Part shown: one piece after another, positions 1 to 64,000 of the stretch
Layout: each line of letters opens with the position of its first letter
How positions within the stretch are numbered: position 1 is the first letter of the stretch
DNA from: Nocardioides daejeonensis
GTDB taxonomy: Bacteria > Actinomycetota > Actinomycetes > Propionibacteriales > Nocardioidaceae
Assembly (NCBI RefSeq): GCF_003194585.1
Contig: NZ_QHKZ01000002.1
Span: 248,001-312,000, forward strand
Direction of reading: 5' to 3'
Length of the DNA stretch: 64,000 bases
Notes under the pieces: generated by a model
Database searches by the model: none
What the model was told of the DNA's origin: nothing
Seen by the model: only the letters and a program-made list of their open reading frames with translations
Position numbers and translations under genes: made by a program

Positions 1-698
1 ACGTACGTGCCCTCCTGGGCATCGAGGAAGACGACCTGGTCGCAACCCTGGCTGATGGCCTGCTGCTGCGCGACCAGGGAGCTCGCGTAGTTGCCGCCGG
101 TCTTGGCGGCGCCCATGCCGCCGCGGCCGGCGCGCGTGTAGTCCTCGGTGAGCCACAGCGAGATCGGCTTGATGCCGCCCTTGAAGTACGAGCCGGCCGG
201 CGAGGCGATCACCATGAAGGTGACGTGCTGGCTGGGCCGGACACCCAGGAACTTCTCGCTGGCGAACATGAAGGGCCGCAGATAGAGGCTCTTCTCCCCC
301 GCGCCCTCCGGGACCCAGCGCTGGTCGATCTCGACCAGGGCGTCGACTGCTTGCACGAAGTCCTCGACGGGCAGCTCTGGGAACGCCAGGCGCTGACTGG
401 AGCGGAGCATGCGCTGCGCGTTGGCCTCAGGGCGGAAGGACCAGATCGAACCGTCGTCATGACGGTAGGCCTTCATTCCCTCGAACGTCTCCTGGGCGTA
501 GTGCAGCACCGCGGTGGCCGGGTCCAACGTGAGCGGGCCGTAGGGCGTGATGCGTGCGTCGTACCAGCCACGCTCGGGCGTCCACTCCACGGTGAACATG
601 TGGTCGGTGAAGTGCACCCCGAAGCCTGGGTCGGCCAGGATCTCCGCCAGACGTGCGTCGTCGACCGGCTGGGGGTTGCGCGTGATGCTGATCTCCAT
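1..698 (-). CDS. ilvE: Branched-chain amino acid aminotransferase, N-terminal part (cut by window edge)
   Basis: PLP-dependent transaminase that makes the last step of valine, leucine and isoleucine synthesis. Reading the minus strand gives MEISITRNPQPVDDARLAEI, then a fold-type IV aminotransferase with ALHYAQETFEGMKAYRH-like substrate motifs and the AAKTGGNYASSL segment, whose lysine aligns with the PLP lysine of E. coli IlvE (AAKAGGNY). About 230 residues are present; the C-terminal third lies beyond base 1. An in-frame ATG at 704 is an alternative start, but TAGTTT at 706-711 sits 7 nt before the ATG at 698, which fits a leaderless mRNA starting at 698. It follows leuB on the same strand, separated by a perfect 28-bp palindrome. 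Confidence 0.93.
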   Translation of the reverse strand, partial: MEISITRNPQPVDDARLAEILADPGFGVHFTDHMFTVEWTPERGWYDARITPYGPLTLDPATAVLHYAQETFEGMKAYRHDDGSIWSFRPEANAQRMLRSSQRLAFPELPVEDFVQAVDALVEIDQRWVPEGAGEKSLYLRPFMFASEKFLGVRPSQHVTFMVIASPAGSYFKGGIKPISLWLTEDYTRAGRGGMGAAKTGGNYASSLVAQQQAISQGCDQVVFLDAQEGTY

Positions 699-705
699 GG
701 ACATC

Positions 706-711
706 AAACTA
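706..711 (-). promoter_or_regulatory. Putative -10 element for leaderless ilvE transcript
   Basis: The minus strand reads TAGTTT, matching TANNNT, followed by 7 nt and then ATG (698). This is the spacing expected when transcription starts on the start codon. No convincing -35 is visible. If it is a promoter, ilvE has its own start site downstream of the leuB palindrome. Confidence 0.4.
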
Positions 712-733
712 TCCGACCTTCACTGAGGACTTG

Positions 734-808
734 GCGGGGAAAACTGTTGCTTGTGTGCTGTTGCTACGGCATACAAGTGACAGTTTCCCCGCCCGGGCGG
801 GGAAACTG
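734..808 (-). terminator. Perfect 28-bp palindrome (781-808) after leuB, with a third arm at 734-746
   Basis: Bases 781-808 are a perfect inverted repeat with arm CAGTTTCCCCGCCC and no loop sequence outside the dyad. In RNA it would form a very stable hairpin just after the leuB stop codon (833), without a U-tract, as is common for actinobacterial terminators. A near-copy of one arm (GCGGGGAAAACTG on the plus strand, 734-746) lies 35 nt further on, so the central segment could pair with either neighbour. It may be a terminator, an operator, or a simple terminator/antiterminator switch ahead of ilvE. Confidence 0.6.
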
Positions 809-832
809 GGCTACTCCCGTGGCGCGGAGGCG

Positions 833-1918
833 TCAGCCGGCGAGGATCTTAGCGATCGAGTCGCCGACCTGGGAGGTGCTGCGCTGCTGGCCGGGGGTCC
901 GGGCAGCGAGGTCGGCCAGGACGGCCTCCTCGATCCGCTGCGCCGCCTCGGGGTGACCGAGGTGGTCGAGCAGCAGGCCGGTGGACAGGATGGCCGCGGT
1001 CGGGTCAGCGATCTGCTGACCGGCGATGTCGGGAGCCGAGCCGTGGACGGGCTCGAACATCGACGGGGCGGTCCGGTCGGGGTTGACGTTGCCGGAGGCC
1101 GCCAGGCCGATGCCGCCGGTGATGGCGGCGGCGAGGTCGGTGATGATGTCGCCGAAGAGGTTGTCGGTGACGATCACGTCGAAGCGGGACGGGTTCGTGG
1201 TCAGGTGGATCATCGCCGCGTCGATGTGCATGTAGTCGGTCGTGACGTCGGGGTACTCCGCGCCGACCTGCTCGAAGAGCCGCCACCAGAGGGTGCCGGC
1301 GTTGACCAGCACGTTGGTCTTGTGCACCAGGGTGAGGTGCTTGCGGGGCCGGCGAGTGGCCCGCTCGTAGGCGTCGCGGACGACCCGCTCCACGCCGTAC
1401 GCCGTGTTGACGGAGACCTCGGTCGCGACCTCGGCGGGGGTGCCCACCCGGAGTGCGCCGCCGTTGCCCGTGTAGGGGCCTTCGGTGCCCTCGCGCACGA
1501 CGATGAAGTCGACGGGGCCCTGGCCGAGCACCGCGTCGGAGAGCGGCGACACCGATCCGGGATAGATCCGCGACGGCCGCAGGTTCACGTAGTGGTCCAG
1601 CTCGAAGCGGATCCGCAGCAGCAGGCCACGCTCCAGGATGCCCGGAGGCAGGTTCGGGTCGTTGGGCTTGCCGCCCACCGCTCCCAGGAGGATCGCGTCG
1701 TGTCCGCGGATCTCCTCCAGCACCGAGTCCGGCAGGACCTCCCCGGTCGCCAGGTAGCGCTCAGCGCCCAGGTCATAGCGGGTCTGCGCGAAGGTCACGC
1801 CCGCGGGTGCGGCGACCTCAAGGACCTTGAGCGCCTCGGTGGTGACCTCCTGGCCGATGCCGTCGCCGGGGATGACAGCGAGCTGCACCTGGCCGGTGCT
1901 GGGGGTGTTGTTCGTCAT
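833..1918 (-). CDS. leuB: 3-isopropylmalate dehydrogenase
   Basis: Oxidatively decarboxylates 3-isopropylmalate to 2-oxoisocaproate with NAD+, the third step of leucine synthesis; cytosolic and normally dimeric. The 361-residue protein opens with [13 protein letters not shown], has the substrate-arginine region [14 protein letters not shown], the [15 protein letters not shown] segment and the NAD-binding [14 protein letters not shown] motif, all typical of the isocitrate/isopropylmalate dehydrogenase family. There is no strong Shine-Dalgarno sequence; the ATG lies 11 nt after the stop of a 41-aa ORF, so translation is probably coupled to it. A leucine/valine-type attenuator lies further upstream (2238-2339). 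Confidence 0.97.
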
Positions 1919-1929
1919 GGACGCAGAGC

Positions 1930-2055
1930 CTAGTTGTCGTCCGGCCTTTGGGCGCCGTTGTCTCGCAGGTCAAGAGCGGCCCGGACCGCCTCGTGACTGT
2001 AGGGGTTCTCCGGGTTGTGCATGGCCGGGCCCCACTCGGGATACATGTCGTACAT
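1930..2055 (-). CDS. 41-aa small protein of unknown function upstream of leuB
   Basis: A short ORF too small for default gene callers. It starts at ATG 2055 behind a good ribosome binding site (GAGAGGAAAG), reads [18 protein letters not shown] and continues to a TAG at 1930-1932, only 11 nt before leuB. It is rich in Tyr, Pro, Asn and charged residues, with no signal peptide or membrane segment. It lies between the attenuator and leuB, so it should be on the leuB transcript. I do not recognise a family. The clear RBS and tight spacing argue for a translated small protein; it may instead act as a coupling cistron for leuB. Confidence 0.6.
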
Positions 2056-2237
2056 CGGTCTTTCCTCTCGGGTTTCGGTGGCCGCGTCGTGCGGCCGATC
2101 CACCGAGGGCGCCGGGCGGGATCGGCGACACCGTCGTCACGGATCGCGTGACGGGGTGGACCGATCGGGCCGGTGAACTGCGGATCGCGCTGTCAGCGCC
2201 TACGCCACCGCGGAGCCCTCGAGTGTCGGATCAGAAG

Positions 2238-2339
2238 TGATCAACAACAGAAGCGAAGGCCCACACGCCGAACACCGCGGCGAGGTGGCCTTCCTCAGGC
2301 CTCGCCGCGGCAGTCGATGAGTACGAAGACGCTCCGCAT
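2238..2339 (-). promoter_or_regulatory. Ribosome-mediated attenuator of the leuB operon
   Basis: On the minus strand a 14-codon leader ORF (2295-2339) contains consecutive Val-Phe-Val-Leu-Ile codons. Two mutually exclusive hairpins follow. Arms 2300-2310 and 2275-2285 (CCGCGGCGAGG and its complement, 11 bp) form the antiterminator. Arms 2287-2293 and 2255-2261 (GAAGGCC/GGCCTTC, with an inner CGCCG/CGGCG stem) form the terminator, followed by the U-rich GCTTCTGTTGTTG. The antiterminator's first arm lies in the last leader codons, so a ribosome stalled at Val/Leu/Ile leaves it free, and a ribosome at the stop codon covers it. This is the logic of classical attenuation. About 200 nt separate it from the first gene. 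Confidence 0.75.
2295..2339 (-). CDS. Leader peptide MRSVFVLIDCRGEA
   Basis: A 14-residue peptide with V-F-V-L-I at positions 4-8, serving as the sensing codons of the attenuator. No Shine-Dalgarno sequence is visible. A TACAGT hexamer at 2349-2354 ends 9 nt before the ATG, so the message may be leaderless or nearly so, as is known for the Corynebacterium glutamicum ilvB leader peptide. It resembles the second leader in this window (MRSQILVRTRRGW before ilvB) in its MRS start and branched-chain codons. Confidence 0.7.
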   Translation of the reverse strand: MRSVFVLIDCRGEA

Positions 2340-2400
2340 GGTGCAGCCACTGTAAGCCACCGCACCAGCCCCTGTCTCGCGATTCAGCAGAATCGTCCGC

Positions 2401-2432
2401 GATGCAAGACGGTTGTGTGGCTGATGCAAGAC
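2401..2432. repeat. Direct repeat GATGCAAGAC x2, 22-bp period
   Basis: Two identical 10-bp copies at 2401-2410 and 2423-2432, two helical turns apart, lie directly before the methyltransferase start (2441) and between it and the divergent leader transcript. The position and spacing suit a regulator-binding site, but the regulator is unknown. Confidence 0.35.
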
Positions 2433-2440
2433 TCGACCCC

Positions 2441-3010
2441 ATGAGTGCGCCGCCGGACCTCCCCGAGATCGTCTCTCGCGCGTTCGACGTCTCCCGCCGC
2501 GCGGGCTACGTCTCGTTCTGCCGCAACGAGACCGGCCGGCTCCTGGCCACCCTCGCCGCCACACGCGGCGGAACGATGGCCGAGTTCGGCACCGGGACGG
2601 GCGTAGGCACCGCCTGGCTGCGCTCCGGCGTACGACGCGACGACGCGCGGATCCTCTCCGCAGAGCTCGACCAACTGCTCGCCGGAGCGGCCGCCGAGAT
2701 CTTCGCCGACGACCCGCAGGTGCAGGTGCTGGCGGCGGACTGGTCGATCCTCTCCGACCATGCGCCGTTCTCGTTGCTCTTCCTCGACTCCGGCATTCCC
2801 TCAGAGGTCACCGTCGACCGGATTGCCGACCTGGTCGAGCCCGGCGGCATCGTCGTCCTCGACGACTTCGTGCCGTGCGAGATGTGGCCACCGATCAGCA
2901 ACGGACGCGTCGACACGCTGCGGGAGGAGTGGCTGACCGACGAGCGCTTCACCGCCGTCGAGCTGATGATCGCCTCGGACGCCTCGGTGGTCGTCGCGAC
3001 CCGTCGCTGA
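2441..3010 (+). CDS. Class I SAM-dependent O-methyltransferase-like protein
   Basis: A 189-residue protein with a Rossmann-type methyltransferase core: motif I AEFGTGTGVGTAWL (residues ~46-59), acidic ILSAELD after beta-2, and the post-core GGIVVLDDFVP strand with a metal- or substrate-facing Asp pair typical of catechol-O-methyltransferase-like enzymes. The substrate is unknown. The start at 2441 gives the conserved N-terminus; an in-frame ATG at 2402 would add 13 residues. The 3' end overlaps the convergent membrane-protein gene by 62 bp. It is transcribed divergently from the leuB leader. Confidence 0.75.
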   Translation: MSAPPDLPEIVSRAFDVSRRAGYVSFCRNETGRLLATLAATRGGTMAEFGTGTGVGTAWLRSGVRRDDARILSAELDQLLAGAAAEIFADDPQVQVLAADWSILSDHAPFSLLFLDSGIPSEVTVDRIADLVEPGGIVVLDDFVPCEMWPPISNGRVDTLREEWLTDERFTAVELMIASDASVVVATRR

Positions 3011-3677
3011 CGAGCGCGACGACCAACGGCGGCAACAACAGCTGCGTGAGCGGCCCGAGGGCGAACGCGTAGAGCAGGGTCCCTACCCCCAGTGTGCCGC
3101 CGAGCAGCACCCCGAGGAGCACCACCGTCACCTCGATGCCGGTCCGCACCGGCGCCAGGCGCCAACCGGTCCGGCGGACCAGGCCGGTCATCAGGCCGTC
3201 ACGGGGACCGCGGCCGAACTGGGAGCCGATGTAGAGCGCGGTGGCGAGGCCGTTGAGGAGCACGCCGGAGAGCATCAGCGCAACCCGGGCCGCCAGTGCG
3301 TCGGGACGGTCGAGCAGCGCCAGCGTCACGTCCGCCGAGATACCTACCAGGAACGCGTTGGCGACCGTGCCGATCCCCGGGACCTCCCGAAGCGGGATCC
3401 AGAGCAGCAGAACGACGAGGCTCGCCGCCACCACCATCTGCCCGAGGCTGATCGGGATGTGCCTGATCAGGCCGCTGTGCAGCACGTCCCAGGGCGCCAG
3501 CCCGAGGTCTCCGCGCACCATCAGGGCCAGCGAGAAGCCATAGAGCCACAGGCCCACGAGCAACTGCGTCAGGCGTCGGACGAGGCGCCCGGCGCGCAAC
3601 TGGGCCATCGGCGTCAGATCCGTCAACAGCGGCGTCGCGGGCGGCACGGGAGTGGTCACGCTCCCATCGTCGGGCAT
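2949..3677 (-). CDS. YczE/YitT-family integral membrane protein
   Basis: About 242 residues with five or so membrane helices. The segments LWLYGFSLALMVRGDLGLAPWDVLHSGL, IPISLGQMVVAASLVVLLL and GIGTVANAFLVGISADVTL match the YczE family, in which the G-L-APWDVLH motif is characteristic. The role is unknown in most members (B. subtilis YczE affects surfactin output). The start is ATG 3677; a GTG at 3659 preceded by GGGAGC is an alternative. The last ~19 residues form an Arg/Pro-rich tail encoded antisense to the end of the methyltransferase gene, so the tail may be an extension through a mutated stop. Confidence 0.7.
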   Translation of the reverse strand: MPDDGSVTTPVPPATPLLTDLTPMAQLRAGRLVRRLTQLLVGLWLYGFSLALMVRGDLGLAPWDVLHSGLIRHIPISLGQMVVAASLVVLLLWIPLREVPGIGTVANAFLVGISADVTLALLDRPDALAARVALMLSGVLLNGLATALYIGSQFGRGPRDGLMTGLVRRTGWRLAPVRTGIEVTVVLLGVLLGGTLGVGTLLYAFALGPLTQLLLPPLVVALVSDGSRRPPRRPRRSSARRR

Positions 3678-3913
3678 CGACCGGCGGTCGGGACCGGCGC
3701 CCCGGGTCGAAATGCGAAGACCGCCGCCCCGACCGCAGCTGCTCGGCTGGCGGTCCCGCTCCCTCCGCGGGACCGAGCTACCGGCAGTGCTGGTCGGGAC
3801 GGCGGCGTCGGTTCTTCTCATGCCCCCCGGCGTTCCCAAGAACAGTTCTATCCGGACCGAGGCCCACACGGGAGCCGAGAAGGCGTCTTTGACTAGGAGT
3901 GGCCACGACCTTC

Positions 3914-3973
3914 TGACCGATCGGCCACATCTACATCGGCCGATCGGTCAGCCGGGGATCGGCCGATCGGTCA
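3914..3973. repeat. Three copies of a 13-bp GGCCGATCGGTCA motif forming a terminator
   Basis: Copies lie at 3914-3926 (inverted), 3938-3950 and 3961-3973. The first two make a 13-bp stem with an 11-nt loop just downstream of the GH16 gene, and the third contains that gene's TGA stop codon. The likely role is a transcription terminator; the third copy could pair alternatively with the first. Confidence 0.6.
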
Positions 3974-5164
3974 GCTCCAGACGCGGATGTAGTCGACCTC
4001 GTAGGTGGCCGGGATCGGCGTGCGGTCCGTGAACCTGTTCGGCGCCGCACCGATGCCTTGGGTGAGGGCCACGATGTACGGCGCCTGGAACGCCTGGTCG
4101 CGGCCGTTGGCACGCAGGCAGAGTCTCCCGTTGACGAAGATCTCGATCTTCGCCGGCGTCCACTCCACGGCGTACGTGTTGAAGACGCCCCGCTGCGCCG
4201 CACAGGTCCAGGCGGTGTTGATCCCGGGCAGCGGCCCGAAGGCGTCCCACGAGGTGTGCAGGAACGGGATGGCGAGGGTCGGGTACTGCGAGTAGGTCTC
4301 GACCACGTCGATCTCACCGGAGGCTGGCCACTTCGTCACGTCCACGTAGCGGTCGTCGGGCCACAGCCAGAAGGCCTCGTGGAGTCCGCTGACCGATGCC
4401 GCTGTGTTGCGAGTACGTGCCTCGAAGCGCCCGTACTTCTGTGAGAAGAGCCGGTACGTCGACACGGAGCCCGAGGAGAAGCTGGTGACCTTTCCGCGCA
4501 GCCCTGGGCACGGCTCCGCGGCACCCTGCGTCAGGGACAGGCGCAGCGCCCCACCGCTGACGGCGACGTTGCGCGGGTCGTCCTTGTAGCAAGCGAAGTT
4601 GGTGTCGTCCCCGGTCGTGAAACCGGTCGTCTGCGGCAGCCACTTGGTCCGGTCGAGCGTGGTGCCCTCGAACTCGTCGGAGAAGGTGCAGGCCCATAGG
4701 GTGCCGTCCGCCTTCGTCGGACGCACGCCGCAGGCGTCGGAGAGCGCTACGACCTGGCGTGGCTCCTTGGCGGCCTTGACTCGCAGCGTCGTGGTCGCGA
4801 CGCCGTCGGTGACGACGCGAGCCTGGTAGGTGTGCTTCTTGGCACGCACCTTCGCCAGGGTCACCCAGCGGTTCCGCTTCTCCTGGTAGCCCCTGATCTT
4901 GACGATCGGTCGCGCCTGACGCGTCCGGCCACGTACGACGACCTCGTGGGCAGACTTCGCGACGATCCGCGCCGCCGAGCGCGCATGCCCCCCACCGTCC
5001 GCGCCGATCGCCGCCAGGTTCGCAGCCTCGGTGTCGTCGTCGATCGCGCTGGCGCCGGGCACCTGCTCCACCGGCGCGCTGCCGAATGCCGACGGTGCGA
5101 GCAACCCCAGCCCGACGAGCGCGGCAGCCAGGCCCCACCTGACGTGCCTCGTTGTCCTTGCCAT
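3971..5164 (-). CDS. Secreted glycoside hydrolase family 16 (endo-beta-glucanase-like)
   Basis: A 397-residue exported protein, predicted to cleave beta-1,3(-1,4)-glucans or related polysaccharides. It has a Sec signal peptide (RWGLAAALVGLGLLAPSAFGS), a small beta-type domain at ~65-135 (RTRQARPIVKIRGYQEKRNR onward), then a GH16 catalytic domain beginning CTFSDEFEGTTLDRTKW. The GH16 active-site signature EIDxxE is present as GEIDVVETY, with the two Glu as nucleophile and acid/base. The domain closes with the typical YEVDYIRVWS strand. The gene stands alone between two hairpins and is probably monocistronic. The exact substrate cannot be read from the sequence. Confidence 0.88.
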   Translation of the reverse strand: MARTTRHVRWGLAAALVGLGLLAPSAFGSAPVEQVPGASAIDDDTEAANLAAIGADGGGHARSAARIVAKSAHEVVVRGRTRQARPIVKIRGYQEKRNRWVTLAKVRAKKHTYQARVVTDGVATTTLRVKAAKEPRQVVALSDACGVRPTKADGTLWACTFSDEFEGTTLDRTKWLPQTTGFTTGDDTNFACYKDDPRNVAVSGGALRLSLTQGAAEPCPGLRGKVTSFSSGSVSTYRLFSQKYGRFEARTRNTAASVSGLHEAFWLWPDDRYVDVTKWPASGEIDVVETYSQYPTLAIPFLHTSWDAFGPLPGINTAWTCAAQRGVFNTYAVEWTPAKIEIFVNGRLCLRANGRDQAFQAPYIVALTQGIGAAPNRFTDRTPIPATYEVDYIRVWS

Positions 5165-5272
5165 GACTTTCCTCCCCTGATGCCCCGAGTGGCATGCGTC
5201 ATTGCTTCGGGTACCCGCTCCCCCACGAGGTGACCCGCCTGCGTTGCAGACTAGAGCGCAGAGACGACGGAA

Positions 5273-5310
5273 GGGATCGGCCGAACAGACATTTGTCGAC
5301 GGCCGATCCC
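5273..5310 (-). terminator. Terminator hairpin after serA
   Basis: A perfect 11-bp inverted repeat, GGGATCGGCCG (5273-5283) and CGGCCGATCCC (5300-5310), with a 16-nt loop, 41 nt downstream of the serA stop. There is no U-tract. Confidence 0.65.
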
Positions 5311-5350
5311 AACCATGCTCGGTTGCCCGATCGTTCAGTGGCGCTCCGGG

Positions 5351-6937
5351 TCAGACCAGGTTGACGCCCCGCACACTGGAGGCGGCGATCACGCCTTCGA
5401 TCTCAGCCAGTGCCTCTGCCGGGATCTCGCTGTCGACCGACAACACCACCAGAGCCTGGCCTCCCTTGGCGTCCCGCGAGACCTGCATGCCTGCGATGTT
5501 GACGCCGGCGCCACCCAGCACGCCGCCGAAGGTGCCCACCACGCCCGGGCGGTCCTCGTAGCGCAGGAACGCGAGGTGGTCGGTCAGCTCGAGGTCGAGG
5601 TCGAAGCCGTCGACCTCAACCAGCCGCTCCTTCTGAGCAAGCCCGACGAGCGTGCCCGAGACGGAGACCTGCGAGCCGTCGGCGAGCGCGCCGCGCAGGG
5701 TGATCAGGTTGCGGTGGTCGGGGCTCTGGCTCTCGACGAGAAGACGGACGTCGATCCCGCGCTCGGTCGCCAGGAGCGGAGCGTTCACGTAGGAGACGGC
5801 ATCCTCGACGACGTCGGTGAAGACACCCTTGAGGGCGGCCAGCTCGAGCACCTTGACGTCGTACTCGGCGATCTCGCCGCGCACCTCGACGTCGATGCTC
5901 TGCGCAACCTCACCGGCGAGGGCGGTGAACACGCGGCCGAGCTTCTCGGTGAGCGGGATGCCGGGACGTACGTCCTCCGCGATCACGCCGCCCTGCACGT
6001 TGACTGCGTCGGGGACGAGCTCACCGGCGAGCGCGAGGCGTACCGACTTCGCGACGGCGATACCGGCCTTCTCCTGGGCCTCCTCGGTGGAAGCGCCGAG
6101 GTGCGGGGTGGCGACCACGTTCTCGAGCTCGAAGAGCGGCGAGTCGGTGCAAGGCTCCTTGGCGAACACGTCCAGCCCGGCAGCGCCGATGCGACCCTCC
6201 TTGAGGGCGTCGTAGAGCGCGGCCTCGTCGACGATGCCGCCACGAGCCGCGTTGACCAGCACCAGGTTCGACTTGGCCTTGGCGAGCTGTTCGGCACCGA
6301 TGAGGCCGACGGTCTCGGGGGTCTTGGGGAGGTGGACGCTCATGAAGTCGGACTCGGCAAGCAGGGTGTCGAGGTCAACCAGCCGCACCCCCATCTGCGC
6401 GGCCCGACCGGCCTGGACGTAGGGGTCGTAGGCGATGACCTTCATACCGAAGGCGCTGAGACGCTGCGCGACGAGCACGCCGATCCGGCCGAGCCCGACG
6501 ATGCCGACGGTCTTCTCGTAGAGCTCGATCCCCGAGTACTTGCTGCGCTTCCACTCGCCGTTGCGCAGCGCAGCGTGGGCCGGGCTCACGTTGCGCGCCG
6601 CGGCCAGCATCAGCGCGACGGCGAGCTCGGCGGCCGAGACGATGTTGGAGGTGGGAGCGTTGACCACCATCACGCCGGCCTGGGTCGCGGCCGGCACGTC
6701 GACGTTGTCGAGCCCGACGCCGGCACGGGCAACGACCTTCAGCGACTTGGCGGCAGCGAGCGCCTCGGCGTCGACCTTGGTGGCAGAGCGCACCAAGATG
6801 GCATCGACGTCAGCGATGGCCGGCAGCAGCTCGGAGCGGTCCGCGCCGTTGCAGTGGCGGATCTCGAAGTCCGGACCCAGCGCCTCGACGGTCGCGGGGC
6901 TCAACTCTTCGGCAATGAGTACGACGGGCTTGCTCAC
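5351..6937 (-). CDS. serA: D-3-phosphoglycerate dehydrogenase (long form with ACT domain)
   Basis: Catalyses 3-phosphoglycerate to 3-phosphohydroxypyruvate with NAD+, the first step of serine synthesis. The 528-residue length and domain order are those of type 1 enzymes as in mycobacteria: substrate/NAD domains to ~310, an intervening domain, then a regulatory ACT domain (RPGVVGTFGGVLGGAGVNIA). The NAD-binding loop is VGIVGLGRIG. The catalytic Arg, Glu and His lie in NAARGGIVDEAAL, GLDVFAKEP and TPHLGAST. The ACT domain suggests serine feedback inhibition. The start is GTG 6937 behind GAGGAAAAG. It is followed by a hairpin terminator. Confidence 0.96.
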   Translation of the reverse strand: MSKPVVLIAEELSPATVEALGPDFEIRHCNGADRSELLPAIADVDAILVRSATKVDAEALAAAKSLKVVARAGVGLDNVDVPAATQAGVMVVNAPTSNIVSAAELAVALMLAAARNVSPAHAALRNGEWKRSKYSGIELYEKTVGIVGLGRIGVLVAQRLSAFGMKVIAYDPYVQAGRAAQMGVRLVDLDTLLAESDFMSVHLPKTPETVGLIGAEQLAKAKSNLVLVNAARGGIVDEAALYDALKEGRIGAAGLDVFAKEPCTDSPLFELENVVATPHLGASTEEAQEKAGIAVAKSVRLALAGELVPDAVNVQGGVIAEDVRPGIPLTEKLGRVFTALAGEVAQSIDVEVRGEIAEYDVKVLELAALKGVFTDVVEDAVSYVNAPLLATERGIDVRLLVESQSPDHRNLITLRGALADGSQVSVSGTLVGLAQKERLVEVDGFDLDLELTDHLAFLRYEDRPGVVGTFGGVLGGAGVNIAGMQVSRDAKGGQALVVLSVDSEIPAEALAEIEGVIAASSVRGVNLV

Positions 6938-7033
6938 GGCGACTTTTCCTCGTTCACGGTCGTGGATGGACGTGCCGACCCTAGCGCGGGCCGCCGACGC
7001 GACCGGCCCCGGTCCACCCCTTGGGTGGGTGGA

Positions 7034-7348
7034 TCACCGGCCCTGCGTCATGTCCGGAAAGTCGCCCAGCAGCTCGGAGAGATCGACCTCCAGGACCTGG
7101 CTCAGCGCCACCAGCGTGATCAACCGGGGATTCATCGGGGTCCCCGGCTTGGACTCGCCCTTCTCGAACTTCTGGTAGGTGTAGCCCGAGATGCCGGCGG
7201 CGTGCGCCACCCGCTCCTGGCTCAGCCCCAGTCGTTGCCGTGCCCGGCTCAGGCGATTGCCCAACGCGGCGGCGTAGTCGTCCCATGCGGGATTCCTGGT
7301 GGAAGACACCCGAGCATCCTCGACGGCAGACCAACCAGAGATGGCCAT
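7034..7348 (-). CDS. Small XRE-type helix-turn-helix regulator
   Basis: A 104-residue protein with a Cro/C1 HTH at ~31-90: NRLSRARQRLGLSQERVAHAAGISGYTYQKFEKG, where the second helix pair (ERVAHAAGIS / YTYQKFEKG) is the recognition unit. There is no second domain, so no ligand can be proposed. The start at ATG 7348 is chosen because upstream residues are not family-like. It is divergent from a DUF6907-like gene, with 80 bp between starts holding both promoters, so it may regulate that gene and itself. Confidence 0.75.
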   Translation of the reverse strand: MAISGWSAVEDARVSSTRNPAWDDYAAALGNRLSRARQRLGLSQERVAHAAGISGYTYQKFEKGESKPGTPMNPRLITLVALSQVLEVDLSELLGDFPDMTQGR

Positions 7349-7428
7349 ACTTGTGTGGGATTCTTCGGAGCCGCGAAGTGTCGCCCGTGCCACCTAGAGT
7401 CACCGCACACGCCTACCTGGAGTCATCG

Positions 7429-7749
7429 ATGAAAGAAGACCGAAGCACGATTCAGCCGCCCCTCGCCCCGTGCCCGCCGTGGTGCGTCGTCGATCATCGC
7501 GGCGCACATCCGGAAGACCTGATCCACCAGGACACCGGCGTCCTCGTGGCGGCCGTCGTCCGACCACCAGGCCTCGCGCGCACCGGCGAGCCGGAGACGC
7601 TCATCGTCCAGCGCAACCGCCATCTGAGCGACTCCACGGAGTGGGTCGACATCCAGTCGGCAGACGAGGGCTCCAGTCGCCTGGTCCTCTCCTACGAGAG
7701 TGCCGAGCGCCTCCTCCTCGCGCTGGGCGAGGTTCTGGCACGCTCCTGA
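7429..7749 (+). CDS. DUF6907-like small protein
   Basis: A 106-residue protein with a CPPWCVVDH motif near the N-terminus (residues ~14-22), a region rich in Pro and His, then alternating beta-like segments (VLVAAVVRPPG, ETLIVQRNRH, WVDIQSADE) and a C-terminal helix (YESAERLLLALGEVL). The CPxWC..H pattern resembles actinobacterial DUF6907 proteins, which are often encoded beside small HTH regulators, as here; this assignment is from memory of the motif. GGAG at 7419-7422 sits 6 nt before the ATG. The function is unknown. Confidence 0.7.
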   Translation: MKEDRSTIQPPLAPCPPWCVVDHRGAHPEDLIHQDTGVLVAAVVRPPGLARTGEPETLIVQRNRHLSDSTEWVDIQSADEGSSRLVLSYESAERLLLALGEVLARS

Positions 7750-7841
7750 TGCGGATCACCCGACGCCTTCGGCACGACCGATGAGAGCCCGGCTGGGTTC
7801 ACCTGCAAGACCGTCAACGTCGAGACGACGTATCCGGCAAT

Positions 7842-7883
7842 GCTCGAAGGCTCCCCCGCGCAACGCCTGGGGAGCCTTCGAGC
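7842..7883. terminator. Bidirectional terminator between DUF6907-like gene and argG
   Basis: A perfect 15-bp inverted repeat (GCTCGAAGGCTCCCC at 7842-7856 and its complement at 7869-7883) with a 12-nt loop. It lies 9 nt after the argG stop on the minus strand and about 90 nt after the plus-strand gene, so it probably serves both. Confidence 0.75.
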
Positions 7884-7891
7884 GCTGCTTC

Positions 7892-9325
<1,434 letters not shown>

Positions 9326-9328
9326 TCA

Positions 9329-9358
9329 ACTATATACAGAACCATGCATAACCATGCA
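9329..9358 (-). promoter_or_regulatory. argG leaderless promoter with ARG-box-like tandem repeat
   Basis: The minus strand reads TTGCATGGTTATGCATGG, then about 11 nt on TATAGT (9334-9329), 6 nt before the GTG. On the plus strand ACCATGCA occurs twice (9341-9348, 9351-9358), one helical turn apart. This resembles the CCATGCATgCCCATTGCATA-type boxes bound by ArgR in Streptomyces. Binding here would cover the -35 region, consistent with repression by arginine. Confidence 0.6.
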
Positions 9359-9409
9359 ATCGGCTGATACGCAGGTTTCAGCATCGGCCCAGGATGGGAC
9401 GCTGCCACC

Positions 9410-10330
9410 ATGACTCAGGAAGCCTGCGCCCGCTGCGGCGCGCCGCGTGCCGCAGCGGCGACCCCGTTCTGCACCAACTGCGGCACCCCGTTCGCCGCCT
9501 CGCAGCCGTCCGCCGGCGCCGAGCCGCCCACCATGATGGCCGGCGGCAGCAACCCGACCCCCGCCCCAGGCTGGGGCCCACCCGGGATGCAGCAGCCACC
9601 GCCGGGGATGCCGCCCCAGAGCGGACAGTGGGGACCACCGCCGGGCGGCCCGATGGGACCTGGCGGGCCTGGCGGGCCTGGCGCACAGTGGGCCCCGGGC
9701 CCGCCGAACAGCGGCGGCGGGGGCGGCTTCAATGCGCGGATCGCGATCATCGTCGGCCTGGTGGTGCTGCTCCTCGCTGGCGGCGGCATCGCGGCAGCCG
9801 TGGTGCTCGGTGGCGACGATGACGACGACTCCAAGAGCGGCAAGGATGCACCGACCTCCGCATCCGAGGAGGAGTTCTGCAAGCAGTGGGAGACCCTCGA
9901 CTCGCTCGATGAGGACGACGCAGAAGACTTCGAGAAGGCGAAGCAGCTCTTCGTCGACCTGGGCAAGCTCGGCACCCCTGAGGACATGCCGGCCGAGGCG
10001 CGGGAGGGTTTCGAGGTCTATCTCGACTTCGCCAAGAGCCTCGACTCGCCGGAAGACACGGCGCGCCTCGAGGACGAGGTGACAGCCGAGCAGGGCCAGA
10101 AGATGCAGGCGTTCTTCGTCTACATGGCAGAGACCTGCACCGGGCTCAGCGAGGGCGACAACCCGATCGAGACGCCGACCGGCGCCCCCACGCTGGACAT
10201 CGACCCCAGCGAGTTCCCGTCGTTCAACCCGTCTGACATGCCCTCCATCGATCCCAGCGACTTCGGCCTCGACGAGGACAGCCTGCGCGAACTCGAGTCG
10301 CAGCTGTCCGAGCTGGCCAGTCCCCGGTGA
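9410..10330 (+). CDS. Zinc-ribbon membrane protein with acidic extracellular domain
   Basis: A 306-residue protein. An N-terminal zinc ribbon with two Cys pairs (CARCG and CTNCG, residues 6-26) is followed by a Gly/Pro/Met-rich low-complexity linker (~30-105), one membrane helix (ARIAIIVGLVVLLLAGGGIA, ~109-128) and a strongly acidic C-terminal domain (GGDDDDDSKSGK onward) with a helical region and a repetitive DPSEFPSFNPSDMPSIDPSD tail. The predicted topology is ribbon inside, acidic domain outside. The function is unknown; similar ribbon-linker-TM proteins are common in actinobacteria. It is convergent with efeB, with 4 nt between stops. Confidence 0.8.
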   Translation: MTQEACARCGAPRAAAATPFCTNCGTPFAASQPSAGAEPPTMMAGGSNPTPAPGWGPPGMQQPPPGMPPQSGQWGPPPGGPMGPGGPGGPGAQWAPGPPNSGGGGGFNARIAIIVGLVVLLLAGGGIAAAVVLGGDDDDDSKSGKDAPTSASEEEFCKQWETLDSLDEDDAEDFEKAKQLFVDLGKLGTPEDMPAEAREGFEVYLDFAKSLDSPEDTARLEDEVTAEQGQKMQAFFVYMAETCTGLSEGDNPIETPTGAPTLDIDPSEFPSFNPSDMPSIDPSDFGLDEDSLRELESQLSELASPR

Positions 10331-10334
10331 CCCG

Positions 10335-11597
10335 TCAGGCGAAGAGCCGCTGCCCGACGTACTCCCCAGGGCGGACGCCGGGCGGCACGGCGAAGAGCGC
10401 CGAGCCGGTGAACTTGAGGTACTCCATCATCGCGTCCTGGCGCGACATGCGCTCCTGCACGGGGATGAAGTGAGTGTCGGGATCCCGCACGTAGGCCAGG
10501 AAGAAGAGCCCGGCATCCAGTGCTCCCAGGTCGGTGGAGCCGTCGACGAAGTTGTAGCCCCTCCGCAGCATCCGCACGTCGCCGTTGTGCTCGGGATGGA
10601 CGACGGCGACATGGGAGTCCGCCGGGATCACCGGGCCGTCGCGTCCGGGCATGGCGAAGTCCGGCGCCGAGAACTCGTCGCCGCCGCTGAGCGGTGCTCC
10701 TGTGCGCTTCGTCCGCCCGATGAAGCCCTCCTGGTCACCCAGTGGCTGTGCGTCCCAGATCTCGACGCGCATGTTGATCCTGCGCACGCAGAGGTAGGAA
10801 CCGCCGGCCAGCCACTCCGCCCGAGGATCGTCTCCGGGCGCGATCCAGACATGGTCACGCAGCGCCTGCCCCTCTTCGGCGGCCACGTTGGCGGTGCCGT
10901 CCTTGAAGCCGAAGAGGTTGCGGGGCGTCTCCTGACTCCGGGTGGTCCGAGACGTCCGCCCGAAACCGAGCTGGGACCACCGCACGGAGGCGGCGCCGAA
11001 GCCGATCCTGGCGAGGTTGCGCACGGCATGCACCGCGACCTGCGGGTCGTCAGCGCAGGCCTGCACACACAAGTCTCCTCCTGAGCGAGCCGCCTCCAGG
11101 GCATCCGCCGGGAAGTGCGGTAGCGGTCGAAGCGCCCGCGGACGCCGATCGGCCAGTCCGAAGCGATCCTTCCCCTCGGCATCGGCGAAGAGTCCTGGGC
11201 CGAAGCCGAAGGTGAGCGTCAGCCCCGAGGGACCGAGGCCGATCGCCTCTCCGGTGTCGTCCGGTGGGAGCCGGGTGTCGCCCTCGGTCGGTCCGACCGG
11301 CCCCGCCGCCTCTCCCTGCGTCATCCGCGCGGCGGCATCCGTCCAGGCACGCAGGAGCTCCTGCAGTTCCTCGCGGGACGACGTACGCACGTCGAATGCA
11401 GCGAAGTGCAGCCGGTCCTGGACCGGCGTGACGATGCCCGCTTGGTGCTCGCCGTGGAACGGGTACGCCGTCGCCTCGGCGGAGGAGCCCGCAGCAGCGT
11501 GATCGGGACGGCCGGCCACGTTGGCGGCCACGCCGACGCCCAGCGCTGCCGCCGCCCCGCCGCCGAGCAGCGCCCTTCGACTCAGGCCGGCGCTCAG
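10335..11597 (-). CDS. efeB: Tat-exported Dyp-type peroxidase / deferrochelatase, apparent CTG start
   Basis: Third gene of efeUOB; a haem peroxidase exported by the Tat pathway that works with EfeO and EfeU in iron acquisition. Family features are the GFKDGTANV segment (Asp of the GXXDG motif), the AVVHPEHNGDVRMLRRGYNF region with the haem-ligand His, and LFFLAYVRDPDTHFIPVQERM. A gene caller would start at GTG 11531, but the reading frame upstream encodes a textbook Tat signal, LSRRALLGGGAAAALGVGVA. No ATG, GTG or TTG precedes it in frame. The best candidate is CTG at 11597-11595, overlapping the efeO stop as CTGA and giving MSAGLSRRALLGG and 420 residues. Confidence 0.88.
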   Translation of the reverse strand: MSAGLSRRALLGGGAAAALGVGVAANVAGRPDHAAAGSSAEATAYPFHGEHQAGIVTPVQDRLHFAAFDVRTSSREELQELLRAWTDAAARMTQGEAAGPVGPTEGDTRLPPDDTGEAIGLGPSGLTLTFGFGPGLFADAEGKDRFGLADRRPRALRPLPHFPADALEAARSGGDLCVQACADDPQVAVHAVRNLARIGFGAASVRWSQLGFGRTSRTTRSQETPRNLFGFKDGTANVAAEEGQALRDHVWIAPGDDPRAEWLAGGSYLCVRRINMRVEIWDAQPLGDQEGFIGRTKRTGAPLSGGDEFSAPDFAMPGRDGPVIPADSHVAVVHPEHNGDVRMLRRGYNFVDGSTDLGALDAGLFFLAYVRDPDTHFIPVQERMSRQDAMMEYLKFTGSALFAVPPGVRPGEYVGQRLFA

Positions 11598-12790
11598 GAG
11601 AGCACCGCCGCGGTCAGCTTCGACAACGGGTTCAGCAGCGCGTTGACCGCATCGGAGAGCGCCTTCACCTGCTCGTCGTTCAGCTCGGTGTAGAGCACGA
11701 AGCCGTCCTCACCCACCTTGTGCTGGTCCAGCAGCTCCTGAAGCTCACCGAAGCGGGTCTCGAGCTCGCCGGCAAGCTCAGGGTCCTTCTGCTCCAGCAC
11801 CGGCCGCACACCCTCGAAGGCGACCCGGGCACCGTCGACGTTGCCCTGGAAGTCCCACAGGTCGGTGTGCGACCAGTACTCCTCCTCACCGGTGACCTTG
11901 CCGGTCGCGACCTCCTCCAACAGGCCGCGGGAACCGTTGGCGATCTTGTCGAGCGGGTAGGTGGTCGCGGGGTCGTCGACGAGCTCGTCGAGCTCATGCG
12001 TCTTCTCGACCAGCTGGTCAACCATCGCGGCACGCTCGTCGGGCGTCATCGGCGTGTAGTCCTCAGCGCGCTGCGGCCACAGATCCTTCTCGATGCGGTG
12101 CCAGCCGGTGAACTCGTCGCCCTCGCTGAGATCGGCCTCGCGAGCGTCCATGATCGGGTCCAGCTCTCCGAAGGCCTCCGCGACCGTCTCGATCCGCTCC
12201 CAGTGGAGTCGGGCACGCGGATAGAGCTCGCGCGCCTCGTCGTCCTTACCCGCCTTGTAGAGCTGCGCGAACTCGTCGGTGCGCGCCACCAGCTGATCCG
12301 TCTGGTCCTGCACGTAGGACCGGTAGTTGGCATCGGCGGCCGCGACGAGCGCCTGCTCGTCGGCCGAGACCTCGGCCTGCTCGTCGGAGGCGGTGACGGT
12401 GAAGTCGCCGCGGATCCCGTCGCCGGTCATCCCCGGCTTGCAGGCGGTGACGTAGCTGCCCTCGGGCACGGAGACGGTCAGCGTCCGGTCCACCCCGGGA
12501 CCGACGTTCTCGATCTCGCCGAGAATGCGCAGGCCGTCCTCGGCCAACAGATAGAACTCGGTCACCTTGTCGCCGGTGTTGGCAACCGTGAACGACAGCT
12601 TGCCGGCTGGCGCCTTCGTGGCCGAGAGCTCGCAGGCGTCGGCACTCGAGTTGACGCTCAGCGCACGCGGGTCGCCACTATCGGAGGGGTCGGCGTTCTG
12701 CGTGCACGCCGCCAGCGTAGGTACGGCGACCAGCAGGACAGGCGCGAGCAGACGGGCGGGAAGGGGCCGACGGGCCATGGTTCTCCTCAT
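11594..12790 (-). CDS. efeO: Iron uptake lipoprotein EfeO (cupredoxin + M75 imelysin domain)
   Basis: A 398-residue lipoprotein. The N-terminal signal ends in the lipobox TLAAC, followed by a cupredoxin-like domain (~45-130) and an imelysin/peptidase-M75 domain. The latter includes the family HxxE-type iron-binding segment GWHRIEKDLWP (GxHxxE) and helical repeats to the end. It is thought to bind iron outside the membrane and pass it to EfeU. The ATG at 12790 overlaps the efeU stop (ATGA); a second in-frame ATG at 12778 has a better-placed GAGGAG and is a possible start. Confidence 0.93.
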   Translation of the reverse strand: MRRTMARRPLPARLLAPVLLVAVPTLAACTQNADPSDSGDPRALSVNSSADACELSATKAPAGKLSFTVANTGDKVTEFYLLAEDGLRILGEIENVGPGVDRTLTVSVPEGSYVTACKPGMTGDGIRGDFTVTASDEQAEVSADEQALVAAADANYRSYVQDQTDQLVARTDEFAQLYKAGKDDEARELYPRARLHWERIETVAEAFGELDPIMDAREADLSEGDEFTGWHRIEKDLWPQRAEDYTPMTPDERAAMVDQLVEKTHELDELVDDPATTYPLDKIANGSRGLLEEVATGKVTGEEEYWSHTDLWDFQGNVDGARVAFEGVRPVLEQKDPELAGELETRFGELQELLDQHKVGEDGFVLYTELNDEQVKALSDAVNALLNPLSKLTAAVLS

Positions 12791-13671
12791 TCCTCGGTGG
12801 ACGTGGCGGCCGGCACCTGACCGGGCCTCGCGACAGATGTGGTGCGCCGACGGCGAGCGCTGAGCAGGAAGACCGTCATGACCGGGACGGCGTAGGCCAC
12901 CCAGGCGATCGCCTCCAGCACCGTGGTGCGGGGCGAGAAGTTGAAGATTCCCTTCAGGAGGGTTCCGTGCCAGGAGTCGGGCGGAATCGTCGCGGAGACG
13001 TCGAAGGCCAAGGTATGCAGCCCCGGCAGGAAGCCCGCCTCCTGCAGGTCGTGGATGCCGTAGGCGAGAACGCCTGCGGCCACCAGGATCAGGAAGGCAC
13101 CTGTCCAGGTGAAGAAGACCGTCAGGTTGATCCGCACGGCTCCGCTGTAGAAGAGGTAACCCAGCACGACCGCGGTGGCGAGGCCGAGCGCAGCTCCGGT
13201 CAGCGGCTCCCAGGTCGGGGTGATCGACCCGACAGCCTCGCGGGTGCCGGCGCGTGTGGCAGCCCAGAGGAAGAGAGCGGTCTCCAAGCCCTCACGGCCC
13301 ACGGCCAGCATCGAGATCAGCACCAGCGACCAGCGACCAGCGTCGGAAGCATGGTCCACCTGATCGCGCAGCTCGCCGCTGATCGAGCGAGCCGCGCCCG
13401 CCATCCAGAAGATCATCCAGGTCACGAACCCGACCGCGACGATGGAGAGGCTGCCGCCGATCAGCTCCTGCGCCTCGAAGGTCAGGCCACGTGGCCCGTA
13501 GGTGAGCAGCGCTCCGAAGCCGAGGCTGATCGCCACCGCCGCGCCGACGCCGGCCCACACCCGGGGTAGCAGATGGCGGCGGTCGCTCTTGACCAGGTAG
13601 GCGACGAGGATGCTCACCACGAGCGCGGCTTCCAGGCCCTCGCGGAGCCCGATCAGGTAGTTCGCCAGCAC
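12787..13671 (-). CDS. efeU: Iron permease EfeU (FTR1/OFeT family)
   Basis: A 294-residue polytopic protein with about seven membrane helices and the two REGLE motifs that define Ftr1-type iron permeases: LREGLEAALVVS in the first helix and GREGLETALFLW in the fourth. It transports iron across the cytoplasmic membrane. It is the first gene of the efeUOB operon, coupled to efeO by a 4-bp overlap. A DtxR/IdeR-like box lies 23 bp upstream of the start, so iron repression is expected. Confidence 0.95.
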   Translation of the reverse strand: MLANYLIGLREGLEAALVVSILVAYLVKSDRRHLLPRVWAGVGAAVAISLGFGALLTYGPRGLTFEAQELIGGSLSIVAVGFVTWMIFWMAGAARSISGELRDQVDHASDAGRWSLVLISMLAVGREGLETALFLWAATRAGTREAVGSITPTWEPLTGAALGLATAVVLGYLFYSGAVRINLTVFFTWTGAFLILVAAGVLAYGIHDLQEAGFLPGLHTLAFDVSATIPPDSWHGTLLKGIFNFSPRTTVLEAIAWVAYAVPVMTVFLLSARRRRTTSVARPGQVPAATSTEE

Positions 13672-13693
13672 GAGGACAGCGTACGCCTCTGTC

Positions 13694-13712
13694 TTAGGGG
13701 TGCCTAACCTTG
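13694..13712. promoter_or_regulatory. DtxR/IdeR-type iron box upstream of efeUOB
   Basis: The plus strand reads TTAGGGGTGCCTAACCTTG; on the minus strand this is AGGTTAGGC followed by ACCCCTAA. It matches about 14 of 19 positions of the IdeR/DtxR consensus TTAGGTTAGGCTAACCTAA. It lies just upstream of efeU and is also near the divergent ABC exporter gene. Confidence 0.7.
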
Positions 13713-13823
13713 CCTCGCATGCTGATCACGGGGCATCCCTGAGACGACCCCGAGGCCGGCTCAGGGTCGCTTCCAGCGTTTCCCCCGATGCGGGAGCCGC
13801 CTCGCAGGGCCGAGGCTGGTCGC

Positions 13824-14735
13824 ATGATCACCATCGACGCACTCACCAAGACCTACGGCGGGTTCACGGCCGTGGACGACGTGACCTTCACCGCCGAGGC
13901 GGGCCGGGTGACCGGCTTCCTGGGGCCCAACGGCGCCGGGAAGTCCACCACCATGCGCATCATGGTCGGCCTCACCCCGGCGTCCAGCGGCTCCGCCACG
14001 ATCCTCGGCCGCCACTTCGCCGAGCTTCCCAACCCGGGACGCGAGGTGGGCGTCCTGCTGGACGCCTCCGCGCAGCACGCGGGGCGAACCGGCCGGGAGA
14101 TCCTCACGATCGCGCAACGCACGATGGGTCTCCCTCGCGGCGCCGTCGCCGAGACGCTCTCCCGGGTCAGCCTCACCGACGAGGAGGCTGATCGCCGGGT
14201 CCGCAACTACTCGCTCGGCATGCGTCAGCGGCTGGGCATCGCCACCGCGCTGATCGGTGACCCCGAAGTACTGATCCTCGACGAGCCCGCCAACGGCCTC
14301 GACCCCGCCGGAATCCGGTGGATGCGCGATCTGCTGCGTGACTTCGCCGACCAGGGTGGCACCGTGCTGCTCTCCTCCCACCTCCTGCACGAGATCGAGG
14401 TCATCGCCGATGACCTGGTGGTGATCGGCAACGGCCGCATCGTCGCGCAGGGCAGCAAGCAGGAGCTCCTCGCTGCCGCCGGCACGCTCGCCCGCGCCGA
14501 GCAGCCCGGTGCCCTTCATCGCGCCCTGGCGGACAAGGGCATCACGGCCTCGACCTCTGCCGATGGCGCCGTCCGTACCGAGGCCGACCCCGCGGTGGTC
14601 GGCCAAGTCGCGCTGGCCGCCGGCATCGCCCTCACCGAACTCCGCCCCGCCGACGGCGCGGGCCTCGAGGAGATGTTCCTCGAGCTGACCGCCGCCTCGC
14701 AGCGCGAGGGCAACACCGAAGGAGCCGCAGCATGA
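13824..14735 (+). CDS. ABC exporter ATP-binding protein
   Basis: A 303-residue nucleotide-binding subunit, CcmA/DrrA type. Walker A is GPNGAGKST (~39-47), the signature is NYSLGMRQRLGIA, Walker B is VLILDEPANGLDP, and the switch His is in LLSSHLLHEIE. A C-terminal extension of ~90 residues is usual for drug/ABC-2 exporters. The start is ATG 13824 behind GAGGCTGG. The stop overlaps the permease start (ATGA), so the two form one transporter. The substrate is unknown. Confidence 0.9.
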   Translation: MITIDALTKTYGGFTAVDDVTFTAEAGRVTGFLGPNGAGKSTTMRIMVGLTPASSGSATILGRHFAELPNPGREVGVLLDASAQHAGRTGREILTIAQRTMGLPRGAVAETLSRVSLTDEEADRRVRNYSLGMRQRLGIATALIGDPEVLILDEPANGLDPAGIRWMRDLLRDFADQGGTVLLSSHLLHEIEVIADDLVVIGNGRIVAQGSKQELLAAAGTLARAEQPGALHRALADKGITASTSADGAVRTEADPAVVGQVALAAGIALTELRPADGAGLEEMFLELTAASQREGNTEGAAA

Positions 14736-15535
14736 GCACCACCACCGCACCCACCTCTGCCCACCGACGTGAGCGAAGCACACCGGGGCCGATCCCGATG
14801 ACACGGCTGCTCGACACCGAGCTGCGCAAGATGTTCGACACCCGGGCCGGCTTCTGGCTCATGGCCAGCATCGGCATCGCCGCCGTCCTGGCGAGCGCCG
14901 CGACCATGCTCTTCGCGCCGGACTCCGCCCAGACCTACGAGAGCTACTCCACCGCGATCGGCTTCCCGATCGCCGTCATCTTGCCGATGATCGCGATTCT
15001 CTCCGTCACCGGGGAATGGAGTCAGCGCACCGGACTCACCACCTTCACACTGGTGCCGAGCCGTGGACGGGTGATCGCTGCCAAGCTGCTCTGCTCGCTC
15101 GGCATCGGTGTGGCGTCGATGTTCGTCGCGCTTGCCATCGGCGCGGTCGGCAACCTCCTCGGATCGACGCTGAACGGCGTCGACACCTCCTGGAACGTCG
15201 ACCCCACCCAGTTCGCACTGATCGTGCTGGCCAACGTGCTCGGCATGCTCATCGGCTTCATGCTCGGCGTGCTCGTGCGCAACTCCGCGGGGGCGATCGT
15301 CGGCTACTTCGTCTACTCCTTCATGATCCCGACGGTCTTCGGCCTGCTCTGGACTTTCCAGGACTGGTTCCGCGACATTCAGCCGTGGGTCGACTTCCAG
15401 TCCGCGCAGACCGTGCTCTTCGACAACACACCGTCGGGCGAGCAGTGGGCCCATCTCGGAGTGACCGGCCTGATCTGGCTGATCGTCCCGACCCTCATCG
15501 GCTTGCGCATGGTGATGCGCGCCGAGGTGAAGTGA
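14732..15535 (+). CDS. ABC-2 type exporter permease
   Basis: A 267-residue integral membrane partner of the preceding ATPase. It has a cytoplasmic N-terminus (MSTTTAPTSAHRRERSTPG), then about six helices including WLMASIGIAAVLASAATMLF, GFPIAVILPMIAILSVTGEW and the C-terminal LIWLIVPTLIGLRMVM. The short WSQRTGLTTFTLVPSR coupling segment after helix 2 is typical of this family. Its TGA directly abuts the TCA (complement of TGA) of the convergent dsbA-like gene, making TGATCA. Confidence 0.85.
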   Translation: MSTTTAPTSAHRRERSTPGPIPMTRLLDTELRKMFDTRAGFWLMASIGIAAVLASAATMLFAPDSAQTYESYSTAIGFPIAVILPMIAILSVTGEWSQRTGLTTFTLVPSRGRVIAAKLLCSLGIGVASMFVALAIGAVGNLLGSTLNGVDTSWNVDPTQFALIVLANVLGMLIGFMLGVLVRNSAGAIVGYFVYSFMIPTVFGLLWTFQDWFRDIQPWVDFQSAQTVLFDNTPSGEQWAHLGVTGLIWLIVPTLIGLRMVMRAEVK

Positions 15536-16246
15536 TCAGAGCGCGCAACCGTCGGGGCCGCAGACCCCGTCCGCCCCTCCGTCGAGGATCTCGACGGAGG
15601 GGTGCTTCTCGTCCCACGCCTTGGTGAGCGCCTGAGTGAAGAGCTCGGTGGGCTGCGCCCCGGAGACGCCGTATTTCTGGTCGATCACGAAGAACGGCAC
15701 CCCGCTCGCGCCGAGCTCCTGCGCCTGCGCCATGTCCTGGTGGACGGCACGGCTGTGGATGCTGGTGTCGAGCACCGTGGCCACCCGCTCGGGCGACATC
15801 CCCGCCGACACCGCGAGTGGGGCGAGCACCGCGTGGTCCGAGACATCCTCGGCACGGAGGAAGTACGCCGCGAGCAGCGCCTCCTTCACCGAGCCCTGAA
15901 GCTGCGGTCCACCCTCGGCGAGGGCAGCATGGAGCAGACGATGCGCGTCGACGGTATTGACCCGGAGGGTCTCGCCCAGCCGGTAGATCAGGCCCTCCTC
16001 GGCCGCGACCGCCTCGACGCGATCCATCATCTGCTGCGCGCCGGAGGCGCCTCCGCCGTACTTGCGGGCCAGGTGGTCGCGCATCGGCTCGGCAGAACCG
16101 GCGGGCGTGCTCGGGTCCAGGAGGTAGGAGTGCCAGACGACCTCCACCGCGTCGGCATGCGGGAACGCCGCCAGGGCCTTCTCCAAGCGGCGCTTGCCGA
16201 TGTAGCACCACGGGCACACCACGTCCGACCACACATCGATCCTCAT
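15536..16246 (-). CDS. DsbA/FrnE-family thiol oxidoreductase
   Basis: A 236-residue thioredoxin-fold protein with an inserted helical domain. The redox motif CPWC is near the N-terminus (DVWSDVVCPWCYIGKRRLEKAL) and the cis-Pro loop is GASGVPFFVIDQKYGVSGAQ. This matches the FrnE-like cytosolic subgroup of DsbA proteins (COG2761), which have no signal peptide; none is present here. A C-terminal DGVCGPDGCAL segment carries two extra cysteines. Predicted roles are polyketide-related isomerase or disulfide handling; neither can be fixed from sequence. Confidence 0.88.
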   Translation of the reverse strand: MRIDVWSDVVCPWCYIGKRRLEKALAAFPHADAVEVVWHSYLLDPSTPAGSAEPMRDHLARKYGGGASGAQQMMDRVEAVAAEEGLIYRLGETLRVNTVDAHRLLHAALAEGGPQLQGSVKEALLAAYFLRAEDVSDHAVLAPLAVSAGMSPERVATVLDTSIHSRAVHQDMAQAQELGASGVPFFVIDQKYGVSGAQPTELFTQALTKAWDEKHPSVEILDGGADGVCGPDGCAL

Positions 16247-16476
16247 GTGGACGCCAACACTCCGCCTGGCCCCCTTGTTCCCGGCGTCCGCCCCACCCGG
16301 CGTTCAAGGGGCACCGCGAAATCGGCTTGCGGCCGCCGCGATCGCCTGACTACCGTCGTCCCTGTCCCACTGCCGACGACAGGTGACTTCTTGCTCCGTT
16401 GAGCCATGCCTCTCCCCCGCCGACCTCCGCGCCCCGCGGACAGTCGGCCACCTTCACGCATGCTCAGGAGCTCCCC

Positions 16477-18072
16477 ATGGCATCCGCCTCCATCACCTTC
16501 CACGACGTCGCCTGGCGCTGGCCTGACGGCGACCCCCTCCTCCAAGGACTGGACCTGCAGGTACCGGCTGGCACGACCGGCCTGGTCGGCGCCAACGGAG
16601 CCGGCAAGACGACACTGCTGCGCCTCGTCGCGGGCGACCTCAGCCCGGTAACGGGCTCGGTCCAGGTCGTCGGCACCGTGGGCTGGCTCCGGCAGGATCT
16701 GACGCTGCATGCCGAGACACCCGTGGACGAGCGACTCGGCATCGCCTCCGTGCGAGCGGCGATCCGGGCGGTCGAGTCCGGCGACCCGGATCCTCGGCAC
16801 TTCGACACGATCGGCGACGCCTGGGACATCGACGAGCGGGCCACCGCCGAGCTCGCCCGAGTGGGGCTGCCGCACGATGTCCTGGACCGGCGCATCGGCG
16901 AGCTCTCCGGGGGCGAGGCCACGCAACTGAGCCTGGCCGCTCTCCTGCTGGCGCGCCCGGACATCCTGCTCCTGGACGAGCCGACGAACAACCTCGACCG
17001 CGTTGCCCGTCACCGCGTGCACGACCTCGTGGCCGGGTTCCGAGGCACTTTGGTCGTCGTCAGCCACGACCGCGAGCTGCTGGAGCTGGTCGACCGAATC
17101 GCCGAGCTGCGCTCCGGGCCCTCGGGAACCCGAGGCGTGAGCTGGTACGGCGGCGGGTGGAGTGCCTACCGCGAGCAGGCGGAGGCCGAGCAGGCCCTGG
17201 CCGAGCAGGCGGTGGTGGCGGCCAAGGCCGACGTGCGCCGCCAGCACCAACAGCTCATGGACGCACAGACCGCGATCGCGCGACGCGCCAACCAGGGTCG
17301 GAAGGTCCAGGAGAGCGGATCGCTGCCGAAGATCCTCGCCGGCGCACGGAAGCGCTCGGCCGAAGAGTCGGCCGGGCGGCTCCGCGGTGTCCACGAGCAG
17401 CGCCTCGACGACGCCCGTGGGCGCTTGGAGGAGGCGCGGGACGGCGTGGCGGCCGACCGGGAGATCTCGATCGATCTGCCGGAGACCGCGGTCCATCGCG
17501 GCCAACACGTGCTCACCCTGGAAGCCGTCGAGACACGGGTCGCCGGCCCCTTCGACCTCGCTGTCGTCGGTCCGGAGCGCGTCGCGGTCACTGGGGCGAA
17601 CGGCAGCGGCAAGACGACCCTCCTGCGCACCATCGTCGGCGAACTCGAGCCGGTCGCAGGCTCCGTTCGGGTCACCGTCCCGGTCCGCTTCCTGCCCCAA
17701 CGCCTCGATCTGCTCGACCCCGGCCTCTCGGTGCTGGAGAACGCCCGACTTCAGGCTCCCGGCACCGAACTCCAGGAGATCCGCAGTCGGCTTGCTCGTT
17801 TCCTCTTCCGCGGCCGCGCCGCAGACCGGCGCGTCGGCGTACTCTCCGGAGGCGAGCTGTTGCGCGCGACCCTCGCCTGCGTGCTGCTAGCCGCTCCGCC
17901 GCCGCGCCTTCTGGTGCTCGACGAGCCGACCAACAACCTCGATCTCGCCAGCCTGCGGCAACTCGTCGAGGCGCTCACGGCCTATCGTGGCGCGCTGATC
18001 GTCGTCTCCCACGACGAGACCTTCCTCGCCGAGTTGGGTATCACCCGGCGTATCGACCTAGGGAAGCGCTGA
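16477..18072 (+). CDS. ABC-F family ATPase (translation factor / ribosome protection type)
   Basis: A 531-residue soluble protein with two ABC domains and no membrane segment. Domain 1 has VGANGAGKTTLL, ELSGGEATQLSLA and ILLLDEPTNNLD; domain 2 has VTGANGSGKTTLL, LSGGELLRATLA and LLVLDEPTNNLD. They are joined by a charged linker (EQAEAEQALAEQAVVAAKADVRRQ) that would reach the ribosomal P-site tRNA. ABC-F proteins act on stalled ribosomes or protect them from antibiotics; which applies here is unclear. CAGGAG at 16465-16470 supports the ATG at 16477. A Pro/Arg-rich upstream ORF begins at 16406 and overlaps this start in another frame. Confidence 0.88.
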   Translation: MASASITFHDVAWRWPDGDPLLQGLDLQVPAGTTGLVGANGAGKTTLLRLVAGDLSPVTGSVQVVGTVGWLRQDLTLHAETPVDERLGIASVRAAIRAVESGDPDPRHFDTIGDAWDIDERATAELARVGLPHDVLDRRIGELSGGEATQLSLAALLLARPDILLLDEPTNNLDRVARHRVHDLVAGFRGTLVVVSHDRELLELVDRIAELRSGPSGTRGVSWYGGGWSAYREQAEAEQALAEQAVVAAKADVRRQHQQLMDAQTAIARRANQGRKVQESGSLPKILAGARKRSAEESAGRLRGVHEQRLDDARGRLEEARDGVAADREISIDLPETAVHRGQHVLTLEAVETRVAGPFDLAVVGPERVAVTGANGSGKTTLLRTIVGELEPVAGSVRVTVPVRFLPQRLDLLDPGLSVLENARLQAPGTELQEIRSRLARFLFRGRAADRRVGVLSGGELLRATLACVLLAAPPPRLLVLDEPTNNLDLASLRQLVEALTAYRGALIVVSHDETFLAELGITRRIDLGKR

Positions 18073-18189
18073 TCGATGGCGCCGCCGCGAGCGTTGCGAG
18101 GCGCTCTGGTTGAGCGTCGATCGAGGCCAACGCAGCCAGCGCGCGTGCATCGCGGCGCACAGCAGGCGGAATTGATCAGCGCTTCCCTA
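18059..18189. repeat. 16-bp perfect inverted repeat spanning the 3' ends of two convergent genes
   Basis: TAGGGAAGCGCTGATC at 18059-18074 is repeated inverted at 18174-18189. Each arm encodes the last residues (Gly-Lys-Arg) and stop codon of its gene: ABC-F on the plus strand, the lipoprotein on the minus strand. The 99 bp between hold no gene. It may work as a long-loop terminator or be a remnant of a small mobile or duplicated sequence; no flanking target duplication is visible. Confidence 0.7.
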
Positions 18190-18907
18190 CGGCGCGCTCA
18201 TCACGGAGTTGCTGAACCAGGTCCACAAAGGTGAGAGTCGGCCACGAGCTCAGCGGCTGCTCACCCTGGTCGGTGACGAAAGCCTGTGGATGCATGCCGC
18301 TCAGCAGTGTCTCCCCCTCGGGTAACGGCTGCGTCCACTTGTCGCGGGTGACCGCAGGACTTGTCAGGAGCTCTCGGTCATCGCGCGCACGGGCGACCAC
18401 CACAACCTCCAAACCCGCGGGAAGACTTCGGCGCACGTCGGAGACGGGCACCGCGGCGTCGTTCGGGGCGACCTCCCCGAACTCATCCAATCCGGTGACT
18501 CCGCGAGGCAACGAGACATAGACCCTGTCGCCTCGGATCAACGACTCCTGGTCCTTGAACACCTCGCGAACGCGGACCGCTACGACGACGCTGCGATCGC
18601 GGGTGGCAAACGGCTCTGACTTCGACGTGAACGACGGTCCGTCCCAGACGTCAACGACAGTCCCCCGGACCGCAACGGGCTGATCTCGAAGCATCGCGCG
18701 GGGATCCGCGTAGGCGAACGCCTCGACTCCCTCGCGCAACCGGTCCAGCATGGCCACGGCCTGGTCCGGCGCCAGCGAGCTTGCGGCATGAGCCCGGCCG
18801 CTCGGGTCAGTTTCGCCGACCTCGTCCCCGCCTGTGGTCGAGCACGCTCCAAGTAGAAGAGCGACGGCAAGAGAGACAACGGCCGAAATCGTTCGCAACA
18901 TGCGCAT
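18176..18907 (-). CDS. Lipoprotein of unknown function
   Basis: A 243-residue protein with a lipoprotein signal (MRMLRTISAVVSLAVALLLG followed by the lipobox Cys in LLGACS). The mature part is a single beta-rich domain: RDQPVAVRGTVVDVWDGPSF, SVVVAVRVREVFKD, GDRVYVSLPRG, GLEVVVVARARDD. This is an OB-like or NTF2-like pattern of a small surface domain, but I do not recognise a family. The ATG lies 5 nt after the stop of the protease gene, so they form an operon. The last three residues and stop are part of an inverted repeat shared with the ABC-F gene. Confidence 0.75.
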   Translation of the reverse strand: MRMLRTISAVVSLAVALLLGACSTTGGDEVGETDPSGRAHAASSLAPDQAVAMLDRLREGVEAFAYADPRAMLRDQPVAVRGTVVDVWDGPSFTSKSEPFATRDRSVVVAVRVREVFKDQESLIRGDRVYVSLPRGVTGLDEFGEVAPNDAAVPVSDVRRSLPAGLEVVVVARARDDRELLTSPAVTRDKWTQPLPEGETLLSGMHPQAFVTDQGEQPLSSWPTLTFVDLVQQLRDERAVGKR

Positions 18908-18912
18908 CCTGT

Positions 18913-19546
18913 TCAGTTGAAGTAGCCGTTGATATGGCTGACATGGTCTGGCCCATACCGATGCGCCATCGAACTGCTGGTATCTGCCACCGCGCTGATC
19001 ATGCACGTCTGCGGATACCAGGCACCGTCAGGATTGTCGAGAAAGATCGATTGGAAGTGACGTGCCCCCCAAGGTATGACCCACCTCGTGACAAAGCGTC
19101 GCACGAGCTTGGAACCCGTGATTCACAGTTTGGCGCTTGATCTCAGCCCAGTAGATCCTCACCTGCCGGACATCGCACTTCGAGCTCCCCGCGACTCGCT
19201 TGACGCACGGTGCGTAACCGACCTGTCCCTCCCATGGGGAGCCAACCGGGCGTTGCTGGTACACGACATCTGTCCGCGGACCGCACTCCGACTTTCTGAC
19301 TGTCGTTACGAAAGTTTGCGCATCGACATTGTCCATCGCCTGAATCGCACGAGAATGAACCGCCTCAACCATCGCAAAGGCGGGATCGAAACAGGAGGAG
19401 TGTTTACCCCGGTCAGGGCCACCATCCACCGGGTACGGATCGGCCTGCGCAGCCACAGGCAGAATCCCGACGAGCGCAACGGCCGCCGCAATCACGCAGC
19501 TCCGGCCAACGCGATGTCTCTGCAAACACCTTCGGTCGAAGCTCAT
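18913..19546 (-). pseudogene. Secreted metzincin-type zinc protease with a +1 frameshift in the active-site motif
   Basis: The first frame (19546 to 19028) gives a signal peptide (VIAAAVALVGILPVAAQA) and a Cys-containing domain ending in ATLCHEVGHTLGG, then unrelated residues and a stop. Deleting one G from the run of six (plus-strand Cs 19065-19070) joins it to a second frame reading ARHFQSIFLDNPDGAWYPQ and then CMISAVADTSSSMAHRYG, ending at 18913. The repaired protein carries HEVGHTLGARH, the HExxHxxGxxH zinc site of metzincins, with Met residues further on that could form the Met-turn. The downstream lipoprotein is 5 nt away. It could be a pseudogene, a phase-variable gene at the G6 tract, or a sequencing error. 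Confidence 0.75.
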
Positions 19547-19619
19547 GGCCGACAGATAAACACCGGGAGGAGTCGTGCGCCACAGCCAGGACAGCACGGC
19601 CACAAGAAATCACCGGAAC

Positions 19620-19637
19620 TTGTCACGTAGGTGACAA
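19620..19637. promoter_or_regulatory. Palindrome TTGTCAC-N4-GTGACAA upstream of the protease gene
   Basis: Perfect 7-bp arms at 19620-19626 and 19631-19637 with GTAG between, 74 bp before the protease start. The short spacer suits a dimeric repressor site better than a terminator. The regulator is unknown. Confidence 0.45.
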
Positions 19638-19675
19638 AATTCCGCGATGGGACGCGTCGAGCTATGAGACGCGTA

Positions 19676-19718
19676 ACGCCGTACTGCGGAGCCATCAGGC
19701 GACTCCGGAGTACGGCGT
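19676..19718 (-). terminator. Terminator after ilvC
   Basis: ACGCCGTACTGCGGAG (19676-19691) pairs with CTCCGGAGTACGGCGT (19703-19718) over 16 bp with one mismatch and an 11-nt loop, 17 nt after the ilvC stop codon. Confidence 0.75.
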
Positions 19719-19734
19719 AACGTCAGTGCAGAGG

Positions 19735-20850
<1,116 letters not shown>

Positions 20851-21393
20851 TCAGCCGGCGGCCGGCGGCGGGGCCGGCACCGCAACCGGGCGCAGCGAGC
20901 GCTCGGTGATCGATCGGGAGCCGCGGCCGATGGCCACCACGCCCGACTGGACGAGCTCGCGGATCCCGAAGGGCTCCATGACCTTCAGGAAGTCGGCGAG
21001 CTTGTCGGAGTTGCCGGTGACCTGGATGGTCAGGGCGTCGACGGCGACGTCGACGACCTTCGCCTTGAAGATCTGAGCGGCGTCGAGCACCTGGCCGCGG
21101 TTCTCGACGTCGGCGCGCACCTTGACCAGCAGGAGCTCCTTGCTGATCGAGGACGACTGGTCGAGCTCGACGATCTTGATCACCTCGACCAGCTTGTTGA
21201 GCTGCTTGGTGACCTGCTCGAGCGAGTTGCTCTCCACGTTGACCACAATGGTCATCCGGGAGATGTCCTCGTGCTCGGTCGGGCCCACCGCGAGGCTGTC
21301 GATGTTGAAGCCGCGGCGGCTGAAGAGTCCGGCGATCCGGGCAAGCACGCCCGGCTTGTTCTCGACCAGGACCGACAGGGTGTGGGTGGTCAT
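20851..21393 (-). CDS. ilvN: Acetolactate synthase regulatory (small) subunit
   Basis: A 180-residue subunit that activates IlvB and confers valine feedback inhibition. The N-terminal ACT domain, LSVLVENKPGVLARIAGLFSRRGFNIDSLAVG, is followed by the NLVEVIKI-like hinge (LNKLVEVIKIVELDQ) and the C-terminal ALS_ss domain (ELLLVKVRADVENR ... FGIRELVQSGVVAIGRGSRS). A Pro/Ala tail closes it. The ATG is 4 nt after the ilvB stop, consistent with coupled translation. It precedes ilvC by 90 bp. Confidence 0.96.
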   Translation of the reverse strand: MTTHTLSVLVENKPGVLARIAGLFSRRGFNIDSLAVGPTEHEDISRMTIVVNVESNSLEQVTKQLNKLVEVIKIVELDQSSSISKELLLVKVRADVENRGQVLDAAQIFKAKVVDVAVDALTIQVTGNSDKLADFLKVMEPFGIRELVQSGVVAIGRGSRSITERSLRPVAVPAPPPAAG

Positions 21394-21397
21394 CGGT

Positions 21398-23152
21398 TCA
21401 GAGCTCCACGTCGTCGAAGTCCGGGGCCAGGTCCCGGGCGTACTGGATGTCGTCGTTGCTGGTGCCGGCGGCCACCATGGGCCAGACCATGGCGTCCCGG
21501 TTCACCCGGAAGTCGATGACGACGGGAGCGTCGTTGATCTCCATCGCCTTCTCGATCGTGGCGTCGACCTCGGCCGGCGACTCACAGGCGAGACCGACGC
21601 AGCCCATCGCGTCGGCGAGCTTCACGAAGTCGGGAATCCGCTTGGAGTGGAGGTCGGTGTTGGAGTAGCGGGAGTTGTAGAACAAGGTCTGCCACTGCCG
21701 CACCATGCCGAGCGACTCGTTGTTGATGATCGCGACCTTGATCGGGATGTTGTTGATCGCGCAGGTGACCAGCTCCTGGTTGGTCATCTGGAAGCAGCCG
21801 TCGCCGTCGATCGACCACACCGTGTGGTCGGGCATGGCCACCTTCGCGCCCATCGCGGCCGGCACCGAGAAGCCCATGGTGCCCAGACCGCCCGAGTTGA
21901 TCCAGGTGTTGGGGCGCTCGTACTTGACGAAGTGGGTCGCCCACATCTGGTGCTGTCCGACGCCGGCGCAGTAGATCGACTCCGGGCCGGCGATCGCGCC
22001 CAGCCTCTCGAGGACGTACTGCGGAGCCAGCCCGTCGGCCGCAGCCTCGTAGCCCAGCGGGTACTTAGCCTTGACTCCGACCAGGAACTCGACCCAGCCC
22101 TCGTAGTCACCCTGGTGTCCCTGGTCGGCCTCCGTCTTGAGCACCGTCAGCAGGTCGGCCAGCACCTCGCGGCAGTCGCCGACGATCGGCACGTCGACCG
22201 CCCGGTTCTTGCCGATCTCGGCCGGGTCGATGTCGGCGTGGATCACCCGGGCGCCCGGCGCGAAGGACTCCAGCAGACCGGTGACCCGGTCGTCGAAGCG
22301 AGCGCCCAGGCTGATGATCAGGTCGGACTTCTGCATGCCCGCGACCGCGGCCACGGTGCCGTGCATCCCCGGCATGCCGAGGTGCTGCGGGTGGCTGTCG
22401 GGGAAGGCACCGCGGGCCATCAGCGTGGTGACGACGGGCATCCCGGTGAACTCGGCAAGAGCAAGGAGCTCCCTGCTCGCGCGACTGCGGATCACACCGC
22501 CGCCGACGTACAGCACCGGCTTGCGGGACTCGAGGATGAGCTTGGCTGCCTCGCGGATCTGCTTGCTGTGCGGGCGGGTCACCGGCCGGTAGCCCGGCAG
22601 GTGCAGCTCGGTCGGCCAGGAGAACGTGGTCATCGACTGGAGCGCGGACTTCGCGACGTCGACCAGCACCGGGCCAGGGCGGCCGGTGGAGGCGATGTGG
22701 AAGGCCTCGGCCACCCGCCGTGGGATGTCGGCAGGGTCGGTCACCAGGAAGTTGTGCTTGGTGATCGGCATGGTGATGCCACGGATGTCGGCTTCTTGGA
22801 ACGCGTCGGTACCGATCATCGAGGCGCCCACCTGCCCGGTGATCGCAACCATGGGCACGGAGTCCATGTGAGCATCGGCAAGCGGCGTGACGAGGTTGGT
22901 GGCTCCCGGGCCCGAGGTGGCCATGCAGACGCCCACCTTGCCGGAAGCTGCGGCGTACCCCTGCGCGGCATGGCCGGCGGCCTGCTCGTGGCGCACCAGG
23001 ATGTGCCGGATCTTGCTGTCGTAGAGCGGGTCGTACGCCGGAAGGATGGCGCCGCCCGGGATGCCGAAGATGTCCTCGACGCCCGCCGCCTCCAGCGCAT
23101 TGATCAGGCTCTGGGCTCCGGTCACCTGACCGGCTGCGTCCTGCTCACTCAT
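21398..23152 (-). CDS. ilvB: Acetolactate synthase catalytic (large) subunit
   Basis: A thiamine-diphosphate and FAD enzyme that condenses pyruvate with pyruvate or 2-oxobutyrate, the first step of the branched-chain pathway. The 584 residues contain the catalytic-Glu region [14 protein letters not shown]...[14 protein letters not shown], the [15 protein letters not shown] motif, and the ThDP/Mg2+ signature [18 protein letters not shown] ... [12 protein letters not shown] (GDG-X(~25)-NN). GAGGAAGAAGAGAC precedes the ATG. The upstream leader carries a branched-chain attenuator. Operon ilvB-ilvN-ilvC. Confidence 0.97.
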
Positions 23153-23197
23153 GTCTCTTCTTCCTCAGTTCAACGACTTGCCGCTACTCCGGCCAAC

Positions 23198-23302
23198 AAA
23201 AAACCCCTCGGCCAGTTCAGGCTGACGAGGGGTCGACGCGTGTGATCAGGCCTGAGGCCGTCACCACCCGCGCCGGGTGCGTACGAGAATCTGGGAACGC
23301 AT
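23198..23302 (-). promoter_or_regulatory. Ribosome-mediated attenuator of ilvBNC
   Basis: A leader ORF with Ile-Leu-Val codons (23261-23302) is followed by a classical rho-independent terminator: CCCCTCG (23226-23232) pairs with CGAGGGG (23204-23210), then TTTTTT (23203-23198, minus strand). Between the ORF and the terminator, GGCCTCAGGCCTGA can pair with the terminator loop (TCAGCCTGA, CTGGCC), giving a plausible antiterminator. The layout matches the attenuator studied in the C. glutamicum ilvBNC leader. Confidence 0.82.
23261..23302 (-). CDS. Leader peptide MRSQILVRTRRGW
   Basis: A 13-residue peptide with Ile-Leu-Val at positions 5-7 and a following Arg-rich end. The ATG at 23302 lies exactly 7 nt after the -10 hexamer, so transcription should begin on or beside the start codon and no Shine-Dalgarno is needed. 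This is known for the C. glutamicum ilvB leader peptide. Confidence 0.78.
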   Translation of the reverse strand: MRSQILVRTRRGW

Positions 23303-23309
23303 GGTCCCT

Positions 23310-23338
23310 AGGGTTCCCCGCCGCCCGACCGTCGTCAA
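23310..23338 (-). promoter_or_regulatory. Promoter of the ilvBNC leader
   Basis: The minus strand has TTGACG (23338-23333), a 17-bp spacer and AACCCT (23315-23310). The -35 is a good match; the -10 keeps only the key A2 and T6. The start codon of the leader peptide lies 7 nt further, predicting a leaderless transcript. Confidence 0.55.
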
Positions 23339-23377
23339 CTCAAGTCTCCCACTGTCCCAGGATGCGGGACAGTCGTA

Positions 23378-24052
23378 TCACCCTGTGGGCGCCGGGCGAT
23401 CGGCCGAGGTGCAGACGCAGGCCTTGTTGCCGTCGGCGTCGGCCAGTACCCAGAACCGTGGCGCAGCCTCGTCGGAGACGAGTGTCCCGCCCACCGCGAG
23501 TGCCTCGGCGACTCGCTGCTCGGCCACGTCGGCGGGCACCCAGATGTCGAGGTGGAAGCGCTGCCGGGGAAGCGGATGGTCCTCGGTGTCCTGGAACCAC
23601 AGGGTCGGGAGCTGGCCGGAAGGATCGACCACCTCGTCGTCCACTGCGCCGTCCTCCGCGCGGAGCAAGGCGCGCCAGAACGCCGAGATCCGGCTGAGGT
23701 CAGCGGTGTCCAACGCCACCTCCACGACAGCCGCGTCGGTCGGACGCGGCGTGGCACCGAGCTCGGCGGCGAGTGCACTGATCCGCCGGGCGAGGCGCAC
23801 GTCGCGCTGGGTCACGCCACCGGTGTCATGGCTGGTCAACCGGATGCCGACCATGCCCCACCCCAGCTCGACGTCCGGGTGGTGGTTGGCCTCCTCCGCC
23901 ACCTCGGCGATCCGCTCGACGAGTCGGAACGCGCTGACGAAGTCGGTGGTCGCGAACCGACCGTGCAGCGTCTGCAGCAGCAGCCGCCAGTCGGGTAGGT
24001 CGGCCGCGACGATGTCGCTGTGGGTCAGGGTGCCGTTCTCTTCGGTCTCCAT
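23378..24052 (-). CDS. Pterin-4a-carbinolamine dehydratase fused to a VOC domain
   Basis: A 224-residue two-domain protein. Residues ~10-105 are a pterin dehydratase (PCD/DCoH) domain with the active-site pattern EEANHHPDVELGWGMVGIRL and SHDTGGVTQRDVRLA, which dehydrates 4a-hydroxytetrahydropterin and supports aromatic hydroxylases or molybdopterin-related chemistry. Residues ~110-224 are a glyoxalase/VOC fold (VVEVALDTADLSRISAFWRALL ... RFHLDIWVPADVAEQRV ... FWVLADADGNKACVC), often classed with antibiotic-resistance-type VOC proteins. The start is ATG 24052; reading further upstream would only run antisense through the GNAT gene. The combined role is unknown. Confidence 0.85.
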   Translation of the reverse strand: METEENGTLTHSDIVAADLPDWRLLLQTLHGRFATTDFVSAFRLVERIAEVAEEANHHPDVELGWGMVGIRLTSHDTGGVTQRDVRLARRISALAAELGATPRPTDAAVVEVALDTADLSRISAFWRALLRAEDGAVDDEVVDPSGQLPTLWFQDTEDHPLPRQRFHLDIWVPADVAEQRVAEALAVGGTLVSDEAAPRFWVLADADGNKACVCTSADRPAPTG

Positions 24053-24090
24053 CGCTCCAGCATGGCGCGCTCGGGCGGTGCGGCCAACCC

Positions 24091-24798
24091 TCAGAGGTCG
24101 CCCCGCAGCTCCTCGAGTCGGCGCACCTGGCCCGCCTCGGTGTGGTTCTCGGGCGCCAGCCAGGCCTCCAGCGCGGTGCGGCGGTTCGGCCATTCGTCGT
24201 CGGTGATGGAGAACCAGGTGGTGTCGCGGCGCCGGCCCTTCGTGACGATCGCCTTGCGGAACGTGCCCTCCTCGACGAAGCCGAGGCGGAGCGCGGCACG
24301 CACGGAAGGAGCGTTCAGCGAGTCGCACTTCCACTCGTAGCGCCGATAGCCCAGCGCGAAGACATGGCGGGCCGCCAGGTAGAAGGCCTCGGTCGCCGCC
24401 GCCGTCCGTTGCAGAGCGCGCCCGAAGAGCACCGCGCCGATCTCGACGGCGCCGTTGGCGCGATCGATCCGCAAGTAGCTGAAGAGACCACGTGCCCGGC
24501 CGTCCGGCGTACGCACCACGACCGTGACGCGATCGGTGGCCAGCGCCCACTCCTCGACAAGGTCGGAGAACTCGCCCTCGTCGGCAGGCATCTCCTGGGC
24601 CAGGTAGGTCCAGAGACTTCCCTCCTCGGGTCCGCAGAGCTCGGCATAGAGCTCCTCAGCGTGGTGCTGCATCAGCGGCTCGAGCCGGCACCATCGGCCG
24701 GTCATCACCGTGACGTCGGGGAACGGCGCCGGCGACCAGTCCGCGACCTCGGGTCCGAGCGGCTGGCCGTATGCGTTGCGACGGGGATTGCTCACCAC
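24091..24798 (-). CDS. GNAT acetyltransferase, RimJ/RimL-like
   Basis: About 235 residues, COG1670 type. The N-terminal strand and helix VMTGRWCRLEPLMQHHAEELYA is typical of the RimJ/L subgroup. The acetyl-CoA site is in GAVLFGRALQRTAAATEAFYLAARHVF and the C-terminal part reads RYEWKCDSLNAPSVRAALRLGFVEEGTFRKAIVTKG. The substrate is unknown. Two adjacent GTG codons (24798, 24795) follow GGTAGGG and either could start it. It sits 7 nt after the LD-carboxypeptidase gene on the same strand. Confidence 0.85.
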   Translation of the reverse strand: MVSNPRRNAYGQPLGPEVADWSPAPFPDVTVMTGRWCRLEPLMQHHAEELYAELCGPEEGSLWTYLAQEMPADEGEFSDLVEEWALATDRVTVVVRTPDGRARGLFSYLRIDRANGAVEIGAVLFGRALQRTAAATEAFYLAARHVFALGYRRYEWKCDSLNAPSVRAALRLGFVEEGTFRKAIVTKGRRRDTTWFSITDDEWPNRRTALEAWLAPENHTEAGQVRRLEELRGDL

Positions 24799-24805
24799 TG
24801 AAACC

Positions 24806-25825
24806 CTACCGATCTGGAAGGGATTGCCTGACGATCCCCGCTCCGTCTCGCACCGTGACACGCGTCGGCACGCCCGTGACCATCGGCAGGTACGGCGCGA
24901 CGTGCCCGCAGTCGACATCGAGCAGCACCGGGACCTCCAGGTCACCGAGTGCGTCGGCCACCGCGTCGCGCTGGCTCCAGCGGTCAGCGTCCGGCGCCGA
25001 GGGTCGGCCGATCAGGACTCCCCGAGCGTGCTCGAACCACCCGGCGAGACGGAAGGCGTGCAGCGCCCGGGCGACGTCGTACGGCGCCCACTCGCAGGCC
25101 TCGAGGAAGACCAGGACGCCGTCCTCCTGCTCACGGGCGAAGCCCGACACGTCGGCGTACGGCGTGGCCGCCAGAGGCGACAGCACCTCGACGCACCCCC
25201 CGACCAGCGTGCCGCTCACCTCGGCGTCGCCACCGCCGAGAACACTCCAGCCGCCCGGCTCGGCGAGGTCGAACCGGTCGACCCCGGGGTACTGCGCGTA
25301 GTCGACGTAGCCGCTACGGAACCGGCCCGGTGCTCGCTGCTCCACCTCGCCGACGGCCGCGGCCACCTCCACCCAGTGGGCCACGCCGTCGGGCGCGCGG
25401 TAGGGGGTGTCCATCAGGTTGGAGCCGTGCAGGGTGGCCCAGCCCGAGCGGAGCATGAGCGGCAGCATCACCGTGGTGAGGTCGGAGTAGCCGACGAGCC
25501 AGCACGGCTCCGCCTCCGCCAGCATCTCGAAGTCCAGCAGATCGAGCAGGTCGATCCCGGTCTCACCACCCCACGGCGGCACGACGGCGGCGATGTCGGG
25601 GTCGAGCAGCATCCGCATCAACTCGTCGGCCCGATCACGCCGGGGCGCGGAGACGTGGCTGTCATCGCCCATGCAGGAGCCGACCTCCACCTCGAAGCCG
25701 CGCTCGGTCAGGCTCCGGATCGCCACGTCGAGCCGTTCCCCGAGCACCTCCGGCACGCCGCTGGACGGACTGGTGACGCCGATCCGCATCCCTGGCCGCA
25801 ACGGTTGCGGCACCCGGATCGTCAT
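24806..25825 (-). CDS. LD-carboxypeptidase family protein (peptidase S66)
   Basis: A 339-residue cytosolic serine peptidase of the LdcA/MccF family. The nucleophile Ser is in LVGYSDLTTVMLPLM, and the N-terminal domain carries PPWGGETGIDLLDLLDFE. The C-terminal domain supplies the Glu/His partners (FLEACEWAPYDVARALHAFR; DVDCGHVAPYLPMV). LdcA members trim peptidoglycan tetrapeptides during recycling, and MccF-like members inactivate microcin C-type nucleotide peptides. The short loop around the nucleophile and length nearer MccF leave both possible. Its start overlaps the VOC gene by 4 bp. Confidence 0.85.
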   Translation of the reverse strand: MTIRVPQPLRPGMRIGVTSPSSGVPEVLGERLDVAIRSLTERGFEVEVGSCMGDDSHVSAPRRDRADELMRMLLDPDIAAVVPPWGGETGIDLLDLLDFEMLAEAEPCWLVGYSDLTTVMLPLMLRSGWATLHGSNLMDTPYRAPDGVAHWVEVAAAVGEVEQRAPGRFRSGYVDYAQYPGVDRFDLAEPGGWSVLGGGDAEVSGTLVGGCVEVLSPLAATPYADVSGFAREQEDGVLVFLEACEWAPYDVARALHAFRLAGWFEHARGVLIGRPSAPDADRWSQRDAVADALGDLEVPVLLDVDCGHVAPYLPMVTGVPTRVTVRDGAGIVRQSLPDR

Positions 25826-26253
25826 CGGGGCCCGCCAACGTCGGGCAGCACCAGGCTGCCGATCTCCCCCGGGTTCCAGGCGATCTCCCAGCGGAAGCCG
25901 TCGGGGTCGGCGAAGTAGCCGGTGTAGCCGCCCCAGGCGCGCGACTCTGCCGGATGCACGGTGGCACCCGCCTGCGCAGCTCGGGAGAGCACAGCGTCGA
26001 CCTCGTCACGCTCGTGGACGTTGTGGGCGAGCGTGACCGGCACGACGCCCGGCCCTCGGACGATCGGACCCACCTCGGCCTCGAACTCGTCCACGTTCCA
26101 CAGTGAGAGCACCAGGTGCTGACCGGCCTTGATCATCAGCACCTCGCCCGGCACATCCAGCTCGGGCACCCAGCCGAGCCCAGCGCAGTAGAACTCCCGC
26201 GTGGTGTCGAGATCGCGCACTGCCAGGGTGATGAAGCTGATCCGCTGGTCCAT
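25822..26253 (-). CDS. VOC (glyoxalase/dioxygenase fold) protein
   Basis: A 143-residue single-domain vicinal oxygen chelate protein: FITLAVRDLDTTREFYCAGLGW opens the first beta-alpha-beta-beta-beta unit and GATVHPAESRAWGGYTGYFADPDGFRWEIAWNP closes the second, with Glu in the usual metal position. Members include glyoxalases, dioxygenases and resistance proteins; nothing here fixes the substrate. It is translationally coupled to the S66 peptidase and 18 nt from kynU, forming a run of same-strand genes. Confidence 0.82.
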   Translation of the reverse strand: MDQRISFITLAVRDLDTTREFYCAGLGWVPELDVPGEVLMIKAGQHLVLSLWNVDEFEAEVGPIVRGPGVVPVTLAHNVHERDEVDAVLSRAAQAGATVHPAESRAWGGYTGYFADPDGFRWEIAWNPGEIGSLVLPDVGGPR

Positions 26254-26271
26254 GGCAGAGAGTCTGCCGGA

Positions 26272-27525
26272 TCACTCGTGACCGGCGCGCGCCTGGCTGC
26301 CCAGCACCTCGGCGACCGCCAGCAGGCCGGTGCGCACCTCCGCGAAGCTGGTCGAGAGCGGCGAGAGCCCCACCCTCAGGCCGTCCGGATTGCGGAAGTC
26401 CGGGATCACGTCCCGCTCCCACAGCGCCGCGACCGCCTCCCTCATCCGCGGGTGCCGCAGGAGCACGTGACCACCGCGCTCCGTGGCCGCCCGCGGTGAG
26501 GCCACCGTGACGCCGTACGGTGCGAGGGCCTCGTCAACGACCGCGATGGCGTAGTCCGTCAGCGCCACCGACTTGGCGCGGATCGCCGGCATTCCGACAC
26601 CTTCGATGAGCGCGAGCATGTCGGCGATCGGTTGCATGGCCACGATCGGAGGGGTCCCCGTGAGGAACCGGCGCATGCCGGCAGCGGGACGGTAGCCGGG
26701 GCCCATCGCGAACGGATCGGCATGGCCCATCCATCCCTGCAAGGGCTGCGTCAGCGCGTCCTGGTGGCGTTCGGCGACGTAGCAGAACGCCGGCGAGCCG
26801 GGGCCTCCGTTGAGGTACTTGTAGGTGCAGCCCACAGCCAGGTCGACACCCCAGGCGTCGAGAGCCAAGGGCACCGAACCCACCGAGTGACAGACGTCCA
26901 GCACCACCAGCGCACCGTGCTCATGGGCGAGAGCGCTGATCGCAGCCGCGTCCGCGAGGTACCCGGACTGGTAGGCAACGTGGCTCAGCAGGACGACCGC
27001 GGTCCTCTCCCCCAGCACCTCCCGCAACGCGTCGACGTGCAGCCCCGTGTCGGTAGGTGCCTCGACCCAGCGAAGCCGGAGACCCCGCTCCGCGGCAATG
27101 CCCTCGACCAGGTAGCGATCGGTCGGGAAGTTGTCGCGGTCGACCACGATCTCGACCCGTTGCTCATCCCGGGCGCGCTGATGGTCGACCGCAGCCCGAA
27201 GGATCTTGTAGAGGAGCACCGAGGTCGAGTCACCGATCACGGTCTGCCCTGCCGCCGCCCCCAACGTCGCCGCTGCCAGGCGGTCCCCCAACAGCAGTGG
27301 GGCGTCGAACCACTCCTCGTCCCAGCCTCGGATCAGCCGCTCGCCCCAGGCATGCTCGACGAAGTCGCTCATCCTCGTGGTCGTCGCCCGCAGCGGCCGG
27401 CCCAGCGAGTTTCCGTCCAGGTAGGCGAGCGCCGCGTCCGAGCCGACGAAGGCGTCGCGATGATGCGCGAGCGGGTCAGCAACGTCCAAGGCGGCGGCGT
27501 GCTCGACGGAGGTGACGGCGGTCAT
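26272..27525 (-). CDS. kynU: Kynureninase
   Basis: A PLP enzyme that cleaves kynurenine or 3-hydroxykynurenine to (hydroxy)anthranilate and alanine. The 417 residues show family features in order: LDGNSLGRPLR, the RGWDEEWFDAP segment, STSVLLYKILRAA, LDVCHSVGSVPLALDAWGVDLAVGCTYKYLNGGPGSPAF (PLP lysine in TYKYLNGGPG) and GWMGHADPFAMGPGY. No tryptophan dioxygenase or formamidase gene is nearby, so it may work in salvage or in a dispersed tryptophan-degradation pathway. It is the first gene of a kynU-VOC-S66-GNAT run on the minus strand. Confidence 0.93.
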   Translation of the reverse strand: MTAVTSVEHAAALDVADPLAHHRDAFVGSDAALAYLDGNSLGRPLRATTTRMSDFVEHAWGERLIRGWDEEWFDAPLLLGDRLAAATLGAAAGQTVIGDSTSVLLYKILRAAVDHQRARDEQRVEIVVDRDNFPTDRYLVEGIAAERGLRLRWVEAPTDTGLHVDALREVLGERTAVVLLSHVAYQSGYLADAAAISALAHEHGALVVLDVCHSVGSVPLALDAWGVDLAVGCTYKYLNGGPGSPAFCYVAERHQDALTQPLQGWMGHADPFAMGPGYRPAAGMRRFLTGTPPIVAMQPIADMLALIEGVGMPAIRAKSVALTDYAIAVVDEALAPYGVTVASPRAATERGGHVLLRHPRMREAVAALWERDVIPDFRNPDGLRVGLSPLSTSFAEVRTGLLAVAEVLGSQARAGHE

Positions 27526-27578
27526 GACGTCACTGTGCCACGAGCCCGTTGGGACAGGCTCGCAGACGACCGGCGGAG

Positions 27579-27609
27579 CAGCCGGGCTCCCATCAACGGA
27601 GCCCGGCTG
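27579..27609 (-). terminator. Terminator after ilvD
   Basis: A perfect 12-bp stem (CAGCCGGGCTCC at 27579-27590 and complement at 27598-27609) with a 7-nt loop, 14 nt past the ilvD stop. A weaker CGAGCC/GGCTCG hairpin lies at 27541-27562, before kynU. Confidence 0.75.
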
Positions 27610-27623
27610 ACTCGACCCGACAC

Positions 27624-29303
27624 TCAGACGGTGATCGCACCCTTGCTGGCCGACTGCACCAGCTTGGAGTACTTGCCGAGCACACCGTGGGTGAACTTCG
27701 GCGGCTCCGGCACCCAGCCCTCCTTGCGCCGCTCGATCTCGTCGGCGTCGACGTGGAGCTCGAGGGAGCGGTTGGGGATGTCCAGGGTGATCTGATCGCC
27801 GTCGCGGACGAAGGCGATCGGGCCGCCGTGGCTCGCCTCAGGGGCAACGTGGCCGATACACGGTCCGGTGGTTCCACCAGAGAAGCGACCGTCGGTGATG
27901 AGGAGGATGTCTTTGCCCAGGCCCGCGCCCTTGATGGCGCCGGTGATCGCCAGCATCTCGCGCATGCCAGGCCCACCCGAGGGACCCTCGTAGCGGATGA
28001 TGACGGCGTCACCCTTGACGATCCGCCCCTCGGCGAGCGCGTCCAACGCGGCACGCTCACGGTCGAAGACCCGCGCCGTGGCGGTGACGACCTCGGCGTC
28101 GAAGCCGGCCGACTTGATGACCGCGCCCTCGGGGGCGAGGGTGCCCTCGAGGATGGTGAGGCCACCGGTCTTGTGGATCGGCTGGGTCACGGGGTAGATC
28201 ACGGAACCGTCGACACTCTTCGGGTTCAGGGCCTCGATGTTCTCGGCGAGGGTCTTGCCGGTCGCGGTGAGCACGTCGCCGTGCATCAGGTTGGCGTCGA
28301 GGAGCGCCTTCATGACCACCGGGATGCCGCCGATCTTGTCGACATCGGTCATCACGTACTTACCGAAGGGCTTCATGTCCGCCAGGTGCGGCACCTTGTC
28401 GCCGATCCGGTTGAAGTCCGCCAGCTCCAGGTCGACGTCGGCCTCGCGGGCGATCGCCAGCAGGTGCAGCACGGCGTTGGTGGAACCGCCGAGCGCCATC
28501 GTGATCGCGATCGCGTTCTCGAACGCCTCGCGCGTCATGATCTGCCGAGCGGTGATGCCCTGCTTGAGCAGGTTGACCACCGCTTCGCCCGAACGGTGCG
28601 CGAACCCGTCGCGGCGGCGGTCCACGGCCGGCGGCGCGGCGGAGCCGGGCAGGCTCATGCCGAGTGCCTCACCGATGGAGGCCATCGTGTTGGCGGTGTA
28701 CATACCGCCGCACGCGCCCTCCCCCGGGCAGATCGCCTTCTCGACCCGCTTGACGTCCTCCTCGGTGATCTTGCCGGCCAGACAGGCGCCGACCGCCTCG
28801 AAGGCGTCGATGATCGTGACGTCCTTGCCGTCCACGTTGCCCGGCATCGTCGAGCCGGCGTAGAGGAAGACGCTGGAGAGGTCGAGGCGCGCGGCAGCCA
28901 TCAGCATGCCCGGCAGCGACTTGTCGCACCCAGCGAGCAGCACGGACCCGTCGAGCCGCTCCGCGCTCATCACGACCTCGACGGAGTCGGCGATCACCTC
29001 GCGGCTCACCAACGAGTAGTGCATGCCGTCGTGGCCCATCGAGATGCCGTCCGAGACGGAGATCGTGCCGAACTCGAGCGGATACCCGCCAGCAGCATGG
29101 ACGCCGTTCTTGACCGCCTTGGCCAGCCGGTCCAGGGACAGGTTGCACGGCGTGATCTCGTTCCACGACGAGGCGACCCCGATCTGCGGCTTGGCGAAGT
29201 CGTCGTCGTCCATGCCTACCGCGCGAAGCATGCCGCGGGCGGCTGCCTTCTCGACACCGTCGGTGACGTCGCGGGACCGGGGCTTGATGTCGACTTCGCT
29301 CAT
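27624..29303 (-). CDS. ilvD: Dihydroxy-acid dehydratase
   Basis: Dehydrates dihydroxyisovalerate/dihydroxymethylvalerate to the 2-oxo acids, the third shared step of valine/isoleucine synthesis; an Fe-S cluster and Mg2+ enzyme. The 559 residues contain the cluster cysteines in [30 protein letters not shown] and [16 protein letters not shown], and the C-terminal [22 protein letters not shown]. The ATG at 29303 gives the usual N-terminus ([16 protein letters not shown]). The frame is open for another ~300 codons upstream, but that part runs antisense to the EamA gene and is not coding. It is monocistronic, ending in a strong hairpin. Confidence 0.96.
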
Positions 29304-29426
29304 GGCTCTCAGGGTAGTCCTGGCCGCTCGGCGCGGTGACGGGGATCCGGTGATCGAGAGGAACGCCACGTCTGTGGCAGGCTCGCTCCGGCGGCGTACG
29401 GCGTCGCCCGGGTGAGGAGGTGGCCG

Positions 29427-30317
29427 GTGCGCCGATCGGTGTGGCTGGTGCTCGGCGGGATCGTCTCCGTGCAGGTCGGTGCCGCCATCGCGAAGGGCCT
29501 CTTCGATCGGGTCGATCCGACCGGCATGGTCTTCCTGCGACTCGCCACGAGCGCGCTGATCTTCCTCGCCGTAGCGCGGCCGGCCCTGCGCGGGCGCACC
29601 CGAGCCGACTGGTACGTCGCACTGGGGTTCGGCGCCAGCCTGGCGACGATGAACTGGGCGATCTACCAGTCCTTCGCGCGGATCCCGCTCGGGCTCGCGG
29701 TCACCATCGAGTTCATCGGGCCGTTGACGATCGCGGTGCTCGGATCGCGGCGGGCGCGGGACCTGCTCTGGGTCGCGCTGGCCGGCCTTGGCGTGCTCCT
29801 GCTGGGCTTCGACCCGAGCGGAGTGACCATGGTCGGCGTGCTCTTCGCGCTGCTCGCCGGGGCCGCGTGGGCGTCGTACATCCTGTTGAGCGCCAGCACC
29901 GGCCGGCGCTGGCAGGGCCTCGACGGGCTCACCGTGGCGAGCGTCTTCGCCGCACTCGCACTGACACCCGTGGTGATACCGCTGACCGGCGACAGGCTGC
30001 TCGACCCGACCGTGCTCGCGCTCGGAGCAGCCGTGGGGCTGCTGAGCTCCGTCGTGCCGTACAGCCTGGAGCTGGTGGCGCTGAGAACCCTGCCCACCTC
30101 CACCTTCGGAATCCTGATGAGCATGGAGCCGGCCGCAGCAGCGCTGGCGGCGATCCTGATCCTCCACGAGCACCTGGGGCCGCTCCAGTGGCTGGCAGTC
30201 GGCTGCGTGGTGGCCGCCTCGATCGGCGCGACCCGGAGCGCCGCGCAAGCCACGCCCGATGCCGAGTTAACGAAGACGTCACACGGCGTTGACGCAGGTG
30301 TCGATCCACTTCCCTAG
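29427..30317 (+). CDS. EamA/DMT-superfamily transporter
   Basis: A 296-residue membrane protein with ten predicted helices in two EamA repeats, e.g. [54 protein letters not shown] and, in the second half, [20 protein letters not shown]. The pattern resembles RhtA/threonine-homoserine exporters, but the substrate cannot be fixed. GAGGAGG at 29414-29420 sits 6 nt before GTG 29427, deciding the start over an in-frame GTG at 29412. It is divergent from ilvD. Confidence 0.85.
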
Positions 30318-30357
30318 CGTGGTTGCTCCCACCCCCACCCTCCCCGGGACGGCACCG

Positions 30358-30582
30358 ATGCTGACCACCCTCGCTGGCCTCCTCCCCTCCGACCTCGCCG
30401 TCGCTCCGCTGCGTCGTTGGGCCGTCTCCTCCCAGCAGCGTGCGCGCCGCAACGCGATGCTGGCGGCGACAGAATGCGCCACTCGTCGCGCTGTCCGCGA
30501 CGAGGTCGACTCGTTCCTCGTCCGCACCCAAACCGCCGTCGCCACCGTGGCCGACGTGAGGCAGATCGCGGCACACGGCTGA
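30358..30582 (+). CDS. Small basic hypothetical protein (74 aa)
   Basis: MLTTLAGLLPSDLAVAPLRR begins a 74-residue, mostly helical protein with an Arg/Ala-rich centre (QQRARRNAMLAATECATRRA) and a C-terminal helix (VRTQTAVATVADVRQIAAHG). The third-position G/C bias supports coding. GGGACGG precedes the ATG by 5 nt. An in-frame ATG-like start further upstream (30289) overlaps the EamA end and is less likely. No family is recognised. Confidence 0.55.
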   Translation: MLTTLAGLLPSDLAVAPLRRWAVSSQQRARRNAMLAATECATRRAVRDEVDSFLVRTQTAVATVADVRQIAAHG

Positions 30583-30627
30583 CCGCGGTACCCCCACCCC
30601 GGGCACGGGTGCGGCAGGATTCGTCCT

Positions 30628-31566
30628 ATGGCCGCACGCTCCCTACCGATCGACCCACGCTCCGACGACCGTACGCCGGCACTCGTCGAGCCGTTCTTCC
30701 ACGACGTCGTCTCCGCCGATGGCACGGTGCTGCAGGCATGGACGAACGACCCTGACTGCCTGATCGACGGACCCGTGGTGCTGCTCTGCAACGGACTCGG
30801 CACGAACGCGTGGACGATGCCGGCTCTGCTCCGGCCCGACTGCGGACTGCGGGTGATCTCCTGGAACCACCGCGGCGTCGGTGGCTCGGAGCGTCCGGCA
30901 GACCCCGACCACGTCGGCGTGGACTCGTTCGTCGAGGACGCCGTCGCGGTGATGGACGCCTCCGGCGTCGAGTCAGCCGTGGTGATGGGCTGGTCGATCG
31001 GCGTCAACACGATGTTCCAACTGGCCGCCGACCACCCCGAGCGCGTCAAGGGCCTTTTCGCCCTAGCCGGTGTGCCGGGCGACACCTTCTCGACGATGCT
31101 GGAGTTCCTGCACCTCCCCCGCCCCGTCGCGCGAGCCTTGACGGTCAACGTCTCCCGCGCGGTCAGCTCGCTGGGCTGCCTGCTCACCCCCGTGGCGCGG
31201 CGGCTCCCGATGGGACCGGCCTCGCTGGCTGTGCTCGGGCACACTGGCTTCATGTTTCCGCCCGCCGATCCGGAGACCGCGAGCCGGGCACTGCGGGAGT
31301 TCCTGCAGACCCCGATCGACTGGTACTTCCACCTGGCGGTCCGGACCTCGCTGCACGGCCGTGTCTCGCTCAGTGCGATCGACCGACCTGCCATGTTCGT
31401 GGCCGGATCGTGGGACGTGCTCGCCGGGCCGAAGGCGATGCGCAGCGCTGCCGAGCGGATGCGCGATGCCACCTACGTCGAACTGCAGGGCAGTCACTTC
31501 ATCGCGATGGAGAAGCCGGACACCGTGCATGCGCTCCTGATGGAGTTCCTGGAGCGGATCGACTGA
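30628..31566 (+). CDS. Alpha/beta-hydrolase fold protein
   Basis: A 312-residue protein. The oxyanion region is LLCNGLGTNAWTMPAL, the nucleophile elbow is MGWSIGVNTM (GxSxG with Trp before Ser), the acid is probably the Asp of VAGSWDVLAGPKAM, and the His is in LQGSHFIAMEKP. The cap region is rich in Pro and Arg. Possible activities are esterase, epoxide hydrolase or haloperoxidase-like. It overlaps the following lipoprotein gene by one base (TGATG), so the two are cotranscribed. Confidence 0.85.
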   Translation: MAARSLPIDPRSDDRTPALVEPFFHDVVSADGTVLQAWTNDPDCLIDGPVVLLCNGLGTNAWTMPALLRPDCGLRVISWNHRGVGGSERPADPDHVGVDSFVEDAVAVMDASGVESAVVMGWSIGVNTMFQLAADHPERVKGLFALAGVPGDTFSTMLEFLHLPRPVARALTVNVSRAVSSLGCLLTPVARRLPMGPASLAVLGHTGFMFPPADPETASRALREFLQTPIDWYFHLAVRTSLHGRVSLSAIDRPAMFVAGSWDVLAGPKAMRSAAERMRDATYVELQGSHFIAMEKPDTVHALLMEFLERID

Positions 31567-32687
31567 TGCGCCGTCCCGCCGCCCTGCTCGCCGTGACCCT
31601 CTTGGTGGTCTCTGCGGCAGCGTGCGGTGAGGAGTCGTCGAGTGACGGCGTACCGCGCTACCAACAGCCCACCGACACCCCGACCCCGACGGCCACTGCC
31701 GAGCCCGGCCGGGACAGGGGCCGCGTGCGGGTGGCCGAGACGATCGCGACCGGCCTGGCGGCGCCCTGGGGACTCGCGTTCCTCCCCGACGGCACGGCGA
31801 TCGTCACCGAGCGCGACACCCGACGCGTGGTCGCGATCGGACCGGACCGCAAGGTACGGCGGATCGGCGACTTCGGCGAAGCCGCGCAGCAGGGCGAGGC
31901 CGGCCTGCTCGGAGTGGCCGTCTCGCCCACGTTCGACGAGGACCGGCTGCTCTTCTTCTACGTGACCTCGCAAACCGACAACCGGATCGTGCGCGCGGAG
32001 TACCGCGACGGACGGCTCGGCGTCCCCGAGCCGATCCTCACCGGCATCCCGAGCGGGGCCGTGCACGACGGCGGGCGGCTGGCGTTCGGGCCCGATGGCT
32101 ATCTCTATGCCTCGACCGGCGAGACCGGCGACCGCCCGCTCGCCCAGGACCCGGCCTCGCTGGGCGGCAAGGTGTTGCGGATCGACTCCGACGGCAATCC
32201 CGCCTCCGACAACCCCGACCCTTCCTCGCCCGTCTTCACGCTCGGCCACCGGAACGTGCAGGGTCTCGCGTTCGATGACGACGGCAACCTGTGGGCGAGC
32301 GAGTTCGGAGACCAGGAGTTCGACGAGCTCAACCTGCTGCGGGCCGGGCGCGACTACGGCTGGCCGGAGGTGGAGGGCACCGGCGGGGCTCCCGCGTTCG
32401 AGGACCCCCAGGTCACCTGGCGCACGTCCGAGGCCTCCCCGTCGGGACTCGCCTGGCTCGACGGCCGGCTCTGGATGGCCTCGCTGCGTGGCGAGCGGCT
32501 GTGGTCAGTCCGCGTCACCGACGGGGAGGCAACCCATCGGCGTGCGTGGTTCGTCGGAAGGTTTGGCCGGTTGCGCACCGTGGCCGTCGCCCCCGACGGC
32601 ACCCTCTGGGTGACCACCTCCAACCGCGACACCCGCGGCGACCCGCGCAAGGGCGACGACCGGATCCTCGCCCTCGCCGTCTCCTGA
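31566..32687 (+). CDS. PQQ-dependent sugar dehydrogenase-like lipoprotein
   Basis: A 373-residue exported beta-propeller of the glucose/sorbosone dehydrogenase family. The lipoprotein signal ends in SAAAC (residue ~20), followed by a Thr/Pro spacer. The propeller includes GLAAPWGLAFLPDGTAIVTER, the QQGEAGLLGVAVSPTF segment with the catalytic region, HDGGRLAFGPDGYLYASTGE, SPVFTLGHRNVQGLAFD and LWASEFGDQEFDELNLL. These match soluble glucose dehydrogenase-like and YliI-type aldose dehydrogenases. The cofactor is expected to be PQQ but cannot be confirmed; no PQQ synthesis genes are present here. Coupled to the hydrolase gene. Confidence 0.87.
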   Translation: MRRPAALLAVTLLVVSAAACGEESSSDGVPRYQQPTDTPTPTATAEPGRDRGRVRVAETIATGLAAPWGLAFLPDGTAIVTERDTRRVVAIGPDRKVRRIGDFGEAAQQGEAGLLGVAVSPTFDEDRLLFFYVTSQTDNRIVRAEYRDGRLGVPEPILTGIPSGAVHDGGRLAFGPDGYLYASTGETGDRPLAQDPASLGGKVLRIDSDGNPASDNPDPSSPVFTLGHRNVQGLAFDDDGNLWASEFGDQEFDELNLLRAGRDYGWPEVEGTGGAPAFEDPQVTWRTSEASPSGLAWLDGRLWMASLRGERLWSVRVTDGEATHRRAWFVGRFGRLRTVAVAPDGTLWVTTSNRDTRGDPRKGDDRILALAVS

Positions 32688-32692
32688 CCGCC

Positions 32693-32758
32693 GACTTCGC
32701 GCAAACCACACCTCGACTTCGCCCAAATAACGCGTTGACTTCGCGCGTATGGCGCGCT
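32693..32758. repeat. Three degenerate 22-bp tandem units upstream of the AbiEi-like gene
   Basis: GACTTCGC recurs at 32693, 32715 and 32737, exactly 22 bp apart, each followed by a diverged GC-rich remainder. The period and the GACTT(C)GCGC core are the same as in the 14-unit array at 33831-34138 on the other side of the gene, so these look like decayed copies of the same repeat. Confidence 0.6.
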
Positions 32759-32859
32759 GTGGCCCGCTGTAGGTCGGCGCGCTTGTGGAATCGGCCCGTT
32801 GTCCACAGAGCACAGGAGAGCCGGTTGTCGCGCGTCGACTGGTGGGGACCAATGGCCAC

Positions 32860-33801
32860 ATGCTCCAGTTGCCGACAACTCCCTTCCTCCGCTCAGATGC
32901 GCTCGCAGTCGGTCTGACGCCTGGCTCGCTGCAGAGCGCGTTGGCTCGCAACGAGATACGGCGTGTGTTCCATGGGGTCTACGCACCGACCTCGCTCACC
33001 GACACGATCGACCTGCGCGCCGCCTGCGCGGCCCTGGTCCTACCACCTCACTGTGTCGTCGTTGAGCGCTCGGCAGCGTGGCTGCACGGTGTGGATCTCC
33101 ACGCTCCGGAGGAGCGGTTCACCGTCCCGGATCTTGAGGTGGTGTCACTGCCCGGCCACACGACCATCCGCCGGCCCGGCGTGTATGCGGGCGTCCGCGA
33201 TCTGAAGGATCGCGACCTTGTCACGCTCGGCGGCATCCGCGTGACCAGCCCCCTTCGGACGGCGCTGGACCTCGCCTGCTTGCGCGGCGTTCTCCCTGCG
33301 CTTGCAGCTCTGGACAGCTTCATGCGGCGGTTTCAGATCTCCCGCGAAGAGTTCGAACAAGAACTCCCGCGGTTCCGGCGACGTCGAGGCGTCGTACAGC
33401 TACGCCGACTCATCCCGCTGGCCACGCCACTTGCCGACTCCCCCGGCGAATCCTGGTTGCGTGGCCGCCTGATCGAGGATGGATTTCCGCCGCCCGAGCC
33501 CCAGATCGAGTTCCGGGAGAACGGCGAGCTCATCGCCAAGGTCGACCTGGGATACCGCCAGCTGCGCATCGCCATCGAGTACTTCGGCGATGAGTTCCAT
33601 GGGCCGAAGCAGCGCGAACACGACGCTACTCGGATCGCGTGGCTCAACGCGAATGGCTGGCTGGTGATCGTGGTGAGAAAAGAGGACCTGCGCGAGCCTG
33701 GGTGGACGCGCGTGCGGACCGAACTCGCGAACGCTATCGCGAATCGGAGGCGGCCTCGGGGCAAGCGGCGGTACCCCCGGGGCGAGCAGTTCCAGCGCTG
33801 A
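32860..33801 (+). CDS. AbiEi-like antitoxin domain fused to a DUF559/Vsr-type nuclease-fold domain
   Basis: A 313-residue protein. The N-terminal ~100 residues (SALARNEIRRVFHGVYAPTS ... LVLPPHCVVVERSAAWLHGV) match the winged-helix and AbiEi-type domain common in actinobacteria. The C-terminal ~110 residues (SWLRGRLIEDGFPPPEPQIEF, AKVDLGYRQLRIAIEYFGDEFHG, LNANGWLVIVVRKEDL) match the Vsr/DUF559 PD-(D/E)xK fold: the Asp of KVDLGY, the Glu of IEYFG and the spacing fit a catalytic core. There is no separate AbiEii toxin partner. It is bracketed on both sides by 22-bp repeats and may be a genome-defence or repeat-associated nuclease. The function is unknown. Confidence 0.75.
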   Translation: MLQLPTTPFLRSDALAVGLTPGSLQSALARNEIRRVFHGVYAPTSLTDTIDLRAACAALVLPPHCVVVERSAAWLHGVDLHAPEERFTVPDLEVVSLPGHTTIRRPGVYAGVRDLKDRDLVTLGGIRVTSPLRTALDLACLRGVLPALAALDSFMRRFQISREEFEQELPRFRRRRGVVQLRRLIPLATPLADSPGESWLRGRLIEDGFPPPEPQIEFRENGELIAKVDLGYRQLRIAIEYFGDEFHGPKQREHDATRIAWLNANGWLVIVVRKEDLREPGWTRVRTELANAIANRRRPRGKRRYPRGEQFQR

Positions 33802-33830
33802 CCTCTCTGCCACGCCCTGTGCGTAGCCAC

Positions 33831-34145
33831 TCAACGTGGGACTTGCGCGCGCTCAACGTGGGACTTGCGCGCACTCAACGTGAGATTTGCGCGCACTCAA
33901 CGTGGGACTTGCGCGCACTCAACGTGAGATTTGCGCGCACTCAACGTGGGACTTGCGCGCACTCAACGTGGGACTTGCGCGCACTCAACGTGGGACTTGC
34001 GCGCACTCAACGTGAGATTTGCGCGCACTCAACGTGGGACTTGCGCGCACTCAACGTGAGATTTGCGCGCACTCAACGTGGGACTTGCGCGCACTCAACG
34101 TGAGATTTGCGTGCAGTCAACGTGAGATTTGCGCGCACTCAACGG
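33831..34145. repeat. 22-bp minisatellite, 14 full units in two alleles
   Basis: Fourteen exact-length units run from 33831 to 34138, plus a 7-bp partial unit that contains the stop codon (TCA, minus strand) of the ECF S-component gene. Each unit is CAACGTG, then GGACTT (type A) or AGATTT (type B), then GCGCGCAC (small changes in units 1 and 13). The order is A A B A B A A A B A B A B B. There is no spacer between units. Occupying the whole gap between the nuclease-fold gene and the ECF operon, it holds no gene. The period is not a multiple of three. Confidence 0.97.
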
Positions 34146-34951
34146 CGGACGATGACGGCGCGGCGGGAGGCGCGACGCAGGGTGACCAGGATGGAGGGGC
34201 CGAGGAGGGCGATGGCGGCGGCGTTGGTGATGGCGCGGCCGAGGTCCCACCCCATCGAGGTGAGCAGGACGTAGGCGCCGAAGCGGTGCAGGTTCTCCAA
34301 CACCGGCGCGCCGGCGACGTACGAGAGCTGGGTCTGCTCATGCCCGGGCACCTCGACGCCGAGGAGGAACGGCCAGCCCGAGAGGTTCATGAAGATCCCG
34401 TAGGCGAACGCCGAGACCACGCCGTAGGCACAGAGCATCCAGATCTCGGCCCGGCCGGCGACCCGCTTGGGCAGCAGCCCCGCGCCCAGACCGACCCAGC
34501 CGGCTACCAGCATCTGGAAAGGGAGCCAGGGCCCGACCCCCGCGGTGACCAGCGCCGAGACGAAGAGAGACATCGCGCCGAGCACGAACCCGAAGCCGGC
34601 TCCGAAGACCCGGGCCGAGAGGATCAGCAGGAAGAAGACCAGCTCGAGCCCCGCTGTGCCCGCGCTGATCCCGCGGAGCACGCCGTTGATCGCGGCCAAC
34701 ACCCCCAGGATCGCAAGCACTCGCGCGTCCATCCCGCCCTCGCTCATCTCCGCGAGCACCACCACCAGCACCAACGGCAGGAGCAGCAGGAAGAGGAACG
34801 GCGGATCCAGCCGGCTGCCCTCGCCCGGCTCGAGCAGCAACGGCCAGCAGAGCATCATCAGGCCGGCCAGCGAGGCCACGCCCAGCACCAACGCCGTACG
34901 CCGGCCCACCGGCAGCGCAGCGACCGAACGGCTCCTCAGCTGCGCACTCAT
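34139..34951 (-). CDS. ECF transporter S component (substrate-binding membrane subunit, probably cobalamin-related)
   Basis: A 270-residue membrane protein with six or more helices (ALVLGVASLAGLMMLCWPLLL, PFLFLLLLPLVLVVVLAEM, VLAILGVLAAINGVLRGIS, LVFFLLILSARVFGAGFGFVLGA, and a C-terminal helix). The helix-1/2 arrangement and small-residue motifs suit ECF S components; the substrate is inferred as cobalamin or a precursor from the riboswitch upstream of the operon. The last gene of the operon, overlapping the ATPase gene by 4 bp. Its stop codon lies inside the minisatellite. Confidence 0.8.
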   Translation of the reverse strand: MSAQLRSRSVAALPVGRRTALVLGVASLAGLMMLCWPLLLEPGEGSRLDPPFLFLLLLPLVLVVVLAEMSEGGMDARVLAILGVLAAINGVLRGISAGTAGLELVFFLLILSARVFGAGFGFVLGAMSLFVSALVTAGVGPWLPFQMLVAGWVGLGAGLLPKRVAGRAEIWMLCAYGVVSAFAYGIFMNLSGWPFLLGVEVPGHEQTQLSYVAGAPVLENLHRFGAYVLLTSMGWDLGRAITNAAAIALLGPSILVTLRRASRRAVIVRR

Positions 34952-36546
34952 CCGGCCGCCTCCAACGCGGAGGCGACCTCGTCGACCCTCAGCCAGTCCG
35001 GGCCGAGGACCTTCATCACCTGAGGTGCGAACGCCGGTGACTCCGCGACCACGCGGCGTACCGGGCCGGCAGAGACGACCTCGCCCTCGGCCAGCACCAC
35101 CACGTCGTCGGCGACGCGGGCCACGAACTCGACATCATGAGTGGCAAGCAGCACGGCATGTCCGAGCTCGGCGAGCTCCGCGAGCACGGCGGCGAGCGCC
35201 GTCTTGGCCGCATAGTCGAGTCCGCGCGTGGGCTCGTCCAGCAGCAGCACCGGCGGACGGGCGGTCAGCACGATGGCCACGACGAGGGCCAGTCGCTGCC
35301 CCTCGGAGAGGTCGCGGGGATGGGTGGCCGGGTCGATCCCCGGTGCCATCCGCGCGAGCAGCCCAGCACATCGACCGGCGGGCGCGTCGGCGGACTGGTC
35401 GGCGGCAGCACACTCCTCGGCCACGGTCTCCAGATAGAGGAGGTCGGCAGCCGTCTGCGGCACCATTCCCGCGTGAGCCCGGCGCTGCTCGCGCTTCAGC
35501 TGATGCGGGTCGGCACCGCCCACCGCCAGCCGTCCGGAGGTTCGCGCCAGCCTGCCCTGCAGGGTCCACAGCAGCGTGGACTTGCCGGAGCCGTTGCGTC
35601 CCATCAGCGCGGTGACCCGCCCCGCGTGCAACGTCAGCGAGACACCGCGCAGCACAACCCGGCGACCGTGCGCAACCACGAGCTCAGCGGCCTCGACCTC
35701 GGTCGGGCCCGGGACTCGCTCCGGCGAGTGGGCCGGCCCGCGGTCGAGTGCGCTCCGCAGCGACGAGGTACGGCGACGCGCATCACGCACGCTCAACGGA
35801 AGCGGCTGCCACCCGGCCAGTCGCCCCAGCTCCACCAACGGCGGCGCGATCGGAGAATCGGCCAGCACCGCGGCCGGCTCATCGACCAGCACGGTCCCGT
35901 CGGACCGGAGCAGGCACATCCGGTCGGCGAACGGAACCACCCGCTCCAGGCGGTGCTCGGCGACGAGCACCGACAGCCCCAGATCGTGCACCAGCCGCGT
36001 GATGGTGGCCAGCACGTCCTCGGCCGCCGTGGGATCCAGCGCAGAGGTGGGCTCGTCGAGCACCAGCAGCCGCGGGTGCATCGTCAGCACCGCACCGATA
36101 GCGACCCGCTGCTGCTGGCCGCCCGAGAGGGTGCGCAGGTCGCGGTGGCGCAGGTCGGCGATGCCGAGCAGGTCAAGCGTCTCCTCGACACGGCGGCGCA
36201 TCGTCTCCGGCGGCAGGCCGAGTTGCTCCATGCCATAGGCGAGTTCCTCCTCCACGGTGTCGGTGACGAACCATGCCGCTGGGTTCTGGCCCACATAGCC
36301 GATGGCGTGTGCGCGCTCCCGGGCAGGCTGCTCGATCACGCTCACGCCGTCCAACAGCACGTCGCCGCGTAGGACACCCCCGGTGTAGCCGGGCACCAAA
36401 CCCGCGACGACGCCGAGCAGGGTGGACTTTCCGACCCCGGTAGGGCCGGCGAGCAGCATCAGCTCACCTTCGTCGATCCGCAGGTCGATGCCGCCGAGGA
36501 TGGTGCGGTCGTCGTAGCCGAACCGCACCTCGCGCAACTCGATCAC
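34948..36546 (-). CDS. ECF transporter ATPase with two fused ABC domains
   Basis: A 532-residue ATPase combining both A subunits of an energy-coupling factor module. Domain 1 has AGPTGVGKSTLL, TLSGGQQQRVAIG and LLVLDEPTSALDP. Domain 2 (from ~280) has MGRNGSGKSTLL, DLSEGQRLALVVA and VLLLDEPTRGLDY. The Q-helix-type segments near the switch (ATHDVEFVA) are typical. It powers the neighbouring T and S subunits. Start and stop overlap both neighbours by 4 bp (ATGA). It is expected to be controlled by the cobalamin riboswitch through the operon. Confidence 0.92.
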   Translation of the reverse strand: MIELREVRFGYDDRTILGGIDLRIDEGELMLLAGPTGVGKSTLLGVVAGLVPGYTGGVLRGDVLLDGVSVIEQPARERAHAIGYVGQNPAAWFVTDTVEEELAYGMEQLGLPPETMRRRVEETLDLLGIADLRHRDLRTLSGGQQQRVAIGAVLTMHPRLLVLDEPTSALDPTAAEDVLATITRLVHDLGLSVLVAEHRLERVVPFADRMCLLRSDGTVLVDEPAAVLADSPIAPPLVELGRLAGWQPLPLSVRDARRRTSSLRSALDRGPAHSPERVPGPTEVEAAELVVAHGRRVVLRGVSLTLHAGRVTALMGRNGSGKSTLLWTLQGRLARTSGRLAVGGADPHQLKREQRRAHAGMVPQTAADLLYLETVAEECAAADQSADAPAGRCAGLLARMAPGIDPATHPRDLSEGQRLALVVAIVLTARPPVLLLDEPTRGLDYAAKTALAAVLAELAELGHAVLLATHDVEFVARVADDVVVLAEGEVVSAGPVRRVVAESPAFAPQVMKVLGPDWLRVDEVASALEAAG

Positions 36547-37694
36547 GACCTCAGCCTCTCTTCTGCAACGTCCTCATCCGACTCGACCACACTCTCCAGC
36601 TCACGGGACTCCCGGGTCAGCGGCGGCGGCGCCGCGAGCAGCGGGACGAGTCCCAGCAGACAGGCGACCAACGCCGCGAGGCTGACCTGGGGCATCTCTG
36701 CGACGGGCGGATTGGCCACCTGCACCTGCTCCTGGGCGACCCACCAGGCGACCGCGCCGGAGGCCACGCCAGAAAGTGCGATCAGCACTTCGGGTGGCCG
36801 CCACCGGTCCGCGCGGTAGCGGCTCCGGACGACGCGGCGCCCGGCCAGCACGAAGCCCGCAAGGGCGACCGCGATGCCGGCTCCCATCATCGGCATCCCC
36901 AGCCACCAGGGCGACGTGCCGTCGAGGAAGCCGTAGACGCCCGCGCAGACGCCGAGCAACCCGGTCAGCATCACCGCGCCAGTGAGCCGTCGCTGTGCCG
37001 GTGGTGCAGCGCCGGGGCGCCCGTAGCCACGGGTATCCATGCCCGCCGCCAGCGCCAGCGAGCGCTCGAAGGCATCTTCCAGGACCGGCACCAGAAAGCG
37101 TCGAAGTCCGCGGATCCGGCCCGGCGGCCCGCCGCGCAGCTCCTGGGCGGCGCGAACCCGCTTGGCGCTGTCGGCCAACTGCGGCAGCACCGTCACGGCG
37201 ACCACGAGCGCAGTGCCGATCTCGTAGAGCGCCGGAGGCAGGGACTTCATCAGCCGCTTGGGGTTGGCCAACGCGTTGGCCGCCCCGACGGCGACCACGA
37301 TCATGCCCAGCCGCATCCCGTCGTACAACCCGGCCAACAGTGCCTCACGGGTCACCGGGCCGAGCAGGCTGATGCCCGCCGCCCAGTCCGGGAGCGGGAT
37401 CTCCGGGAGATCGAGCAGGACGTGGCCGGCCGTTCCGCTGCCGAGTACCACTCGGAAGAGCGTCCGGGTGATCACGATGACCACGCCCAGCGCCAGGTAG
37501 AAACGGAACGCCCGCGCCCACACTCCATCACCCCGGCACGCCATGACCACGGCGCAGACCACAGCGCCCAGCAGCAACAACAGCAGCGGGTTGGTCGTGA
37601 ACGTCGCCGCCGCGGCCAGCCCGATCGCCCACGCCCACCACGCGCCGGGATGGAGCTCTCGAGCCAGCCGTGGGCGCGCGACGCCCGCGCTCAC
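36543..37694 (-). CDS. ECF transporter T component
   Basis: A 383-residue transmembrane coupling subunit. The N-terminal helices (WWAWAIGLAAAATFTTNPLLLLLLGAVV) are followed by RTLFRVVL and the cytoplasmic coupling helices with the characteristic Ala-x-x-Arg patterns: AQELRGG and AAGMDTRGYGR. It is longer than usual, with extra C-terminal helices (VLIALSGVASGAVAWWVA, SLAALVACLLGLVPLLAA) and an acidic end. The start is GTG 37694, overlapping the previous stop as GTGA, and the upstream gene supplies coupled ribosomes. Confidence 0.88.
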   Translation of the reverse strand: MSAGVARPRLARELHPGAWWAWAIGLAAAATFTTNPLLLLLLGAVVCAVVMACRGDGVWARAFRFYLALGVVIVITRTLFRVVLGSGTAGHVLLDLPEIPLPDWAAGISLLGPVTREALLAGLYDGMRLGMIVVAVGAANALANPKRLMKSLPPALYEIGTALVVAVTVLPQLADSAKRVRAAQELRGGPPGRIRGLRRFLVPVLEDAFERSLALAAGMDTRGYGRPGAAPPAQRRLTGAVMLTGLLGVCAGVYGFLDGTSPWWLGMPMMGAGIAVALAGFVLAGRRVVRSRYRADRWRPPEVLIALSGVASGAVAWWVAQEQVQVANPPVAEMPQVSLAALVACLLGLVPLLAAPPPLTRESRELESVVESDEDVAEERLRS

Positions 37695-38566
37695 CCTGCC
37701 CTGCGCCGTACGGCGACCGCACCACCCGCCGCACCGACCAGCACGACCGCGACGATCGGGATCCACAGCGGAAGTCCGTCGTCGCCGCCGTCGGCACCGT
37801 CGACGGTCCCACCCTCCGGCGGACCATCGGTGATCTCGTCGACCGTCGGTACGTCGCTGCTCGTGTCGTCGCTGGGTGCGGCGGAGCCCGACGGCTCACC
37901 CGAGGCGCTCTCCTCCGACGACGACTCCGTCGGCTCGGCCGACGTCGTGGACTCCGTGGGGGTTGCGGTCGACTCAGCCGCCGAAGGCGCGGTGGTGGAG
38001 GGCTTCGCCGGCTGTTGCGAGGCGCTCTTGGTCGGCTTCGGCGTCGGCTTCTTCGTCGGCTGCGGGGCCGGCGTGCTGCGCTTGGGTGTGACCCCCGGCG
38101 GCTTCGCGTTGCCGCTTCCCTCGTGCCAGGCGAAGGCCACGTAGCTGCCTTCGGGGACCCGGAGCTGCGTGACACCCCGGGTCGCGTAGGTCCACGTTCC
38201 GCTGGTGGGGCCGGCGTACCAGAGGGACCAGTACGCGTCGGCCGGCGGCGCGGAGGTGCAGGAGGCGTCAGCCGGCACCCCGGCGACCCGGCACACCATG
38301 CCGACCCCGGGACCGCGGTCGACGTAGCTGATCGCGAACCCGGCCTGGGTGAAGGCAGTGCTGGCGGTGCCGCCACCCGCACCGGAGGCGCATCCGGCCT
38401 GGATGCCTCCCTTGTCGCCGTAGTCGACGACGACCGTCACACCGGTGTTACCGGTGCAAGCGGCTGCTGCAGCTGGATGGCCGAACGAGCCGGGCAGTAC
38501 GGCACCCACCGCCGCGGTCAGCAGGACCGCGGCGGTGGAGCCGAGCAGGCGACGGATCCGACTCAT
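37691..38566 (-). CDS. Secreted, membrane-anchored SCO2322/DUF4430-like protein
   Basis: A 291-residue exported protein: signal peptide (STAAVLLTAAVGAVLPGSFGHPAAA), a ~120-residue beta-rich domain, a long Ser/Thr/Pro/Glu-rich stalk (~155-250) and a C-terminal membrane helix (LPLWIPIVAVVLVGAAGGAVAV) with an Arg-rich stop. The domain has four Cys (CTGNTG, QAGC, VCRVAG, SCTSA), consistent with two disulfides, and ends YWSLWYAGPTSGTWTYATRGVTQLRVPEGSYVAFAWHEG in outline. The pattern (aromatic W-x-x-W strand, then P-G-S-Y) is like DUF4430, the beta-domain of transcobalamin. It is the second gene of the riboswitch operon. The assignment comes from memory of the motif and should be tested by profile search. 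Confidence 0.7.
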   Translation of the reverse strand: MSRIRRLLGSTAAVLLTAAVGAVLPGSFGHPAAAAACTGNTGVTVVVDYGDKGGIQAGCASGAGGGTASTAFTQAGFAISYVDRGPGVGMVCRVAGVPADASCTSAPPADAYWSLWYAGPTSGTWTYATRGVTQLRVPEGSYVAFAWHEGSGNAKPPGVTPKRSTPAPQPTKKPTPKPTKSASQQPAKPSTTAPSAAESTATPTESTTSAEPTESSSEESASGEPSGSAAPSDDTSSDVPTVDEITDGPPEGGTVDGADGGDDGLPLWIPIVAVVLVGAAGGAVAVRRRAG

Positions 38567-40176
38567 CGCACCCGGAAGGTCGTCGCACCCTTGCGGTTGG
38601 CGAACTGACCGGTCGCCTGGAGCTTGACCTTGCCGGCCTTCTTCGGAGCCTTCACCTTGGCCTTGAAGGTTCCCTTGGCGTTGGCAGTGCCCTTGGCGAC
38701 AGCCTTCTTGCCCAGCTTCAGCTTGACCTTCTCGCCTGCGGCGAGGCCGGTGACCGTGACCTTGTTCTTCTTGCCCTTCTTGACGGCCGCCTTCGCCGCC
38801 TTGACCTTGAGCTTCGCCTTGCCGAGCACGGAGACGGTGGTCTCGGCGCTGTCATCGGCCGTGACCAGCGTCAGGGTGCGGACGCCGGTGCTGGCGGGCA
38901 GCGTCACCGTTGCCGTGCCGGGGCCCGTCGCGGTCACCGCGGCCTTGCCTCCGACCACGCAGACCCGCTCCCCGGCGGCCACGCCGGTCAGCGTGACCGC
39001 GGTGCGCGAGCCGCCGGCGAGATAGCCGTTCTTGCCCTGCACGCCGAGGGTGCCCTCGGCCGCGGGGGCCAGCGTCAGCAGCGGCAGCGCCTGCGCGGCG
39101 GAGCGGACGTAGATGCCACGCTCAAGGTCGCCGATGCCGTCCTGGGCGGCAGCGGTCAGGTCGTCGTCGTTGTAGGCGATCGCTCCGGCCTCGGCGCCCG
39201 TGCCGGGCTCGCAGGCGTCGATCCCGGTGAGCTGGTGCGCGCGCACCCAGATCGCGGCGCGGGTCGCCGCCTCGTCCTCACCCAACTCCGCGAGGACGCT
39301 GCCGGCCAGACCCGTCGAGTTGGCATTGGCGCCCTCGGTAGTGGCGCCTCCGCCGAACGAACCGTCGGTCTTCTGCAGATCCAGCAGGTAGTCGGTTCCC
39401 TCCTCGATCGCCGCGACCACGTCGGGGTCGGAGCTGTCGAGGGAGTCCAGCGCCTTGAGGGCGCCGGAGGTGGCGTCGGTGGTCGCTTCGGCGGGGTCGG
39501 TGCAGCCCGCGTCCTGGCTGTTGAAGTTGAGCCGGAAGCCCCCGTTGTCACACTGCTGGAGCAACAGGAAGTCGGTCACCGCGGCGGTGGCGGTGGAGTC
39601 GGTCGCACCAAGCCCGCGTACGGCGAAGCTCTGGCCGACCACGTTGGCGTAGTCACCGTAGGAGCTGTCGTCCGCGATCCTGCCGCTCGCGGTCACCCGG
39701 GCCTCGAGGGCCGCTACCAGGTCGACGCCGCCGAAGTCGCGGGGGTCTGCGCCGAGCTCGGTGGCCGCGGTCAGGGTCTTGGCGGTAGCGCCGGCGTAGT
39801 GGCCCACCTGGACGAAGTCGAACGGCTCGGTGAACCCGTACTCGTCGCCCTGGATGTAGCGGCCCGCTGCGACCTCGGCTGCCACCGCGTCACGGATCTC
39901 GGTGACTGTCGCGTCCTGGCCGCCCGCTGCCTTCAGCGCAAGCGCGACGTCGATCGACAGGCCCTGGTCGACGAACTCGGAGACCTGGCCGTTGAACTCG
40001 CTCTTGACGGTCACCAGACCGTCGACCGGCTGGGCGGCCAACCAGGTGGCCCCCAAGGCTGCGGGCCGGGCGTCGGTGGCCGCGTGCGCGGCGGTGATCG
40101 GAAGCGCCAGCGTCAGCCCGGCGGCGAGCGCGCCTGCTCCGGCGAGGGCGACTGCGCGACGTACCTGCGTCGTCAA
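38563..40176 (-). CDS. Secreted alpha/alpha-toroid protein with prenyltransferase/squalene-cyclase-type repeats
   Basis: A 537-residue exported protein. The signal peptide (AVALAGAGALAAGLTLALP...AHA) is followed by ~300 residues of helical hairpins with LxxQxxDGGF-like repeats (FLLLQQCDNGGFRLNF, YLLDLQKTDGSFGGG), typical of the terpenoid-cyclase/transcobalamin alpha6-alpha6 barrel. The C-terminus has Ig-like strands and a Lys-rich region (KVKAAKAAVKKGKKNKVTV) that may hold it to the wall. The start is TTG 40176, 8 nt after GGAAGG. It is the first gene after the cobalamin riboswitch and overlaps the DUF4430-like gene by 4 bp. There are no catalytic DxDD motifs, so binding rather than catalysis is likely. 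Confidence 0.78.
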   Translation of the reverse strand: MTTQVRRAVALAGAGALAAGLTLALPITAAHAATDARPAALGATWLAAQPVDGLVTVKSEFNGQVSEFVDQGLSIDVALALKAAGGQDATVTEIRDAVAAEVAAGRYIQGDEYGFTEPFDFVQVGHYAGATAKTLTAATELGADPRDFGGVDLVAALEARVTASGRIADDSSYGDYANVVGQSFAVRGLGATDSTATAAVTDFLLLQQCDNGGFRLNFNSQDAGCTDPAEATTDATSGALKALDSLDSSDPDVVAAIEEGTDYLLDLQKTDGSFGGGATTEGANANSTGLAGSVLAELGEDEAATRAAIWVRAHQLTGIDACEPGTGAEAGAIAYNDDDLTAAAQDGIGDLERGIYVRSAAQALPLLTLAPAAEGTLGVQGKNGYLAGGSRTAVTLTGVAAGERVCVVGGKAAVTATGPGTATVTLPASTGVRTLTLVTADDSAETTVSVLGKAKLKVKAAKAAVKKGKKNKVTVTGLAAGEKVKLKLGKKAVAKGTANAKGTFKAKVKAPKKAGKVKLQATGQFANRKGATTFRVR

Positions 40177-40254
40177 GGTGTGTCCTTCCCGCTGCGATGA
40201 ACGGGAGGGTTCGAGGCCCCTGCCCGCTGCACTCCACGACAGCGTTCGTCTAGG

Positions 40255-40353
40255 CGTCGCGAGGCAGGTGCTCCGGCTGTCCCCCCGACGAGCAGGAGGG
40301 TCACGGTTGCGGGTCAGCGCCGGAGTCTCACCGGCTTCCCCCACCAGACGACG
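40255..40353 (-). ncRNA. Cobalamin (AdoCbl-type) riboswitch
   Basis: Minus-strand RNA upstream of the ECF operon. It contains the conserved core GGGAAGCCGGTGAGACTCCG, then the GCGCTGACCCGCAACCGT segment (B12-box region) and AGCCGGAGCACCTGCC near the 3' end, each in the right order. P1 closes with CGTCG (from 40353) and CGACG (to 40255). About 75 nt separate it from the RBS of the first gene, enough for an expression platform. It is expected to shut down the operon when cobalamin is plentiful, as these switches do for B12 uptake genes. Confidence 0.92.
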
Positions 40354-40448
40354 TAGTCATCGAATTGTGTGCGCCGACCGTGCCGGCCGGCACCCCACGG
40401 TACCCCGGTTCGGACGGTCCCACCGAAACCGCCCGCTCACGGGACGCA

Positions 40449-40485
40449 CCGAGGTGCGGCGCCTTATGCAGGGGCCGCACCTCGG
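40449..40485 (-). terminator. Terminator after gatB
   Basis: A perfect 12-bp stem (CCGAGGTGCGGC, 40449-40460, and complement at 40474-40485) with a 13-nt loop, 28 nt past the gatB stop. The remaining sequence between it and the riboswitch holds no gene. Confidence 0.75.
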
Positions 40486-40513
40486 CAACGTCACCGTGGT
40501 CGCTGTGCGATGG

Positions 40514-42025
40514 TCAGGCGAGCTTCTCCAGCACGAGCTCGCGGACCCGGCCGGCGTCGGCCTGGCCACGCATCTCCTTCATCACGGCACCGATGAGGGC
40601 GCCTGCTGCGGCGACCTTGCCGTCGCGGATCTTGTCGGCGATGTCGGGATTCTCAGCGATGGCCTTGTCGACCGCGGCCGAGAGCGCACCATCGTCGGAG
40701 ACGATCTCCAGGCCGCGAGCCGCCACGATCTCCTCGGGCGTGCCCTCGCCGGCAAGCAGACCGTCGAAGACCTGGCGGGCCAGTTTGTCGTTGATCGTGC
40801 CACCCTCGACAAGCCTCTGCACCGCAGCGACCTGCGCAGGCGAGACGCCGAGCTCGGCGACGTCGACGCCGGTCTCGTTGGCTCGGCGGGCCAGCTCGGT
40901 CAGCCACCACTTGCGGGCCGCCTGCGGTGCGCTGCCTTCGGCGATGGTCTGCTCCACGAGGTCGAACGCACCCGCACCGACGGTGTCGCGCATCTCCAGG
41001 TCGGAGAAGCCCCACTCGGCCTGCAGACGTGCCCGACGCACCCACGGCAGCTCGGGCAGCGTGCCGCGCAGCTCCTCCACCCACTCCCGCGACGGCGCCA
41101 CCGGCACCAGGTCAGGCTCCGGGAAGTAGCGGTAGTCCTCGGCGTCCGACTTCTCGCGGCCGCTGGTGGTGACACCCGTGTCCTCGTGCCAGTGCCGGGT
41201 CTCCTGCAGCACCTTCCCGCCCGCATCGAGGACGGAGGCGTGGCGCTGCATCTCGTAGCGCACCGCGCGCTCGACCGAACGCAGCGAGTTGACGTTCTTC
41301 GTCTCGCTGCGGGTGCCCAGCACGACCTCCCCGGCGGTCGAGCCCGCCGGGGCCTTCGGTGCCAGCGACAGGTTGACGTCGGCCCGGATCGAGCCCTGGT
41401 CCATCCGCGCGTCGGAGACACCCAGGGCGACGATCAGCTCGCGCAGGGCGGCGACGTAGGCCTTGGCGACCTCCGGTGCCCGCTCCCCTGCGCCGAGGAT
41501 CGGCTTGGTGACAATCTCGATCAGGGGGATCCCGGCCCGGTTGTAGTCGATGAGCGAGTAGTCCGCGCCCTGGATCCGGCCGGTCGCACCGCCCACGTGG
41601 GTGGCCTTGCCGGTGTCCTCCTCCATGTGCGCGCGCTCGATCTCGACCCGGAACGTGTCACCGTCGACGTCCACGTCCAGGTAGCCCTCGAAGGCGATCG
41701 GCTCGTCGTACTGCGACGTCTGGAAGTTCTTCGGCATGTCGGGGTAGAAGTAGTTCTTCCGCGCGAACCGGCACCACTCGGCGATCTCGCAGTTGAGCGC
41801 GAGACCGATCCTGATCGCCGCCTCGACGCCCTTGGCGTTGACCACGGGCATCGCTCCGGGCAGGCCGAGGCAGGTCGGGCATACCTGGGTGTTGGGCTCG
41901 GCTCCGAAGGCGGTCGGGCAGCCGCAGAACATCTTGGAGTTGGTGTTGAGCTCGACATGCACCTCCAGACCCATGGCCGGGTCGTAGGAGGCAAGCACCT
42001 CGTCGAAGCTGGGCAGCGCGCTCAT
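40514..42025 (-). CDS. gatB: Aspartyl/glutamyl-tRNA amidotransferase subunit B
   Basis: A 503-residue subunit that phosphorylates and amidates Glu-tRNA(Gln) and/or Asp-tRNA(Asn) using ammonia from GatA. The signature [19 protein letters not shown]...CLGLPG opens the cradle domain, including zinc-type cysteines; [22 protein letters not shown] and [12 protein letters not shown] follow. The C-terminal YqeY/tail domain ([19 protein letters not shown] ... [16 protein letters not shown]) binds tRNA. The ATG at 42025 overlaps the gatA stop (ATGA). Third gene of gatCAB. Confidence 0.96.
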
Positions 42026-43590
42026 CGGGCGGCTCCTTCGGTCGCGGCGGACTCGAGCGAGGCGAGTGTCGGGTTCTGGGCCAGCAGCGGACCGCCCCAC
42101 TTCTTCTCCAGCAGCGCCTCCAGCGCGCCGCCGACGCGGTAGAGCCGCGCGTCCTCGGTAGCGGGCGCGAGGATCTGGAAGCCGACGGGCAGGCCGTCCT
42201 CATCGGCCAGTCCGGCCGGCAGCGACATCCCGGGGACGCCGGCCAGGTTGGCCGGGATGGTGGCGAGGTCGTTGAGGTACATCGCCAGCGGGTCGTCGAG
42301 CTTCTCGCCCAGCTTGAACGCCGTGGTCGGCGCGGTCGGCGAGACCAGCACGTCGACCGACGCGAAGGCGGCCTCGAAGTCGCGGGAGATCAGCGTCCGC
42401 ACCTTCTGGGCCTGGCCGTAGTAGGCGTCGTAGTAGCCGCTCGAGAGCGCATAGGTGCCGAGGATGATGCGGCGCTTCACCTCGTCGCCGAAGCCGGCGT
42501 CGCGGCTGGCTCGCATCACCTCCTCGGCACTCGGCGCGTCGACGCCCTCGGGCAGGACCCTCAGGCCGTAGCGCATCGCGTCGAACTTCGCGAGGTTGGA
42601 GGACGCCTCGCACGGCATCACCAGGTAGTAGGTGGCGAGCGCGTGCACGAAGCTCGGGCACGAGACCTCGACGACCTCGGCGCCCGCGCCGACCAGCAGC
42701 TCGACCGCCTCGTTGAAGCGCGCCAGGACGCCGGGCTGGTAGCCCTCGCCCGCCAGCTCCTGGATGACACCGACCTTGAGACCGGAGAGGTCACCGAGCG
42801 CGCCTTCCCGCGCAGCCGCAGCCAGCGCGGGCACCGGGGCGTCGATGCTGGTGGAGTCGAGCGGATCGTGCCCGCCGACCAGCTCGTGGAGCAGCGCCGC
42901 GTCGAGTACGGTGCGCGTGACCGGGCCGACCTGATCGAGCGAGTTCGCCATGGCCACGAGGCCGTAGCGGGAGAGAGCACCGTAGGTCGGCTTCACGCCG
43001 ACCGTGCCGGTCACCGCGCCGGGCTGGCGGATCGAGCCACCGGTGTCGGTGCCGAGCGCCAGCGGCGCCTCGTACGCCGCCACTGCGGCCGCTGAGCCAC
43101 CGCCGGAGCCGCCGGGGATCCGGTCGAGGGCCCACGGGTTGCGGGTCGGCCCGTAGGCGGAGTGCTCGGTGGAGGAGCCCATCGCGAACTCGTCCATGTT
43201 GGTCTTGCCCAGGATCGGCAGGCCTGCCGCCTTGAGCTTGCGCACGACAGTGGCGTCGTACGGCGGCACCCAGCCCTCGAGAATCTTCGACCCGCAGGTG
43301 GTCGGCAGTCCCGTGGTGGTGAGCACGTCCTTGACGGCGACCGGGACACCGTCGAGCTCGCTCAGCGGCTCTCCCGCGGCCCGGCGGGCGTCGGAAGCGG
43401 CGGCCTCGGCCAGCGCTCCTTCGGTATCGACGTGCAGGAAGGCGTGCACGCCCGCCTCGGCGTTGCCGTCGACGGCCGCGATCCGGTCGAGGTGTGCCTG
43501 CGTCAGCTCCACCGAAGTCACCTCACCGGCAGCCAGTGCCGCGGCCAGCTCCGCCGCGCTCTTGGTCAGCCATGCGCTCTGCGTGCTCAC
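42022..43590 (-). CDS. gatA: Aspartyl/glutamyl-tRNA amidotransferase subunit A
   Basis: A 522-residue amidase-signature enzyme that hydrolyses glutamine and channels ammonia to GatB. The Ser-cisSer-Lys triad is in [19 protein letters not shown] (Lys), [21 protein letters not shown] and [13 protein letters not shown] (Ser residues). Length and layout are standard. It overlaps gatC upstream and gatB downstream by 4 bp each, so subunits should be made in step. Confidence 0.96.
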
Positions 43591-43916
43591 TGCTCGTCTC
43601 CCAGGATCCTCGGCACCATGAACCGCTGTTGCTCGCTCTGCGGCGCCATCGCCAGCGCCTGCTCCGCGTTGAGGCCCGGCACCGCGACGTCGTCGCGAAA
43701 GACGTTGGTCAGGGGCATCGGGTGCGAGGTCGGCGGTACGTCGTCACCCGCGACCGCGCTGATCGAACGCACGGAGTCGAGGATGACGGACAGCTGCGGG
43801 GCAAGGTGGTCGAGCTCAGCGTCGGAGAGATCGATCCGCGCCAGGTTGGCCAGGTGGGCCACCTCGTCGCGGGTGATCTGCGCCGACGCCTCGGCGTTCT
43901 CAGGCGTTTCGGGCAT
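43587..43916 (-). CDS. gatC: Aspartyl/glutamyl-tRNA amidotransferase subunit C
   Basis: A 109-residue subunit that links GatA and GatB. The N-terminal helix [25 protein letters not shown] is the family hallmark, followed by the extended C-terminal arm [18 protein letters not shown]. The start at ATG 43916 is preceded by TAGGAT (43929-43924) and exactly 7 nt, predicting a leaderless operon mRNA. First gene of gatCAB, divergent from ligA with 100 bp between starts. Confidence 0.94.
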
Positions 43917-43923
43917 GGAGTGA

Positions 43924-46128
<2,205 letters not shown>

Positions 46129-46144
46129 CTCCCCGCCGGAGGGC

Positions 46145-47671
46145 TCAGTCGACGACCGGGACCACTGGCGCCTTCCGTTCGTGGCTCGGCGCCTGGAAGA
46201 AGAGCACGGCGACCAGGCCCAGCAGCAGCACGGCGGCAGGCAGCAGCATCGATTGCGACATCGCCCGTGAGAAGCCGTCGTGCAGGAACTCCGGCAGCTG
46301 CTGGATCGGGCCGTCGCCCTGCGTCTTCACACCGGGTAGCTCCGCGGCCAGACGAGCCTGGATCAGCGCCGCGACACCCGCACTGCCGAGCACCGCGCCG
46401 ACCTGACGCGTCGTGTTGTAGACCCCCGCGCCCGCACCGGCGGAGGCCATCGGCAGGTTGCGGGTGGCGGTCACGCTGAGCGGCGCCCAGAGGAACGCGC
46501 TCGAGGCACCCAGCAACGCCATCGCAGCCAGGATCTCCCAGGTCGCCGAGTCCGGGGTCATCACCCGGCTGATCCACCACAGTGCGAACGCCATGCCGGC
46601 GAACCCGCCCAGGGTGAGGGGGCGGGGGTGCAGCTGGTCGACGAGCTTGCCCACGACGGGCGCCAGGGCCCCCGAGACCACCGCCATCGGCACCAGCAGC
46701 AGTGCGGACTCGGTCGGAGAGAGGCCGCGCACCGCCTGTGCCCAGAACATGAACGGCAACGCCATCGCGGTCACCGCGAAGGAGACCGTGCTGATGCCGA
46801 GGTTGGCGAGCGAGAAGTTGCGGTCCGAGAAGAGCGCCAGGGGCACGAGCGGCTCGCGGGGGTTGCGGCTCTGCCAGAAGAGGAAAGCCGCGATGACCAG
46901 GATGCCGCCGACGATCAGGCCGGGGACCGAGACGACGGCGGCGAGGAACCCACTCAGGTCGAGGCCGTCGAAGCGACCCCAGTCGTTCTTCTCCCCCTCC
47001 TGGATGCCGAAGGTGAGCAGGAAGAGGCCGACCGCGCTGAGCGCCACGCCCGGCAGGTCGAAGCTGTGGTTGTGAGTGACCAGCCTCGGCACCCAGCGGA
47101 AAGCCAGCACCCCGCCGAGGATCCCGACCGGCACGTTGATGATGAAGATCCACTCCCAGCCCGGGCCGTCGACCAGGACGCCGCCCAGGATCGGGCCGAC
47201 CAAGGTGGCCACACCGGCGGTCGCGCCCCACAGCGCCATTGCCTGCCCGCGACTGTGCGCAGGGAAGGTCCGGGTGATCACCGCCATCGTCTGGGGCGTC
47301 ATCAGCGAGGCACCGACCCCCTGGAAGATGCGCGCCAGGATCAGCTGGTCGACGGTGCCGGTCAGTCCGCACCACAGACTGGAGAGCGTGAAGATGGTCA
47401 ACCCCAGGAGGTAGACGTTCTTCGGACCGAACCGGTCACCGAGCCGACCGGTCACCGGCAGCGGGACGGCGTACGCCAGCAGATAGGCGCTGGTCACCCA
47501 GATCACCGAGTTCACGTCGGCGTCGAGCCCGTCCATGATCGCGGGCGTCGCCACCGAGACGATCGTGGAGTCGACGAGGATCATGAAGAAGCCGATCACC
47601 ATCGCCCACAGCGCGGGCCAGGGCTGGTAGCCGTCGGGCAGGTCGGTCTGGGGCTGCGCAGTCGAACTCAC
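46145..47671 (-). CDS. DHA2-family MFS drug exporter
   Basis: A 508-residue proton-driven exporter with 14 predicted helices, EmrB/QacA type. Motif A-like GRLGDRFGPKNVYLLGLTIF, motif C-like GPILGGVLVDGPGWEWIFIINVPVGI, and the opening IGFFMILVDSTIVSVATPAI are diagnostic. It starts at ATG 47671, 110 bp from the divergent tetR gene, with the TetR operator between. Convergent with ligA. Its substrate is probably a hydrophobic drug or dye. Confidence 0.9.
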   Translation of the reverse strand: MSSTAQPQTDLPDGYQPWPALWAMVIGFFMILVDSTIVSVATPAIMDGLDADVNSVIWVTSAYLLAYAVPLPVTGRLGDRFGPKNVYLLGLTIFTLSSLWCGLTGTVDQLILARIFQGVGASLMTPQTMAVITRTFPAHSRGQAMALWGATAGVATLVGPILGGVLVDGPGWEWIFIINVPVGILGGVLAFRWVPRLVTHNHSFDLPGVALSAVGLFLLTFGIQEGEKNDWGRFDGLDLSGFLAAVVSVPGLIVGGILVIAAFLFWQSRNPREPLVPLALFSDRNFSLANLGISTVSFAVTAMALPFMFWAQAVRGLSPTESALLLVPMAVVSGALAPVVGKLVDQLHPRPLTLGGFAGMAFALWWISRVMTPDSATWEILAAMALLGASSAFLWAPLSVTATRNLPMASAGAGAGVYNTTRQVGAVLGSAGVAALIQARLAAELPGVKTQGDGPIQQLPEFLHDGFSRAMSQSMLLPAAVLLLGLVAVLFFQAPSHERKAPVVPVVD

Positions 47672-47745
47672 GAGCGTTGAACCTACTCCCCACCTCCGAC
47701 ATTCCGTCTTTTGCGGATGCGCTCCGAGGAAGCTGGCGAGCGAAG

Positions 47746-47774
47746 TTGAATGAAACGAAACAGTTTCGTACCAT
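47746..47774 (+). promoter_or_regulatory. tetR promoter with operator ACGAAAC-A-GTTTCGT in its spacer
   Basis: TTGAAT (-35, 47746-47751), a 17-bp spacer, TACCAT (-10, 47769-47774) and then 7 nt to GTG 47782, a leaderless design. A perfect 7-bp palindrome with 1-nt centre (47755-47769) fills the spacer, so a bound dimer would block polymerase. GAAACGAAAC just before it extends the half-site pattern. It probably controls both flanking exporter genes. Confidence 0.72.
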
Positions 47775-47781
47775 CGAGTCC

Positions 47782-48357
47782 GTGACCGCCGAGCCGACCC
47801 GTCCCCGTGTCACCGGGGAGCGCGAGCGCGAGATCCTCGATGCCACGCTCAGCACCCTGCGGGAAGTGGGCTACGACCGGCTGACGATGGACGCCGTCGC
47901 CACCGCAGCCAGGGCCAGCAAGGCCACCTTGTATCGCCGGTGGGAGAACAAGGCCGCGCTCGTCCTGGACGCCCTGTTGCTCGACCGGCACGAGGAGCTC
48001 GAGCCCGAGGACACCGGCTCGCTGCGCACCGACCTCATCCGCTTCGGCTCTCGGGCCCTTACCGGACCCAAGCCCGTGGCCACGCTTGCTGCCGTGGTCA
48101 CCGCCGTCCAGTGCGACCCTGGGTTCGCCGCCGCCTTCCGCCAGCACTTTCTCGGCCCCAAGGTGCGTGCCATGCATCTCATCTACGACCGGGCCCGCGA
48201 ACGCGGCGAACTACGCGACGACGTGGATCTGCACGTGCTGGGCCCGGCCATGGCAGGGATCGTCCTGCACCGCACCTTCTTGATGGGTGAGACTCCGACC
48301 GAGGAGCTGATCACCCGGGTCGTCGACCAGATCATCGTGCCGGCCGCCTGCCGGTAA
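47782..48357 (+). CDS. TetR-family transcriptional regulator
   Basis: A 191-residue repressor. The N-terminal HTH (REILDATLSTLREVGYDRLTMDAVATAARASKATLYRRWENKAALVLDAL) is a clear TetR domain; the C-terminal ligand domain (SRALTGPKPVATLAAVVTAV ... FRQHFLGPKVRAMHLIYDRARERGE) resembles TetR_C for drug-efflux regulators. GTG 47782 gives the correct N-terminus and sits 7 nt after the -10. It is flanked by two DHA2 exporters and probably represses both, released by their substrates. Confidence 0.88.
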   Translation: MTAEPTRPRVTGEREREILDATLSTLREVGYDRLTMDAVATAARASKATLYRRWENKAALVLDALLLDRHEELEPEDTGSLRTDLIRFGSRALTGPKPVATLAAVVTAVQCDPGFAAAFRQHFLGPKVRAMHLIYDRARERGELRDDVDLHVLGPAMAGIVLHRTFLMGETPTEELITRVVDQIIVPAACR

Positions 48358-48389
48358 TCCCGAACCAGACCTTCGACAGCGAGTCCTCC

Positions 48390-49997
48390 ATGTCTGAATC
48401 CGTCCTGCCCCGCGACGAGCAAGCCCCCGCCCAGCGACACCTGGGCTGGGCCCTCGTGCTGATCTCCACCGCCCAGCTGATGGTGGTGCTCGACAGCACC
48501 ATCGCCAACATCGCCCTCCCCCACATCAAGACCGACCTGCACTTCAGCGACGCCAATCTCCAGTGGATCGTCACCGGCTACGCGCTCGCCTTCGGCGGAT
48601 TCCTGCTGTTGGGCGGCCGCCTGGGCGACCTCTACGGGAGGCGCCGGATCTTCATGACGGGCGTCACCGTCTTCGCCATCGCCTCGCTGCTCGGCGGCTT
48701 CGCCCAGAACGAGCTCATGCTGCTCGGCTCCCGCGGGCTCCAGGGTCTGGGCGCCGCCATGGCCAGTCCCGCTGCCTTGGCGCTCATCGCCACCACCTTC
48801 CCCGCCGGTCCGGCCCGCAGCCGAGCCTTCGCCGTGTACGCCGCGGTCTCGGGAGTCGGTGGCGCCGTCGGTCTGCTACTGGGCGGCTGGCTCACCGGCT
48901 CCGACCTCTCCGTCTTCGGCCACCACCTCTCCGGGTGGCGGCTGACCTTCCTCTTCAACGTGCCGATCGGCCTGGTCGCCGCGGCCATGGCCCCGCGCGT
49001 GCTGCCGGAGTCGGAGCGGCACACCGGTTGGCTCGACGTGCCGGGCGCCATCACCGCCACCCTCGGTCTGCTCTCCATCGTCTTCGGGCTCTCCCGCGCG
49101 GCCGAGGCGGACTACGGCTGGGACGCCCCCTCCACCTGGCTCTTCCTGGCTGTCGGTGTGGCTCTGCTGGTCGCCTTCCTGATGCTGGAGACGCGCCAGG
49201 AGCACCCACTGCTGCCGTTCCGGGTCTTCTCCAACCGGACCCGCGCCGCCAGCTTCGTCGCGATGATGTTCATGCCGGCCGCGATGTTCGCCACCTTCTA
49301 CTTCTTGAGCCTCTTCATCCAGGACGTCGTCGGCTACAGCCCGCTCAAGACCGGCTTCGCCTTCCTGCCGTTCCCGCTCGGCATGGTCATCGCCGCCACC
49401 GCATCCTCGAAGCTGATCGGCCGCGTCGACCCGCGGTTCCTGGCGGGCCCCGGCACCCTGGTGGCCGCGTTCGCCATGTTCATGTACTCACGGATCACCG
49501 TCGACGACAGCCCCGCTCACCTCGCCAAGGTGGCCCTGGACGGTGGCCACCTCGGCGCCGACACGATCAACTACTGGACCGACCTGCTGCCCTGGATCTT
49601 CCTGATGGCGCTGGGCATGGGCTTCACCTTCATCCCCCTCACTCTCACGGCGGTCCACCACCTGCGGCTCGAGGACACCGGCATCGGCTCCGGCGTGCTC
49701 AACACGATGCAGCAGGTCGGCGGTGCGATCGGCCTGGCGACGCTGGCGACCGTCTCTATCCATGCGGCGACCGACTGGTTCTCCGGTCTCAAGCCCGCGC
49801 CCCAGGGGCAGGATCCCGCGCTGATCCACCGGTTCCAAGAGGTGGCCGGACAGGCCGCGTTCACCCAGGGAGCGACCACCGCCTTCCTGGCCGGGTCGGT
49901 GCTGGTGCTGATCGCCTCCGCCGTCGTGTGGAGCACTCTCAACGTCAAGCACACCGAGCTCGCGACGGACGGCCCCGGCGCCGCCGCGCCGCACTGA
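48390..49997 (+). CDS. DHA2-family MFS drug exporter
   Basis: A 535-residue, 14-helix exporter of the EmrB/QacA type: LVLISTAQLMVVLDSTIANIALP, motif A GGRLGDLYGRRRIFMTGV, motif C AVSGVGGAVGLLLGGWLTGS. A large loop at ~130-160 (GSRGLQGLGAAMASPAALALIA) and the FNVPIGLVAAAMAPRVL segment are standard. It lies 32 nt after tetR on the same strand, so the two are likely cotranscribed. Its sequence differs from the partner exporter at 46145-47671, so these are not recent duplicates. Confidence 0.9.
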   Translation: MSESVLPRDEQAPAQRHLGWALVLISTAQLMVVLDSTIANIALPHIKTDLHFSDANLQWIVTGYALAFGGFLLLGGRLGDLYGRRRIFMTGVTVFAIASLLGGFAQNELMLLGSRGLQGLGAAMASPAALALIATTFPAGPARSRAFAVYAAVSGVGGAVGLLLGGWLTGSDLSVFGHHLSGWRLTFLFNVPIGLVAAAMAPRVLPESERHTGWLDVPGAITATLGLLSIVFGLSRAAEADYGWDAPSTWLFLAVGVALLVAFLMLETRQEHPLLPFRVFSNRTRAASFVAMMFMPAAMFATFYFLSLFIQDVVGYSPLKTGFAFLPFPLGMVIAATASSKLIGRVDPRFLAGPGTLVAAFAMFMYSRITVDDSPAHLAKVALDGGHLGADTINYWTDLLPWIFLMALGMGFTFIPLTLTAVHHLRLEDTGIGSGVLNTMQQVGGAIGLATLATVSIHAATDWFSGLKPAPQGQDPALIHRFQEVAGQAAFTQGATTAFLAGSVLVLIASAVVWSTLNVKHTELATDGPGAAAPH

Positions 49998-50016
49998 TCC
50001 CACCCGCTGCTCCCTG

Positions 50017-50047
50017 ACCGCCCGGCGTCACCTCGACGCCGGGCGGT
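50017..50047 (+). terminator. Terminator after the second exporter
   Basis: A perfect 13-bp stem (ACCGCCCGGCGTC at 50017-50029, complement at 50035-50047) with a 5-nt loop and a short CGTTCT tail. Confidence 0.8.
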
Positions 50048-50089
50048 CGTTCTCCCGGTGGAAGATCCACCACCTGGGGAGGGGAACCC

Positions 50090-51025
50090 ATGCGCCGTGT
50101 CCTGAGCACCTTGATCGGTGTCCTGGCCCTGCTGACAGCGACCGTCGGCAGCCCGGTGGCGTCGTACGCCGCGGAGGAGCTGCCGGTCAACTACAACTTC
50201 CTCGGTGGCGCCGTCGCCGGCGGCATGCAGCTGAACTCGCATGCTCCCGGCACCAACGACTGGGCGTGCAAGCCGACGAAGCGGCATCCCCGGCCGGTCG
50301 TGCTCGTGCACGGCACGCTCGGGAACCGGAGCACGAACTGGCAGGCGTACGGGCCGCTGCTGAAGAACCACGGCTACTGCGTCTTCGCACTCACCTACGG
50401 TGTCACAGCGAAGATCCCGGGCGTGGACCTCTTCGGTGGGCTGGGAGACATCCGCGGCAGCGCCGAGGAGCTCGCCGGCTTCGTCGACAAGGTGCTGCGC
50501 CGTACCGGGGCCAAGAAGGTCGACATCATCGGTCACTCGCAAGGCACCTACATGCCGCAGTACTGGGTGAAGTTCCTCGGCGGTCGCAAACTGGTGCGCA
50601 ACTACATCTCGCTCGCACCACTGTGGAAGGGCACGAAGGCCACCGACCTGCTGACCGCGGCGGCCGGCATCTTCGGCGCGGAAGGGTCCCTGCCCGTCTG
50701 CACGTCGTGCCCGCAGATGGGCTCCTCCTCGGCCTTCCTCAAGAGGCTGCGCAAGGGTGGCCTCGCGATCAAGGGCATCCGCTACACCAACATCATGTCG
50801 CGCTACGACGAGCTCGTGATCCCGTGGCACTCGGGCCGCGAACCAGGCATGAAGAACATCGTGCTGCAGGACGTCTGCAGGACCGACTACACCGAGCACT
50901 TCGAGATCGCCGCCGACCCGGTCGGCGCCCACCTCGCCCTCAACCGGCTCGATCCCAAGCACCCGGTCAAGGTGCCCTGCCCGGTCGTGCTGCCCTTCAC
51001 CGGACCGGTCGGCCCGCTGAACTGA
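50090..51025 (+). CDS. Secreted lipase/esterase of the alpha/beta-hydrolase (lipase class 2) type
   Basis: A 311-residue exported protein with a Sec signal (STLIGVLALLTATVGSPVASYA). The oxyanion motif is PVVLVHGTLGNRSTNW, the nucleophile is in DIIGHSQGTYMPQYWVKFLGG (GHSQG), the acid is probably Asp in TNIMSRYDELVIPW, and the His is in DYTEHFEIAADPVG. Several Cys (CKPTK, GYCVF, VCTSCPQ) could form disulfides. This matches Streptomyces/Nocardia lipases related to LipB. GGGGAGGGG precedes the ATG. Confidence 0.88.
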   Translation: MRRVLSTLIGVLALLTATVGSPVASYAAEELPVNYNFLGGAVAGGMQLNSHAPGTNDWACKPTKRHPRPVVLVHGTLGNRSTNWQAYGPLLKNHGYCVFALTYGVTAKIPGVDLFGGLGDIRGSAEELAGFVDKVLRRTGAKKVDIIGHSQGTYMPQYWVKFLGGRKLVRNYISLAPLWKGTKATDLLTAAAGIFGAEGSLPVCTSCPQMGSSSAFLKRLRKGGLAIKGIRYTNIMSRYDELVIPWHSGREPGMKNIVLQDVCRTDYTEHFEIAADPVGAHLALNRLDPKHPVKVPCPVVLPFTGPVGPLN

Positions 51026-51052
51026 CCAGCAGACGGGACTCGGCTTCGCCGG

Positions 51053-52072
51053 TCAGAAGGTGGCGGCGGCCTCGCGGCAGGCGGTGAGGCGGCGGCGTAC
51101 GTCCGCGTGGTCGGGAGCACCCGAGGTGTCGACGCTGCCGGCGAGACCACAGGCCGGGGTGAGCACGACCCGGTCGGTGGGCTCGAGGCCGATCATGTCG
51201 AACATGCGGGAGACCGTCTCCACGACCTGCTTGGTCGAGACCTGCCCCGACGTCGGCGCGGCGCCGAGCAGCACCCGATCACCCGCCTCCACGGCCTCCG
51301 CCAGCTCATCGAGCCCTGTGGCCGCGAGGCGCGCCAGGTCGACCGCGATCCCCGCGGCGCCTGCACGGCGGAGCAGGGCGATCGGGGCGTCGGCGGCACA
51401 GCAGTGCACGATCGGCTCTGCGCCCGCCGCACGGACCGCGGCACACACCCAGCCCAGGGCGTCGGACGCCTCGGGCAGGTCGATGGTGCGGTGACGCCCG
51501 TAGCCCGAGGCGGTCGGCACCCGACCGGCGAGCACCGCAGGCAGCGCTGGCTCGTCGAGCTGGAGCAGCAGCTCGGTGGCGCCGGGAAGACGCCGCCGGA
51601 GGTCGCGCACGTGCTCGATGAGCCCCTCGGCCAGGGACTGGGCCAGCTCCCGTCGGGCACCGTGATCGGCAAGCACCTTGTCGCCGCGAGGCAGCTCCAA
51701 GGTGGCCGCCAGGGTCCAGGGGCCGATGACCTGCGCCTTGAAGGGCCCTTGGTAGCCGTCGGTCAGCTCCTCGACGACGTCGAGGTCACGGCCGAGCAAC
51801 GACCGGGCGCGGCGCTCGTCCACGCCGGGCGCGTCGGTCAGCCGCCAGCCGGCCGGTTGCAGGTCGGTCGCGAGCCCGGCGAGCAGGGCGGCACCGCGGC
51901 CGGTCATCCCGGCTCCCGCGCCACGGCCGGGGAGCTCGGGCAGGTGTGGCAGGTCCGGCAGCTCGCCGAGAACGATCCGCGTGGCCTCGGTGAAGCTGCG
52001 GGCGTTCTCCTCCTCGGCAGCCAGCGGATCACCGCCCGGCATCGAACCGATGCCGGTCGCCGACAGCGTCAC
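51053..52072 (-). CDS. Core-MetE-like (cobalamin-independent methionine synthase fold) protein
   Basis: A 339-residue single-domain protein with the catalytic (C-terminal) barrel of MetE but not its N-terminal half. Zinc-ligand candidates are [13 protein letters not shown] and [27 protein letters not shown] holds the DEP motif. It may be a methyltransferase using a corrinoid or another methyl donor. GTG 52072 overlaps the mnmA stop. The pairing with mnmA and cysteine desulfurase is conserved in many actinobacteria, suggesting a role linked to sulfur or tRNA metabolism. Confidence 0.82.
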
Positions 52073-53172
52073 CGCAGCGCCTCGCTCCGGGCCGTCGCCG
52101 AGATCGTCGCCGAGCCCACGACGCGCGTCCCGTCGTAGATGACCGCGGCCTGCCCCGGTGCGATCCCCTCCGCCGGATCGACCAGCTCGATCTCGACGGT
52201 CTCGTCGATGACGCGGACGACGGCGCGGTGCTCCGCGCCGTGCGCACGCAGCTGGACGCTGCCCTCGAGCCGCTCCGGCACGGTTCCACACCAGCGAGCC
52301 TTGATGCCGCTGATCCGGTCGACGCGCAGCCGCTCCCGCGGGCCGACGGTCACGGTGCCGCTGACCGGCTCGATGTCGAGCACGAACCGCGGCTTGCCGT
52401 CCGCAGCGGGACGCCCGATCGCCAGCCCCCTGCGCTGGCCGATCGTGTACGCCGTCGTGCCGCCATGGCGGCCCAGCACCTCCCCGGTTGCCTGATCGAC
52501 GATGTCGCCTCCGTCGTTGGGCAGCCGGTCTCCCAGCTTCTCGCGCAGCCACCCGGCGTTGTCGCCGTCGGCGATGAAGCAGATGTCGTGGGAGTCGGGC
52601 TTGTGGGCGACCATCAGCCCCCGGCGCTCGGCCTCGGCACGCACCTGCTGCTTGTGAGAGTCGCCGAGCGGGAAGAGCGAGTGGGCCAGCTGGTCCTGGG
52701 TGAGCACCCCGAGCACGTAGGACTGGTCCTTGCCGGGGTCCTCCGCGCGATGCAGCTCGAACAGCCCGTCAGCGCCGGTGCGCAGCTTCGCGTAGTGGCC
52801 GGTCGCCACCGCGTCGAAGCCCAGGGCGAGAGCACGGTCCAAGACAGCGGCGAACTTGATCTTCTCGTTGCAGCGCAGGCAGGGATTGGGCGTGCGCCCC
52901 GCCGCGTACTCCGCCATGAAGTCCTCGACCACATCGTCGTGGAAGCGGTCGCTCATGTCCCAGACGTAGAAAGGAATGCCGATCACGTCGGCCGCCCGCC
53001 GGGCGTCGTTGCTGTCCTCGATCGTGCAGCAGCCGCGGGCACCGCTGCGGTAGGACTTCGGGTTGCGCGAGAGGGCGAGGTGGATTCCGGTCACCTCGTG
53101 GCCCGCCTCGGCCGCTCGAGCCGCAGCCACTGCCGAGTCGACGCCGCCCGACATCGCGGCGAGGACCTTCAC
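52069..53172 (-). CDS. mnmA: tRNA-specific 2-thiouridylase
   Basis: A 367-residue enzyme that makes 2-thiouridine at the wobble base of Lys/Glu/Gln tRNAs. It has the PP-loop [14 protein letters not shown] near the N-terminus, the catalytic cysteine pair in [14 protein letters not shown] and [12 protein letters not shown], and the C-terminal beta-barrel. Sulfur is delivered from a cysteine desulfurase, encoded immediately upstream with an overlap (GTG 53172 and TGA). GTG is chosen because it is the first codon of the conserved [13 protein letters not shown] block. Confidence 0.95.
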
Positions 53173-54359
53173 CGGAGCCCCCGCGGCTGCGCTGCGGCCC
53201 GGGCCCGCTCGACGGCCGGCCCGATCGCTGCCGCCAACCGCTCGACGTCGTGCGCGGTCGAGGTGTGCCCCAGCGTGAAGCGAAGCGAGCTGCGCGCCTC
53301 GGCCTCGGAGCATCCCATCGCCAGCAGCACGTGCGAGGCCTGCGGCACTCCGGCGTTGCAGGCCGAGCCGGTGGAGCACTCGATGCCCTGGGCGTCGAGG
53401 AGCATCAGCAGTGAGTCACCCTCGCAGCCGGGGAAACGCAGGTGGGCATGGCCCGGGAGCAGCTCGGCCGCCTGCCCACTCACCTGCACGTCGGGCACGG
53501 CCGCCAGGACGCGGCGTACCAGCTCCGTCCGAAGCTCGGCGAGGTGCGCTGCGCGCTTCTGCTGGTCGGCGACGGAGGCCTCCACCGCTCGGGCGAAGCC
53601 GGCGATGGCCGGAGCGTCGATCGTGCCGGAGCGCACATCGCGCTCCTGGCCGCCGCCGTGGACCAGCGGGACCACGGCGAGCTCCCGCCGGACGACGAGT
53701 GCGCCGACCCCGAAGGGACCGCCCACCTTGTGACCGGTGAGCGTCAGCGCATCGACCCCCGAGGCGGCGAACGCGACCGGCAGGATGCCGATCGCCTGCA
53801 CCGCGTCGGTGTGCACCGGAATGCCGTGGCGGTGGGCGATCTCGACGACCTCGGCGACCGGCTGCACAGTGCCGACCTCGTTGTTGGCCCACATCACCGA
53901 GGCCAGGCTCACCGAGTCGGGATCAGCCTCGATCGAGGCCTCGAAGGCGTCCAGGTCGAGGCGTCCGCTGGCATCGACGGGCAACAGCTCGACCGCGGCA
54001 CCGCGCTCCGCGAGCCAGTGCAGCGGGTCGAGCACGGCGTGGTGCTCGACCGCCGTCGTCAGGATCCGCGTGCGTACGGCGGCAGCGCCGTTGCGCGCCC
54101 AGTGCACGCCCTTCAGGGCGAGGTTGTCGGCCTCGGTGCCGCCGGAGGTGAAGACGACCTCGCCGGGGCGGCAGTCGAGAGACTGGGCGATCCGCTCCCG
54201 CGACTCCTCCACAACCCTCCGGGCGTCGCGGCCCGAGGCATGCAGCGATGAGGGATTGCCGACACGGCCGAGGAGGGCCGTCATCGTCTCGATGGCCTCC
54301 GGCAGCATCGGGGTGGTCGCGGCGTGGTCGAGGTACACCCGCTCAGGTGCGTCAGTCAT
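53169..54359 (-). CDS. Cysteine desulfurase (IscS-like)
   Basis: A 396-residue PLP enzyme that mobilises sulfur from cysteine. It shows [10 protein letters not shown], the LKGVHW...[12 protein letters not shown] active-site segment, [18 protein letters not shown] (PLP Lys) and the sulfur-relay Cys in [14 protein letters not shown]. Adjacent mnmA indicates a role in tRNA thiolation, with Fe-S or other use also possible. First gene of a three-gene overlapping unit (desulfurase-mnmA-coreMetE). Confidence 0.93.
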
Positions 54360-54407
54360 TGCGGATCAAGAGTACGAGATCGGCCATGATCCCTCCGTCG
54401 CGGTAGG

Positions 54408-55532
54408 TCACAGCACGACCAGGCCGTCGCGGTGGACGACCTCGCGCTCGTACTCCTCCCCCAGCTCGGCGCGCAGCACCGAGGACGACTTGCCCGCCAG
54501 CTGGGGAATCTCGTCGGCGTCGAAGTTCACCAGACCTCGGGCGACCGGGGTGCCGTCCGGACCGACCAGGTCGACCGGGTCACCGGCGCTGAAGTCGCCC
54601 GACGCCCCGAGGAGCCCGGCCGCGAGCAGCGAGGCGCGGCGCTCGACCACGGCACGCACCGCGCCCGCATCGAGCAGCAGCTGGCCCTTCGGCTCGGTGG
54701 CGTGCCTGAGCCACAGCATCCGGGTGGGCCTCTTGCGGCCGGTCGGGTGGAAGAGCGTGCCGATCGGCTCCCCGGCAAGCGCCGCGGCGGCGTTGGCCGC
54801 CGAGGTGAGCACGACGGGGATGCCCGCGCCGGTGGCGATCTGCGCCGCCTCGACCTTGGTCGCCATCCCGCCGGTGCCGACGCCCGCGGCGCCGGCCGAG
54901 CCGATGCTCACTCCCGCCAGGTCGGCCTGCCCACGTACCTCGCTCAGCAGCGAGGTCCCGGGTCGAGCGGGGTTGCCGTCGTAGAGCCCGTCCACGTCGG
55001 AGAGCAGCACCAGCAGGTCGGCGTGCACCAGGTGAGCGACAAGCGCGGCGAGCCTGTCGTTGTCGCCGAAGCGGATCTCCGAGGTGGCGACCGTGTCGTT
55101 CTCGTTGACGATCGGCAGCACGCCGTACTCCAGCAGCTTCGCGAAGGTCTGGTAGGCGTTGCGGTAGTTGGCCCGCCGGGTGACGTCGTCGACGGTCAGC
55201 AGCACCTGCCCGGTCGTCAGGCCGTGCCGGGCAAGCTCCTCGGTGTAGCGATGCACCAGCAACCCTTGGCCCACCGAGGCCGCCGCCTGCTGGCCGGCCA
55301 GACTGCGCGGGCGCCGGCGCAGGCCGAGCGGAGCCAGCCCGGCCGCGATCGCGCCTGAGGAGACGAGCACCACCTCGGCACCGCGCGCGCGGACGCCGGC
55401 GATCACGTCGACCAGCGTCGCCACCCGCTCGGGGTCGATCCCACCCGCCGCCGTGGTGAGCGAGGACGAGCCCACCTTGATGACGACACGCCGGGCGCCG
55501 AGGACCTCGGGGCGGCGTACGACGGAGCTCAT
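54408..55532 (-). CDS. proB: Glutamate 5-kinase
   Basis: A 374-residue enzyme phosphorylating glutamate in proline synthesis. It comprises an amino-acid-kinase domain ([25 protein letters not shown] ... [14 protein letters not shown] ... [23 protein letters not shown]) and a C-terminal PUA domain (from ~275: [21 protein letters not shown]). The ATG at 55532 overlaps the obgE stop by 4 bp. The partner proA is not in the window. Confidence 0.95.
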
Positions 55533-57091
55533 GTCTGGGAGTCCGGGTCGAACTCTTGCCAGTCCGGGTCGTCGGCGGAGCCGATCTCATAGGCGACCGG
55601 TCCGGCCGGGTCTCCGTCGTCGATGCGGCGGGCGACGTCGGCACGCGCCTCGTTCTCAGCACGCGACTCCATCGCGTCGTCGATGCGCCGCCTGCGCTCC
55701 GCGGCCGGGCGGTGCTCACCGAACCTCTGGTCCTCACCACGGCGCCCGAGCATCTCGACGCCGGCGTCGATCCCAGGCTTGAAGTCGAAGACCACCGCGT
55801 TGTTCGGGTCTCCGATCAGCACCGCATCGCCCTCCACAGCACCGATCTCGAGCAGCCTCGCCTCGACGCCGAGCCGGTTGAGGCGGTCGGCCAGGAAGCC
55901 CACGGCCTCGTCGTTGCTGAAGTCGGTCTGGCGCACCCAGCGCTCCGGCTTCACACCCCGGACCCGCCAGGCGCGCTGGCCGGCTCCGGCCCCGTCCGTG
56001 GTCTCGGTGATCGCGAACTCCGCGCCGCCGGCGACCGCCTCGGGGCGCAGCACGATGCGGGTTGCCTCCACCACCGGGCGTTCGGCGCGGGCGCCGGTGA
56101 CGATCCGGGCCATCGCGAAGGTGAGCTCCTTGAGACCCTCGCCGGACGCCGCACTGACCTCGAACACCTCAAGCCCGCGCTCGCGCAGCTCGTCGATCAC
56201 GAAGGAGGCGATGTCACGCCCGTCCGGCACGTCGATCTTGTTGAGGGCGACCAGCCGCGGCCGGTCCTCCAGACCGCCGTAGCGCTGCAGCTCGCCCTCG
56301 ATGATGTCGAGATCCTCGACGGGATTGCGGCCGGGCTCGATGCTCGCCGTGTCGATCACATGCACCAGCGCCGCGCAGCGCTCGATGTGCCGCAGGAAGT
56401 CATGGCCGAGACCACGACCCTCAGCTGCGCCCTCGATCAGGCCCGGGACGTCGGCAACCGTGAAAGTCGTGTCTCCTGCACGCACCACGCCGAGGTTCGG
56501 CACGAGCGTGGTGAAGGGGTAGTCGGCGATCTTGGGTCGTGCCCGCGAGATCGCGGCGATCAGGGAGGACTTGCCGGCGCTCGGGAAGCCCACCAGGCCG
56601 ATGTCGGCGACGACCTTGAGCTCAAGCACCACCTCGAGCTCGTCGCCGGGCTCGCCGAGGAGGGCGAAGCCCGGCGCCTTGCGCTTCGCCGAGGCGAGCG
56701 CCGCGTTGCCGAGACCACCACGGCCCCCCTGGGCGATGACCATCTCGGTGCCGGGCCCGACCAGGTCGGCGAGGACCTTGCCTTCGGCGTCGCTCACCAC
56801 GGTGCCGTCAGGCACCGGGAGCACGAGATCGGAGCCGTGCCCGCCGTTGCGGTGGCCACCGGCCCCCTGGCCGCCGTTCTCGGCACGCCGACGCGGGCTG
56901 TGGTGGTAGTCGATGAGAGTGGTGACGTCGGGGTCGACCCGGAGGATCACCGAACCCCCTGGGCCGCCGTTGCCCCCGTCCGGGCCACCGAGCGGCTTGA
57001 ACTTCTCGCGGTGCACGGAGGCCACGCCGTTGCCGCCACGGCCGGCGGCGATGCTCAGCCGGACCTGGTCGACGAAGGTGGGGACGGCCAT
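55529..57091 (-). CDS. obgE: GTPase ObgE/CgtA
   Basis: A 520-residue ribosome-associated GTPase. The Obg domain ([25 protein letters not shown], Gly-rich loops) runs to ~160, then G1 ([11 protein letters not shown]), G3 ([10 protein letters not shown]) and G4 ([10 protein letters not shown]). The C-terminal OCT domain ([23 protein letters not shown]) is followed by ~90 acidic and Arg-rich residues, including an acidic end ([13 protein letters not shown]). Located downstream of rplU-rpmA, separated by a terminator. Confidence 0.96.
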
Positions 57092-57126
57092 AGGGGTTCC
57101 TTTCCGCGCGGCTCGTCACGAGCCGC

Positions 57127-57164
57127 AAAAAGCGAAGGCGCCCCTAGATCCTAGGGACGCCTTC
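57127..57164 (-). terminator. Rho-independent terminator between rpmA and obgE
   Basis: Arms CGCCTTC/GAAGGCG with an inner CCCTAG/CTAGGG stem (57134-57164), then GCTTTTT on the minus strand (57127-57131 is the U-run). It lies 24 nt past the rpmA stop. Confidence 0.85.
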
Positions 57165-57188
57165 GACGAAGCTGCTGAACGCGGAGGC

Positions 57189-57443
57189 TCAGGCCTCCGG
57201 GACGATGTTGACGACACGCCGACCGCGGCGGGTGCCGAACTCGACGGCGCCGGCAGCAAGGGCGAACAGGGTGTCGTCGCGACCTCGGCCCACGTTGACG
57301 CCCGGGTGGAACTGGGTGCCGCGCTGGCGGACCAGGATCTCGCCAGCGTTGACCGCCTGGCCACCGAAGCGCTTCACGCCCAGGCGCTTGGCGTTGGAGT
57401 CACGACCGTTCTTGGTGCTGGAAGCACCCTTCTTACTTGCCAT
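57189..57443 (-). CDS. rpmA: 50S ribosomal protein L27
   Basis: An 84-residue ribosomal protein. It starts [20 protein letters not shown] and then contains [28 protein letters not shown] and the terminal [13 protein letters not shown], matching actinobacterial L27 with no N-terminal cleavage extension. It sits near the peptidyl-transferase centre. The start at ATG 57443 is followed by the expected sequence. In an operon with rplU. Confidence 0.97.
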
Positions 57444-57512
57444 GGTTGATGTCCTTCAGGATCGGATGAGGCTCAGGTCGGTAAGCCGACCGGATCGAGC
57501 GGTCGAGCTGGA

Positions 57513-57845
57513 TCAGGCGGTGATCGCGGTGACCTTGACCTGGGTGTACTTCTGACGGTGACCCTGGCGCTTCTTGTAGCCGGTCTTGTTCTTGTACTTC
57601 TGGATCACGATCTTGGGACCCTTGGTGCCACCTAGGACCTCGACGGTGACGGAGGCGTTGCCGAGCGCCGAGGCGCTGGAGGTCACGGCCTCACCGTCGA
57701 CCAGGAGCACCACCGGGAGCTCGACGGACTCGCCGACCGCGGTCTCCACCTTGTCGATCTCGATGACGTCGCCCACGGCAACCTTCTGCTGGGTGGCGCC
57801 TGCGCGCACGATCGCGTACACCGCGGTCTCCTTCGTCGTGTCCAT
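57513..57845 (-). CDS. rplU: 50S ribosomal protein L21
   Basis: A 110-residue ribosomal protein with [25 protein letters not shown] at the N-terminus, the [24 protein letters not shown]-binding loop in the C-terminal half, and KVTAITA at the end. Most L21 proteins begin at the M-YAIV block; here an 8-residue extension (MDTTKETA) is read because ATG 57845 is the first start codon in frame. A good promoter lies ~100 nt upstream. Confidence 0.95.
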
Positions 57846-57872
57846 CTAAAAGCCTGCTGTCTCCGGTGCTCG

Positions 57873-57901
57873 CCGACCGACTCTGTCGATCAGTCGGTCG
57901 G
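57873..57901 (-). promoter_or_regulatory. Hairpin in the rplU 5' leader
   Basis: A perfect 9-bp inverted repeat CCGACCGAC/GTCGGTCGG (57873-57881 and 57893-57901) with an 11-nt loop, between the promoter and the rplU start. It could be an L21-type leader structure for autoregulation, or an mRNA stabiliser. Confidence 0.4.
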
Positions 57902-57942
57902 GGCCGACACGGAGTAGGCGTGCTGCTGCACACCGAGGGTCC

Positions 57943-57971
57943 ATCTTACGGATCCACTACCCCGCACGCAA
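57943..57971 (-). promoter_or_regulatory. rplU-rpmA promoter
   Basis: The minus strand has TTGCGT (57971-57966), a 17-bp spacer and TAAGAT (57948-57943), close to the sigma-A consensus. It gives an ~90-nt leader containing the hairpin at 57873-57901. Confidence 0.65.
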
Positions 57972-58005
57972 AACGACGGCCCGAGCGATGGCGTGAGGTA
58001 GGTCA

Positions 58006-59157
58006 TCAGCGCACCTCCGCGCGTTCCACAACGGGCTGCGGCAGGTCCTCGACGAACGAGCGGATCGCATCGTGGTACCCCGGCGGTTCCAGCAGGAACG
58101 AATCGTGCCCGTGCACCGAGTGCAGTTCGTCGAAGTCGACCGCGACACCGAGGCGGCGCAGCTCGTCGACCATCCGTCGCGACTGCGCCGTGTCGAAGCG
58201 CCAGTCACTGTCGAAGGACAGCACCCGGAACCGGGTCGCGGTGCCACGCAACTGCGTCTCCGTATCCGGATCGGCGAAGGGGTCGAAGTAGTCCAGCAAT
58301 CTCGAGAGATAGAGGTAGGAGAGCGCGTCGAAGCGATCGAGGAAGACGTTGCCCTGGTGCTGCAGGTAGTGCTCGACAGCGAAGTCCGGCGCCATGGTCA
58401 TCTCGCCGGGCGCGGAATCCCGCTCGTGGCCGAACTTCTTCGCCAGCGCGGCGGCGGACACATAGGTGATGTGCGCCATCATCCGGGCCACCTTCTGGCC
58501 ATGCGCGGGCACGACACCATGCTCGGCATAGCGACCGCCATGGAACTGAGGGTCGTTCATGATCGCCTCGCGCCCGACCGCGGAGAAGGCGATGTTCTCG
58601 GTGGTCAGTCGCGACGATGCCGCAACGACGACAGCACGTTCGATCTCCTCCGGAGCATCGATCGCCCACTGCAGCACCTGCATGCCGCCCAGCGAACCGC
58701 CAACCGCCGCGTGCAGCCGGTCGACCCCCAGGTGGCGCATCAGCGCCCGGTGCACGGTCACCAGGTCCGACATGTGCAGGAGCGGGAAGTCCATCGCGTA
58801 CGCCGCCCCGGTGGCCGGATCGATCGAGAGGGGGCCCGTGGTGCCCGAGCAGCCACCAAGCAGGTTCGCGCTGATCACGAAGAAGCGCTCCGTGTCGATC
58901 GCCTTGCCGTGGCCGATCAGGTTGTCCCACCAGCCGCGCTTCTTCGCTCCGAGGTGGAGACCCGCGGCATGCGCATCACCGGTCAGGGCGTGGCAGATGA
59001 AGATCGCGTTGTCGCGCTCGGGTGAGAGTTCGCCGTAGGTCTCGTAGGCGACCTCGACGTGGCGCAGCACTCCGCCACCACGCAGTCGCAGCGGGTCGTC
59101 CTCTCCAAAGAGGACGACCCGCTGCGTCTCGACGTAGCCAGTCGCGATGGTGCTCAG
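58006..59157 (-). CDS. metX: Homoserine O-acetyltransferase, apparent CTG start
   Basis: A 383-residue alpha/beta-hydrolase enzyme activating homoserine for methionine synthesis. It has [29 protein letters not shown] and the nucleophile region [16 protein letters not shown]; the C-terminal Asp/His are in SFDSDWRF and [18 protein letters not shown]. Homologues normally begin STIATGxVETQ. The frame upstream is open inside metY but has no ATG, GTG or TTG near this point. The only sensible codon is CTG at 59157-59155, 1 nt after the metY stop (TGAGCTG). It is downstream of metY in the same operon. Confidence 0.9.
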
Positions 59158-59158
59158 C

Positions 59159-60442
59159 TCACTTGCTGGCGGCCAGCGCCTGGTCGAGGTCGGCGATGAT
59201 GTCGTCGATGTGCTCGATGCCGATCGACAGGCGCACCATGTCCTCGGGCACACCCGCAGCCTCCAACTCCTCAGGAGTCAGCTGGCTGTGCGTCGTGGTG
59301 GCGTTGTGGATCGCCAGCGACTTGGCGTCGCCGATGTTGGCGAGGTGGCTGAAGAGGTTCAGCGCCTCGACGAACTTCTTGCCGCCCTCACGCCCCGCCT
59401 TGACCCCGAAGCTGACCAGGCCGCCGTACCCGCCCTTGAGCGTGCGGTCGGCGACCTCCTTGTAGGGGCTGTCAGCCAGACCCGGGTAGCTGACCCAGGC
59501 GACATCGTCGTGCTGGTTGAGGTACTCCGCCACCTTGAGGGCGTTCTCGCTGTGGCGCTCCATGCGCAGGTGCAAGGTCTCCAGCCCCTGGAGGAAGAGC
59601 CAGGAGTTCATCGGAGTCGTGGCCGCGCCCGTGTTGCGCAGCAGCACCGTGCGAGCCCGGATGATGTAGGCGAGGTTGCCGACGGCCTCGGTCCAGACCA
59701 CCCCGTGGTAGGCGGCGTCGGGCTTGGTGAGGCCCGGGAACCGGTCGCTGTGCGCTGCCCAGTCGAAGTTCCCGGAGTCGACGATGATGCCGCCGATGGA
59801 GGTGCCATGGCCACCGATGTACTTGGTGGCCGCGTGCACGACGACGTCGGCGCCGAGCTCGAACGGCTTGCACAGCATCGGCGACGGAGCGGTGTTGTCG
59901 ACGATGAGCGGCAGGCCCAGCGCGTGGGCGGCGTCGGCCCACGCTCGGATGTCGACCACGTTGATCTTCGGGTTGCCGAGGGTCTCACCGAAGACGAGCC
60001 GGGTGCGCTCGTCGACTGCGGCAGCCAGTTCCTCGGGCTTCTCCGGGTCGACGAAGCGCACCGTGATGCCGAACTGCGGCAGCGTGTGCGCGAAGAGGGC
60101 GTAGGTGCCGCCGTACAGGGTGGAGAGCGCGACGATGTTGTCGCCCGCGCCCGCCAGGTTGAGCACGGCGTACGTCGTCGCGGTCGACCCCGAGGCCACG
60201 GCGAGGGCACCCACACCGCCTTCGAGCTGCGTCATCCGCTGCTCGAACACGTCCTGAGTCGGGTTCATGATCCGGGTGTAGATGTTGCCGGGCTCGGCGA
60301 GCGCGAAGAGGTTGGCCGCGTGCTCGGTGTCGTTGAAGACGTAGGAGGTGGTCTGGTAGATCGGCACGGCCCGCGAGTTGGTCGCGGGGTCGGCCTGCTC
60401 CTGGCCGGCATGCACGGCAAGGGTCTCGGGACGGTAGGTCAT
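59159..60442 (-). CDS. metY: O-acetylhomoserine sulfhydrylase (aminocarboxypropyltransferase)
   Basis: A 427-residue PLP enzyme that makes homocysteine directly from O-acetylhomoserine and sulfide. It contains TLAVHAGQEQADPATNSRAVPIYQTTSYVF, the NIYTRIMNPTQDVFEQRM motif and HAATKYIGGHGTSIGG (PLP Lys), typical of the Cys/Met-metabolism family. Met 60442 is chosen because GAGGAAG lies 9 nt upstream; MRK at 60460 is in frame. It pairs with metX for direct sulfhydrylation. No SAM riboswitch was seen upstream. Confidence 0.95.
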   Translation of the reverse strand: MTYRPETLAVHAGQEQADPATNSRAVPIYQTTSYVFNDTEHAANLFALAEPGNIYTRIMNPTQDVFEQRMTQLEGGVGALAVASGSTATTYAVLNLAGAGDNIVALSTLYGGTYALFAHTLPQFGITVRFVDPEKPEELAAAVDERTRLVFGETLGNPKINVVDIRAWADAAHALGLPLIVDNTAPSPMLCKPFELGADVVVHAATKYIGGHGTSIGGIIVDSGNFDWAAHSDRFPGLTKPDAAYHGVVWTEAVGNLAYIIRARTVLLRNTGAATTPMNSWLFLQGLETLHLRMERHSENALKVAEYLNQHDDVAWVSYPGLADSPYKEVADRTLKGGYGGLVSFGVKAGREGGKKFVEALNLFSHLANIGDAKSLAIHNATTTHSQLTPEELEAAGVPEDMVRLSIGIEHIDDIIADLDQALAASK

Positions 60443-60495
60443 GTTCACACTCTTCCTCATCGAAGGTGATCCAAAGTCGACTGACTTGATAGACA

Positions 60496-60524
60496 TTACT
60501 AGCAGGGCCCAGCCGGGCCACGAA
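60496..60524 (-). promoter_or_regulatory. Putative metYX promoter
   Basis: TTCGTG (60524-60519), a 17-bp spacer and TAGTAA(T) (60501-60496) on the minus strand. It is a moderate match, and places the start site about 50 nt before metY. Confidence 0.5.
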
Positions 60525-60538
60525 CCGTCCACATTCTG

Positions 60539-60576
60539 ACGTGGAGGAGACCCCTTTCCCGGGGTGTCCTCCACGT
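60539..60576 (-). terminator. Terminator after the RNase E/G gene
   Basis: A 16-bp stem with one mismatch: ACGTGGAGGAGACCCC and GGGGTGTCCTCCACGT (60539-60576) with a short loop, 9 nt past the gene's stop. There is no U-run. Confidence 0.75.
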
Positions 60577-60584
60577 GAGACGGA

Positions 60585-63500
60585 TCAGCGCTTGCGCGTG
60601 CCGCGCTTCTTGATCGGCACGTGCAGATCGGCGCCCTCGTCGGCCTTCTGCTCCGGCGTGACCGGATCGGTCGAGACCAGGTCCGCCGCGGCGGGCTCCG
60701 CCTTGCCACGTCGGCGCGATCGCGTCGTCACCTTGGGCGGCGCCGCAGCCGTCACCGGGGCAGCGACGGGCGTGCTCACCGTGAGCACCACGGGCTCGCC
60801 CTGTGTCGGGGTGATCACGCCGCTGCTGCGCGCGGAGCGGCGGGTCCGGGTCACTGTGCTGACCCGGGGCGCGGAGTCCGGAACGCCGTTCGACGGCTCG
60901 GCGGCAGCGGGCTCCGCAGCCTCCGGAGAGCGCTGCTTCGTGGCGCCCTGCTCGACCGGAGCACTCGCCGGCACCGGCGTCGTGTCGCGCGACGCCGCGA
61001 CGCCTGCCACTGCGGCGAGCGGCTCCGCGGCCTCTGCCGCCGGCTGCTCGCTCGGCGTCTCCGCCGCGGGCGTCGGCTCCGGACGGCTCCAACCGGACGG
61101 CTCCGCGGCAGCGGGGCGCTCTGCCTTCGCAGCAGACCGCGCATCGGTGACCGGGGGCTCGTCGAGCGCCTCGGCCTCGGGGCGCGTGCTGCCGGCCAGG
61201 TCCTTGGGTGAGGGAGCGACCGGCTTCGGAGCCTGCTTGCCCTCAGGCTTGCTCTGCTCGGACTTCTGCTGGTCGGACTTCTGCTCGCCTCGGCCCTTGC
61301 CTCGGCGGCCGCCCCCGCGCCGGTTGTCGTCCTCGGAGCGACGCGGCTCGATCGGCATGTCGTGCACCACGAGACCGCGGCCCTGGCAGTGCTCGCAGTT
61401 CTCGCTGAACGCCTCCAGCAGACCGGTGCCGATCCGCTTGCGGGTCATCTGGACCAGGCCCAGGGAGGTCACCTCGGCGACCTGGTGGCGGGTCCGATCG
61501 CGGCCCAGGCACTCGACCAGCCGACGCAGCACCAGGTCGCGGTTGGACTCCAGCACCATGTCGATGAAGTCGACGACGATGATGCCGCCGATGTCGCGCA
61601 GCCGGAGCTGGCGCACGATCTCCTCGGCCGCCTCCAGGTTGTTCTTGGTGACCGTCTCCTCGAGGTTGCCTCCGGAACCGGTGAACTTGCCGGTGTTGAC
61701 GTCGACGACCGTCATCGCCTCGGTGCGGTCGATGATCAGCGAGCCACCCGACGGCAGCCACACCTTGCGGTCCAGCCCCTTGGCGATCTGCTCGTCGATC
61801 CGGAAGACGGAGAACGAGTCCCCACCTTCGGTAGGCACGAACCGCTCGACACGGTCCAACAGGTCCGGCGCGACGTGCTCGACGTAACCGTGCACCGTCT
61901 CCCACGCCTCGTCACCCTCGACGACCAGCTTGCTGAAGTCCTCGGTGAAGAGGTCGCGCACGACCTTGAGGGTCAGGTCCGGCTCGCCGTACAGGAGCTT
62001 GGGCGCGCTGCCCTGGGTGGACTTCTTCTCGATGTCCTCCCAGCGTGCCTTGAGCCGCTCCACGTCGAGCGTGAGCTCGTCCTCCGACGCGCCCTCGGCC
62101 GCCGTACGCACGATCACGCCGGCAGAGTCGGGGACGATCTCCTTCAGCAGGCTCTTGAGTCGCGCCCGCTCCGTGTCGGGAAGCTTGCGGGAGATGCCCG
62201 AGGTCGTCCCGTCCGGCACGTAGACCAGGAAGCGGCCGGCCAGACTGATCTGGCTGGTCAGCCTGGCGCCCTTGTGGCCGATCGGGTCCTTGGTGACCTG
62301 CACCAGGACGGACTGGCCGCTGGAGAGGACAGACTCGATCTTGCGCGGCTGACCCTCCTTGTGCCCCAGCGCCGACCAGTTGACCTCGCCGGCGTACAGC
62401 ACCGCGTTGCGACCCTTGCCGATGTCGACGAAGGCCGCCTCCATCGAGGGCAGCACGTTCTGGACGCGACCGACGTAGACGTTGCCGATCAGAGAGTTCT
62501 GCGACTCTCGAGAGACGTAGTGCTCCACGAGGACCTTGTCCTCGAGGACGCCGATCTGGGTGAGCTCGCCCTTCTGGCGCACCACCATGACCCGGTCCAC
62601 CGACTCCCGGCGAGCCAGGAACTCGGCCTCACTCACGATCGGGGCCCGGCGGCGTCCGGCCTCGCGGCCCTCGCGGCGACGCTGCTTCTTCGCCTCCAGG
62701 CGCGTAGAGCCGGAGACGGCGGTGATCTGGTCCTCGGGCGAACGGGTCGCCCGAACCCGGGTCACCGTGTTGGCCGGGTCGTCGTTGGCCTCCCCGGAAG
62801 CCTCACCGGCCCGGCGACGGCGGCGGCGACGACGTGAGCCGCCCTCGCCCTGCTCCTCGTCGCTCGCGCCGTCGTCGTCGCTCTGACCCGATGCGCCGGT
62901 CGTGTCGGCTTCGGCCGCCTCGCCCTCCGCCTCGGCGTGCTCGCCGCCCTCGGCGTTGCCCTTGCGACGACGTCGGCCACCCCGACGGCGGCGACGACGG
63001 CCACCGCCCTGGCCAGACTCCTCGTCGTCGGTGGCGGAGTCGTTCTCCTCGCCGGTCTCAGCCGGCGCCGTCTCGGTGGGCTCAGTCTCGGTGGGCTCGG
63101 TCTGGGGCTGCGTCGTCTCCGCCTGCTCCGTGTCTCCCTGGCCGGGGGCGTCCTGCGCCTCCTCAGCGTCGACCGGCGCGGCCTCGTCGACAGCAGGCTC
63201 CTCGACCGCCGGAGCGGCCTTCTTGCGACTACGGGTCCGCTTCGGCTTCTCCGGTGCCTGGAAGAGCGGCACGGCGACGGCGGGCTCGGTGCCCTCGTCG
63301 TCGGCAGAAGCCGCCTCCGCTCCGGTGGGCGCTTCGGCGACCGCCGGGGCAGGCTCAGCGGCCTTGCGAGCACGGGTGCGGCGAGTGGCCGCCTTCTTGA
63401 CCGGGGCAGGCTCCGCGGACGGCTCTGTCACGGCAGCCTGCTCGACGGCCCGGGTCTCCACCGACGGGTCGACTGGCTCTGCCACCGGGTCCGCTGGCTC

Positions 63501-63935
63501 TGCGACCGGGGCCACAGCCGCCTTCTTGGCGGTCTTGCGCGGCGCACGCTTGGCGGCCTTCTTCACCGGCGCCGGGTCGGCGACCTCGGGGGCGGCCTCG
63601 GGGGCAGCTGCCTCCCCGATCTCGGGAGCAGGCTCCTCCACCGACGCTTTCTTCGCCGCCGTCTTCTTGGCGGTGGTCTTCTTCGCCGCCGTCTTCTTGG
63701 CGGCGGTCTTCTTCGCCGCCGTCTTCTTCGCGGCCTTCTTCACCGGCTCCGCCGGCTCGCCCGTCTCGGCAGTTGCATCGTCGAGCAGCGAAGGCTGCTC
63801 GGGCTCCGGGGCAGCCTTCTTCGTGGTCTTGCGCGGCGCACGCTTGGCGGCCTTCTTGGCCGGTGCGGCATCGCTGGGCTCCGGGTTGCTCTCCGGGGTG
63901 TTCTCCGGACCGGCAGTGGGGTTCTCGTCGAGCAT
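60585..63935 (-). CDS. rne: RNase E/G family endoribonuclease with long disordered termini
   Basis: A 1116-residue RNase. The N-terminal ~430 residues are low complexity: Lys/Ala/Thr repeats (KKTAAKKTAAKKTAAKKTTA), Glu/Pro/Ala stretches, then Arg-rich tracts (RRRRRRGGRRRRK). The catalytic core begins near VSEAEFLARRES with S1 (IGNVYVGRVQNVLPSMEAAFVDIGKGRNAVLYAGE). The catalytic Asp residues lie in VDVNTGKFTGSGG and GGIIVVDFIDM, and the Zn-link Cys pair in ENCEHCQGRG. A ~190-residue Pro/Ala/Glu-rich C-terminus follows. The arrangement of both N- and C-terminal extensions is seen in other actinobacteria. ATG 63935 is preceded by GAGGAGC; GTG 63941 is another in-frame choice. Confidence 0.95.
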   Translation of the reverse strand: MLDENPTAGPENTPESNPEPSDAAPAKKAAKRAPRKTTKKAAPEPEQPSLLDDATAETGEPAEPVKKAAKKTAAKKTAAKKTAAKKTTAKKTAAKKASVEEPAPEIGEAAAPEAAPEVADPAPVKKAAKRAPRKTAKKAAVAPVAEPADPVAEPVDPSVETRAVEQAAVTEPSAEPAPVKKAATRRTRARKAAEPAPAVAEAPTGAEAASADDEGTEPAVAVPLFQAPEKPKRTRSRKKAAPAVEEPAVDEAAPVDAEEAQDAPGQGDTEQAETTQPQTEPTETEPTETAPAETGEENDSATDDEESGQGGGRRRRRRGGRRRRKGNAEGGEHAEAEGEAAEADTTGASGQSDDDGASDEEQGEGGSRRRRRRRRAGEASGEANDDPANTVTRVRATRSPEDQITAVSGSTRLEAKKQRRREGREAGRRRAPIVSEAEFLARRESVDRVMVVRQKGELTQIGVLEDKVLVEHYVSRESQNSLIGNVYVGRVQNVLPSMEAAFVDIGKGRNAVLYAGEVNWSALGHKEGQPRKIESVLSSGQSVLVQVTKDPIGHKGARLTSQISLAGRFLVYVPDGTTSGISRKLPDTERARLKSLLKEIVPDSAGVIVRTAAEGASEDELTLDVERLKARWEDIEKKSTQGSAPKLLYGEPDLTLKVVRDLFTEDFSKLVVEGDEAWETVHGYVEHVAPDLLDRVERFVPTEGGDSFSVFRIDEQIAKGLDRKVWLPSGGSLIIDRTEAMTVVDVNTGKFTGSGGNLEETVTKNNLEAAEEIVRQLRLRDIGGIIVVDFIDMVLESNRDLVLRRLVECLGRDRTRHQVAEVTSLGLVQMTRKRIGTGLLEAFSENCEHCQGRGLVVHDMPIEPRRSEDDNRRGGGRRGKGRGEQKSDQQKSEQSKPEGKQAPKPVAPSPKDLAGSTRPEAEALDEPPVTDARSAAKAERPAAAEPSGWSRPEPTPAAETPSEQPAAEAAEPLAAVAGVAASRDTTPVPASAPVEQGATKQRSPEAAEPAAAEPSNGVPDSAPRVSTVTRTRRSARSSGVITPTQGEPVVLTVSTPVAAPVTAAAPPKVTTRSRRRGKAEPAAADLVSTDPVTPEQKADEGADLHVPIKKRGTRKR

Positions 63936-64000
63936 GGTCACGCTCCTCGGTGCGCCCAGAGGCGGCACCTGGTCACCGTCTCCCGACACAAGTGCCGGAG

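What the first reader, a model, noticed from the sequence alone, without database searches (positions are those of the whole stretch)
34139..40353. Cobalamin riboswitch operon with a candidate split bacterial transcobalamin and a dedicated ECF transporter
Directly seen: a cobalamin riboswitch at 40255-40353, then five genes that all overlap by 4 bp. The first encodes a secreted protein with terpenoid-cyclase-type alpha/alpha repeats. The second encodes a secreted, stalked, membrane-anchored beta-rich protein with four cysteines and a DUF4430-like aromatic pattern. The rest are ECF T, fused A and S subunits. Known: animal transcobalamin and intrinsic factor consist of an alpha6-alpha6 barrel related to terpenoid cyclases plus a small beta domain (DUF4430/transcobalamin-like C-terminal). 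Inference: the two secreted proteins are the two halves on separate chains, holding B12 (or a precursor) between them at the membrane and handing it to the S component. I am aware of SCO2322-type naming for the second gene in Streptomyces but not of a described function, so this may be an undescribed B12 capture system.
Basis: partly seen in the sequence, partly recalled or inferred. Interest (0 to 1): 0.88.

Follow-up and report, generated by a model that had tools for sequence, protein, structure and literature searches.

The report
Two-piece bacterial transcobalamin with dedicated importer
This bacterial operon, headed by an RNA element of the vitamin-B12 riboswitch family, encodes as two separate pieces a protein predicted to resemble transcobalamin, the B12 carrier of animal blood, next to an importer that would likely bring the captured vitamin into the cell.

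Summary
A cobalamin riboswitch (40246-40363, minus strand) heads five genes joined by four 4-bp overlaps: secreted alpha/alpha toroid, secreted membrane-anchored beta domain, ECF T, A-A and S.

Relatives support a partnership. Toroid-SLBB-T-A-S order recurs across Actinomycetota. Both parts are fused in one chain in some lineages, in either order. In six genomes the toroid gene and the SLBB-ECF genes lie apart, each behind its own cobalamin-riboswitch candidate.

I infer a two-chain, transcobalamin-like corrinoid trap feeding an ECF importer. Binding, substrate and hand-off are untested, and my fusion model did not reproduce the clamped domain arrangement. Two genomes have the beta-domain/ECF genes with neither toroid nor riboswitch.

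The general idea is published: Burroughs et al. 2007 proposed bacterial transcobalamin-like proteins with CbiO/CbiQ. New, within the library searched, are the regular two-chain actinobacterial form, its riboswitch regulon and a circularly permuted SCO2322 form. Verdict: new variant of a known kind.

The parts
40246..40363 (-). Cobalamin riboswitch aptamer (RF00174), ending 70 nt before the gene 1 start
   Evidence: cmscan 36.7 bits, gathering score 31.5; found again in the whole-genome search
38563..40176 (-). Gene 1: secreted alpha/alpha toroid protein, 537 aa, with a Lys-rich C-terminal extension
   Evidence: NCBIfam SCO2321_fam 50.7 bits (cut-off 300, not reached); family profile matches squalene-hopene cyclases E 2.9e-34
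39067..40080 (-). Toroid region of gene 1 (about residues 33-370), with D234, N284, S287 identical in 61 of 61 near relatives
   Evidence: alignment A2 and column counts
38566..39024 (-). C-terminal extension of gene 1 (about residues 385-537), Lys-rich (25 Lys in the last 120 residues); role unknown, wall binding would be a guess
37691..38566 (-). Gene 2: secreted, membrane-anchored transcobalamin-beta-like (SLBB) protein, 291 aa
   Evidence: relatives
38117..38464 (-). SLBB (beta-grasp, transcobalamin beta-domain fold) domain of gene 2, about residues 35-150
   Evidence: AlphaFold2 model md18c4c2ea012, pLDDT 88.4, pTM 0.84; Foldseek and VIA-align matches
37703..37783 (-). C-terminal membrane anchor of gene 2 (residues 262-288)
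   Evidence: hydropathy
36543..37694 (-). ECF T component (CbiQ family), GTG start overlapping gene 2 by 4 bp
   Evidence: Pfam CbiQ 42.5 bits
34948..36546 (-). ECF ATPase, two ABC domains in one chain
   Evidence: Pfam ABC_tran, two stretches; TIGR04521 273.8 bits, under its cut-off of 330
34139..34951 (-). ECF S component (predicted substrate-binding subunit)
   Evidence: Pfam ECF_trnsprt 36.0 bits, cut-off 30.7

Best explanation
The operon encodes, on two separate chains, a secreted alpha/alpha toroid and a membrane-anchored domain predicted to have the transcobalamin beta-domain fold, which likely close around a corrinoid such as B12 and would hand it to the ECF importer encoded with them. 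Step 1 (riboswitch shown by family match, its direction of control inferred): when cell B12 is low, the cobalamin riboswitch lets the operon be expressed. Step 2 (inferred): the toroid and the stalked SLBB domain meet outside the membrane and trap a corrinoid between them, as the two halves of human transcobalamin do, which when made separately assemble only in the presence of cobalamin (PMC5599065). Step 3 (inferred): the anchored SLBB half holds the loaded complex close to the S component, which takes over the corrinoid, and the T and A-A subunits drive import with ATP. In this genome, which also carries many B12 biosynthesis genes, the system would serve salvage.
Confidence: 0.77

Rival explanations
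1. The module takes up a B12 building block rather than a corrinoid: cobalt, or a lower-ligand precursor such as dimethylbenzimidazole or alpha-ribazole. The riboswitch is explained by pathway control, and the toroid and SLBB proteins bind the precursor or only tether the transporter.
For: T is a CbiQ-family protein. One control ECF locus with a cobalamin riboswitch is a CbiQ-CbiO pair. The host has B12 biosynthesis genes. Burroughs et al. also allow B12 precursors. Precursor ECF systems are recalled, not looked up.
Against: S matches the vitamin-type ECF_trnsprt family. A toroid plus a transcobalamin-type beta domain is the architecture of known corrinoid binders.
Confidence: 0.12
2. The two secreted proteins bind B12 but are not part of the import path: they store, sense or protect B12 at the surface, and the ECF genes are co-regulated neighbours.
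For: In L070 and L069 toroid and SLBB stand without T, A, S in the stretch read, and in L071 the ECF genes are divergent. Fusions carry CWB2 or SLH surface modules.
Against: SLBB stays with T-A-S even when the toroid gene has moved away, and the five genes overlap by 4 bp in the window.
Confidence: 0.06
3. Gene 1 is an enzyme of the terpene-cyclase superfamily that acts on an extracellular substrate, and the resemblance to transcobalamin is only the shared toroid.
For: The best sequence and VIA-align matches of the toroid are squalene-hopene cyclases and drimenyl diphosphate synthases.
Against: It is secreted, joined or fused to a transcobalamin-type beta domain, and the DxDD stretch of class II cyclases (motif recalled) reads TTDA in the window and mostly D-x-[DN]-T in relatives.
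Confidence: 0.03

Closest known systems
Animal transcobalamin, intrinsic factor and haptocorrin (e.g. PDB 2bb5, 2pmv, 4kki)
   Same: Toroid plus small beta-grasp domain; gene 2's domain model has that beta-domain fold; some bacterial relatives carry both in the same toroid-first order in one chain.
   Different: In the window the two parts are separate chains, one of them membrane-anchored, encoded with an ECF importer; B12 binding is unknown; the toroid is closer to terpene cyclases; the residue aligned with the transcobalamin cobalt-binding His173 is Gly in the L042 fusion.
Bacterial transcobalamin-like SLBB proteins of Burroughs et al. 2007 (PMC1796856, passages read)
   Same: Secreted or surface SLBB domains, toroid fusions in both orders, neighbouring CbiO/CbiQ-like genes, proposed B12 scavenging.
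   Different: [quoted passage not shown] Here: Actinomycetota, regularly two chains, a cobalamin riboswitch, a B12-synthesising host, and permuted forms.
NCBIfam SCO2321 family membrane protein and SCO2322 family protein
   Same: Same operon position in genus g4 genomes; these names pass their cut-offs there.
   Different: Window gene 1 is below the SCO2321 cut-off (50.7 of 300) and gene 2 has no SCO2322 match at E <= 1. The SCO2322 form is circularly permuted relative to gene 2 in 4 of 4 loci.
ECF-CbrT vitamin B12 transporter of Lactobacillus delbrueckii (PMC5997447, passages read)
   Same: ECF-type importer; CbrT takes up cobalamin and cobinamide.
   Different: The window has its own T, A-A and S in one operon with secreted partners; the window S has no sequence match to an ECF S chain in the PDB at E <= 1.

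Membership tests
Transcobalamin / intrinsic factor / haptocorrin | C-terminal beta domain of the transcobalamin type | tested here: met
   [not shown]
Transcobalamin / intrinsic factor / haptocorrin | Alpha/alpha toroid domain | tested here: met
   [not shown]
Transcobalamin / intrinsic factor / haptocorrin | Both domains in one polypeptide | tested here: not met
   Two genes in the window; met only in some relatives
Transcobalamin / intrinsic factor / haptocorrin | Domains packed around the ligand | tested here: inconclusive
   Fusion model aligns to both domains but at rmsd about 20 A; no ligand in the prediction
Transcobalamin / intrinsic factor / haptocorrin | High-affinity corrinoid binding | not testable with these tools
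   Needs protein
SLBB superfamily, transcobalamin-like clade (Burroughs 2007) | Beta-grasp with a beta-hairpin inserted after the helix | tested here: met
   By strand order only: after helix 39-45 come short strands 50-52 and 62-65, then 82-89 and 113-120; the same order in the fusion model
Pfam PF14478 (DUF4430) | Profile match over the curated cut-off | tested here: not met
   No match at E <= 1 for gene 2, in 0 of 48 members at E <= 0.1, none in the genome at E <= 10
NCBIfam SCO2321_fam and SCO2322_fam | Score over the curated cut-off | tested here: not met
   Gene 1 50.7 bits of 300; gene 2 no match. Relatives in genus g4 pass
ECF transporter | T (CbiQ family), two ATPase domains and an S component encoded together | tested here: met
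   Pfam matches over cut-off for T, A and S
CbrT-type S component | Sequence relation to the solved CbrT chain | tested here: inconclusive
   No ECF S chain among PDB sequence matches at E <= 1; S components are often too divergent for this test (recalled)
Cobalamin riboswitch RF00174 | Covariance-model score over the gathering threshold | tested here: met
   36.7 bits, threshold 31.5

The most novel reading that the evidence does not exclude
Actinobacteria run transcobalamin as a two-subunit machine: a free toroid and a membrane-tethered beta domain snap together only around a corrinoid, and the tethered half delivers it straight to a dedicated ECF S component. The pair is a mobile kit that evolution has kept as two genes, fused in both orders, moved to separate loci under separate riboswitches, and in the SCO2322 lineage circularly permuted, so animal intrinsic factor and transcobalamin are the one-chain version of a bacterial two-chain uptake device.
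Probability: 0.55. Interest if true: 0.82.

Novelty: new variant of a known kind. Interest (0 to 1): 0.68.

Why it matters
Gram-positive B12 uptake through ECF systems is poorly charted, and extracellular partners of ECF S components are unusual (recalled). If right, a widespread actinobacterial operon whose first two products NCBI names only SCO2321 and SCO2322 family proteins gets a function, and the animal B12 carriers gain a bacterial two-chain counterpart that makes ligand-driven domain assembly, already seen with artificially separated human transcobalamin halves (PMC5599065), directly testable in a natural system.

Tried and rejected
Tried without success or dropped. (1) hhalign of the toroid, SLBB and fusion alignments against a human transcobalamin sequence gave no significant score (P 0.042, 0.046, 0.36, 0.096), and the toroid alignment came out in another register. 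(2) A mixed alignment for folding (A6) was rejected because toroid rows spilled into the SLBB half; the fusion-only alignment A7 was used instead. (3) Profile A1 against PDB sequences matched only low-complexity stretches. (4) Phylum search with A1: 79 of 246 genomes matched at E <= 1e-3, but many rows match only the low-complexity stalk. I took forward 34 loci in 33 genomes that cover the domain and 8 loci with partial hits; of the 8, five are real (L240, L241, L242, L246, L247) and three (L243-L245) are short matches, L243 being by my reading a surface protein of another type. The other rows were not examined. (5) PDB search with the window S component found no ECF chain. (6) The enzyme reading of gene 1 was considered and placed as a rival. 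(7) The conserved residues D234 and N284 align with human transcobalamin D176 and N224 in one MAFFT placement (through the fusion L042); that these two contact B12 is recalled, the positions vary between D and N across the phylum (15 D and 14 N; 16 N and 13 D; 29 rows), and I do not rest the case on it.

Literature limits. Searches for DUF4430, SCO2322, SCO2320-2325, transcobalamin-like with ECF, and riboswitch with ECF in Streptomyces showed no description of the actinobacterial two-chain system in this open-licence library; most subscription papers are not in it. Of six papers naming DUF4430 I saw only the listing. Rodionov et al. 2009 is not held; I know it only through PMC5997447. Papers seen as passages only: PMC1796856, PMC5997447, PMC4947154, PMC11107200, PMC5599065.

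Full report
What is there. The window carries, on the minus strand, a cobalamin riboswitch (40363-40246; 36.7 bits, threshold 31.5) followed by five genes with four 4-bp overlaps: a secreted toroid protein (gene 1), a secreted, stalked, membrane-anchored small domain (gene 2), ECF T, a double ATPase and an S component. The window lies in a genome of 4.40 Mb (G000); the closest listed relatives of gene 1 are from Nocardioides alcanivorans (68-69% identity).

Gene 1. The single sequence hits toroid families weakly and SCO2321_fam with 50.7 of the required 300 bits. The family alignment A4 matches squalene-hopene cyclases at E 2.9e-34. Near relatives keep D234, T236, N284 and S287 in 61 of 61 rows; across the phylum the D and N positions vary between D and N.

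Neighbourhood. Of 34 loci from 33 other genomes of the phylum, 19 have the order toroid-SLBB-T-A-S, two have a fusion in place of the toroid with T-A-S, one has the toroid after S, four have SLBB-T-A-S without a toroid in reach, two (L056, L066) have SLBB with T/A/S in one frame and no toroid, two are cut by contig ends, and four are other arrangements. In an independent scan with the toroid, 68 of the 80 best loci (of 299) have the full order, 6 a toroid alone, and 6 an incomplete order; the titles are mostly Nocardioides, Marmoricola and other Nocardioidaceae.

Regulation. An in-line cobalamin riboswitch reaches gathering score before 15 of the 34 loci. In the remaining loci a sensitive scan of upstream stretches finds in-line candidates at E <= 0.01 for 13 more and at E 0.086 for L060; L048 (E 0.23) and L067 (contig end, E 0.44) are doubtful, and L051 (contig end), L056 and L066 have none. 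Of five further loci, L246, L240 and L247 have an in-line candidate and L241 and L242 none at E <= 0.5. I passed 20 of the 80 Nocardioidaceae loci to a whole-genome search; 19 genomes were held, and in 19 of 19 a match lies 38-172 nt before a toroid gene on its strand (20 sites with L138; 7 above gathering score, 13 below). Control: of 14 ECF T loci without toroid or SLBB (the first 14 of 30 fetched), 1 has a cobalamin riboswitch at gathering score, before a CbiQ-CbiO pair. The control was scanned at gathering score only, so the fair comparison is 15 of 34 against 1 of 14.

The most telling case is six genomes in which the toroid gene lies away from SLBB-T-A-S: G247, G248, G257 and G134, G102, G166. 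Each of the twelve loci has an in-line cobalamin riboswitch candidate; 4 of the 12 exceed the gathering score of the family that matched. The two transcription units were separated and both stayed with the same signal.

Against. In G008 and G225 the SLBB-ECF genes occur with no toroid anywhere in the genome by this search and no riboswitch; those may serve another substrate. The host encodes CobN, CobF, CobI/J, CobM, a CobA-type adenosyltransferase, CobBC and CbiB over their cut-offs and, behind another riboswitch, a BtuCD-like ABC importer whose parts score under the cut-offs of the BtuC and F420-0 models. So uptake here would be salvage, unlike the hosts in Burroughs et al., which usually lacked B12 synthesis genes.

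A by-product: in four loci of genus g4 (L240, L241, L242, L247) the SLBB profile matches in swapped order, positions 81-123 first (E 1e-8 to 4e-12), then about 5-81 (E 0.001 to 0.009), 4 of 4. These proteins pass the SCO2322 cut-off (200.6-231.8 bits, cut-off 85), and the two toroids tested pass SCO2321. SCO2322 is thus predicted to be a circular permutant of the transcobalamin beta domain. One genome, G171, holds both forms (L041, L247).

How it most likely works. Human transcobalamin halves made separately co-elute only with cobalamin, and the beta half alone binds it (PMC5599065, passages). The window operon looks like a natural version of that split: the toroid chain and the anchored beta chain would close on a corrinoid at the membrane and pass it to S. 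Riboswitch family, gene order, fold of the beta domain and fusion in relatives are shown by computation; binding, assembly, substrate and hand-off are inferred.

Known and new. The concept of bacterial transcobalamin-like proteins with toroids and CbiO/CbiQ neighbours is from Burroughs et al. 2007 (PMC1796856, passages). Within the library searched I found no account of the actinobacterial two-chain form, its riboswitch regulon or the permuted SCO2322 form. I rate it a new variant of a known kind.

Noticed in passing
33828-34144: Tandem array of a 22-bp unit (14.4 copies, 91% matches) immediately after the S gene, with two alternating unit versions; the unit also occurs elsewhere in the genome (23 forward and 8 reverse matches at up to 2 mismatches, reversed control 0).
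   Followed up: partly
L240:6137-6805, L241:5498-6139, L242:5370-5996, L247:5722-6390: SCO2322-family proteins match the SLBB profile in swapped halves, i.e. a predicted circular permutation (4 of 4).
   Followed up: partly
L218:11838-16059 (G000:C16): Same genome: BtuCD-like ABC importer genes (substrate-binding protein, two permeases, ATPase) beside a cobalamin riboswitch within a B12 biosynthesis region.
   Followed up: partly
L056:2537-6015 and L066:2608-6199: SLBB genes beside T/A/S readable in one long frame, with no toroid in the genome and no riboswitch found; possibly another substrate.
   Followed up: no
L051, L053, L062: A bacterial RNase P RNA gene lies close to the S-gene end of the operon in three loci.
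   Followed up: no
L044:5685-10061: Tandem toroid-SLBB-toroid-SLBB arrangement before T-A-S, suggesting duplicated pairs.
   Followed up: no
proteins P0021, P0041, P0046, P0170-P0172, P0179, P0183: These carry the precomputed label PF28005, which the Pfam copy searched here did not report for P0021, P0041 and P0046; it may be a newer family for this domain.
   Followed up: no
38566-39024: Gene 1 ends in a Lys-rich extension (25 Lys in the last 120 residues) not seen in the shorter relatives of about 360-390 aa; role unknown.
   Followed up: no
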